Shown here: one piece after another, positions 1 through 34,840 of the stretch
Numbering within the stretch: position 1 is the first letter of the stretch
Layout of the letters: each line of letters begins with the position of its first letter
Assembly (NCBI GenBank): GCA_026392115.1
Contig: JAPLCQ010000045.1
Coordinates: 1-34,840, forward strand
DNA: 34,840 nt
From: Armatimonadota bacterium
GTDB lineage: Bacteria; Armatimonadota; Chthonomonadetes; Chthonomonadales; CAJBBX01
Direction: 5' to 3'
The notes under the pieces: generated by a model
Database searches by the model: none
What the model saw: only the letters and a program-made list of their open reading frames with translations
What the model was told of the DNA's origin: nothing
Program-made: the position numbers and the translations under genes

Positions 1-1
1 C

Positions 2-145
2 TTCGTGCCCACCGAGCTTCGCCTGCTCTTCACGGCGGCCGGCCTCCGCGTCGACCAGATCTGGGGCGGCACCGCCGGCTCCTGGAACAAGCAGCCCATC
101 GACCTCGACGAGTACGAGATCATGGTCCTGGGAGGGCGGGAGTGA
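2..145 (+). CDS. C-terminal end of a SAM-dependent methyltransferase (partial)
   Basis: Only the last 47 codons are inside the window; the frame is open from base 2 and ends in TGA. The peptide begins FVPTELRLLFTAAGLRVDQI and ends in EYEIMVLGGRE. A helix of the type 'T-x-E-L-R-x-L-x-x-A-A-G-L-R-V' followed by a strand ending in 'E-x-M-V-L' is the usual C-terminal half of class I small-molecule methyltransferases (Methyltransf_11/25 type). There the last strand pair completes the Rossmann-like sheet. The SAM-binding motifs lie upstream of the window, so the substrate cannot be told. Codon use is strongly GC3-rich like the host genes. The fold is fairly sure, the function is open. Confidence 0.6.
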   Translation, partial: FVPTELRLLFTAAGLRVDQIWGGTAGSWNKQPIDLDEYEIMVLGGRE

Positions 146-173
146 GGGACGGGGGGCGTCGCCCCTGGATGCC

Positions 174-311
174 CTACCGGCGAGTCCTGTCGGCCCTTGC
201 ACTGGCAACGCAGACGACCAGCGTCAGCGCCGTGCCCAGCCCACTGATGATCGGCCCGGTCCCGAGGCCCTTAGCCGCCGCCCCGCGCACCACCAGAATG
301 TCGTTAAGCAT
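174..311 (-). CDS. Small single-pass membrane protein (45 aa)
   Basis: A short frame starts at ATG 311 and is preceded by GAGGGGG with seven bases before the start codon, a very good ribosome binding site. The product begins MLNDILVVRGAAAKGLGTG, continues with a hydrophobic helix (about residues 20-36) and ends in a basic tail ADRTRR. This looks like a small inner-membrane peptide with a cytoplasmic positive tail. No family was recognised. It sits alone between the methyltransferase end and a repeat palindrome. The good Shine-Dalgarno and the sharp hydrophobic/basic pattern support it. A chance frame in GC-rich DNA is the alternative. Confidence 0.4.
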   Translation of the reverse strand: MLNDILVVRGAAAKGLGTGPIISGLGTALTLVVCVASARADRTRR

Positions 312-337
312 CTCGTGCCCCCTCTGGTTGTGAGGAG

Positions 338-388
338 GTAGGGGCGGGTTTCAAACCCGCCCCTACGGGGTTTCAAACCCGCCCCTAC
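338..388. repeat. REP-like palindrome, one and a half copies
   Basis: Positions 338-351 (GTAGGGGCGGGTTT) and 353-366 form a perfect 14-bp inverted repeat around a single C. Positions 368-388 repeat the central and right half (GGGTTTCAAACCC plus GCCCCTAC). The structure is intergenic and resembles the short interspersed palindromes scattered through many environmental GC-rich genomes. It can fold into a strong hairpin in RNA or single-stranded DNA. It lies directly 5' of the short frame at 402-566 and may have removed the start of that gene. Confidence 0.75.
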
Positions 389-401
389 GGCGTTGCCGCC
401 G

Positions 402-566
402 TTGACGCCGTCGGCGCCCCAACTGCACAGCCCGGATGGTGTCGATCTGGGCCTCGTGCGGTGGTTCCTCGGCCTGACGCCCGAACAACGGCTGGAGACC
501 CTCCAGAACTTCGTCGACTTCGTCGTAGAAGCCCGGAATGCACACGAAGCCGGCACGATTCGCTGA
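402..566 (+). pseudogene. Short, probably 5'-truncated conserved protein
   Basis: A plus-strand frame reads DGVDLGLVRWFLGLTPEQR and goes on with LETLQNFVDFVVEARNAHEA before TGA. The pattern 'V-D-L-x-L-x-R-W-x-L-x-L-T-P-x-x-R-L-x-x-L-Q-x-x-V-D' resembles small conserved proteins encoded beside nucleotidyltransferase-like genes in many bacteria. No such partner gene is visible here. The earliest usable start is a TTG at 402 with no ribosome binding site, and a repeat palindrome ends only 14 bases earlier. I read it as the remaining part of a gene cut by the repeat. A genuine short gene is possible. Confidence 0.4.
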
Positions 567-579
567 CCTCCTGCGCCCG

Positions 580-1641
580 CTATCCGGCGTTTGCCGCTGC
601 CAGTAGCCGCTCGGCGTTGCCGTGCAGGATGGCTTCGGCTTCGGCGGGGCCGTAACCCAGGGCCTCGCAGCCGTCGCGGATGCCTTTCAAGTCCTCATAC
701 ATCATCAATGTATAGCGGGCCTCGACCTCGGCGGGCTCGCGCTCTTTGTTGAAGTGGAACGGGAGGCTGGTGCGGTTGACGTAGCTGGAACCGTGGGTCT
801 GGCGTCGGCCTCGGAGGTATAGCACCGGGTTGTCGGAGCCGTAAAGGAGCCGCTTGGGGCCGATGTGCTCCAGCGCCAGCCGATGCACGTCGGCGTTGAC
901 CACGGCGGAGGTGTCGAAGAAGAGCCCCTCGTCCTCGGCCAACGGCAGGAGCCCTTGCAGCGCATGGGGCTCGGTGTAGCAGCGGCCCAGATGGGCGATG
1001 ACGAGGGTGATGCGCGGGTATCGGCGGCGTATCTCCCGCACCTCGCGCAGGTTGTCCGGGTGGCCCAGGCGGTCGGCCTTGGGGACGTGCAGGGTCACCC
1101 AGGCTCGGCGCTGATCGAGCGCCTCCAACTGGTGGTGGGGCAGGTAGTCGAAGATGCTCGCCTCGATATGCCGGTCGCGGCCCGAGCGATCCAGGCTGAT
1201 CATGGCGTAGTAGGGCTTCACGCCCTTGACGCCGGGTTGGCTGAGGAGCCAGTCGACCTGCTCGGCGCGCCAGGAGGGGCGCACCACGGCCAGCGAGCGC
1301 CAACCGCGCGCCAACGCCTCGGTGCGGACGTACTCGTTCCCGCCCTCGATCTCGCACCCGAGGCTGGGCCAGCCGAAGCAGAGGCACGAGACCTCGCGGC
1401 CGGGGAAGACCGTGCGGTAGCAGCGCTCCGTGGCGGGCGCGTCCTGCATGTCCTGCAGCTCCATCACCCAGTAGGATCGCTTCATCTCCTCGGTGATGGT
1501 CTCGAGGCGGTAGTCCGGGTCCAGCACGTGGACATGCGCGTCGGTGATGGCAGGCGGCGCCCATCCCTCCAGGTGCTCCTCCCAGAAGGCGCGGTCGACG
1601 TCGGTGTAGACGTGCGGACCCACCAGCGGGACGGCGCTCAT
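580..1641 (-). CDS. Amidohydrolase family 2 protein
   Basis: A 353-residue protein, the normal length for the ACMSD/amidohydrolase-2 (PF04909) group of cytoplasmic metal-dependent TIM-barrel hydrolases and decarboxylases. Visible landmarks are the first-strand metal motif DAHVH (residues 34-38), a HLGR motif after a hydrophobic strand (ITLVIAHLGR), and LLYGSDNPV near the C-terminus, where the Asp is the usual strand-8 metal ligand. The ATG at 1641 overlaps the stop of the upstream isomerase-like gene (ATGA), so the two are translationally coupled and this is the last gene of the leftward set. In such operons these enzymes act on lactones or small carboxylic intermediates of sugar catabolism. 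The exact substrate is not readable. Confidence 0.85.
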   Translation of the reverse strand: MSAVPLVGPHVYTDVDRAFWEEHLEGWAPPAITDAHVHVLDPDYRLETITEEMKRSYWVMELQDMQDAPATERCYRTVFPGREVSCLCFGWPSLGCEIEGGNEYVRTEALARGWRSLAVVRPSWRAEQVDWLLSQPGVKGVKPYYAMISLDRSGRDRHIEASIFDYLPHHQLEALDQRRAWVTLHVPKADRLGHPDNLREVREIRRRYPRITLVIAHLGRCYTEPHALQGLLPLAEDEGLFFDTSAVVNADVHRLALEHIGPKRLLYGSDNPVLYLRGRRQTHGSSYVNRTSLPFHFNKEREPAEVEARYTLMMYEDLKGIRDGCEALGYGPAEAEAILHGNAERLLAAANAG

Positions 1642-3041
1642 CGGCCCGCCTCGACCAGCCGGAACTCCAGCCCGGCGATGCGCGCGAACTCGGCCAGCGC
1701 CTCGTGGTGGATGCCCGGCATCAGCGCGCAGTGGTGCGTGCCGCCCAGTTGCGAGTAGGTCTCCAGGAAGCGCGACACCGGCGCCTGGGGTCGGACCCAG
1801 GAGCGGATCCAGTCGAGCCGGGCCGGGTGCGTCCCGTCCTCCAGCACCTCGACCTCGGCTGCGATGAGCCGGAAGCTCTCGTCGGGGCCGGGGCTCAGGT
1901 TCACCAACGTGGCCGGGCCCGGGCGCAGGGCGCAGGCGAGCGTGGCCGGGTTCTGGGCCGGGCTGAAGGGGTAGGCCTTCTCGTAGAGGCGCGGGGTGGC
2001 GGCCGCGGACGCGGGGTTCACCTCGCCCATGTGGCTGAGGAAGAGGCCGTCGCCCTGCCAGTCGGCGCAGAACATCTCGGTGAAGGTGACGCCCTCCCAG
2101 CCCGCCAACAGCGCGCCCACCAGCGCGGCGGTGAGCAGGTCGCCCTCGCCCGCGTAGCCCACGTCACGGGCCATGGCTTTGCAGCACTCGAGGAAGGGTA
2201 CCGTACAGACCGGGCCGTCGGCCTGCACGAAGGCCTGGAAGTTGACGCTGAACGCACCGTAGCCGCCCGCCACCAGCGCCCTGCGGAGGCCGAGACCCAC
2301 GCGGACGGAGGTGCGATGGACGTCGACGGGCAGGTCCGCGTCGAATGCCGCCCGGTCGGCGGCCACCTCGGCGTCGATCTCCTCGTCGGTCACGGCGGCC
2401 GCGAAGGGAGCCAGAGCATCGGGGGCGATCTCGCACGTCTCGATGCCGAGGCGCCGGCGGAGCGTCTCCTCCTCCACGGCGAAGTCGCCCATGCCGGCGA
2501 AGGGGAAGCCGACCCGCAGCGCGCGCATGGAGCCGAAGCGCCGGGCCGCCAGCGCCGCGCGCGCCAGTTCGGCGGTGCGCCGCAGGGGCTCGGGGTCGCT
2601 CAGGTGGCCGGCGACGACGCGATAGGCAACGCCCCGACGCCGGAGCATGGCGGCCAGGTCCTGCACGCCGTGGATGCCGTGGTTGGCCAGCAGCAGCGCC
2701 GGGTCCACATGGCGCCCGAAGTCGGCATCCGGCGTGGTGTCGAGCATGACGATGGGCTTGCCGCAGGCCGCCAGCGCGTCGACCGACTCCAGCGAGGGCG
2801 AGTAGGCCAGATGGAGCGTCACCACCAGGTCCACGTCGGCCGCGACCAGATCCGCCACAGCCGCCTCGAACTCCGGGCGGACCGTGCAGAGCGGCGCCTC
2901 GCTGACCCGCAGTCCGGCGCCGCGGAGCGACTGGGCCGCCTCGGCGGCGAAGGCGGCGACCTGGGGCCGCAGGTCCGGGAGGCATTCGTCGTAGAGGGCC
3001 AGGTAGAGCAGCAGCAGGCCCGCGTGGGGAGTGGCTGACAT
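1638..3041 (-). CDS. L-fucose/L-arabinose isomerase-like protein
   Basis: The product is 467 residues and begins MSATPHAGLLLLYLALYDE. The chosen start is ATG 3041, six bases after the upstream aminotransferase stop. An in-frame extension further upstream runs through that gene and is rejected. The N-terminal half alternates strands and helices in the way of the FucI/AraA N-terminal domain (segments with VDLVVTLHLAYSPSLE and GKPIVMLDTTPDADFG). The C-terminal half contains AMARDVGYAGEGDLLTAAL, typical of the active-site-proximal part of L-fucose isomerase-related proteins. These enzymes interconvert aldoses and ketoses with Mn2+, but many relatives of this group are uncharacterised. It is coupled to the amidohydrolase by a 4-base overlap. 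Confidence 0.75.
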   Translation of the reverse strand: MSATPHAGLLLLYLALYDECLPDLRPQVAAFAAEAAQSLRGAGLRVSEAPLCTVRPEFEAAVADLVAADVDLVVTLHLAYSPSLESVDALAACGKPIVMLDTTPDADFGRHVDPALLLANHGIHGVQDLAAMLRRRGVAYRVVAGHLSDPEPLRRTAELARAALAARRFGSMRALRVGFPFAGMGDFAVEEETLRRRLGIETCEIAPDALAPFAAAVTDEEIDAEVAADRAAFDADLPVDVHRTSVRVGLGLRRALVAGGYGAFSVNFQAFVQADGPVCTVPFLECCKAMARDVGYAGEGDLLTAALVGALLAGWEGVTFTEMFCADWQGDGLFLSHMGEVNPASAAATPRLYEKAYPFSPAQNPATLACALRPGPATLVNLSPGPDESFRLIAAEVEVLEDGTHPARLDWIRSWVRPQAPVSRFLETYSQLGGTHHCALMPGIHHEALAEFARIAGLEFRLVEAGR

Positions 3042-3046
3042 GGGGC

Positions 3047-4615
3047 TTAGCCTTTCTTGCCGAGGGCGGTCCGCAGTAGCTCGATGAAGCGGTCCATGAT
3101 GGCCTCGTCGGCGATGAGCGGCAGCTTGGTCAGCACGATGGGCGGGCAGTCGGCCTTGTAGGCCTGCACGGTCAGGTCGATGCCCAGGGCCTCTGTGCGC
3201 GCCACGAACGCCTGCGCGCCGGCCAGGTTGTGGAAGCGCAGGGCGGACATGTGGCGGCTCCCCTCGACGCCGGCCAACGTGCTGGGGTACTCGGTCACCA
3301 GCGCGCGCAGGCGTGCCTCGTAGGCGTCGCCGGTCTCGCGCAACCGGGCCTCGTTGGCCGTGGCCCACTTCAGGCTCACGAGGTAGGTGAGCGAGGCCAG
3401 CTCCTCCTGACCGTTGGTCACCAGCGCGCCGAACTGGCAGAGGTTGTCCATGGCGGCGCTGAAGAGGAGCCGCGACGCCGCGTACTCGCCGTTACCGAAG
3501 CCCTTGCCCAGCACCACGAAGGTCGGCTTCAGCCCGATCTCGCGGTAGAGCAGCACGCCCGGCGCCCAGAGGCAGCTCTGGATCTCGTCGCAGACGGTGG
3601 GCACGTCGTGCGCGGCGCAGAGTTCGTAGGCGCGGCGCAGGAACTCGGGGGTCAGCGCCCGGGCGCCGTAGTTCATCATGATGATCTCGTGGAAGAAGGC
3701 CGCGATCTTCGTCTCGCCGCCCTCGTACCGCGCGAAGGCCGCCTCCAGGTCCTCCACCCGGTTGGGCCGGATGGCGCAGACCTTCATCAGCCCCAGCTCC
3801 TCCATCTTCGCCGAGAGGCCCGGCCAGAGCCCCCGCAACGCCTGCACGAAGGCGGTGGTGCCGTGGTAGTTGCCGCAGGGCTTGCCGTCGTCGTCCGCGA
3901 TGACCATGAAGACCGGCGTCTTGCCCGCGTACTCCGGCGGGCGCGCCCCCTCCTGCGAGAGGTAGAAGCGCCCCATGCACATCTTGAAGGCCGCCTCGCC
4001 GGCCAGGCTGCCGGTCTGCAGGTTCAGGACGCGGTTGATGACCCGCGGGTCCTCGTTTGACAGGATGGGTCCCAGGTCGTCGTCGCCGAAGGGGTCGAGG
4101 TCGTTGGCCAGGCGGACCAGGCGCTCCTCCAGCAGGCGGGTGATGTGGCCGCGCGTGTTGTTGTGCGTGGCGTTGGAGACGCCCAGCGTTCGGGCCACGT
4201 CGAGGAGCGCGAAGCCGGGGAACTCGTGGCCCAGAGGCACGTGGTAGTGCTCCGACTTGGTGGTGAGATAGGTGCGGCCATCCTCGCCGATACGCACGCA
4301 GCCCAGCGTGGAGACCGGCGCGGCCGCGGTGCGCGTGGCGGCGTTGAAGCCCCGCGTGGAGGCCCCTCGGGCCGAGGAGGCGAGCGCGGGTAGCGGATCG
4401 CCGGAGCCCACGCCCGCCACGGCGTCCAGCACCAGTTCGTGGTGGTCCGTAGGGTAGAAGTCCACCGGACCCAGCGCCAGGTCCGACAGGTCGCCGGGCT
4501 CCTCACCGGTCAGGCGGCAACGCCCCGCGATGGCCGCGTCAACGAACGCGCGCCCCACCAGGTCGGCCAGCGAAGCCGATACCTGCACAAACGGATCATC
4601 CCTGCGACCGGCCAT
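3047..4615 (-). CDS. Class III PLP-dependent aminotransferase
   Basis: The product is 522 residues from ATG 4615, which is preceded by GGAGG eight bases upstream. Class III aminotransferase signatures are clear. HNNTRGH lies in the region before the cofactor pocket, and CDEIQ (residues 342-346) contains the Asp that binds the pyridine nitrogen. VVLGKGFGNG follows, with Lys371 as the Schiff-base lysine. The protein is about 70-90 residues longer than typical family members, mostly because of an N-terminal extension. Known relatives transfer amino groups between amino-sugars, omega-amino acids or semialdehydes and 2-oxoacids. Together with the neighbouring isomerase-like gene and the sugar transporter this suggests use of an amino-sugar or a polyol-derived aldehyde. 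The substrate is inference only. Confidence 0.85.
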   Translation of the reverse strand: MAGRRDDPFVQVSASLADLVGRAFVDAAIAGRCRLTGEEPGDLSDLALGPVDFYPTDHHELVLDAVAGVGSGDPLPALASSARGASTRGFNAATRTAAAPVSTLGCVRIGEDGRTYLTTKSEHYHVPLGHEFPGFALLDVARTLGVSNATHNNTRGHITRLLEERLVRLANDLDPFGDDDLGPILSNEDPRVINRVLNLQTGSLAGEAAFKMCMGRFYLSQEGARPPEYAGKTPVFMVIADDDGKPCGNYHGTTAFVQALRGLWPGLSAKMEELGLMKVCAIRPNRVEDLEAAFARYEGGETKIAAFFHEIIMMNYGARALTPEFLRRAYELCAAHDVPTVCDEIQSCLWAPGVLLYREIGLKPTFVVLGKGFGNGEYAASRLLFSAAMDNLCQFGALVTNGQEELASLTYLVSLKWATANEARLRETGDAYEARLRALVTEYPSTLAGVEGSRHMSALRFHNLAGAQAFVARTEALGIDLTVQAYKADCPPIVLTKLPLIADEAIMDRFIELLRTALGKKG

Positions 4616-4626
4616 GGCGGCGCCTC
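4611..4626. repeat. 16-bp direct repeat, copy A
   Basis: The 16 bases gccatggcggcgcctc occur here, covering the start codon and ribosome binding site of the aminotransferase gene, and again at 5667-5682 over the start of the Rpn-family gene. The segment between the copies is the Rpn gene plus about 110 bases, so the pair brackets a unit that looks inserted in the operon. Confidence 0.6.
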
Positions 4627-4735
4627 CAGTTCTGCGTTTGGCCGGCGGATCGCGCCGCTTCGCGCGAACCGTCAGCGCAGGGCAGTTCGACGCGCGCCGC
4701 CCGGATACCTGCCGCCGCGCCCGGGCCAGCACCGG

Positions 4736-5671
4736 CTACAGGGCGTAGACGCGCCTCAGCTCTGCCGGCGAAGATACGGTGGTCAGGGCGTCCTTCACAC
4801 GCATGAGGGTTTCAAGGCTATCGATGCGGCTGAGCTCCTCCATCTGCTCAAGGCCCGGCTTGCCGAAGCGCAACTCCAGGCCGAGCTGGAGCCCCTCGAG
4901 CAGACCCTCTCGCCTGCCCCGCTCCATGGCCTTCATCTCGAATCTCGACATGTATTTCATGTTTGGTTCATCCTCTTCCTCGCCCACCTCGCTCCAGAAC
5001 CGGTCGTCGAGCTCCTCCGGCAGTTCGAGTACCCAGTCCATGAACGTCATCAGCGCCGACGCCTGATCTTGTGATACCCCCATTCGCCGCATGTCACGGT
5101 AGAGCGCCTTGCGCCGGGCGAAGCGCGTCTCCGGCTGCCGACCCGCCTGTACGGCCGCCAGATGCGCTGCGACGGCGATCCCGAACGGGTTGCCGCCCTC
5201 GAACAACTCCTCGGGCCGGTCCGCCCAGTCGGTCAGCTTGACTACCGGGTAGTCAAGGCGGGCCGAGCACCTCCACCGCGTGTACCCAAAGCCGGTCGGG
5301 CGCCACCCCGGCTCGGCGTCGGCGAGAACCGCCAGGCTCACCGGCTCCCGATCGAATCGGTCGAATATCCGCAGGTGGTACCTGTACATACGTCGCGCGA
5401 AGGCCCGATCGCGCTGGGCCTGCACTTCGATGTGGACCAACACCCACGTCTGCGAGCCGTCGCGTAGCGCCACCTCGGCCAGTTGGTCTACGGCCCTGGA
5501 CCCGGCCCTCGCCCCGCGCGTCGCCTGGTCGAACTCCTTGTCCAAGAAGCGCGGGCGCACATTCCAGTCGATATCGTCGTAGGCCTCGGGCACGAACAGC
5601 TGCAGGAACTCGGGGAAGAGCGCCTCAAGGATCGTCTTCCACGGGCTGTCGAAGTTCCGGCGAGATGCCAT
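4736..5671 (-). CDS. Rpn-family PD-(D/E)XK nuclease with DUF4351-like tail
   Basis: A 311-residue protein of the Rpn (recombination-promoting nuclease / putative transposase) type. The N-terminal domain starts with SPWKTILEALFPEFLQLF and holds the nuclease core: D in AVDQLAEVAL, then VLVHIEVQAQRDRAFARRMY, where the E-V-Q is the (D/E)XK-like part with Gln in place of Lys, as in many Rpn relatives. The C-terminal 60 residues (GLQLGLELRFGKPGLEQMEE) match the DUF4351 coiled region. ATG 5671 is chosen because GAGG lies seven bases upstream; an ATG at 5692 is possible but its G-run is too close. It interrupts an otherwise metabolic gene set and is bracketed by a 16-bp repeat. Family members cut DNA and may be selfish; no role in sugar metabolism is expected. 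Confidence 0.8.
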   Translation of the reverse strand: MASRRNFDSPWKTILEALFPEFLQLFVPEAYDDIDWNVRPRFLDKEFDQATRGARAGSRAVDQLAEVALRDGSQTWVLVHIEVQAQRDRAFARRMYRYHLRIFDRFDREPVSLAVLADAEPGWRPTGFGYTRWRCSARLDYPVVKLTDWADRPEELFEGGNPFGIAVAAHLAAVQAGRQPETRFARRKALYRDMRRMGVSQDQASALMTFMDWVLELPEELDDRFWSEVGEEEDEPNMKYMSRFEMKAMERGRREGLLEGLQLGLELRFGKPGLEQMEELSRIDSLETLMRVKDALTTVSSPAELRRVYAL

Positions 5672-5682
5672 GGCGGCGCCTC
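5667..5682. repeat. 16-bp direct repeat, copy B
   Basis: This is the second exact copy of the repeat at 4611-4626. It covers the ribosome binding site and ATG of the Rpn-family gene. The two copies place identical translation-start regions in front of two adjacent genes, which suggests duplication during insertion. Confidence 0.6.
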
Positions 5683-5695
5683 GCTCTCGCATCCC

Positions 5696-6652
5696 CTACT
5701 TCGTCGCGGCGTCCACGGTGGACTGGTCGACGACCTGCGTGTCGGTCTTCACGATGGGCCCTACGGCCCGGCCCTTCAGCTTCGCCTCGATGGTCTCGAT
5801 GGACTTCGCGCCCATCCTGCGCGGGAAGACCACCAGCGTGGCCGTCAGGTCGCCCTTCTTCACGTCGGCCAGCGCGTCCGGATTGCCGTCCAGCCCGATG
5901 GTGAAGAGCTTCTTGCCCGCCTGCTTGGCTGCCTGCGCCGCGCCCTGCGCCATGGCGTCGGAGCAGCCGAAGACCAGGTCGAGGTCCGGGTACTTCTGCA
6001 GGAACTCGCTGGTCCGGTCCGCGCCCTCCTTGCGGAGCCAGTTGGCCGACTGCGACGCCACCACCTGGACCTGCGTCCCCTCCAGCGCGCCGCGGAAGCC
6101 GCCCGCCCGCTGGTCGGTATGCGTGCCCGCGGTCCCCTGCAGGATGGCCACCTTGCCCCGGGCCGCGCCGCCGTACTTCGCCTTCAGCAGCTCCACCGCC
6201 TTCTCGCCGCACTTGCGGCCGCCGGCCTCCTCCTCGTAGCCCACGTAGGCCTCCACCTTGCCCGACGGCACCGCCGAGATGGAGTTGTGGACGAAGATGG
6301 GCACGCCCGCGTCGTTGGCCTTCTTCACCGCCTGGGTCAGCGCCTCGTCGTTCACCGCGCAGATGGTGATGGCGCTGACGCCGCGCTGCAGGCTGTCCTG
6401 CACCTTCGCCACCTGATCGGCCGAGTTGGTCTCCTTGTCCGGCTCCAGGTGGCTGAACTCCCAGCCGCGGGCTTTGGCGGCCTCCTCGGCGCCCTTTACG
6501 AACTCCTGGTGGAAGACGCTGGTGAGCGCCGGCGAGATCACCACCACCGAGACCCTGCCCGCGGGCTTGGCGCCGTCGTCCTTGCCCGGCTGGGAGCAAC
6601 CCGCCAGGACCGCCGCAGCCAGGAGCGCAACCGGACCCAAGAGCCGTTTCAT
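5696..6652 (-). CDS. Sugar ABC transporter substrate-binding lipoprotein
   Basis: The product is 318 residues with a lipoprotein signal peptide, MKRLLGPVALLAAAVLAGCS; the lipobox LAGC puts the lipid-anchored Cys at residue 19. The mature part is a type I periplasmic binding protein (Peripla_BP_4, RbsB-like). SVVVISPALTSVFHQEF forms the first strand and ligand loop, GVSAITICAVNDEAL the second, LDLVFGCSDAMAQGAAQA the hinge-domain motif, and GLDGNPDALADV the late Gly-Asp-Gly ligand motif. It captures a monosaccharide or similar polyol outside the membrane and delivers it to the permease encoded just upstream with one base between the genes. The exact sugar cannot be read. Confidence 0.9.
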   Translation of the reverse strand: MKRLLGPVALLAAAVLAGCSQPGKDDGAKPAGRVSVVVISPALTSVFHQEFVKGAEEAAKARGWEFSHLEPDKETNSADQVAKVQDSLQRGVSAITICAVNDEALTQAVKKANDAGVPIFVHNSISAVPSGKVEAYVGYEEEAGGRKCGEKAVELLKAKYGGAARGKVAILQGTAGTHTDQRAGGFRGALEGTQVQVVASQSANWLRKEGADRTSEFLQKYPDLDLVFGCSDAMAQGAAQAAKQAGKKLFTIGLDGNPDALADVKKGDLTATLVVFPRRMGAKSIETIEAKLKGRAVGPIVKTDTQVVDQSTVDAATK

Positions 6653-6653
6653 G

Positions 6654-7658
6654 TCAGACCCGCCTCCTTCTCTTCTGGAACATGTCGATGGTGACCGCGG
6701 CGAAGATGATCCCGCCGATGGCCACGCGCTGGTAGTTGGAGTTCACCTGCATCAGGTTGAGGCCGTTGCGCACCAGGCCGATGAGGAGCGCCCCGGCCAG
6801 CGTGCCCGGCAGGTTCCCCTGCCCTCCGCTCAGGCTCGTGCCGCCGATGACCACCGCCGCGATGGCGTCCAGCTCCAGCCCGTCGCCGATGGTCGGCTCG
6901 GCGGCCCCCACGTAGCCCGTGTAGAGCATCCCCGCCAGGCCCGAGAGGAAGCCGCAGAGCCGGTAGCCGAAGAGCTTCACGCGGGCCGTGGGAACGCCCG
7001 AGAGCCGCGACGCCTCCTCGTTGGCGCCGACGCTGTAGAGGTACCGCCCCAGCCGCGTGCGCTGCATCACCAGGTGGCCTGCGGCGTAGAGCAGGGCCAT
7101 GAGCGCCACCATGGCCGGGAGCTTGAGGATGAGCGGCACGCCCTCGGCCACGTTCCCGCTGCCCGGCCAGAGGTAGGCCGCGGGCAGGTTGTAGATCGCG
7201 CCGCCGCCGCTCACCACGAAGGCCAGCCCCCGCGCCATGACCATGAGCGCCAGCGTGGCGATGAAGGGCGGAAGGCCCACGCGGGTGATGGCCGCGCCGT
7301 TGAGCAGTCCCAGCGCCGTGCCCAGCGCCAGCGTCAGAGCCACGCCGGACGCGCCGCCCCAGCCGTGGCGCGCCATGAGCACGGCGGGCACACAGGCCGC
7401 CAGCGCCGCCACGGAGCCCACCGAGAGGTCGATGCCGCCGGAGATGATCACGGTCGTCATGCCCACGGCCACGATGGCCACGATGGCGATCTGCGTCAGC
7501 ACGTTGCGGAAGTTGACCCACCCGCGGAACGAGGGCTCCAGCAGGGCGATGGCGACGTAGAGCCCCGCCAGCACGGCATAGACCCCGACCTCGCGCCACA
7601 TGGCGTGCGGGGCCGGCGTGCGTCGTGCGATGGAGGCCTGTTCGGAGGTCCGCTGCAT
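6654..7658 (-). CDS. Sugar ABC transporter permease, RbsC-type
   Basis: About 334 residues (ATG 7658; ATG 7667 is equally possible, neither has a strong ribosome binding site). It is a BPD_transp_2 (RbsC/XylH) permease with roughly eight to ten membrane helices. Diagnostic stretches are VGMTTVIISGGIDLSVGSVA in the early helices, LPPFIATLALMVMARGLAFV, and GLELDAIAAVVIGGTSLSGG near the C-terminus, which is the family signature close to the coupling loop. It forms the membrane channel for the binding protein downstream. The usual RbsA-type double ATPase gene is missing on both sides, so the transporter must borrow an ATPase or be incomplete. Confidence 0.9.
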   Translation of the reverse strand: MQRTSEQASIARRTPAPHAMWREVGVYAVLAGLYVAIALLEPSFRGWVNFRNVLTQIAIVAIVAVGMTTVIISGGIDLSVGSVAALAACVPAVLMARHGWGGASGVALTLALGTALGLLNGAAITRVGLPPFIATLALMVMARGLAFVVSGGGAIYNLPAAYLWPGSGNVAEGVPLILKLPAMVALMALLYAAGHLVMQRTRLGRYLYSVGANEEASRLSGVPTARVKLFGYRLCGFLSGLAGMLYTGYVGAAEPTIGDGLELDAIAAVVIGGTSLSGGQGNLPGTLAGALLIGLVRNGLNLMQVNSNYQRVAIGGIIFAAVTIDMFQKRRRRV

Positions 7659-7781
7659 AGCGCCCATAGTGTACGCCGCACGAGGCATTGAAGCCAACGG
7701 CAAGGGCGAAGGGAGGCGGGAGGCGTTTCCGGTTTGGCCGATGCCGCGGGAGTGACCCGTTGGGTGGCCCGCAAACGAAGA

Positions 7782-7799
7782 AGCCCCCTTGCGGGGGCT
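7782..7799 (-). terminator. Strong GC hairpin, terminator or attenuator for leftward transcription
   Basis: AGCCCCC (7782-7788) pairs perfectly with GGGGGCT (7793-7799) around a 4-base loop. On the minus strand the stem is followed by TTCTTCGTTTGC, a modest U-rich tail, so the orientation is leftward. It lies 120-140 bases upstream of the permease start. It could be an attenuator in the leader of the transporter operon or the terminator of a gene since lost from this spot. Confidence 0.55.
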
Positions 7800-7878
7800 C
7801 CTCGCGGTCCTGTAAGGGCCTGACGGGTGGGCTGTGAGGCCCAGCCTGCGGATCTAAGATCCTTGTTGGAGGACTCAT

Positions 7879-7898
7879 GCAGGCATCCATCCGATACA
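7879..7898 (+). repeat. 20-bp inverted repeat, left arm
   Basis: Bases 7879-7898 (GCAGGCATCCATCCGATACA) are the exact reverse complement of 8486-8505. Matching stops abruptly on both sides. The two arms enclose the Cas9-like start fragment and the small membrane protein, about 590 bases. Confidence 0.75.
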
Positions 7899-7948
7899 AT
7901 GGAAGTATAGCAGCCGCAGGCCGCACTGTCAACAGAGGAGACCGCGCC

Positions 7949-8035
7949 GTGGAGATGATTCTTGGATTGGACCTGGGTGTGCAGAGCGTTGGCTGGGCCG
8001 TCGTTCGCCGCGACGAGGAGGACCGAGGTGAGTGA
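7949..8035 (+). pseudogene. Cas9 N-terminal (RuvC-I) fragment
   Basis: A 28-codon frame (GTG 7949; ATG 7955 also possible) has a good ribosome binding site, GAGGAG, eight bases upstream. Its product begins VEMILGLDLGVQSVGWAVV, continues RRDEEDRGE and stops. The block ILGLDLGVQSVGWAVV is the RuvC-I motif with which Cas9 proteins start (compare the form GLDIGTNSVGWAV), including the catalytic Asp in GLDLG. No bridge helix, HNH or later RuvC motif, no cas1/cas2 and no repeat-spacer array are visible nearby. I read it as the surviving 5' end of a lost cas9 gene. The next gene starts inside it (GTG 8028) and uses its GAGGAGG as a ribosome binding site. It may now act only as a leader peptide for that gene. 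Confidence 0.6.
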
Positions 8036-8405
8036 GGGGTACACGCACCGCCGGACGGTCAACCGGCTCGTCGCCTGCATCGTGCTGGTCCTCGGATCCA
8101 TCGGGCTGTGGAAGCTGCTCGAACCTGTTGGCCCGGAGGAAATGGCCAACAGGGCGGCGACCAGCGAGGCGGCACACGCCCAGGTGCGGCGGTTGTGCGA
8201 CGGTGCCGGGCTCAGCGTTGACCCTGTCGATGCCAGTTACCCCAACGTGATCGCTGTTCGGGCGCCCCGCGAGTTGACGGAGTACGAGGCACGGGTCATC
8301 GCCAACAATTGCTTCGAGGCTGCAGGCATGGAAGACGCCGTGGTGGCCGTCTACGACGGGAGCGGCAAGCGGATGGCGCGTCGCTGCCGCGTGTCAGTGG
8401 AGTAA
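8028..8405 (+). CDS. Small membrane-anchored protein
   Basis: A 125-residue protein from GTG 8028, with GAGGAGG eight bases upstream; its start overlaps the stop of the Cas9-like fragment. The first 14 residues are basic (SEGYTHRRTVNRL), followed by one hydrophobic helix (VACIVLVLGSIGLWKLL). A soluble domain of about 85 residues follows, containing RAPRELTEYEARVIANNCFE and the three cysteines of CDGAGL, NNCFEA and RRCRVS. Topology predicts an N-in anchor with the C-terminal part outside. No family was recognised. Codon use matches the host genes. Its position between inverted repeat arms suggests it may travel as part of a small cassette. Confidence 0.6.
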   Translation: MSEGYTHRRTVNRLVACIVLVLGSIGLWKLLEPVGPEEMANRAATSEAAHAQVRRLCDGAGLSVDPVDASYPNVIAVRAPRELTEYEARVIANNCFEAAGMEDAVVAVYDGSGKRMARRCRVSVE

Positions 8406-8485
8406 GCGAGGGCCTGGCGCTCGCCCGAAGGGATGTCTACCTGGGCGCGAAGGAGGTGGACACGGGAAAATCGTGAGACATCGAG

Positions 8486-8505
8486 TGTATCGGATGGATG
8501 CCTGC
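8486..8505 (-). repeat. 20-bp inverted repeat, right arm
   Basis: This is an exact reverse complement of 7879-7898. The flanking bases do not match and no target duplication is obvious next to either arm. Confidence 0.75.
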
Positions 8506-8614
8506 CCGGTCTACCCAACCGACCTCACCACGAGCCGAGTCGCTCCCCTGCCGGGCAGGCGGTCGTCCGCTCTGTGCCGACTGAAAGACCTCCGGCTCCA
8601 TGCCGGAGCGTCGG

Positions 8615-8654
8615 GGTCCGTGTCGGTCCGTGTCGGTCCGTGGAGGTCCGTGTT
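8615..8654. repeat. Four tandem 10-bp units, GGTCCGTGTC
   Basis: Units at 8615, 8625, 8635 and 8645 read GGTCCGTGTC, GGTCCGTGTC, GGTCCGTGGA and GGTCCGTGTT. Each unit is about one helical turn. The array is intergenic. Confidence 0.75.
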
Positions 8655-8918
8655 CGCAGGCGGCGCGCACGGACGACCACGACCGAGGGCGGCCCCTCGC
8701 CAGGCGCTCCGGTTCCTCCGCCAGCCAGGCAGGAGCCGCGCCGCACGCTGCCGCGAAGGGCCGGGATTCCGTACCATGTTCGCTGGCTCGCCGGTCGCCA
8801 TCGGCAAGAGCGCGCAGGCGCCGGGCAGGCCGCGAGAGCAACCGCGGCAGCGTGGGCGTCCTGGGCCATGGCCGGTCTCTCCCAGCCGCCGCCCCGGGCC
8901 GCTCTCTCACAGACGCGA

Positions 8919-10685
8919 TCATCTCCGCTCCGTCTGGACCTCGGCGGTGACGCGCCTGAGATCCCCGCCCACGGGCCGAAGCGTGACCGTCTGATCGCCG
9001 AACCGGTACCGGATCATATCCTCGGTGGGAATGACGCGCGCGACGGCCTTCCGGACCGCGGGGCTCAGGAAGTCGTCCGTGAGAACCCATCGCCCGCGTC
9101 CGTCGGTGCAAGCCCCCGCGGCTCCGGTCCCGCCGCGGACCGCGGCGGGCGCCAGGGCGGGCAGCGAGACGCATGTGGCGCCGCCTCGGACGCACTTCGC
9201 CACGGCGGCAAGCGTCTCCTTGCTGACTCCCACGCCTGTGAGGAAGATCACCTCGGCCTCACGGAGCAGGTCGTAGCCCACATGGTGGTCGTACACCACC
9301 ACGCCGTCGAGCGGCGCCAGGACCTGGTTGGGCTTGCTCGCGTACGCTCCCCAACCCCGGTACAGGCTGTCCCGGGGTATGGCGCCACGAGTCAGCAGCG
9401 ACCAGATCGCGAGCCAGGCTTCGGTGGTGGGCGTCGACTTCCATACCTTGGAGCCGAACAGACGATCCGGCAGCCACGGCGCGGCCACGGTCCGCTGGCC
9501 GTAGCAGCCGTCCTCTTGCCGCACGATGACCACGCGCGGCCGGAGCCGCCGCCGCTCGAAGAGCCTGGGATGGTTCGGGACGTACTCCTTGATGAAGCGC
9601 CTGGCCACATCGCCGTAGGCCGTCAGTTTGTAGTCGGTGTCGGTCACCTCCGCCAGGCTGTTCACCGGGTAGGGCGCGCCGGCCGACGGCGGCAGGCAGA
9701 GGCTCTCGGTGTAGATGCAATCGGCGCCCAGATGGTACGCGAGCAGGAGCGCCGAGCGGTACTCCTCGGGCGAATGGCTCGGGTAGCCCCGCAGCCCCCA
9801 GAGGTCGGGGGTCACCCACAACGGTGTCCGGTACTGGCTCGATGCGCCCAGGGCGCACGCCACGTAAGCCGGTGACCACGCCTCCTTCAGGACCTTGGTC
9901 CCGGCAACGCAGCCCGCACGGGCGAAGGTGTGGTACATGACGGGTGTAACGTGCTCGGTGTAGAGCCGCAGCCCGAACCTCCGATGCAGCGCGACCAGTT
10001 CCCCAACGGCCCTGGCGTGCCCATCGGCGGCGTCGACCAGCGCCGCGCCCGCCGGATCGTAGATGGACGGGCGGTCGAAGCCCGGAATGCCGTTCGCGTT
10101 GTTCTGGTGGTGTTCGGGCTCGTCGTACATAACGCCCAGCACCCGCTTGGAACGGCCGAACTCCTTCAGCAGCTCGGTCGGGTAGAGGAAGAAGCGCCGG
10201 CCGTCGGGACGGCAGAACCAATCGTAGCCCCGCGGGTCGATCCAGCGCTCGGGCGACGTGTTCCAGAGCGACGAGAGCGTGTTGGGCATCCAGTCCATGC
10301 CGTTCGCGTCACACCACGCATCGACCCGCCGGATGAACGCGACGTGTTTGTCATAGGCCCAGCCCAGGGAGGCGTCCGGGTACCACATGAGCCAGAAGTT
10401 CATCCCCAGGTCGCGCATCAGTTCCGCCCCGCGAGGATGCCGGGTCAGGCTGGCCTCATGCCAGGGCGGCGGCGACGCGAACCCTATGTCGTCGAAACCG
10501 AACCGAAGTGGGATCGCGCGTCGGACCGCGGGAACAGGGCGCCGATCGGACGTGACGCCCGGCGCGGGTCCATGGCCTGCCGCGGAGCGACGGACACCGA
10601 TCTGGGCGCCGCCACGACTTGCCGACGGCTGGCCATGGCACGCGGGGATGAGGAGAAGCAGCGGGACCAACAGGTTGGTGTGCAT
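8919..10685 (-). CDS. Secreted lipoprotein, glycoside-hydrolase-like TIM barrel
   Basis: A 588-residue protein. The N-terminus MHTNLLVPLLLLIPACHGQP is a lipoprotein signal with the acylated Cys at 16. After a low-complexity linker (about residues 17-55) a folded domain begins at IPLRFGFDDIGFASPPPW. Segments such as LMRDLGMNFWLMWYPDASLG, VLGVMYDEPEHH and FGLRLYTEHVTPVMYH have the alternating strand/helix rhythm of (beta/alpha)8 sugar hydrolases. The acid in YDEPEH sits where a strand-4 catalytic Glu or Asp is common. The C-terminal part (AEVIFLTGVGVSKETLAAVA, then CVRGGATCVSLPALAP) resembles the glutamine-amidotransferase-like trimerisation domain of beta-galactosidase relatives. I cannot name the GH family. 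It probably acts on external polysaccharide together with the GH16-like neighbour. Confidence 0.6.
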   Translation of the reverse strand: MHTNLLVPLLLLIPACHGQPSASRGGAQIGVRRSAAGHGPAPGVTSDRRPVPAVRRAIPLRFGFDDIGFASPPPWHEASLTRHPRGAELMRDLGMNFWLMWYPDASLGWAYDKHVAFIRRVDAWCDANGMDWMPNTLSSLWNTSPERWIDPRGYDWFCRPDGRRFFLYPTELLKEFGRSKRVLGVMYDEPEHHQNNANGIPGFDRPSIYDPAGAALVDAADGHARAVGELVALHRRFGLRLYTEHVTPVMYHTFARAGCVAGTKVLKEAWSPAYVACALGASSQYRTPLWVTPDLWGLRGYPSHSPEEYRSALLLAYHLGADCIYTESLCLPPSAGAPYPVNSLAEVTDTDYKLTAYGDVARRFIKEYVPNHPRLFERRRLRPRVVIVRQEDGCYGQRTVAAPWLPDRLFGSKVWKSTPTTEAWLAIWSLLTRGAIPRDSLYRGWGAYASKPNQVLAPLDGVVVYDHHVGYDLLREAEVIFLTGVGVSKETLAAVAKCVRGGATCVSLPALAPAAVRGGTGAAGACTDGRGRWVLTDDFLSPAVRKAVARVIPTEDMIRYRFGDQTVTLRPVGGDLRRVTAEVQTERR

Positions 10686-10953
10686 GAGGTTCGGTTAGCC
10701 GGCATCGGCGCCCTTTCCTGCTGGGAGCCGCCCATATGACGCATGCCGAGCGAATCCCGCCCGCGGCACGACCCGGGGGCGTGTCCCCTTCCTCCGCAGG
10801 ACGGCAGGAGCCGCGCCCACCGCCGTCGAACTCCCTGTACAGCGCCTCCTGGAGGGGGTCGCCGCGGCTTCGGGCCGCTGCCCGACGATGCCGGCCGCCT
10901 GATCCTGCCCGCCGCGGCGATCAGGCGACTCGGACTGAGCGAGGAGTGACGCG

Positions 10954-11691
10954 ATGATGCGGCGGATTGCCCGCGCGGTTCTGATGATATCGGTGATCTC
11001 GCTCGGCGCCATGGCCGCGCATGGCCGGCAGGCGCCCTCGTCTCCGACCATCCGGTGGTCCGGCCGCGTATGGGATGTGAAGGATAGCGCGGGCGGTCCG
11101 GCGGGGCCGGGGCCGTGCGTCTTCTCCGGCGGTCGGCGGAACGTCTGGGTCGACCAGGCGGGCAAGCTGCACCTGCGCATCACCCGCGAGGGCGGCGCCT
11201 GGCGCGCCGCGGAGGTCCTCTGCCGCGACAGCCTCGGCTACGGACGCTACGAGTTCGCGGTTGACCGGGTGACGCCCCTGGGCACGAACGTCGTGGCGGG
11301 CCTCTTCACGTGGGACGACACCGAGGACGCCTACGCCAACCGCGAGCTCGACTTCGAGTACGGCGTCTGGGGCGATGCCTCGGCGCCCAACTTCCAGAAC
11401 GTGGTGCAGCCCTACACCGGCGAGGGTCGGATGCACCGGTTCGCCGTTCCGATCGACCAGCCGCTCGTCCACACCATGGAGTGGCGGCCGGATCGCGTGG
11501 CGTTCGCCACCTACCGTGTCGATCCGAAGGGCCGCCGGGCCCGGCTCGACGCATGGAGCTTTGTCGGCGCGGACATCCCCAAGCCGGGCCGCGAGAAGGT
11601 GCACATCAACCTCTGGATGCGGCGGGGAGAGGCGCCGAGCGGCGACCGGGAGTGCGAGATCGTCCTCGCCGGCTTCGCGTACCGGCCGTAG
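10954..11691 (+). CDS. Secreted GH16-like glycoside hydrolase
   Basis: The product is 245 residues starting at ATG 10954 after GAGGAG. A signal peptide is visible (residues 1-24: two Arg then a hydrophobic core, cleavage near AAHG-RQ). The body is a concanavalin-like jelly roll of the GH16 type. SLGYGRYEFAVDRVTPLGTN is the usual strand before the active site, and ELDFEYGVWG (residues 131-140) matches the GH16 catalytic pattern E-x-D-x-x-E only partly: it reads E131-L-D133-F-E135, without the extra bulge residue of laminarinases. HTMEWRPDRVAFATY and VHINLWMRRGE are further GH16 strands. It likely cleaves a beta-glucan-type or galactan polymer outside the cell. It is divergent from the lipoprotein gene and convergent with the radical SAM gene. 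Confidence 0.75.
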   Translation: MMRRIARAVLMISVISLGAMAAHGRQAPSSPTIRWSGRVWDVKDSAGGPAGPGPCVFSGGRRNVWVDQAGKLHLRITREGGAWRAAEVLCRDSLGYGRYEFAVDRVTPLGTNVVAGLFTWDDTEDAYANRELDFEYGVWGDASAPNFQNVVQPYTGEGRMHRFAVPIDQPLVHTMEWRPDRVAFATYRVDPKGRRARLDAWSFVGADIPKPGREKVHINLWMRRGEAPSGDRECEIVLAGFAYRP

Positions 11692-11700
11692 CGTCGCCCG

Positions 11701-12681
11701 CTACGTGGTGCGGAAGAGGTTCCGCGTGCAGTGGACCACTTCGATGCCCCGCTCGCGGCCCAGCTCGACGACCGGAGCGAAGAGGCGCTCGCGGATGTAC
11801 GCCTCCGGGAGCCTGAACGCGAAGCCCCGGACCCTGGCTCGGCCTCCCTGCGCGGCTGCGTAGAGCGGCTCCCACTCGGCCCGGAAGCGCCGATCGTGGA
11901 ACCGCCCGCACATCACCTTCATGGCCGAGATCACCACGCGCTCGCAGCCCGTGTCGGCGGCCAGGCCGACCAAATGCTCAAGGTCCGACCATGTGTGCGC
12001 GGCCTGGGCGCCGTAGTCGGCCACCGCGGGGCGGTCGAAGAAGGCGGCAGGCAGCGGGTCGCGCGGGAAGAGAGGATCCACGCGCAGCGTCACGCGGACT
12101 CCCTCGGCTCGGAGTCGCCGCACCGCCTCGACGCGCGAGGCCACCGAGGGGGCGCCGGGCTCCACATGGCGTCGGAGCGCGTCGTCCCAGAAGGTGAGCG
12201 AGACCTCCACCACGGCCTGCGGCAGCGCCTTCAGCGGCTCCAGGTACTCGGGCATCGTCAGCCGCGCCGGGTTCTTGGTCAGGATCGGCACGCTGCTGAA
12301 GAGGTCCCGCTCCTCCGCGATGCGCCGCAGGAGCGCCAGCGCCTGGCCCCGGGGACGCTCCATGGCCTCCTGCAGGCCGTCCGTGGAGTTGCTCACGTGG
12401 AGCGGCACGGGCGGTAGGCCCAGGGCGCGAAGGTCCGCCAGGTCGCGCTCCAGGCTCCGGAGGAACCCTGGCTTCTCGCGCGGGCGGGCCGGATCCGGCA
12501 CATACCCGCTGATGTAGCAGTAGGCGCAGGCATGGGCGCAGGCCGTGTAGACGTTCGCGCAGAGCCGGAACCCCGCCGGGAAGCGGCCGCGCTGGGCGAA
12601 GGGGTCGTAGAGCGCCAGCGCCCGCGATCGGAGCGAGAGCGGACGCTCACCCTCGGCGGGCGGAGAGTAGAGGTAGGCCAT
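11701..12681 (-). CDS. SPL-family radical SAM protein
   Basis: 326 residues. The cluster motif CAHACAYC gives Cys48, Cys52 and Cys55 (C-x3-C-x2-C), the [4Fe-4S]/SAM binding signature. The preceding RLCANVYTACAHACAYCYIS and following GYVPDPARPREKPG, then VPLHVSNSTDGLQ and FSSVPILTKNPARLT, fit the Rv2578c/SplB-like branch related to spore photoproduct lyase. SplB itself repairs spore photoproduct in DNA, but members of this branch in non-sporulating bacteria have no proven substrate. The stop of the GH16 gene lies 9 bases away (convergent). The following flavin-binding gene on the same strand may be co-transcribed. The family call is sure, the substrate unknown. Confidence 0.85.
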   Translation of the reverse strand: MAYLYSPPAEGERPLSLRSRALALYDPFAQRGRFPAGFRLCANVYTACAHACAYCYISGYVPDPARPREKPGFLRSLERDLADLRALGLPPVPLHVSNSTDGLQEAMERPRGQALALLRRIAEERDLFSSVPILTKNPARLTMPEYLEPLKALPQAVVEVSLTFWDDALRRHVEPGAPSVASRVEAVRRLRAEGVRVTLRVDPLFPRDPLPAAFFDRPAVADYGAQAAHTWSDLEHLVGLAADTGCERVVISAMKVMCGRFHDRRFRAEWEPLYAAAQGGRARVRGFAFRLPEAYIRERLFAPVVELGRERGIEVVHCTRNLFRTT

Positions 12682-12723
12682 GCGGCGCAGCGCCTCGCCC
12701 TTCCCAGGTTCGGCGCGCCGGGC

Positions 12724-13191
12724 TCAAGGCGCGGGCTCCAGCATCGCCTTGTGGCCGAAGCCGCGCGAGTTGTCCAGCCAGCGCAGCGTCTCCGGCCGCA
12801 GGACGTAGAGCGTGGCGGCCGCCAGCATGGCGGTCAGCGCGGCCGGCAGGGCGAACCGGCCCCGGTAGAGCGCCAGCGCCTCGGCGCGCTCGGAGGCATC
12901 GGTCACCACCTCGGCCCGGCCCGTCACCTGCAGCCCCCGGATCTCCGCCCATCCCCATACGGCGGGGTAGACGGCGGCCGACGCCCGACCGGTGGCGACG
13001 GCGGCGGCGCCGTGCCGCGTGCCCGGCATGGAGACCCAGTAGAGGTTCATCGCCGCATCCGCCGCGAAGAAGACGGCGGCCACCTGCGGCTCGCCATCCG
13101 GCCCCACGGTGGCCAGTGCCATGGTGGAGACGTCATGCAGCAGGCGGAGTGCGTCGTCCCGTGCGGGGCGGGCTTGTGGCGGTGCGTCCAT
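12724..13191 (-). CDS. Pyridoxamine 5'-phosphate oxidase-like flavin-binding protein
   Basis: 155 residues, the normal size of single-domain PNPOx-like split-barrel proteins. The N-terminal segment LLHDVSTMALATVGPDGEPQ is the characteristic first strand pair, followed by AAVFFAADAAMNLYWVSMPG and HGAAAVATGRASAAVYP. GLQVTGRAEVVTD is the late barrel strand. Members bind FMN, F420 or heme and reduce small molecules or detoxify. Ligand choice cannot be read here. It lies 42 bases upstream of the radical SAM gene on the same strand, so the two may share a transcript. Confidence 0.75.
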   Translation of the reverse strand: MDAPPQARPARDDALRLLHDVSTMALATVGPDGEPQVAAVFFAADAAMNLYWVSMPGTRHGAAAVATGRASAAVYPAVWGWAEIRGLQVTGRAEVVTDASERAEALALYRGRFALPAALTAMLAAATLYVLRPETLRWLDNSRGFGHKAMLEPAP

Positions 13192-13293
13192 GCCGCCATT
13201 ATGGCCCCGGCCCGCCTTCCGCCGCGATAGCCGCAGAGATCGCCCGATCGGCAGCGCAACTTCGCCGGTTCTGTGTCATACTAGTGACATCAC

Positions 13294-14901
<1,608 letters not shown>

Positions 14902-14963
14902 GATGCTCGGTTCCTTTCCCCTGAGTCGGAACTGCCTAACAGCGCGATCAGGGTACCTTGTGT

Positions 14964-14993
14964 GCTTGGGTCTTTGTCAACACCGACCCAAGC
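14964..14993. promoter_or_regulatory. 9-bp inverted repeat, candidate operator
   Basis: GCTTGGGTC (14964-14972) and GACCCAAGC (14985-14993) are perfect arms with 12 bases between them. They lie in the divergent gap between the recombinase and the small plus-strand gene. The A/T-richer centre and spacing fit a dimeric repressor site. No T-run follows, so a terminator is less likely. Confidence 0.45.
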
Positions 14994-15030
14994 GGCGTGA
15001 GGTAGAATGCGTGGTCGGAGGTGCAACGCG

Positions 15031-15258
15031 ATGTCGATCACGCGCGCGGCCGCAGGTAGGCTGGGCGGCCAAGTACGCTCCGAGGCCAAGGCCCGACAAG
15101 CCAGGTTGAACGGACTGCGTGGCGGCATGAAACTGAGACCGCTGGCAGAGATACCGTGCAACTGCGGAGCGACCGAGGTTACGACCGGGCATAAATCCAC
15201 GTGTCTCCGGGGCCGCGCCATCAAGCGCCGGCTGGCGAGAGGGCAACCACTCGTGTGA
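15031..15258 (+). CDS. Small basic protein with CxC motif
   Basis: 75 residues from ATG 15031, with GGAGG nine bases upstream. The N-terminal part AAAGRLGGQVRSEAKARQAR, then LNGLRGG, is a motif seen at the start of many small mobile-element proteins. The C-terminal part has IPCNCGATEVTTGHKSTCLR, three cysteines plus a histidine that could bind zinc, followed by basic RAIKRRLARG. This suggests a small nucleic-acid binding protein. Placed divergently from the recombinase, it could be a regulator or excision factor, but nothing in the sequence proves that. Its end overlaps the end of the adenine methyltransferase gene by 38 bases, tail to tail. Confidence 0.6.
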   Translation: MSITRAAAGRLGGQVRSEAKARQARLNGLRGGMKLRPLAEIPCNCGATEVTTGHKSTCLRGRAIKRRLARGQPLV

Positions 15259-15736
15259 GCCCTTGGCCAGGAGGACCCTCGATGGGCGGGCGGAAGACGA
15301 CCACAGCCGAAGGGAATGGCGCGCTGTTCCTGCCGTCGCCGAACTTCAGGCGACCCCTGACAAGTCTGATCTCGTCGGCCCGCATGACCCATACATGCCA
15401 CCACCGCGTGTCAGTTCTTGCTGGTACTAGGCACACCACGGTGGCGCCCTGCTGGGCACTGACATATGCCTTCTCGATCCACAGGCCGATCTGCCGACCG
15501 TAGGGTGGGTTCATCCAGCACGTGCCGTCCCACCGCTGTCGCAGTGCGTCCTCAGCGGGAGTGTAGTAGCGCGCGCACTTGGCGTTGTCGGCAATGGCGC
15601 ACACATCGAGCGTAAAACCGAACTCGGCATCGAGCTTCGCGTAGAAGCTCAGCGGAGTCGCCCACAGGTCAGTTCGGGAGCTGAAGTGGACTGACAGCGC
15701 CTCGCGGCTTGGGCCAGCATCGGGGTGTTCGCTCAT
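15221..15736 (-). CDS. Phage-type DNA N6-adenine methyltransferase
   Basis: 171 residues from ATG 15736, which overlaps the stop of the upstream gene (ATGA). It belongs to the small phage/plasmid Dam family (PF05869). DLWATPLSFYAKLDAEFGF is the family's opening signature, and FTLDVCAIADNAKCARYYTP contains the SAM-binding Asp. WMNPPYGRQIGLWIEKA carries the catalytic NPPY (residues 76-79). No restriction partner is adjacent, so it probably protects the element or marks its DNA as an orphan methylase. Its target is likely a short adenine-containing site. Confidence 0.9.
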   Translation of the reverse strand: MSEHPDAGPSREALSVHFSSRTDLWATPLSFYAKLDAEFGFTLDVCAIADNAKCARYYTPAEDALRQRWDGTCWMNPPYGRQIGLWIEKAYVSAQQGATVVCLVPARTDTRWWHVWVMRADEIRLVRGRLKFGDGRNSAPFPSAVVVFRPPIEGPPGQGLTRVVALSPAGA

Positions 15737-15957
15737 CGCTCGCGCCCATCTGCAGCAGCGTCGGCGTTGGGAGGGTTGGTTGGCGCATGGTCCAACCGAG
15801 CAGCGATGCGGGCCAGAATGGACGTGGCGGCGGCTACCCGGCGAACGCACTCCTCGTAGGTTGGTGCTTTCCCGGTCCCGCTTACCTCGATCTCCAGAGG
15901 CTTTGCTCGCGCCACTCCGACCTCACGCGGGACTCGCGCCGTACGGCGCGTTCCCAT
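15733..15957 (-). CDS. Hypothetical protein coupled to the methyltransferase
   Basis: 74 residues, starting MGTRRTARVPREVGVARA and containing a helix YEECVRRVAAATSILARIAA. Its TGA overlaps the ATG of the adenine methyltransferase, which is the main reason to accept it. No ribosome binding site stands out. No family was recognised. Confidence 0.5.
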   Translation of the reverse strand: MGTRRTARVPREVGVARAKPLEIEVSGTGKAPTYEECVRRVAAATSILARIAARLDHAPTNPPNADAAADGRER

Positions 15958-16083
15958 GCTGATGCACCCATTGTGCTGCTGAGCCGGGTGGCAGAAGCAG
16001 TGTCAAGATGCCGGCGACGAGTGGCATTCCCTATGGCAAACTAAGGGGCAGAGCCCGCATCTGAGGAGTCAGGGACAACCGCA

Positions 16084-17487
16084 ATGGATGCCAGTGAGCG
16101 TGAGCGCGCGTCGTTCGAGCTGTCTGCCTTTGGTGCGAGCGAGGTCCGTGTCGACGGCGAACCTGTCGTCTTCCTTCCTAGGAAGGCGAAGTGGTTGCTG
16201 ATGCTTCTCGCCCTCGCCAGCGCAGAGGACCGGTCGCTCTCACGCAAGGAGCTGTCCAGCGCGCTCTGGCCGTGGGGCGACGGCAGCGAATACAACGTGT
16301 ACCGGCTCATGCCGAAGCTCCGCGGCGCTCTGAAGACGGAAGCCTCGCGGATCGTAGAGCCGGTGCCGCACGTTCTTCGCCTCGACCTGCGCGACGCCGA
16401 CGTGGACCTGCTGCGCTATCGTTCCGCTCTAGCCTCGGCCGTTCAACAGGCGGACCCGGCCCCGATCGAGGCGGTCCCTGAACTCCGGCCAAGCCGTCTG
16501 ATGCTGGACTTCCCGGAAGGCGAGGCCACCATGGAGCGCGAGCGGGCGAAACTGCGTGTCGAGTTCATCGATGCCCTTGACGCGATCGCCGACCGCGCCA
16601 TCCCGGAGGGCGACCTCGACGGCGCGGCTCGGTCCATCGCTCTCGCGATCGCGGAGACTCAGCAGCCGGATGAGGCTCGCACGCGGCGCCTGATCGAGAC
16701 ACTGGCCCAGCTTTCCCGACACGAGGAAGCACGGGCGGCTCTCGAAGCCTATCAGCGGAGAGGTGGTTACCCGTCGGAGCAGCTTGTCAAGCTGGTGCGG
16801 TCCGCGGATGCGGTCCGCGAAGCCGGTCCGCGCGGGGGCTATGGGCAAGTAGCGGCGCCGCCTGTCCGCAGCGAGCATTCGCAGGAGGTCCGGCGCGAGC
16901 TCGCCGCGCTGGTACACAACGAGGGTACTGCCGCGAAGCTGCGCCGGTACCTGAGAGACAAGCCGCACCTGCTGGTCGGGTCTCACCACGTGTTGGCCGA
17001 CACTGTAATGTGCGACGTCCGTCTGAGTCCCGGCGTACAGACCGACTTTGCCTACCTTGAGCCGCAGTCAGGACTCGGCTGCCTCCACATGATCTCCTTC
17101 GCAGACCCGAGCGCGCGCATCTTCAGAGAGCGAGGCGAGTTCACGGCACAGTTCTATCGCGCTTGCGAGGTGCTCGATGCCTGCGCCTACTGGATCGGAC
17201 GCAACCAGGTGCTGCTCCCGGCCGTCTTCGGGCCGCGCCTTGACGAAGTGCCGGGCACGAGCTTGGCGCCCGGCTTCTACCTACCCAGGTGCCGGCTGAT
17301 CATCGGTCGCCGATCCGAACTCGACAGCGCTCGCTGCCGCGACAAGCTGCATGCCAGAAGGGGCGCTGGCGATAGCGGCATCGTGATCCGCACCTACGAC
17401 GGCTTTCTAGAGGAGGCGGAGCCGACGATCCGGACAAACCCGCGAAACGAGCTTGGGATCAAATGCAGAAACTACGACGGCGACTGA
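16084..17487 (+). CDS. SARP-like winged helix + BTAD + degenerate Shedu (DUF4263) domain
   Basis: 467 residues with three parts. (1) Residues 10-100: a winged-helix domain of the SARP/OmpR type, with FELSAFGASEVRVDGEPV, then LPRKAKWLLMLLALASAEDR and LSRKELSSALWPWGD. (2) Residues 105-240: a helical BTAD/TPR region with MERERAKLRVEFIDALDAIA and RLIETLAQLSRHEEARAALE. (3) Residues 268-455: a domain resembling DUF4263 of the Shedu anti-phage nuclease. It shows LRRYLRDKPHLLVGSHHVLA, TDFAYLEP with Asp321, ISFADPSARIF, LIIGRRSEL and IRTYDGFLEEA. The family's E-x-E/K before P-S-A-R-x-F is replaced by Ser338 and Ala340, so the PD-(D/E)XK site looks dead. A DNA-binding sensor or regulator derived from a defence effector is the best guess. 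It overlaps the end of the RepO-like gene by 16 bases, tail to tail. Confidence 0.7.
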   Translation: MDASERERASFELSAFGASEVRVDGEPVVFLPRKAKWLLMLLALASAEDRSLSRKELSSALWPWGDGSEYNVYRLMPKLRGALKTEASRIVEPVPHVLRLDLRDADVDLLRYRSALASAVQQADPAPIEAVPELRPSRLMLDFPEGEATMERERAKLRVEFIDALDAIADRAIPEGDLDGAARSIALAIAETQQPDEARTRRLIETLAQLSRHEEARAALEAYQRRGGYPSEQLVKLVRSADAVREAGPRGGYGQVAAPPVRSEHSQEVRRELAALVHNEGTAAKLRRYLRDKPHLLVGSHHVLADTVMCDVRLSPGVQTDFAYLEPQSGLGCLHMISFADPSARIFRERGEFTAQFYRACEVLDACAYWIGRNQVLLPAVFGPRLDEVPGTSLAPGFYLPRCRLIIGRRSELDSARCRDKLHARRGAGDSGIVIRTYDGFLEEAEPTIRTNPRNELGIKCRNYDGD

Positions 17488-18527
17488 GAACCCAGGAACT
17501 CCGCGAGGAGCTCTAGACGGGTTTCCTCGGCGTCGAAGCACTCTACGACGCGCCTTCTGACCTCTGGCGCCCCCGCCAGTATCGGTCTACCGACTGCCTC
17601 CTGCCTCTTCTGGTCCACGTAGGACAGGAAACCCAGATAGCGGGCCGGTTGCTCGTGCTGCATCGTCTCAAGCGTCTGCCGCATCTGCTCGCGCAGCGCG
17701 CTCCTTCGCGCGACGGCCTCAGCCTGGCTGGCTCGGCCTTTGGCGTCATCTGCCTTCGCCTGCAGCACTCGGTTGTACCCGTTCGGCGGTGCGAACGCGT
17801 CTTCGATAGCTCGACGCAGAAAGGCTCCCTTGTCCCGCTTGAACGGGAAGCTGGTCTTGACTCGGTACGCGAGGAATGCGAGTTGTCGCTCGCATTCGAG
17901 TGGCTTCGATCGCGCCAACCGAACGGCGTCCGCGCCGTTCAGACCAGCAGCGACCAACTTCTCCACAAGCTCAGCAGCCGGAGCCGTACTCTTACCCTCG
18001 CCACTTGCTGCTGTCTCTTGGATGTGCTCTGTCTCTTGTAGGGCCGGATTTCGGCCCACCAAATCAACCGTCGTTTGGCCCACGTGTGTCAGTACTCGGC
18101 CCACCCCACCGTTCGCTTTCTGCTGTACCTGGGCCGGAACGCGGCCCACCTGATCCGTATCTCTCCTCGGCCACGCCGTCGAGGTCCATTCCAGGTTCAG
18201 CCGATACGTGCTTTCCGCGCATTCCCTCGTGAACTCATTCGTGTTGGACTCCTTGAGCAGCATCCCGCGCTTCACCAAGCTAGAGCACGCCGCCTTGACG
18301 GTCGAACGCGACAGACCGGTCCCGGTATCGAGGACCGTTCCATCTCGTCGCCGGATGCCGCCTGCCAATTGGCTGAGGCTGATCCGGTCGGATGCCTTCC
18401 CGAACCCGTATGTCCGACGGGCGACGTACAAGACCACCTTCACTTCGGCGCCGGTCAGCAATGCGAGCCAGAAGTCCAGAATGACGTCTGGTACCGGTGT
18501 GCTGTTCGGGATGAGTGCTCTGGTCAC
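17472..18527 (-). CDS. RepO-like replication initiator
   Basis: 351 residues from GTG 18527, which overlaps the upstream stop (GTGA). The N-terminal domain is the phage replication protein O type winged helix: NSTPVPDVILDFWLALLTGA, EVKVVLYVARRTYGFGKASD and RISLSQLAGG, then GLSRSTVKAACSSLVKRGML. The middle is low complexity and Gln/Gly-rich. The C-terminal part contains KLVAAGLNGADAVRLARSKP and RQLAFLAYRVKTSFPFKRDK, helical segments often found in plasmid and phage initiators. It probably binds the element's origin and recruits the host helicase. It is the last gene of the coupled ExeA-like / RHH / RepO set. Confidence 0.8.
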   Translation of the reverse strand: MTRALIPNSTPVPDVILDFWLALLTGAEVKVVLYVARRTYGFGKASDRISLSQLAGGIRRRDGTVLDTGTGLSRSTVKAACSSLVKRGMLLKESNTNEFTRECAESTYRLNLEWTSTAWPRRDTDQVGRVPAQVQQKANGGVGRVLTHVGQTTVDLVGRNPALQETEHIQETAASGEGKSTAPAAELVEKLVAAGLNGADAVRLARSKPLECERQLAFLAYRVKTSFPFKRDKGAFLRRAIEDAFAPPNGYNRVLQAKADDAKGRASQAEAVARRSALREQMRQTLETMQHEQPARYLGFLSYVDQKRQEAVGRPILAGAPEVRRRVVECFDAEETRLELLAEFLGSQSPS

Positions 18528-19078
18528 TCGTCGGACCTCCCGACCTTCGATAGGTGGACCCGAAGAGCGTGGGCGATCACGGACTGCTTTGTCGTCCCCT
18601 CAAGCCGGGCGGCTAGGTCCAGGCGCTCCCATATGGAGGTCGGTATCCTGATCGTCGAGCACGTCGTTGGTCCCCGGTCCAGGTCGGCACTGTACGGTTG
18701 CCGAAGCGCATCGCGCATCGCCCGACGCACGGGGTCGGCACCACTTCCGGCTGTGCGTCGTCCCGCGACTGCGTGGCGACGCTCGGGCGCTTGAGCGCTC
18801 GGTGGCCCGTCTGTGTCGTCGCTGCACGGTCGCCGCGCGGCCTCGCGCTCCTCGTGGCACGGGTCCGCGCGGCGCCGCTCAGACACCGCAATGCTCCCAT
18901 GTTCCGCCGTGTCGGCGCGGGCGCGTTCCTGCGTTGCTAGGTTGCTGCCGGTGCTTGGCGACGGGCTCGCGCGTTCTGAGGACTGGTGGGGGACTGGTTC
19001 ACGATCCAGTTCGTGCAGCTCGCGCATGCGAGCGATGGGGTCTGTTGCCAAGGTTAGGCTCTGCCTGCGCTGTGTCAT
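18524..19078 (-). CDS. Ribbon-helix-helix DNA-binding protein
   Basis: 184 residues. The first 130 are disordered, rich in Arg, Glu, Ser and Pro. Residues 141-178 form a classic RHH unit: STIRIPTSIWERLDLAARLE is the strand and first helix, GTTKQSVIAHALRVHLSK the second. Its ATG overlaps the stop of the ExeA-like ATPase gene (ATGA) and its stop overlaps the RepO-like start, so the three are translated as one block. A long disordered tail plus RHH fits a centromere-binding or copy-control protein that works with the ATPase next to it. That role is inference from position. Confidence 0.65.
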   Translation of the reverse strand: MTQRRQSLTLATDPIARMRELHELDREPVPHQSSERASPSPSTGSNLATQERARADTAEHGSIAVSERRRADPCHEEREAARRPCSDDTDGPPSAQAPERRHAVAGRRTAGSGADPVRRAMRDALRQPYSADLDRGPTTCSTIRIPTSIWERLDLAARLEGTTKQSVIAHALRVHLSKVGRSDE

Positions 19079-19941
19079 AGTCCTCCGTTCTGATCTTGTG
19101 GTTCCGATTCGCCGGGCCTCGCCCAGCTCTTCACCGCGTACTCGTCGAGGGTCTGTCTGAGCAGGGCCTCTGTGACCGTGCCGAAGCCGGCGGAGTAGGC
19201 GCTGATCATGGCCGCATTGCAGAGCACGCAGACATCTCGCGGGACGCCGCGAGTGGCGTTGTAGATCATCTTGTGCGTCGGCTTATCGAACGTCGCGTCG
19301 AAGTCGCCGCCGGCTATGCCCATCCGGTGGCGCAGCATCTCCAGGGTCTCTTGCCACGTGAGTGGATCCAGCGTCGCCATGCCGGCGATCCGCGACCGCA
19401 GTGCTGCGTGCTGTGCCAGCCTGCGCTCGAAGTTCGGCTGCGCGAGGAGGATGATCTGGATGAGCTTCTGGGTTGGCGTCTGCTCGTTGGTCATCGCCTG
19501 GATGGTGTGGAGGTTGTACGAGTGGATCGTCTGGGCCTCGTCGATCACGAGCACTACAGTACGGCCCGCTCTGTACTCGTCCACCAGGAACGCCCTCAGG
19601 GCCGCCTTCAGGTCGAGCAGATTCCGGCGCGGGGGTAGCCCGAACGAAGCCAGCACGTTGCGGAGGAATGCAGCAGGCGTCCGGGGCGAGGCATCGATGA
19701 CCTGGCCGACGACGTATCTGTCTGGTTCCTGTCGCCACGCGTTCGCAGCTAGCTGGGACACCGTGGTCTTGCCGGTACCCACGCCGCCCATCAGAAGGAA
19801 TAGGCCCTGCCGTTCGTCGGCGTAGTACGCGATCTGCAGAAGCGCCTTCTCGTGCTCCCGGCTGGCGTACGCGAAGCTCGGATCCGGAGTGGTCGAGAAA
19901 GGCGGGCGTTGTAGTTTGAAGTGTTCAAGGTATGTGATCAT
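19075..19941 (-). CDS. ExeA/TniB-like AAA ATPase
   Basis: 288 residues from ATG 19941, with AGGAGA five to six bases upstream. The opening YLEHFKLQRPPFSTTPDPSF with FAYASREHEKALLQIAYY is the ExeA/GspA signature. Walker A is GGVGTGKTT (52-60), and Walker B VVLVIDEAQ (129-137) is followed by TNEQTPTQKLIQIILLAQPN with the sensor-1 Asn region. RSRIAGMATLDPLTWQETLE and the late GVPRDVCVLCNAAM complete the AAA fold. Such soluble ExeA proteins without the peptidoglycan-binding tail are common in transposons and integrative elements, where they support transposition, replication or partition. Here, leading the RHH/RepO block, replication or partition is more likely than secretion. Confidence 0.85.
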   Translation of the reverse strand: MITYLEHFKLQRPPFSTTPDPSFAYASREHEKALLQIAYYADERQGLFLLMGGVGTGKTTVSQLAANAWRQEPDRYVVGQVIDASPRTPAAFLRNVLASFGLPPRRNLLDLKAALRAFLVDEYRAGRTVVLVIDEAQTIHSYNLHTIQAMTNEQTPTQKLIQIILLAQPNFERRLAQHAALRSRIAGMATLDPLTWQETLEMLRHRMGIAGGDFDATFDKPTHKMIYNATRGVPRDVCVLCNAAMISAYSAGFGTVTEALLRQTLDEYAVKSWARPGESEPQDQNGGL

Positions 19942-19977
19942 AGGCTCTCCTGTGGGTTAGTCCTGCATACAGGTTGC

Positions 19978-20006
19978 AGTATCTGATCCCATCGTGCTGC
20001 CGTCAA
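19978..20006 (-). promoter_or_regulatory. Sigma-70-like promoter for the ExeA-RHH-RepO operon
   Basis: On the minus strand TTGACG (20006-20001) is followed after 17 bases by GATACT (19983-19978). The start of the ExeA-like gene lies 37 bases beyond. The -35 matches the consensus in five of six positions and the -10 in four. Confidence 0.5.
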
Positions 20007-20059
20007 GCCGGAATCGACAGGGATCTGCAAGTTCGTGAGGTCGGTCGTACCTTTGGCAG

Positions 20060-20087
20060 TTGACTAGCGGGGCGGAACTGATATGCT
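20060..20087 (+). promoter_or_regulatory. Sigma-70-like promoter for the small-protein operon
   Basis: TTGACT (20060-20065), a 16-base spacer and TATGCT (20082-20087) precede the ATG at 20106. The ribosome binding site GGAG (20097-20100) lies between. It is divergent from the leftward promoter about 55 bases away, so both could share an operator. Confidence 0.55.
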
Positions 20088-20105
20088 GGCAGCTCTGGAG
20101 ATACG

Positions 20106-20405
20106 ATGCTTGAACAGGAACGCACTAGACCGGTCCGGGTGGAGCTAGGGGCTCTTGTGGCCACGCCAGGCGCTATCGACGCGCTGACCAAGGCGGGTGT
20201 CACGCCCATCGAACTGATCGCACGCCATCAGCGAGGCGATTGGGGGGAGCTGTGCTCGGAGGACAGAGCCGAGAACGACCTATCGCTGCGCGATGGGTTT
20301 CGGCTTCTCTCCGCCTACGCGCTGCCGCGGACGGGCGCCAGGATATGGGTCATCACAGAAGCCGATCGCTCGGTGACGACACTGCTTCTTCCAGATGAGT
20401 ACTGA
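20106..20405 (+). CDS. Small conserved mobile-element protein, copy 1
   Basis: 99 residues from ATG 20106. The core LGALVATPGAIDALTKAG, then ELIARHQRGDWGELCSED, LRDGFRLLSAYALPRTGARI and WVITEADRSVTTLLLPDEY, is a family I know from plasmids and integrative elements in many phyla. It is often mis-annotated as a plasmid-related or restriction-associated protein. Its function is unknown. It is soluble and compact, with conserved Trp, Asp and Glu residues in the GDWGE and ITEADRS motifs. A paralogue lies near the right side of the element at 33665-33955. It heads a plus-strand set with its own promoter. Confidence 0.8.
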   Translation: MLEQERTRPVRVELGALVATPGAIDALTKAGVTPIELIARHQRGDWGELCSEDRAENDLSLRDGFRLLSAYALPRTGARIWVITEADRSVTTLLLPDEY

Positions 20406-20471
20406 GGAGGTGGCGTGAGGTTCGCCCGCAACCGGTGGCGTTGGCTGCAGACAATCCAGAACAGGAGGAAT

Positions 20472-20816
20472 ATGACCAATCACAAGACGAGAGGACAGCG
20501 CAACGAAGACGACTCACAGTTGCCCGACCTTGACGCAGTCGGCGACGAGGGCAACGACAGCACTACACGGGCCAACCCGCCCGTGCATGAGCTCAGGCTC
20601 GGCCGGTGCGTGGCGACGATTTGGGCACGCGAGACAGACACTGGCCGGCGGTACAACGTGACCGTGTGTAGGCTCTACCGCGACGGGCAACGATGGGAGC
20701 GATCGAACAGCTTCGGTCGCGATGATCTGCCGCTGGTGCGGAAGGCACTCGACCGAGCACATGACTGGATCTTGGCCCAGAGCAAGGCACCGCCCCCACC
20801 AGACGAAGCGGCCTGA
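20472..20816 (+). CDS. Small conserved mobile-element protein (RLGR...FGRDDLP type)
   Basis: 114 residues from ATG 20472, which follows AGGAGG closely. A GTG at 20415 with GAGGAGGT just before it, next to the upstream stop, is an alternative and adds 19 residues. The first 40 residues are hydrophilic. The conserved part is VHELRLGRCVATIWARETDT, then RRYNVTVCRLYRDGQRWERS, FGRDDLPLVRKALDRAHDWI. This pattern recurs in plasmids and islands of Planctomycetota, Cyanobacteria and others, next to replication and anti-restriction genes. The strand-rich core suggests a nucleic-acid or inhibitor role, which is unproven. Confidence 0.75.
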   Translation: MTNHKTRGQRNEDDSQLPDLDAVGDEGNDSTTRANPPVHELRLGRCVATIWARETDTGRRYNVTVCRLYRDGQRWERSNSFGRDDLPLVRKALDRAHDWILAQSKAPPPPDEAA

Positions 20817-20839
20817 TCCGCCCTAAGGTGAGGTCGTAC

Positions 20840-21748
20840 CTACCGCAATTGCGCTCGCCGTCGGGCGAGGGCATCGGCTGCATGCTGAGCCGTCAGATTC
20901 GCATATCGCGGACCGTTCTCCTTCGCCTTTGCACTTTCGTCCATCAGCCGATCCACGGTCTCCGCCATACTCCAGCCCCAGTCCAGCGCGATCAAACAGA
21001 ACGTGAAGTCCGCCCTGCTGCTATCGATCGCACTCCCCTCGTGGTTCATCGGCGCACCGGCCAGGCACCGCTCGTAACTGGGCCATCGCCTCGTCCTCAC
21101 GTGCCGAGGCGTATCCCCCGAAACGCGTTCACGCTCTGCAGCCTGGGCACGGACAAGTCCCGCCTCGATCAGTGCTGCTTCATCCACCAACAGCCCTGCC
21201 GTCACGTGGCATATGGCTACTATCGGAAACGTCGGCGCGTACTTCGCCTTGAAGTTGTTGCTTCCGGCAACCCGCGTGGCGCCGGAGGCCGATGGGTCAG
21301 CGCCAACGCTCGCCCTCACCCGGCGACCGCTGTCGGGCTCGCGAATCTCAGAGAGAGCAATCCATGCCTGGTAGTTGCCGGGGCTCGTTTGCAGGCTCAG
21401 GAACGAGACCGGCTCGACCCTTGCGCGTGCATCATCGTGGAGATCGTCGAGCTGGAGAAACACGGGCGGGGGCTTTGGCCTGACGATGACGTTCCACCGC
21501 TGTGCGTCAGCACGGGCGAGCACATCCGGCACGAGGCTGGCAAGCTCCTGGAGCGGCACAGCTCGGCGGAAGCTCACTTTCTCACCCTCGCACGAGGTGA
21601 GAGTCAGGTCGAATGTCGCGGCTCCGACGCTGGCGAAGGCGTCGAGCATATCCAGTGCCGCTAGGGTGGTGTGGTTGCGGCTCTGATGGCTCAACTGGCC
21701 CCCCCGTGCTTCTGAGTGGTGGTTTAGGTTCAGAACGCTCAGGATCAT
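20840..21748 (-). CDS. RepB-like DNA primase
   Basis: 302 residues. The start at ATG 21748 has no clear ribosome binding site and a later start is possible. The primase core runs from LDMLDAFASVGAATFDLTLT through VSFRRAVPLQELASLVPDVL, WNVIVRPKPPPVFLQLDDL and PVSFLSLQTSPGNYQAWIAL. This is the RepB/archaeo-eukaryotic-like primase fold (PF16793), with the paired acidic residues in QLDDL as metal ligands. The C-terminal helical part contains SSRADFTFCLIALDWGWSMA, a typical accessory region. It would prime replication of the excised circular element and goes with the RepO-like and ExeA-like genes. Confidence 0.85.
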   Translation of the reverse strand: MILSVLNLNHHSEARGGQLSHQSRNHTTLAALDMLDAFASVGAATFDLTLTSCEGEKVSFRRAVPLQELASLVPDVLARADAQRWNVIVRPKPPPVFLQLDDLHDDARARVEPVSFLSLQTSPGNYQAWIALSEIREPDSGRRVRASVGADPSASGATRVAGSNNFKAKYAPTFPIVAICHVTAGLLVDEAALIEAGLVRAQAAERERVSGDTPRHVRTRRWPSYERCLAGAPMNHEGSAIDSSRADFTFCLIALDWGWSMAETVDRLMDESAKAKENGPRYANLTAQHAADALARRRAQLR

Positions 21749-21825
21749 ACGATAGCATGACGCGGAAGTACAGTGCGGGACGCAGAGCTGCTGTGTCCAG
21801 CAGAGGCGCTGCTGGCCGCGATGGC

Positions 21826-21854
21826 TTGACTCGCTGCGGCCAAGGGCTTAGAAT
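21826..21854 (+). promoter_or_regulatory. Sigma-70-like promoter giving a leaderless transcript
   Basis: TTGACT (21826-21831), exactly 17 bases, then TAGAAT (21849-21854). The usual start point, seven bases after the -10 box, falls on the A of the ATG at 21861, and there is no ribosome binding site. The mRNA of the DUF2958 gene would start with its AUG. Confidence 0.6.
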
Positions 21855-21860
21855 CGCTGC

Positions 21861-22478
21861 ATGGACCCGTCTATAGGCGAATCCCCACCAGCGGCGCCGC
21901 TTCCGATCGGCACACGGTTCTTGTATCGGTTCTCGGCGCGAAGGACCGACGCCCGCACCGACATACAGCACTTCCACGCAGTGATTACACAGACAGATGG
22001 CCCGTATCGCCAGTGGAAGCGCATCGATACTTTGTACGAGGAGAACGTTCTTCGGCGGTGCGAAACCGGTGGGTTTACGCTCGCGGCTAGTCTCGACGAG
22101 CTCCTCCGCGGCGGCTACGAGTTCGACGAGGCCGATCTCATCCGCCTGAGGATGCCTGAGACGACCCGACAGTCCCCGGAGCTCCTAGCCAAGGAACTGG
22201 CGGATGTCTTGCCGCCGCTCTACTCACAGGAGCATGTGGATGACCCCGTTGTGCAGGCCCGGTTCTTTACACCGGACTCATGCTGGTCGTGGTATCCGTA
22301 CGAGTATGACCCGACGGAGCGTCTGTTCTTCGGGTGGGTCTGCGGGATCGAACGGGAGTATGGGTTCTTCTCGCTCCGCGATCTTGAACTAGGAGGCGGA
22401 CCGTCGGGCGTTCGAGTCGAGCTCGATGTGAACTTCCAACCGACGCGGCTGTCCGTCATCAGGAAGGCTGTACGATGA
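21861..22478 (+). CDS. DUF2958-domain protein
   Basis: 205 residues. The C-terminal half is DUF2958: VLPPLYSQEHVDDPVVQARF, FTPDSCWSWYPYEYDPTERL, FFGWVCGIEREYGFFSLRDL and the ending VELDVNFQPTRLSVI. The N-terminal 100 residues are a separate strand-rich part with LYRFSARRTDARTDIQHFHA and RRCETGGFTLAASLDELLRGG. DUF2958 proteins are spread on plasmids and integrative elements, often near ArdC/RepB-type genes, and have no established activity. The start is fixed by a promoter whose transcript would be leaderless. The stop overlaps the next start (ATGA). Confidence 0.8.
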   Translation: MDPSIGESPPAAPLPIGTRFLYRFSARRTDARTDIQHFHAVITQTDGPYRQWKRIDTLYEENVLRRCETGGFTLAASLDELLRGGYEFDEADLIRLRMPETTRQSPELLAKELADVLPPLYSQEHVDDPVVQARFFTPDSCWSWYPYEYDPTERLFFGWVCGIEREYGFFSLRDLELGGGPSGVRVELDVNFQPTRLSVIRKAVR

Positions 22479-22837
22479 TTCAGGAGCCCGCACTCGCCGT
22501 ACCGCCGGAATCTCCGCAACGCGCCAGCAGCGTGTTCTCAGGGGCGTGGTGTGACTATTCGCCTGGTCGCCGATTCCGCGTCGCCCGGGATGGTGCTTAT
22601 GTCTGGGGCCTGCGCCCCGTAGCGCCATGGATCAGGGAAGGGGTCCGCGTGGACCTACAGATCGGGACCATCATCACATGCTTGGGCCGCCACAACACCC
22701 GGGGCGATGGTGTACCCGCTGTCACGTGGGGCGATGCCGACGGCCACGCCTTCTGCGAGGACCCGGTGTTCTCGCCGAGTATAACGGACTCCATGTGGGA
22801 TGAAAGGCCGGATCCTTCGTTCCTGGATCCCATCTAG
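22475..22837 (+). CDS. Hypothetical protein coupled to DUF2958 gene
   Basis: 120 residues; ATG 22475 overlaps the DUF2958 stop, supporting translation as a pair. The sequence starts MIQEPALAVPPESPQRASSV and has strand-rich segments such as SGAWCDYSPGRRFRVARDGA and GVRVDLQIGTIITCLGRHN. No signal peptide, membrane helix or known motif was found. The role is unknown. Confidence 0.55.
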   Translation: MIQEPALAVPPESPQRASSVFSGAWCDYSPGRRFRVARDGAYVWGLRPVAPWIREGVRVDLQIGTIITCLGRHNTRGDGVPAVTWGDADGHAFCEDPVFSPSITDSMWDERPDPSFLDPI

Positions 22838-22900
22838 CCACCAAGGCGCCGACGACGGCCCAGGGCAGCCATGTGGAGTTCGCACTGAGAGCGATGGTCG

Positions 22901-24946
22901 TCACGTCGCTCTGAACCCATTCTCGGAAGCCAGTCTCAGAAGCTGGAGGCCCTCGGTCACCTGGCGAGGGCTTGGTCGCCGGCCATAGCCGGCTAAGAGT
23001 GCTAGGTCAGATGCGATCTTGCGCTGCAGCGCCGTGAGGTGCCCGCTTGAGCATCCCCAATTCGCTAGCTGGAACCATGCGTCCGCGCTAACGGCCATCA
23101 CCTCCTGCGCGCTCCCGTCTGCTGCATCTGCGTCGGCGGCTGTGCCCGGGCCTTGGGAGCTACGGCTCCGCCCAGCGCTGAGCTCAAGGTGGAGACCGTG
23201 TGGCATCGGAAGCTCCCTTGTGAGGAAGCTCGTCCAGCAGCTCTCCTTCTTGCAGTACTGAGTTACGTTCCCATTGTCCGGCGCGTTCGTAATGTGGTCC
23301 CAAGTGTATCGGGATCGTTCCCGAATGGCCTCCTCTAGCACCGGCGAGATGCCTTGCTCGCGCCATATCCTGCCTAGGTCGATCTTCCCCCTAGCGTCGT
23401 GGGCCAACCGAGCCAAGGTGTAGGTTACGAGATTTGCGCGGTAGCCTGCATAGCCGCACTCCCTCATGATCCGCTCTGCGGTGCGGAACAGGATCGCCCG
23501 CGCTACGAGGCGCTCAAAGTACGGTGTGTCGACTGCTCCTTCGCATTGGATGTGCTTGTCGAGCTTCGTCGTGAAGTCATTGAAGCAGCTCTGTGCACCC
23601 CGGCTTACTACGTGCGGCAACTGCTCCCAAGTCCAGATGAACTTCGCCAGATCCGTCTTGGTGATCTGCTGGGTGGGCGGATGTACGGTCTGGAACTCCC
23701 GCTGCCTACCAGGGGTCCGCTCCCTGGCCAGGTCGTCCCGGTACTGACCCCTCGCTCGTTCGTAGTACCAGCGCGTTTGTCTCAGGCCTCCGCTGCGGGC
23801 AGGCGCCCAGATCGTGCGGGAGAGCTCCTCAATGCGCCGGTGGTATGCGTCATTGGCGGCCAAGTCGGCTGTCTGAATCTTGTTCTGGCTGTTGGCGTAC
23901 TCGGAGATGAGTGGTACTACCTCGTCCATTCTGTCCGGGTCTCTGAGGACCGTGAGCTTCACCTGCACGAATACCCGTGAGACGTCGGCTTTGTCCTTCT
24001 TCGCAGCGTGGTAGATGGATGCTGTCGTCTGCCCGCCATTCACGATCTGCAGATCACGTACCCACGAGATGCCCTTGCCACCGCCGGGCAGATCCAGTAT
24101 GCGGACTTCCTCGGCTGTCGCGGACAGGCCGTTGTTATAGGCGAGGAACATCTCCGGCTGCAGGCGGATGGTCCGCCTCATCCCCGCGTTGATCTTGCCT
24201 CGGGCTTGGAGGAACGAGCGGACGTTGCGCTCAAGTAGCCTAGGTCCGTACCGACCGTAGAGCTCCACGACTGCCGGGCCCGGCAGCACGGCAAGGTACG
24301 TATTATATGAGGCGTCATGCTCGAGCTGAGGCAGACACGGGACCGCGGCGCCTGTAGCCTCTAGAAAGTCGATCTCTATCGCCTCGCGCCTCCGGCCGGA
24401 CGACCAGCATCGGTACAACCGCTCGATGTCCCAGATGTGGTAGGAAACCCGGGTCTGCGCAAGGTCAGCGTCCTTCGGCGGATCGGTTCGGACCACGCCG
24501 TCCGTTAGGAGGAAGAACCGGATTCGCGTCACGGACCCTCGGATCTCATGGATCCGCTGAGCTACGTCGAAGACCCTCGTACTCTCGTCAACCGAATGGT
24601 GGTAGCCATTCAGTGCCTTGCTAGCGAACTGCCGAACGCGCTTGATGGCCGTCGTCACCTCGTCCTTGCCAACAGTGCGCGGCGGCACATCGCCGGTGTG
24701 GATCGTCACCAGGACGTCCAAGCACTCGGCATTCTCACTTATCGCACACCCGTTAACCTGTAGGCCGTGCGCTCGGTGCGTGCATACATCTGCGTCGTCA
24801 AGCTCTCCAGCATCACTGAGGTGCTCGATCATGATGTGCGAGAGGGCTGCCTCCTGGAACTGCTCCTCGCCCTCAGTCTCGCAGCGACTGATGACCTGCT
24901 GCTGAATATCCAGCGCAAAACTATCGAGAGTGTAAATATCGCTCAA
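22901..24946 (-). CDS. AIPR-family defence protein
   Basis: 681 residues from TTG 24946, overlapping the DUF4420 stop (TTGA) with GAGGTGG in front. The AIPR domain (PF10592, abortive infection phage resistance) covers about residues 215-520. Landmarks are LYGRYGPRLLERNVRSFLQ, INAGMRRTIRLQPEMFLAYN, NGLSATAEEVRIL, LQIVNGGQTTASIYHAAKKD and VPLISEYANSQNKIQTADL. The first 200 residues resemble the PD-(D/E)XK-like N-terminal domain of AIPR proteins (ALNGYHHSVDESTRVFDVAQ and FFLLTDGVV). AIPR proteins occur in abortive infection and in MORC/MutL-type islands, where they are part of the antiviral machinery. Here it ends the cargo operon. Confidence 0.9.
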   Translation of the reverse strand: MSDIYTLDSFALDIQQQVISRCETEGEEQFQEAALSHIMIEHLSDAGELDDADVCTHRAHGLQVNGCAISENAECLDVLVTIHTGDVPPRTVGKDEVTTAIKRVRQFASKALNGYHHSVDESTRVFDVAQRIHEIRGSVTRIRFFLLTDGVVRTDPPKDADLAQTRVSYHIWDIERLYRCWSSGRRREAIEIDFLEATGAAVPCLPQLEHDASYNTYLAVLPGPAVVELYGRYGPRLLERNVRSFLQARGKINAGMRRTIRLQPEMFLAYNNGLSATAEEVRILDLPGGGKGISWVRDLQIVNGGQTTASIYHAAKKDKADVSRVFVQVKLTVLRDPDRMDEVVPLISEYANSQNKIQTADLAANDAYHRRIEELSRTIWAPARSGGLRQTRWYYERARGQYRDDLARERTPGRQREFQTVHPPTQQITKTDLAKFIWTWEQLPHVVSRGAQSCFNDFTTKLDKHIQCEGAVDTPYFERLVARAILFRTAERIMRECGYAGYRANLVTYTLARLAHDARGKIDLGRIWREQGISPVLEEAIRERSRYTWDHITNAPDNGNVTQYCKKESCWTSFLTRELPMPHGLHLELSAGRSRSSQGPGTAADADAADGSAQEVMAVSADAWFQLANWGCSSGHLTALQRKIASDLALLAGYGRRPSPRQVTEGLQLLRLASENGFRAT

Positions 24947-25974
24947 CGGTCCACCTCACCGCACCCCGTCACTATGGAGTCCAGCTCCTCCTTCGTCACG
25001 GAATACGGTTGGCATACCGCGACGTCTATTGCGTATCTCACATCCCCGACACCGGGGCGAAGCTCGTTCTCAACAATGCGGGGAAAGCCTGGCTGCACTC
25101 TGAAGATGCTCCTCCCTCGCTCCGCATAGCCCATGCCGCTGTAGCGAGGCGCATGGACGTCGAAATACCCGGCCTCCATGAGCTTGTCCTCCAGCAGGTT
25201 GGACCCGGCCGCCTCCACACCGATGAGTCGGCGCAGTTCGTCAACCAGCGCTGGCAGGCTCTGGTCCAGGTCCCGGATCGGCTCAAGAGAGAGATGGTAC
25301 ACGTAGAGGCGAGCCAGTCCCGTATCGTCTAGCTGCCGTTCACTGGCAACTCGGAGCATCTGGGGCTGCTTCGCTATCGTTGTCTTGACCTCGACTGCCG
25401 TGCCGCCGAACTCGAAGTCCTTCGCGGCCTGGCTTGGTCCGGTCCACGACCGGACAGCCCACGCTGCTGGCCGTCGGGTCAGCAAGCAGTCCCGCAGGAA
25501 GATCAACTCGCCATATAGGCCGCGTTGCTCCTCTGGAGAGAGACCCTCGGAGCCATGCAGCTCGAGGAGCCGCTGCCACTTCGCGAGCCGTTCGGCGAAG
25601 GCCGCTACGGCCCGGTACCCGTCACGTATCTCAACGAGGCAGCCGGTGATGTCTTCCGCCAGGCTGGTGAATACGTCGTTGTACGCTCGTGATGTCAGCC
25701 GAAGCCGAATGGTCGCGTATCTGAGGCCCTCCTCATCAGATCCCTCGACGTTCACTTCGAATCCTCGGAAGGATGGGAGCCTCAGGTTGGAGGGAAGACA
25801 CTCAGCGGGGAAGCGTGCTCTGAAGCTGCGCAGGTTGGATGGCTTGGAGACGCCCACAAAGAGATCGCGCCCTTCCTGACTCGGGATGCGCCGCTCAAGG
25901 GTTCCCGGTGCGGTTGCCGAGACAGGCTGACCCTCGATATCGAGGAATAGCGCCTCAAGGCTCGTCGCTGACAT
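24943..25974 (-). CDS. DUF4420 PD-(D/E)XK nuclease
   Basis: 343 residues from ATG 25974; the start lies 20 bases inside the end of the Z1 gene, and an upstream in-frame extension is rejected. The family is PF14390 (PD-(D/E)XK motif protein). RGLYGELIFLRDCLL holds Glu156, AKDFEFGGTAVEVKTT holds Asp186, Glu195 and Lys197, and the residues between form the nuclease hairpin. The N-terminal 130 residues are strand-rich (LFVGVSKPSNLRSFRARFPA). It is the predicted DNA-cutting subunit working with the Z1 and GHKL proteins, with all catalytic residues intact. Confidence 0.88.
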   Translation of the reverse strand: MSATSLEALFLDIEGQPVSATAPGTLERRIPSQEGRDLFVGVSKPSNLRSFRARFPAECLPSNLRLPSFRGFEVNVEGSDEEGLRYATIRLRLTSRAYNDVFTSLAEDITGCLVEIRDGYRAVAAFAERLAKWQRLLELHGSEGLSPEEQRGLYGELIFLRDCLLTRRPAAWAVRSWTGPSQAAKDFEFGGTAVEVKTTIAKQPQMLRVASERQLDDTGLARLYVYHLSLEPIRDLDQSLPALVDELRRLIGVEAAGSNLLEDKLMEAGYFDVHAPRYSGMGYAERGRSIFRVQPGFPRIVENELRPGVGDVRYAIDVAVCQPYSVTKEELDSIVTGCGEVDR

Positions 25975-28777
25975 AGTCCATCTCCTCCCGCCAGAACACA
26001 GTGTTGGCGGCGTACTCAACGGTTTCGTCAGGCCGCCTGGTTCCGGGGAAGCTGATCGCGTAGCCGATGATTGGATGTCCGTTCCGCCGCGCGTCTCCGT
26101 TAGGGAACACAGCATCCGGATTGAGAGGGTAGATGAGCAGCAGACCCCGCTCAGGCGGCCTCGCCGCCCGGATAAAGCACCCGCCCGGTCGCTCTGGCGG
26201 CGGCGGCGGAAGCTGCCTGTTTCGCCAATCAGAGACGGCGGCATCCAGCGCCTCCGCGATCTCCCGCTCGTCGAGGTCCACTCCTTCGTCGAGCCGGTAC
26301 CCCGAGAGTATGTGCCTGTTCTTGATCCGGTAGGTATCCTCGGTCGACTTCCCGTCCGGCGTGCGCAGCGTGAGGCCAAGTTCCACCCCACCGACGACTC
26401 TGGGGCTCGCCTCTCGGCTTTGTCTGTTGTCGATGAGCGCAACGGTCCACGTCACCAGTTCACCGTGGAGCATCTTCTTGTCGATGAACTCCGACAGCTT
26501 CCTGGGATCTGCAGTGGGCAGGCCAGGGTGTCCCGCCAGCCTCCCCAAGAAATCCGATACGGCACCGCCGGGCACGGCGGTCCACAGCGAACCAGCATCG
26601 CCCTCCCTCGTGGCCATGCCTAGGGAGCGAATGAAAGCATCCGCCTGCTGGTAGTTTGCCTCGATGATCCCGCCGTCTTTCTGGAGCAGGTACGACTCCA
26701 CAAGCTGATTGGCGAATGAAACCTTGACCTTCTTGCTGTAGCGCATCTTGCCAGCATTGGTGACCAGGAGCCCACCAGGGTGGGTCTGTACCTTCAGCCC
26801 GAAGTCAAGCGGGGTCATGTGGGCACTGGCCATGCGGTCGAACTCCTGCCGTAGCTCCTCGCTGGCCAGCGTGATGTGTTCGAACCAGTCCACAAGCTCT
26901 TGCGTGGTGTACAGACGGCAGAGGTCGATGTAACCCGGACGATAGCCGAACCAACGCCCCATCTGCATGAGTGTGTCGTACATGCGAGCAGCGCGTAGGT
27001 AGTAGCTAATCGTCAACCCCTCCAAGGTGAGGCCCCGCGAGAGCTTGTCGCCGCCAACCGCGATCACGCTGATGCCATTGGGATGGTCGTAGTAGTCGAG
27101 GATATCGCCAGCATTCCCGCTGATCTGCTTGATCGTTATCTTCAGAGCGGCCGCACGCAGATGCGGCACTACATCGTCCCACGCGAGTTGCGTCAGTTCT
27201 GCGTCGTCGATCCTCTCGCGAACCGAAGCGGCCGTCGGAATGTAGTCTCTCTCCCACAGTGACCGAAGCTCAGCGAGGAGCTTCGGGCTGCGTTCGCCAT
27301 CACCGTACTCGAGCCGCTGGCGCAGCCCTCGGAGCTCCTCGCGAACTAGGTCCTCGACGAGCCCTTGGGCTTTGTTGAACCGGCTCACGTGGACGAGCAT
27401 CGAGTTGTGCACGTTCAGTTGGCCGCGAGCGGCGCGCGCGGCACACGTGAGGATGAAGGCGCGTATCGCTTCCTTTAGTGACTCCGGCAGTGCTGCTGGT
27501 TCTAGGTCGGACTTGTGGCTCGACGGGATCAGGTCCTCGTTGTCGTCAACAATACGCACGACCGGCAGTCCAGCCGAAGCGTCAATACCCACGTCGGGGT
27601 AGGCGTCTAGGCCGAAAACCTGAACCGGTCCTATGTAGCTTGACGGGGATGGCAGGTTTATGATGAAGCTTCGAGGGAACAGATCTTCACCCTGACTTCT
27701 GGTCGCTGCGTCGGGCGGGATGAAGATGTTGGCAAAGGGCGTGGCCGTGTAGCCCACATACGCGCTCTGCTCAAAGGTGTTCAGGAGCTCCCTGATCCGC
27801 TTGTTGATGGCGGTCAGATCCTGCTCCTCCTTGAAGTTGCCGTTGCCGTCCCGCTCAAGCTCCTTCGTGTTGATTGACGCGTTGTCTGCCTCATCATCGA
27901 GGAGTAGCACCGGTAGGCCCTTGACCGACCAGTTGCCGTCCTGGTCTCGCTCCCCCACCCGTGCCTGCACCCACCGCACGAGGTTCCGCAGGATGCTCCC
28001 GTTCTTCTTGACGACGAGAATCACAGGGTCGCTGCCGATGTACATTGCTACAGACTTGGCGGTACTGCTCTTGAAATCGCCGTCGTCAGCGCTAGTGGTG
28101 GGGGAATGAACAGCGAGACGACGTTCAGAAACCACGATGAACCCGACGCCCATCTTGGCGCTGTCCTGCGTGAACACGCGGCTTTGCTGGGTGTCGTATC
28201 CGAGGAATCCTTCGTCCAACCTGAGCTGCGTCTGGCTGCGGAGGCTATTGGTTGATCCAGCAAGGACGATCACGAGTTTGTACCCAGAGTCAACCGCCTT
28301 ACATATCAGGCCGGTGTAGTTGCCAGTCTTGCCGGACTGCACCTGTCCGACCACTAGGCCCCAGCGACGCCACTTTCCTCTCCGTGCCGGGTCTTCGAGA
28401 TGTGCGAGAACGCGGTCGGTTAGCCCGTCCAGGCGCGCCACGATCTGGGGCGGCAGACGCTTCTGCTGCTCCAGATAGAGCTCATACCGGTGCCAAAAAT
28501 CCCAAGTGATCGCGGGTCGTTTGTCGTGCAGCCACGGGACATGGCCGGCCGGATCGACCAACTCAGTTCCGTCTGGGACCCAGATGTTGAGTACGGACTC
28601 AATCTCCTTGGCCAGCGCTTCCTCGTCCACGGATTCCCCACCGTGCAGCCCCATCGATGACACGGCGGCCCACGCGCTGTGAACGGCCGCACGTATCTGG
28701 TGCGGCTCTGGCGGCTGAAGCGTTCTCAGAAGCATTAGCGCCATGTTCCGGATTTGCTCGGCCAGTGTCTGCTGCAT
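25955..28777 (-). CDS. Z1-domain helicase-like protein
   Basis: 940 residues, starting MQQTLAEQIRNMALMLLRTL. The Walker A motif is GQVQSGKT (144-151), with the Q-rich form typical of Z1. The Walker B is LLLDDEADNAS (294-300 core), followed by FEQSAYVGYTATPFANIFIP as the SFII motif III-like TAT. The Z1 domain (PF10593) lies in the middle third, including LSRGLTLEGLTISYYLRAAR, MYDTLMQMGRWFGYRPGYID and LCRLYTTQELVDWFEHI. It is a DNA-dependent ATPase in MORC/MutL-type restriction-like islands. Thirteen bases separate it from the GHKL gene. Confidence 0.92.
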   Translation of the reverse strand: MQQTLAEQIRNMALMLLRTLQPPEPHQIRAAVHSAWAAVSSMGLHGGESVDEEALAKEIESVLNIWVPDGTELVDPAGHVPWLHDKRPAITWDFWHRYELYLEQQKRLPPQIVARLDGLTDRVLAHLEDPARRGKWRRWGLVVGQVQSGKTGNYTGLICKAVDSGYKLVIVLAGSTNSLRSQTQLRLDEGFLGYDTQQSRVFTQDSAKMGVGFIVVSERRLAVHSPTTSADDGDFKSSTAKSVAMYIGSDPVILVVKKNGSILRNLVRWVQARVGERDQDGNWSVKGLPVLLLDDEADNASINTKELERDGNGNFKEEQDLTAINKRIRELLNTFEQSAYVGYTATPFANIFIPPDAATRSQGEDLFPRSFIINLPSPSSYIGPVQVFGLDAYPDVGIDASAGLPVVRIVDDNEDLIPSSHKSDLEPAALPESLKEAIRAFILTCAARAARGQLNVHNSMLVHVSRFNKAQGLVEDLVREELRGLRQRLEYGDGERSPKLLAELRSLWERDYIPTAASVRERIDDAELTQLAWDDVVPHLRAAALKITIKQISGNAGDILDYYDHPNGISVIAVGGDKLSRGLTLEGLTISYYLRAARMYDTLMQMGRWFGYRPGYIDLCRLYTTQELVDWFEHITLASEELRQEFDRMASAHMTPLDFGLKVQTHPGGLLVTNAGKMRYSKKVKVSFANQLVESYLLQKDGGIIEANYQQADAFIRSLGMATREGDAGSLWTAVPGGAVSDFLGRLAGHPGLPTADPRKLSEFIDKKMLHGELVTWTVALIDNRQSREASPRVVGGVELGLTLRTPDGKSTEDTYRIKNRHILSGYRLDEGVDLDEREIAEALDAAVSDWRNRQLPPPPPERPGGCFIRAARPPERGLLLIYPLNPDAVFPNGDARRNGHPIIGYAISFPGTRRPDETVEYAANTVFWREEMDYVSDEP

Positions 28778-28790
28778 GGCTTCTAGCTCC

Positions 28791-30302
28791 TTAGTCTTCT
28801 TGCTCCGCTATGTCATCCAAAGCGGCTACGAGGTCCGGGTAGAGATTGAAGGGCTCCAGGTTCATCAGGCGGACTTTCGCCTCGCCGCGGCTCAGGCCAG
28901 CGCTGCGCAGTAGGCGATACGTCTCTTCGAGGGCAGTTCGCAGCGCGGAGGGCGTATGCTCGAACGGCGTGCTGTGCTTGTCTGGCGATTCTGCGGCATC
29001 AAGCGTAATGGTCGGAATCGGAACGGTCTCTTCGATCAGGGGCAACAACGTCCGAACAATGCGACCGGCCTCCCCTGGCAACTGGAGAGCGCTCTTAACC
29101 ACGGGGTGGTCTCGGTTGATCGTATACGAGATGCGTCCATGTTTGACCCGCTTGTCCCACAGGAACACCATCTCATGGACGCCTCTCACGATCCGCGCGC
29201 CTCGATACCGGTAGACGTCCGAGGCTCTCGCCCGAGTGATGTTCGCGATCCGGCGCAGTTCCCTTCGGATCGTCGGAGGAGGATAGGCTCGTGACTTCTT
29301 GATGTCGATCTGCCAGTCAGCATCCATCCAGTTGGGAATGTCGAGCATGATGCGCGCCAGTTTGTAGTGCTCTTCCCGCTGGTATCCGAGGCCTAGCCAG
29401 TCTCCTGCCACGAGCAGGCGCTTGTTCCTGTACACGTAGAACCCCTGGTGCATATTCCATCCGCGTATCCCGGATGCCCCTCGGTAGACCTCCGGCGATG
29501 CTTTCGAGTGGTGAGGAAGCACGTATGGCTTTACCACAAGGCGTGTGCCACAAACGGCCAGTGCTTCCTCGGCTAGCAGTTGCGTCGCTGGGTCCCTGGT
29601 CAGAAATGGATCCCAAGGGACGACCGCAGTCCCGTTCACATGGATCCGGAGAGCTCGCGCCCCAGCCAGAAACCGATGGAACACCATCGCTAGGTGCTCC
29701 CGAACCGCATCAGCGTTGGCGTAGAACAGGGCCTGGTCGGCAGGTGTATCACGATCTGTGCCCGACACGATGCGATCTGCGTTCTCCCATACAACGATCG
29801 TTCCACATGGCAAACCGTCGAGCTTCTGGATGTACGCAGCGGCTCGCTCGGACGCCGTGCGCTGAAGGCGCCATTCGCAGCACGCCGTGATGTAGTCCAG
29901 GTCCCAGCACCGGGTCGCAAGAGCCCCGCCTTTGGGCTTCGAACTAACGGTCAATCGTCTGCACTGCGAGAACGAAGCCGTCTTGAGTCCCAAGCCAAAC
30001 CTGCCGAGGTCAGATGGTTCACGCTGGACTTCCGGACTGGTGCTGCCTAGACGCATGGCCTCAATGAGGGCGCCCTCAGTCATACCGTGGCCGTCATCGA
30101 TGACGGCGATCGTCGAGTTGTCCCCATCCCAGTGAAAGTCCAGCCAGACATTCGTTGCACTAGCCGATATGCTGTTGTCGATCAGGTCCGAGATGGCCGT
30201 GGGCAGGTCATACCCGACCGCCCGGAGAGACTGGGCCATGGAGTCCGCGCGCGGCTCGGCATAGTCGTACTCTGGAATCCCTATCGTGACGTCATCATTC
30301 AC
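28791..30302 (-). CDS. GHKL ATPase, MutL/MORC-like
   Basis: About 503 residues from GTG 30302, where AGCGAGGAA gives a ribosome binding site; the start overlaps the glycosylase stop by eight bases. A GTG at 30344 would add 14 residues. The Bergerat fold is complete: ISDLIDNSISASATNVWLDF (N box), AVIDDGHGMTEGALIEAMRL (G1) and SDLGRFGLGLKTASFSQCRR (G2). The residue equivalent to the general-base Glu of MutL (E-L-x-E-N) is Asp in this frame. The second half has the S5-like part (IMLDIPNWMDADWQIDIKKS). It is expected to clamp DNA in an ATP-dependent way and license the Z1/DUF4420 nuclease. Confidence 0.9.
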   Translation of the reverse strand: MNDDVTIGIPEYDYAEPRADSMAQSLRAVGYDLPTAISDLIDNSISASATNVWLDFHWDGDNSTIAVIDDGHGMTEGALIEAMRLGSTSPEVQREPSDLGRFGLGLKTASFSQCRRLTVSSKPKGGALATRCWDLDYITACCEWRLQRTASERAAAYIQKLDGLPCGTIVVWENADRIVSGTDRDTPADQALFYANADAVREHLAMVFHRFLAGARALRIHVNGTAVVPWDPFLTRDPATQLLAEEALAVCGTRLVVKPYVLPHHSKASPEVYRGASGIRGWNMHQGFYVYRNKRLLVAGDWLGLGYQREEHYKLARIMLDIPNWMDADWQIDIKKSRAYPPPTIRRELRRIANITRARASDVYRYRGARIVRGVHEMVFLWDKRVKHGRISYTINRDHPVVKSALQLPGEAGRIVRTLLPLIEETVPIPTITLDAAESPDKHSTPFEHTPSALRTALEETYRLLRSAGLSRGEAKVRLMNLEPFNLYPDLVAALDDIAEQED

Positions 30303-30999
30303 CAGCGCTTCCTCGCTCTCGACCGGGACACCGTGCGTAGTCACACAGCTCGTTTAGAGAGCACACCGCACATTTCGGCTTGGTGGGCGTGCAGGTAGTC
30401 GCCGCCAGATCAAGAAGTGCACGGTTGTGACGAATCCCGTGCCCGGCGGGCACCAAGCCGGCAGCCACGTCCCACAGCCTCATATCCTCACGAGGCCGCG
30501 CCTTCTGTGACCACACCGAGAAGACCCTTCCCAGAATGCGAATGATGTTGGTGTCGACGAGCGCTGTGTCGCGCCGATACGCGAAACAGAGCACCGCATT
30601 GGCCGAGTAGCGGCCAATTCCTGGCAGCGATACGAGCGCGTTGTACGTGCTAGGCACCTTGCCAGCATGCTCACTCACGATTATGTTCGCGGTCACTCTC
30701 ATCAGCCTGGCGCGATCCTCAATGCCGAGTAGCCGGATAGAGTCGCGTAGCTCCCTTTCATCGGCACGAGCTAGGCACTGCACCGTCGGGTATCGCGCGA
30801 TGAACGCGGTATATACGCCCTCTACTTTCCTGACGTCGGTCTTGCGAAGCATCATCTCTGCCACGAGGATGTGGTACGCGCTACTTCGACCGCCTCGCCA
30901 CGGGAAACGCCTTCCCGCCGTGCGGTACCATCCGTAGAGCCTTGTGGCAAACTCCTCTCTGCGGTCCGCGTCCACTGGCATCTCAGATACCGAAGACAT
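30295..30999 (-). CDS. HhH-GPD mismatch glycosylase, Mig/MutY-like
   Basis: 234 residues from ATG 30999 (an ATG at 30981, just after the methyltransferase stop, is possible). The helix-hairpin-helix is LPGIGRY (125-131), followed by SANAVLCFAYRRDTALVDTN with the catalytic Asp149. Cys203, 210, 213 and 219 (C-x6-C-x2-C-x5-C) bind the [4Fe-4S] cluster. Tyr131 replaces the Lys of endonuclease III. In the archaeal T:G glycosylase Mig.MthI the same place is Tyr, and that enzyme accompanies a C5-methyltransferase. I infer removal of thymine from T:G mismatches made by deamination of 5-methylcytosine. A MutY-type A:G role is the alternative. It overlaps the methyltransferase gene by 17 bases. Confidence 0.85.
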   Translation of the reverse strand: MSSVSEMPVDADRREEFATRLYGWYRTAGRRFPWRGGRSSAYHILVAEMMLRKTDVRKVEGVYTAFIARYPTVQCLARADERELRDSIRLLGIEDRARLMRVTANIIVSEHAGKVPSTYNALVSLPGIGRYSANAVLCFAYRRDTALVDTNIIRILGRVFSVWSQKARPREDMRLWDVAAGLVPAGHGIRHNRALLDLAATTCTPTKPKCAVCSLNELCDYARCPGRERGSAGE

Positions 31000-33178
31000 A
31001 TTCGGCCACGGCTGCCGTGACCAACGGGCAGACGGCATTCGCCAGTTGCTGCTGCTTGTGGGAGAGCCCTCCAGCCGTGCCAACTGCGCCGCCAGCGAAG
31101 CGGAACCAATCTGGAAACGACTGAAGTCGTGACGCCTCGCGCAGTGATAGCCCTCGGTGTTGGTCGGGGTGTATCAACATGCTCTTCCGGTAGTGCCCGA
31201 TCGTGATAGCCGGTTCGTCATAGCGAAGCCGTCGGTATATGCTGCTGTGTGTGCGCTCCGCGTCGGCGTAGTTGGTCAGGTGCTCCACGATATCTTCCCA
31301 GTTTCCCCCCGGGGGGACGAGCTTGTAACGCTCAATCACATAGGCGGCATGGCGCGACGTGACGTGGTCAGTGATGGTGCCGGACGGTGCACTCGCTCGC
31401 ATGGCGGCCAGGAACGCATTGCGGGCGAGGTCCGCCTCGGCCGGCCCCACATACGGACACTCGTCGACAAGCCGTCCGTTGGCGACCTCAGGAAGGTCGG
31501 CGATCGCGTCTCTCACGGTAACGTACGCCTGACCGGTGCCGGGCCCATGGGTTGGCCGCGGGAACGGGCCCCAGTCCCCGAAGTCCTCCCGGCCGTAACC
31601 GAGGTCACGGGACAATCCCAGGACGAAGAAGCGGTTTCGATGCTGTGGAACGCCGTACCACACCGCGTCAAGTACCTTTGGAAAGACCGTGTATCCTAGG
31701 TCGGCCATCTGGCATGCCAGGCTGTCGACCACGCTCACGTGCTCATATGTCGCCTCATGTGGCGGGGTCCAGAGAATCCCCTGGACGTTCTCCATCAGAA
31801 ACACCCGAGGGCGCAGAGCCGCCACGTACTGCAGGTACACGTCAACGAGCTTGTTGTTGGGGTTTCCGCTGTGCCACGTGTTCCGATTCGCGCTTGAGAA
31901 GCCCTGACACGGAGGGCCGCCGATTAGCACGTCTAGTCCACCTGCATCACGGACGCGTGAAGCCACGACCTGCATGGCCCGTTCGCTTCGCAGGTCGAGC
32001 GGACCTGCATCTTTTGGCACCGCCGAGGCGTGCCGTTGGCCTTCGAGTGAGGCGAATGCCGCATGGCTGAACGCGAGGGTTTGAACGTAGATAGGCTCGA
32101 CCTCGGCGGATACCAGCAAGCGATACAGGCTGCCGCGCTGCCGTGCGAGGAGGAACCCGAGCCCCATTCCGCCAGCTCCGGCGAACAGCTCAGCCACCGT
32201 AAGTTCGTTCCTCGCCTGCGCAAGGACGCGCCGGCGAGCGTCTTCGGCGGGACACGCCGCCGCGTCTCGGGCGGTGATCTCGTCCTGGTGGCGCATGATG
32301 GCTATGTTGGGCCGACCAGCCATTGCACGAGCAAGCTGCGGCCCCTGGAGTGTGGCTTGCCCTTCGCCGGCGCCCGCTGGCCCGTTTCTGGCCGCCCGCT
32401 CATCGCGTCTCGTGACTGGCCAGATCCATCTCGTCCAAGCGATGGCCCTTACCAGATCCGCATCGCGCACCCCTTCCTTGGATGCGAGCGCGATGAGCGT
32501 GCCAGGATTGAGCCCATGGATGCCACCTGTCTGCGATACGACGAGCCGCCCAGGAATGCCGGGCGCAATCTCGACGGGGCCGAGGTCAGCGATCTGATAG
32601 TCCATCGCACGACCGCTGATCGGATGGTCCACAGCCACTGTTCGCCACGCAGTGGCCTTGAGGAGGTCGACTAGATGGCTGGTGCCACGCGACGGCAGCC
32701 GCGCCTCAGCAGTAGCCCTGACGAGGGAGTGACTCCTGGGCACCAGCAGGACGAACCTGAAACCACGCTGATGTACCGCGTCGATGAGACGGAGGTCGCC
32801 ATAGCGAGTGCCCGCTGCGACGACCAGATCGCGCTCTACACGCGCGAAGCGCTCAAGCAAGGTGAGTGCTGCCATCTGGCGCGCGTCACGGCGCGTGCCA
32901 TCAGTTCGCAAGCCGAGCGACCCCAAAGTCTTGGCGCGCCCGTCTGTGATGAGGTGGGCGCTCAGTGTGATGCCCGGCCGCAGGGCGTCCCTGTCGTGCG
33001 TCGGTTCCCGGAATGCGCGCTCGGAGTCGTCCTCGATCAACAAGATCGGTGACGGTGCCGGTCTGAGGTCCTGGGCGCAGACGGCGGCGCCAAATGCGCA
33101 GGGGTCTCGTTCGCCATCAGGTTCGCGCAGCTCCAACGCGTCATCGCCTGCTGCACTCGACACGGCTGGCGCACTCAA
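30983..33178 (-). CDS. C5-cytosine DNA methyltransferase with DDE-transposase-like N-terminal segment
   Basis: The open frame is 731 codons from TTG 33178. Residues 330-731 are a complete Dcm-type enzyme: LFAGAGGMGLGF (motif I), GGPPCQGFSSANRN with the nucleophile Cys424 (IV), FLMENVQGI (VI), YGVPQHRNRFF (VIII), and a short target-recognition part before RLRYDEPAITIGHYRKSMLI and QQQLANAVCPL (IX-X). A start at ATG 32296 or 32323 would give a normal 437-446-residue enzyme, but neither has a ribosome binding site. Residues 40-290 resemble the catalytic core of IS4/IS701 transposases: ILLIEDDSERAF, DLVVAAGTRYGDLRLIDAVH, FRFVLLVPRSHSL and PGRLVVSQTGGIHGL. The second Asp and the final Glu of DDE are missing. 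It heads the cargo operon. Confidence 0.85.
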   Translation of the reverse strand: MSAPAVSSAAGDDALELREPDGERDPCAFGAAVCAQDLRPAPSPILLIEDDSERAFREPTHDRDALRPGITLSAHLITDGRAKTLGSLGLRTDGTRRDARQMAALTLLERFARVERDLVVAAGTRYGDLRLIDAVHQRGFRFVLLVPRSHSLVRATAEARLPSRGTSHLVDLLKATAWRTVAVDHPISGRAMDYQIADLGPVEIAPGIPGRLVVSQTGGIHGLNPGTLIALASKEGVRDADLVRAIAWTRWIWPVTRRDERAARNGPAGAGEGQATLQGPQLARAMAGRPNIAIMRHQDEITARDAAACPAEDARRRVLAQARNELTVAELFAGAGGMGLGFLLARQRGSLYRLLVSAEVEPIYVQTLAFSHAAFASLEGQRHASAVPKDAGPLDLRSERAMQVVASRVRDAGGLDVLIGGPPCQGFSSANRNTWHSGNPNNKLVDVYLQYVAALRPRVFLMENVQGILWTPPHEATYEHVSVVDSLACQMADLGYTVFPKVLDAVWYGVPQHRNRFFVLGLSRDLGYGREDFGDWGPFPRPTHGPGTGQAYVTVRDAIADLPEVANGRLVDECPYVGPAEADLARNAFLAAMRASAPSGTITDHVTSRHAAYVIERYKLVPPGGNWEDIVEHLTNYADAERTHSSIYRRLRYDEPAITIGHYRKSMLIHPDQHRGLSLREASRLQSFPDWFRFAGGAVGTAGGLSHKQQQLANAVCPLVTAAVAEYVFGI

Positions 33179-33664
33179 GCTCCACCCCCGGAGGCAGGCC
33201 CTGCACTAAGTCTCGTCCCTTGCGTCCGATCGTTCACTGAGGACCTCTGTGCCGATTCGTATGGTGCCATTGACGGGCTCTGTGCCGCCGCCGCATCCTC
33301 GCGGGCCCATCAGGATGCGTCACAATCCACTGCGGTCGGGCCCCATGCTGCACGGCCGAACGGCGGAGTCATCGGCCCCAGAAGGCCACTCGTCAGCAGT
33401 GGTGTTGTCCACGGCTGTCGGCGGGGTCTGCGCTGCAGCAGGAGCCGGGTTCGGTGCCGCCACCAGACCCTGTGCCGTACCCAAAGCAGTTTATCCGTTC
33501 GCCACCGGAAACCCGACATCCTCTCGCCGCGTCACTGCGCTCGCACGCGTGGCTACATCAGATGCGCGACTGCCGTGGGTCACCAGTGCCTCGGTCGGGT
33601 CCAGGATGCGCGATCCTGGCACTCACGTCGTGCCGGAGGGCGGTCACCCTCCGGCAGGAAGCGC
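33179..33664. other. Gene-free stretch with two hairpins
   Basis: No believable gene is present in these 486 bases. Two perfect hairpins lie at its right end, just past the stop of the small gene at 33665. CCAGGAT/ATCCTGG (33601-33619) has a 5-base loop, and TGCCGGAGGG/CCCTCCGGCA (33631-33656) has a 6-base loop. Neither has a T-run, so they are stable RNA folds or a weak terminator of the leftward small gene. The promoter of the methyltransferase operon should lie between 33180 and about 33250, but no clear boxes were found. Confidence 0.55.
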
Positions 33665-33955
33665 TCAGTACTCCTCGGGCAGCAGGAACGTCGTTGCCGA
33701 ACGGTCCGCCTCCGTGATGATCCAGAACTTCGTCCCGTTCCGGTCGCGGTAGGATGATAGGAGCCGGAACCCCTCACGAATGGAGAGCTCGTTCTCGGCC
33801 CAGTCCTCGGAGCCGACCTCGCCCCAGTCGCCGGCGGCGTGCCGCGACAGCGCCTTCAGCAGGTCGTCTGGATCCAGCGCGCTTACTGCGCCGCGCGTTG
33901 AGACGATCCTGCCCAGGTTGAACTGCCCTGCTGTTGTGTGTTTCTTGTCCGTCAT
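33665..33955 (-). CDS. Small conserved mobile-element protein, copy 2
   Basis: 96 residues from ATG 33955, preceded by AGGAGGACAT, a strong ribosome binding site. The long in-frame extension upstream is low-complexity and rejected. It is a paralogue of the protein at 20106-20405, with matching GDWGE, SEDWAENELSIREGFRLLSS and WIITEADRSATTFLLPEEY. The N-terminus MTDKKHTTAGQFNLGRIVST differs. The function is unknown, as for copy 1. Two diverged copies flank the defence cargo. Confidence 0.8.
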   Translation of the reverse strand: MTDKKHTTAGQFNLGRIVSTRGAVSALDPDDLLKALSRHAAGDWGEVGSEDWAENELSIREGFRLLSSYRDRNGTKFWIITEADRSATTFLLPEEY

Positions 33956-34840
33956 ATGTCCTCCTGTGTTACGGTTAACGTGTTTCTTCACAGCCGGCTG
34001 AGAAACCGGTAACCGGGCACGGGAGGACTGTTCATTGGCGGCGTGCGGCGGGCCGGAGCGATTGCCGGCGGGCATGACGCCGCTCTGCGGTGGCGTGACC
34101 GGTGCAGCGAGGCCCCACAGCAAGCCGGCCCTCGGGGCGGATACCAGACGGACGGAAACACGGCGGGGGGCAGTGCGGCAGGCGTCGATGTGCGGCGTGG
34201 AGCGCGGCACGGGGATGGGAAGGCGCTGCGGCACGCAGGCGACGGGGCACGGCGGGCGCGGGGACAGAGGAACGTACGACCGCGAGGGAGACCGCTCTTG
34301 TGTCGCCACCGGAACGGTATCAAGTGCGGCGTTTGGTGACCGTGCCCAGGTGCCAGATGGGGCGAGCGTTCCCACGGCCAGAGAGTGACTGACCGACGGC
34401 GTAGGTGCTCTGTTCGCGTAGCATCACCCGCCGGTCATGGGGATGGCAGCGATGTCCGCGACCGGCTGCTGGCCTGCCGCTGTGAGGACGCCGCCGTCGT
34501 CAGCCTCTGGTGCGCTAACAGCAGGGCACGATCCAGCGGAGCCCCCACGGGGCCAACTAGGCCAGTCGCCGCCAGGTCCGCTTTCGGTACGAGGCGTCGT
34601 GACCACTAACCATCCGCCATCTGACGCCCGTCCAGCGCAGTTCCGCCCACTACCGCGGCCCAGTGTATCATAGGAACTCCGTAAGCGTCAAACACTCCCC
34701 ACATTGCGGCCTACCTCCAGCCTGTGGTAGAACCGCCGGTGGGGTGCGGTATGCGTCGGACATGCTGCGGCCCGCCGTTTGACGGCCCGATCCGGGGTCT
34801 GGCTATGCCCGCTTGTTGGCGGGGGCCGCGCAGCGCTCTT
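33956..34840. other. Gene-free right end of the window
   Basis: I see no gene here; open frames give Gly/Arg/Thr-rich products without codon bias. Small features are an 11-base palindrome CCGGTAACCGG near 34005-34015, and two short hairpins at the very end, GCCGT/ACGGC (34774-34786) and CCCGC/GCGGG (34808-34823). No second copy of the tRNA 3' end is present, so the element continues beyond the window. This could be an origin or transfer-origin region, but nothing proves it. Confidence 0.5.

Follow-up and report, generated by a model that had tools for sequence, protein, structure and literature searches.

MzaABCDE (MZA) is reportedly an antiphage system, going back to work by Gao et al. in 2020, and MZA-like systems are said to have been tested as antiviral. 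A solved MZA mechanism was not found in the literature that we searched.

Operons joining MORC, Z1, endonuclease, Dcm and AIPR genes were predicted by Iyer et al., 2008 (PMC2292703), who published two signature motifs, and a Type II candidate system of the MORC-Z1-nuclease-AIPR kind was described by Miller et al., 2022 (PMC9523054). These islands encode a MORC or paraMORC ATPase, a Z1 superfamily II helicase, a nuclease of restriction-endonuclease (RE) fold, Dcm and AIPR; Vsr is frequent among them and is not a defining member. Restriction by a Z1 motor together with a nuclease has been shown biochemically for CglI and NgoAVII (PMC4267653).

Here, we analysed a stretch of DNA of 34,840 nucleotides (the window) and found a six-gene operon that is real and of a known kind, and new in its repair partner. 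It is probably a mobile copy of a MORC-Z1-DUF4420-AIPR (MZA-like) modification-restriction system whose glycosylase guards its own 5-methylcytosine (5mC) against deamination.

Gene content and order of the operon

The minus strand of the window carries, from 22901 to about 32323, six frames that all have Pfam domains above cut-off, in the order C5-methyltransferase, glycosylase, MORC/GHKL ATPase, Z1 helicase, DUF4420 nuclease and AIPR. A first-pass annotation had proposed these six genes on one strand and in this order, and the frames and Pfam assignments bear it out. The features are as follows.

32606 to 32878, minus strand: remnant of an IS701-family transposase (NF033540), open in frame with the methyltransferase
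30983 to 32323, minus strand: C5-cytosine DNA methyltransferase, 446 aa (PF00145, E = 1.4e-38; TIGR00675 above cut-off)
30295 to 30999, minus strand: predicted Mig.Mth-type T:G mismatch DNA glycosylase with a 4Fe-4S site (HhH-GPD, HHH and EndIII_4Fe-2S domains)
28791 to 30344 (alternative start GTG 30302), minus strand: MORC-family GHKL ATPase, MzaB-like (MzaB, E = 3.4e-116)
25955 to 28777, minus strand: Z1-domain superfamily II helicase/translocase, MzaC-like (MzaC, E = 2.7e-206; PF10593)
24943 to 25974, minus strand: DUF4420 PD-(D/E)XK nuclease, MzaD-like, 343 aa (PF14390, E = 2.5e-72; MzaD, E = 2.2e-24)
22901 to 24946, minus strand, start TTG: AIPR protein, MzaE-like (PF10592, E = 1.2e-97, and AIPR_N; MzaE, E = 4.9e-103)

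Several starts differ from those first assigned. That of the methyltransferase moves from 33178 to near 32323 (ATG 32323 or alternatively ATG 32296): in the long ORF reaching to 33178 the methyltransferase domain runs from residue 327 on, and residues 101-191 match NF033540 (E = 2e-4, under its cut-off). A 731-aa fusion was rejected because its N-terminal part holds this IS701 remnant. The DUF4420 frame was placed at 26442 and is better started at ATG 25974, behind a good ribosome site (GGAGG), the frame upstream of 25974 only overlapping Z1; for the glycosylase, 31083 was corrected to ATG 30999 or 30981. With these refined starts, the earlier statement that neighbouring genes overlap or lie at most 13 bases apart still stands, the overlaps measuring 17 bases between methyltransferase and glycosylase, 8 bases between glycosylase and MORC (50 if MORC starts at GTG 30344 instead of GTG 30302), 20 bases between Z1 and DUF4420 and 4 bases between DUF4420 and AIPR, with a 13-base gap between MORC and Z1. 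The six genes may form a single transcript.

All six frames are intact and retain their catalytic motifs. The methyltransferase has FAGAGG, PPCQ, ENV, QHRNR and NAV. The ATPase, whose best solved match is human MORC4, carries at residue 301 the MORC-specific motif GFYVYRNKRLL, which fits the published GhXhhpXXRhl, and the Z1 protein has a Walker A motif (GQVQSGKT), DDEAD and the signature DTLMQMGRWFG, which fits DThhQXuRhFG; a sequence search of solved structures gave no match for Z1. An active-site-like D..AVEVK is present in the DUF4420 protein. Signature motifs and fold matches of this kind do not speak to present activity. Defence profiles identified Z1, DUF4420 and AIPR as MzaC, MzaD and MzaE and the ATPase as MzaB, rather than as members of unrelated families.

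This gene order was compared with 102 independently fetched related loci (80 from bacterial and archaeal genomes, 22 from viral contigs), taking 8 kb as the neighbourhood and detection thresholds chosen for this analysis. Of 105 loci, drawn from many phyla, 89 contain MORC, Z1, DUF4420 and AIPR together and 94 have a C5-methyltransferase within 8 kb (93 of the 102 independently fetched), so the six-gene order is far beyond chance. The exact order was found again in Methanosarcina (L029), a member of the Bacillota (L033) and a euryarchaeote (L083).

Predicted fold of the AIPR protein

Abortive infection gave the AIPR/AbiU1 proteins their name; in an earlier proposal, AIPR was connected with DndB and predicted to bear an N-terminal HEPN RNase (PMC3506569). 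The AIPR protein of the operon also matches the AbiU profile (PADLOC), and it could act as a toxin, arresting or killing infected cells, with the other proteins serving to sense infection. We consider this unlikely, if the strongest of the alternatives. In an AlphaFold2 model built with 50 relatives (mean pLDDT 87), the N-terminal domain has the alpha/beta layout of restriction endonucleases and not the all-helical one of HEPN: residues about 3-186 align with AF1548 (Z 9.2), FokI (9.1), MspJI (8.1) and HamA (7.8), a conserved ExK not being evident in this domain. The near-universal methyltransferase, moreover, points to self-marking.

A separate model of the middle domain (pLDDT 90) matches ParB, Noc, PadC, sulfiredoxin (Srx), BrxU, SspE and one uncharacterised entry with Z values of 4.3 to 7.3; 14 of the 15 listed matches belong to the named proteins, with a best Foldseek E of 0.03. 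For the AIPR protein, sequence search of solved structures returned nothing and Foldseek alone gave no significant match. The strongly conserved motif IVNGGQTT of the middle domain resembles IVDGQQRLTT of GmrS, a motif of the ParB/Srx fold (PMC4619093). We take as a lead, given the middling Z values, that AIPR may join an endonuclease-like fold to a ParB/sulfiredoxin-fold domain, and the model would support the DndB-like part of the earlier proposal and not the HEPN part. If the ParB/Srx-like reading is right, AIPR would be linked to SspE, GmrSD and DndB, which suggests a nucleotide-gated step.

A mobile island at tRNA-Met

The operon rides a mobile island whose insertion point is the 3' end of tRNA-Met; one border of the island lies in the window.

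13361 to 13375, plus strand: attL core CCCGCTCCCATACAA, 15 bp, at the 3' end of tRNA-Met, with an identical attR copy at G000:C64:1614-1628
13327 to 14901, minus strand: large serine recombinase (integrase; Resolvase, Recombinase and Zn_ribbon_recom domains)

The stop codon of the recombinase lies inside the tRNA-Met gene, and the attR copy adjoins DNA whose counterpart directly follows the tRNA in a same-genus genome. The site is empty in two same-genus genomes. The island, of about 23 kb or more, has a lower G+C than the flank.

Other genes were noted on it. Between 15221 and 19941 lie phage-like replication genes (a Dam-type N6-adenine methyltransferase, a Phage_rep_O-like protein and an AAA ATPase), a set that points to a phage satellite or an integrative plasmid. 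The 467-aa protein encoded at 16084-17487 (plus strand) has an N-terminus like that of regulators and matches Shedu SduA at its C-terminus (PADLOC, E = 6e-10; Pfam SduA_C, E = 0.004, under cut-off); it may represent a second defence gene. A SIR2-like frame with GAGAS and TTNYD (L194, G000:C64:505-1480; PADLOC SIR2, E = 1e-7), possibly truncated, lies immediately inside the right att site and would be a further one. The operon is flanked by two paralogous small proteins without a Pfam family (20106-20405, plus strand, and the C-terminus of 33665-34375, minus strand), with the consensus DWGE..SEDWAEN.LS.R.GFRLLS.Y...WIITEADRS.T..LLP.EY.

Mobile cargo may also decay. The transposase remnant stands in frame directly upstream of the methyltransferase, where it may have severed a promoter, and scans of the operon with a promoter consensus and for terminators stayed at chance level. 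That the operon is such decayed cargo appears nevertheless improbable, as its frames and catalytic motifs are kept and a consensus scan omits promoters of other types.

A predicted Mig.Mth-type glycosylase in the place of Vsr

The best solved match of the operon glycosylase is Mig.Mth of Methanothermobacter thermautotrophicus (PDB 1KEA, E = 1.4e-40), with MutY behind. In alignments with 1KEA and Escherichia coli MutY, the residues that mark Mig.Mth are found: the active-site Tyr in LPGIGRYS (Lys in EndoIII, Ser in MutY) and the catalytic Asp in LVDTN both align with 1KEA, and the iron-sulphur cysteines are present in the FeS domain. The Mig.Mth residues, with Tyr where MutY has Ser, recur in all seven copies, that is, the operon glycosylase and six from related operons. 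Identity as MutY was rejected on the rank of 1KEA and on the Tyr, and the probable MutY of the host is a separate gene with 34% identity to the operon glycosylase. We therefore assign the enzyme, from its sequence, to the Mig.Mth-type T:G mismatch glycosylases, the activity being predicted. The mismatch repair ascribed to the operon by the first-pass annotation is borne out in this narrow sense, as a predicted T:G glycosylase in the place of Vsr.

No Pfam match to Vsr was obtained among the six operon proteins. Among the 102 related loci, Vsr lies near 54, a Mig-type glycosylase near 6, and both near none (Fisher p = 0.009 for exclusion, a value that overstates independence since the loci are related). 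With neither enzyme in the other 42, repair appears optional. The glycosylase occurs in 4 of 5 archaeal loci and in 2 of 75 bacterial ones; a weak 'glycosylase' at L021 was dropped, its HhH region missing. According to well-supported branches of the Z1 tree, glycosylase and Vsr must have been exchanged at least four times. The swap from Vsr to glycosylase has taken place several times in other lineages too. This alternation is most simply read as the replacement of one enzyme of 5-methylcytosine repair by a non-orthologous counterpart.

In the glycosylase tree, the other six copies form one supported group and the operon copy falls outside it, so that it looks like a separate capture. Its nearest relative by path is a restriction-linked copy on a Caldicellulosiruptor plasmid, a placement without support. 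Mig-type glycosylases adjoin C5-methyltransferases in other plasmid loci, one of them an ordinary restriction system. Four haloarchaeal plasmids (L171, L172, L174 and L175) carry one close to a C5 methyltransferase and to an overlapping 'ATP-binding protein', and neither Z1 nor AIPR is annotated there; these loci may represent a further GHKL-type system that includes a Mig glycosylase. At L045 (Gemmatimonadota), a second, divergent block of methyltransferase, glycosylase, AIPR and methyltransferase lies beside the MORC-Z1-DUF4420-AIPR core.

An enzyme encoded inside the operon might instead be an effector that strips bases from invading DNA, which a nuclease or AP-site chemistry then destroys, and glycosylase-based restriction does exist in PabI (PMC4081073). 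We hold this to be very unlikely, as the glycosylase alternates in like neighbourhoods with Vsr, a mismatch nickase, never occurring with it, is missing from most relatives, has the Mig.Mth tyrosine in all copies, and belongs to a type that also accompanies ordinary methyltransferases elsewhere. Least probable of all is a glycosylase-assisted restriction in which AIPR would be a ParB-like, nucleotide-gated DNA clamp with an endonuclease-like domain, the MORC and Z1 motors would deliver it to foreign DNA, and the Mig-type enzyme would contribute to the attack by making abasic sites in that DNA.

Proposed working of the operon

The modification-restriction reading that we prefer would work as follows. 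The C5-methyltransferase would mark the DNA of the cell itself; the ATPase, MORC, would close on DNA, or loop it, in an ATP-dependent manner; the Z1 superfamily II motor would translocate; and the DUF4420 PD-(D/E)XK nuclease would cut incoming DNA that is unmarked, which would give the operon its rule of self and non-self and its antiviral function. We infer self-methylation, MORC engagement, Z1 translocation and DUF4420 cutting from family knowledge and from the precedent of CglI/NgoAVII; the clamping and cutting that had been ascribed to the operon may be read in the same way. AIPR might bind DNA in a nucleotide-gated manner, as an effector or a regulator. The glycosylase would be no weapon, and would take thymine out of the T:G mismatches that arise when the operon's own 5-methylcytosines are deaminated, which is the job of Vsr in most relatives. 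Among the parts of this mechanism, the role of the glycosylase as a guard is the best supported.

The repeated exchange of Vsr for a glycosylase is also indirect evidence that the linked methyltransferase is active and makes 5-methylcytosine at a mutational cost. Such a cost speaks for restriction based on self-marking rather than for abortive infection alone.

Comparison with known systems

The operon shares with MzaABCDE homologues of MzaB, MzaC, MzaD and MzaE, in common order and in one operon (PADLOC). NCBIfam gives them these names, all below the equivalog cut-offs (462 of 850, 784 of 1500, 153 of 420 and 442 of 1050 bits), and the matches listed for the operon proteins (the best 25 of 58 in the case of the methyltransferase) and for the scanned island ORFs include none to the sigma-factor-like mzaA. 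The MzaA profile has matches on other contigs of the host genome, and also in 10 of 14 control genomes. With no mzaA found in the island and scores under the equivalog cut-offs, the operon appears to be a relative of MzaABCDE and not MzaABCDE itself. It adds a C5-methyltransferase, which is outside the named mza set, and a glycosylase; in the Thalassospira example of MZA, MzaA precedes MzaB and a methyltransferase lies downstream.

Like CglI and NgoAVII (PMC4267653), the operon combines a C5-methyltransferase, a Z1-domain SF2 ATPase and a separate nuclease. In contrast, those systems have three genes and a PLD/B3 nuclease where the operon has PD-(D/E)XK, and are without MORC, AIPR and glycosylase. 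Among the ParB/Srx-fold defence proteins GmrSD/BrxU, SspE and DndB, the AIPR middle domain aligns with the BrxU and SspE structures (Z at most 7.3), whereas AIPR would have an N-terminal endonuclease-like domain instead of HNH.

The match to MORC/Z1/AIPR islands in the first-pass annotation, which does not extend to MzaABCDE itself, holds for those of Iyer et al., 2008. Both signature motifs are present and an RE-fold nuclease is adjacent with Dcm and AIPR (DUF4420, PF00145 and AIPR), as in their third type, and on this evidence we identify the locus as a MORC-Z1-nuclease-AIPR island of that study, close to Type II of Miller et al., 2022. It differs from these islands in having a Mig-type glycosylase where Vsr stands, and the main text of Iyer et al., 2008 (PMC2292703) does not mention a glycosylase. 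Conversely, the operon glycosylase has in common with Mig.Mth, its best solved relative, the active-site Tyr and Asp and the 4Fe-4S cluster, and differs from it in sitting inside a MORC/Z1 defence operon.
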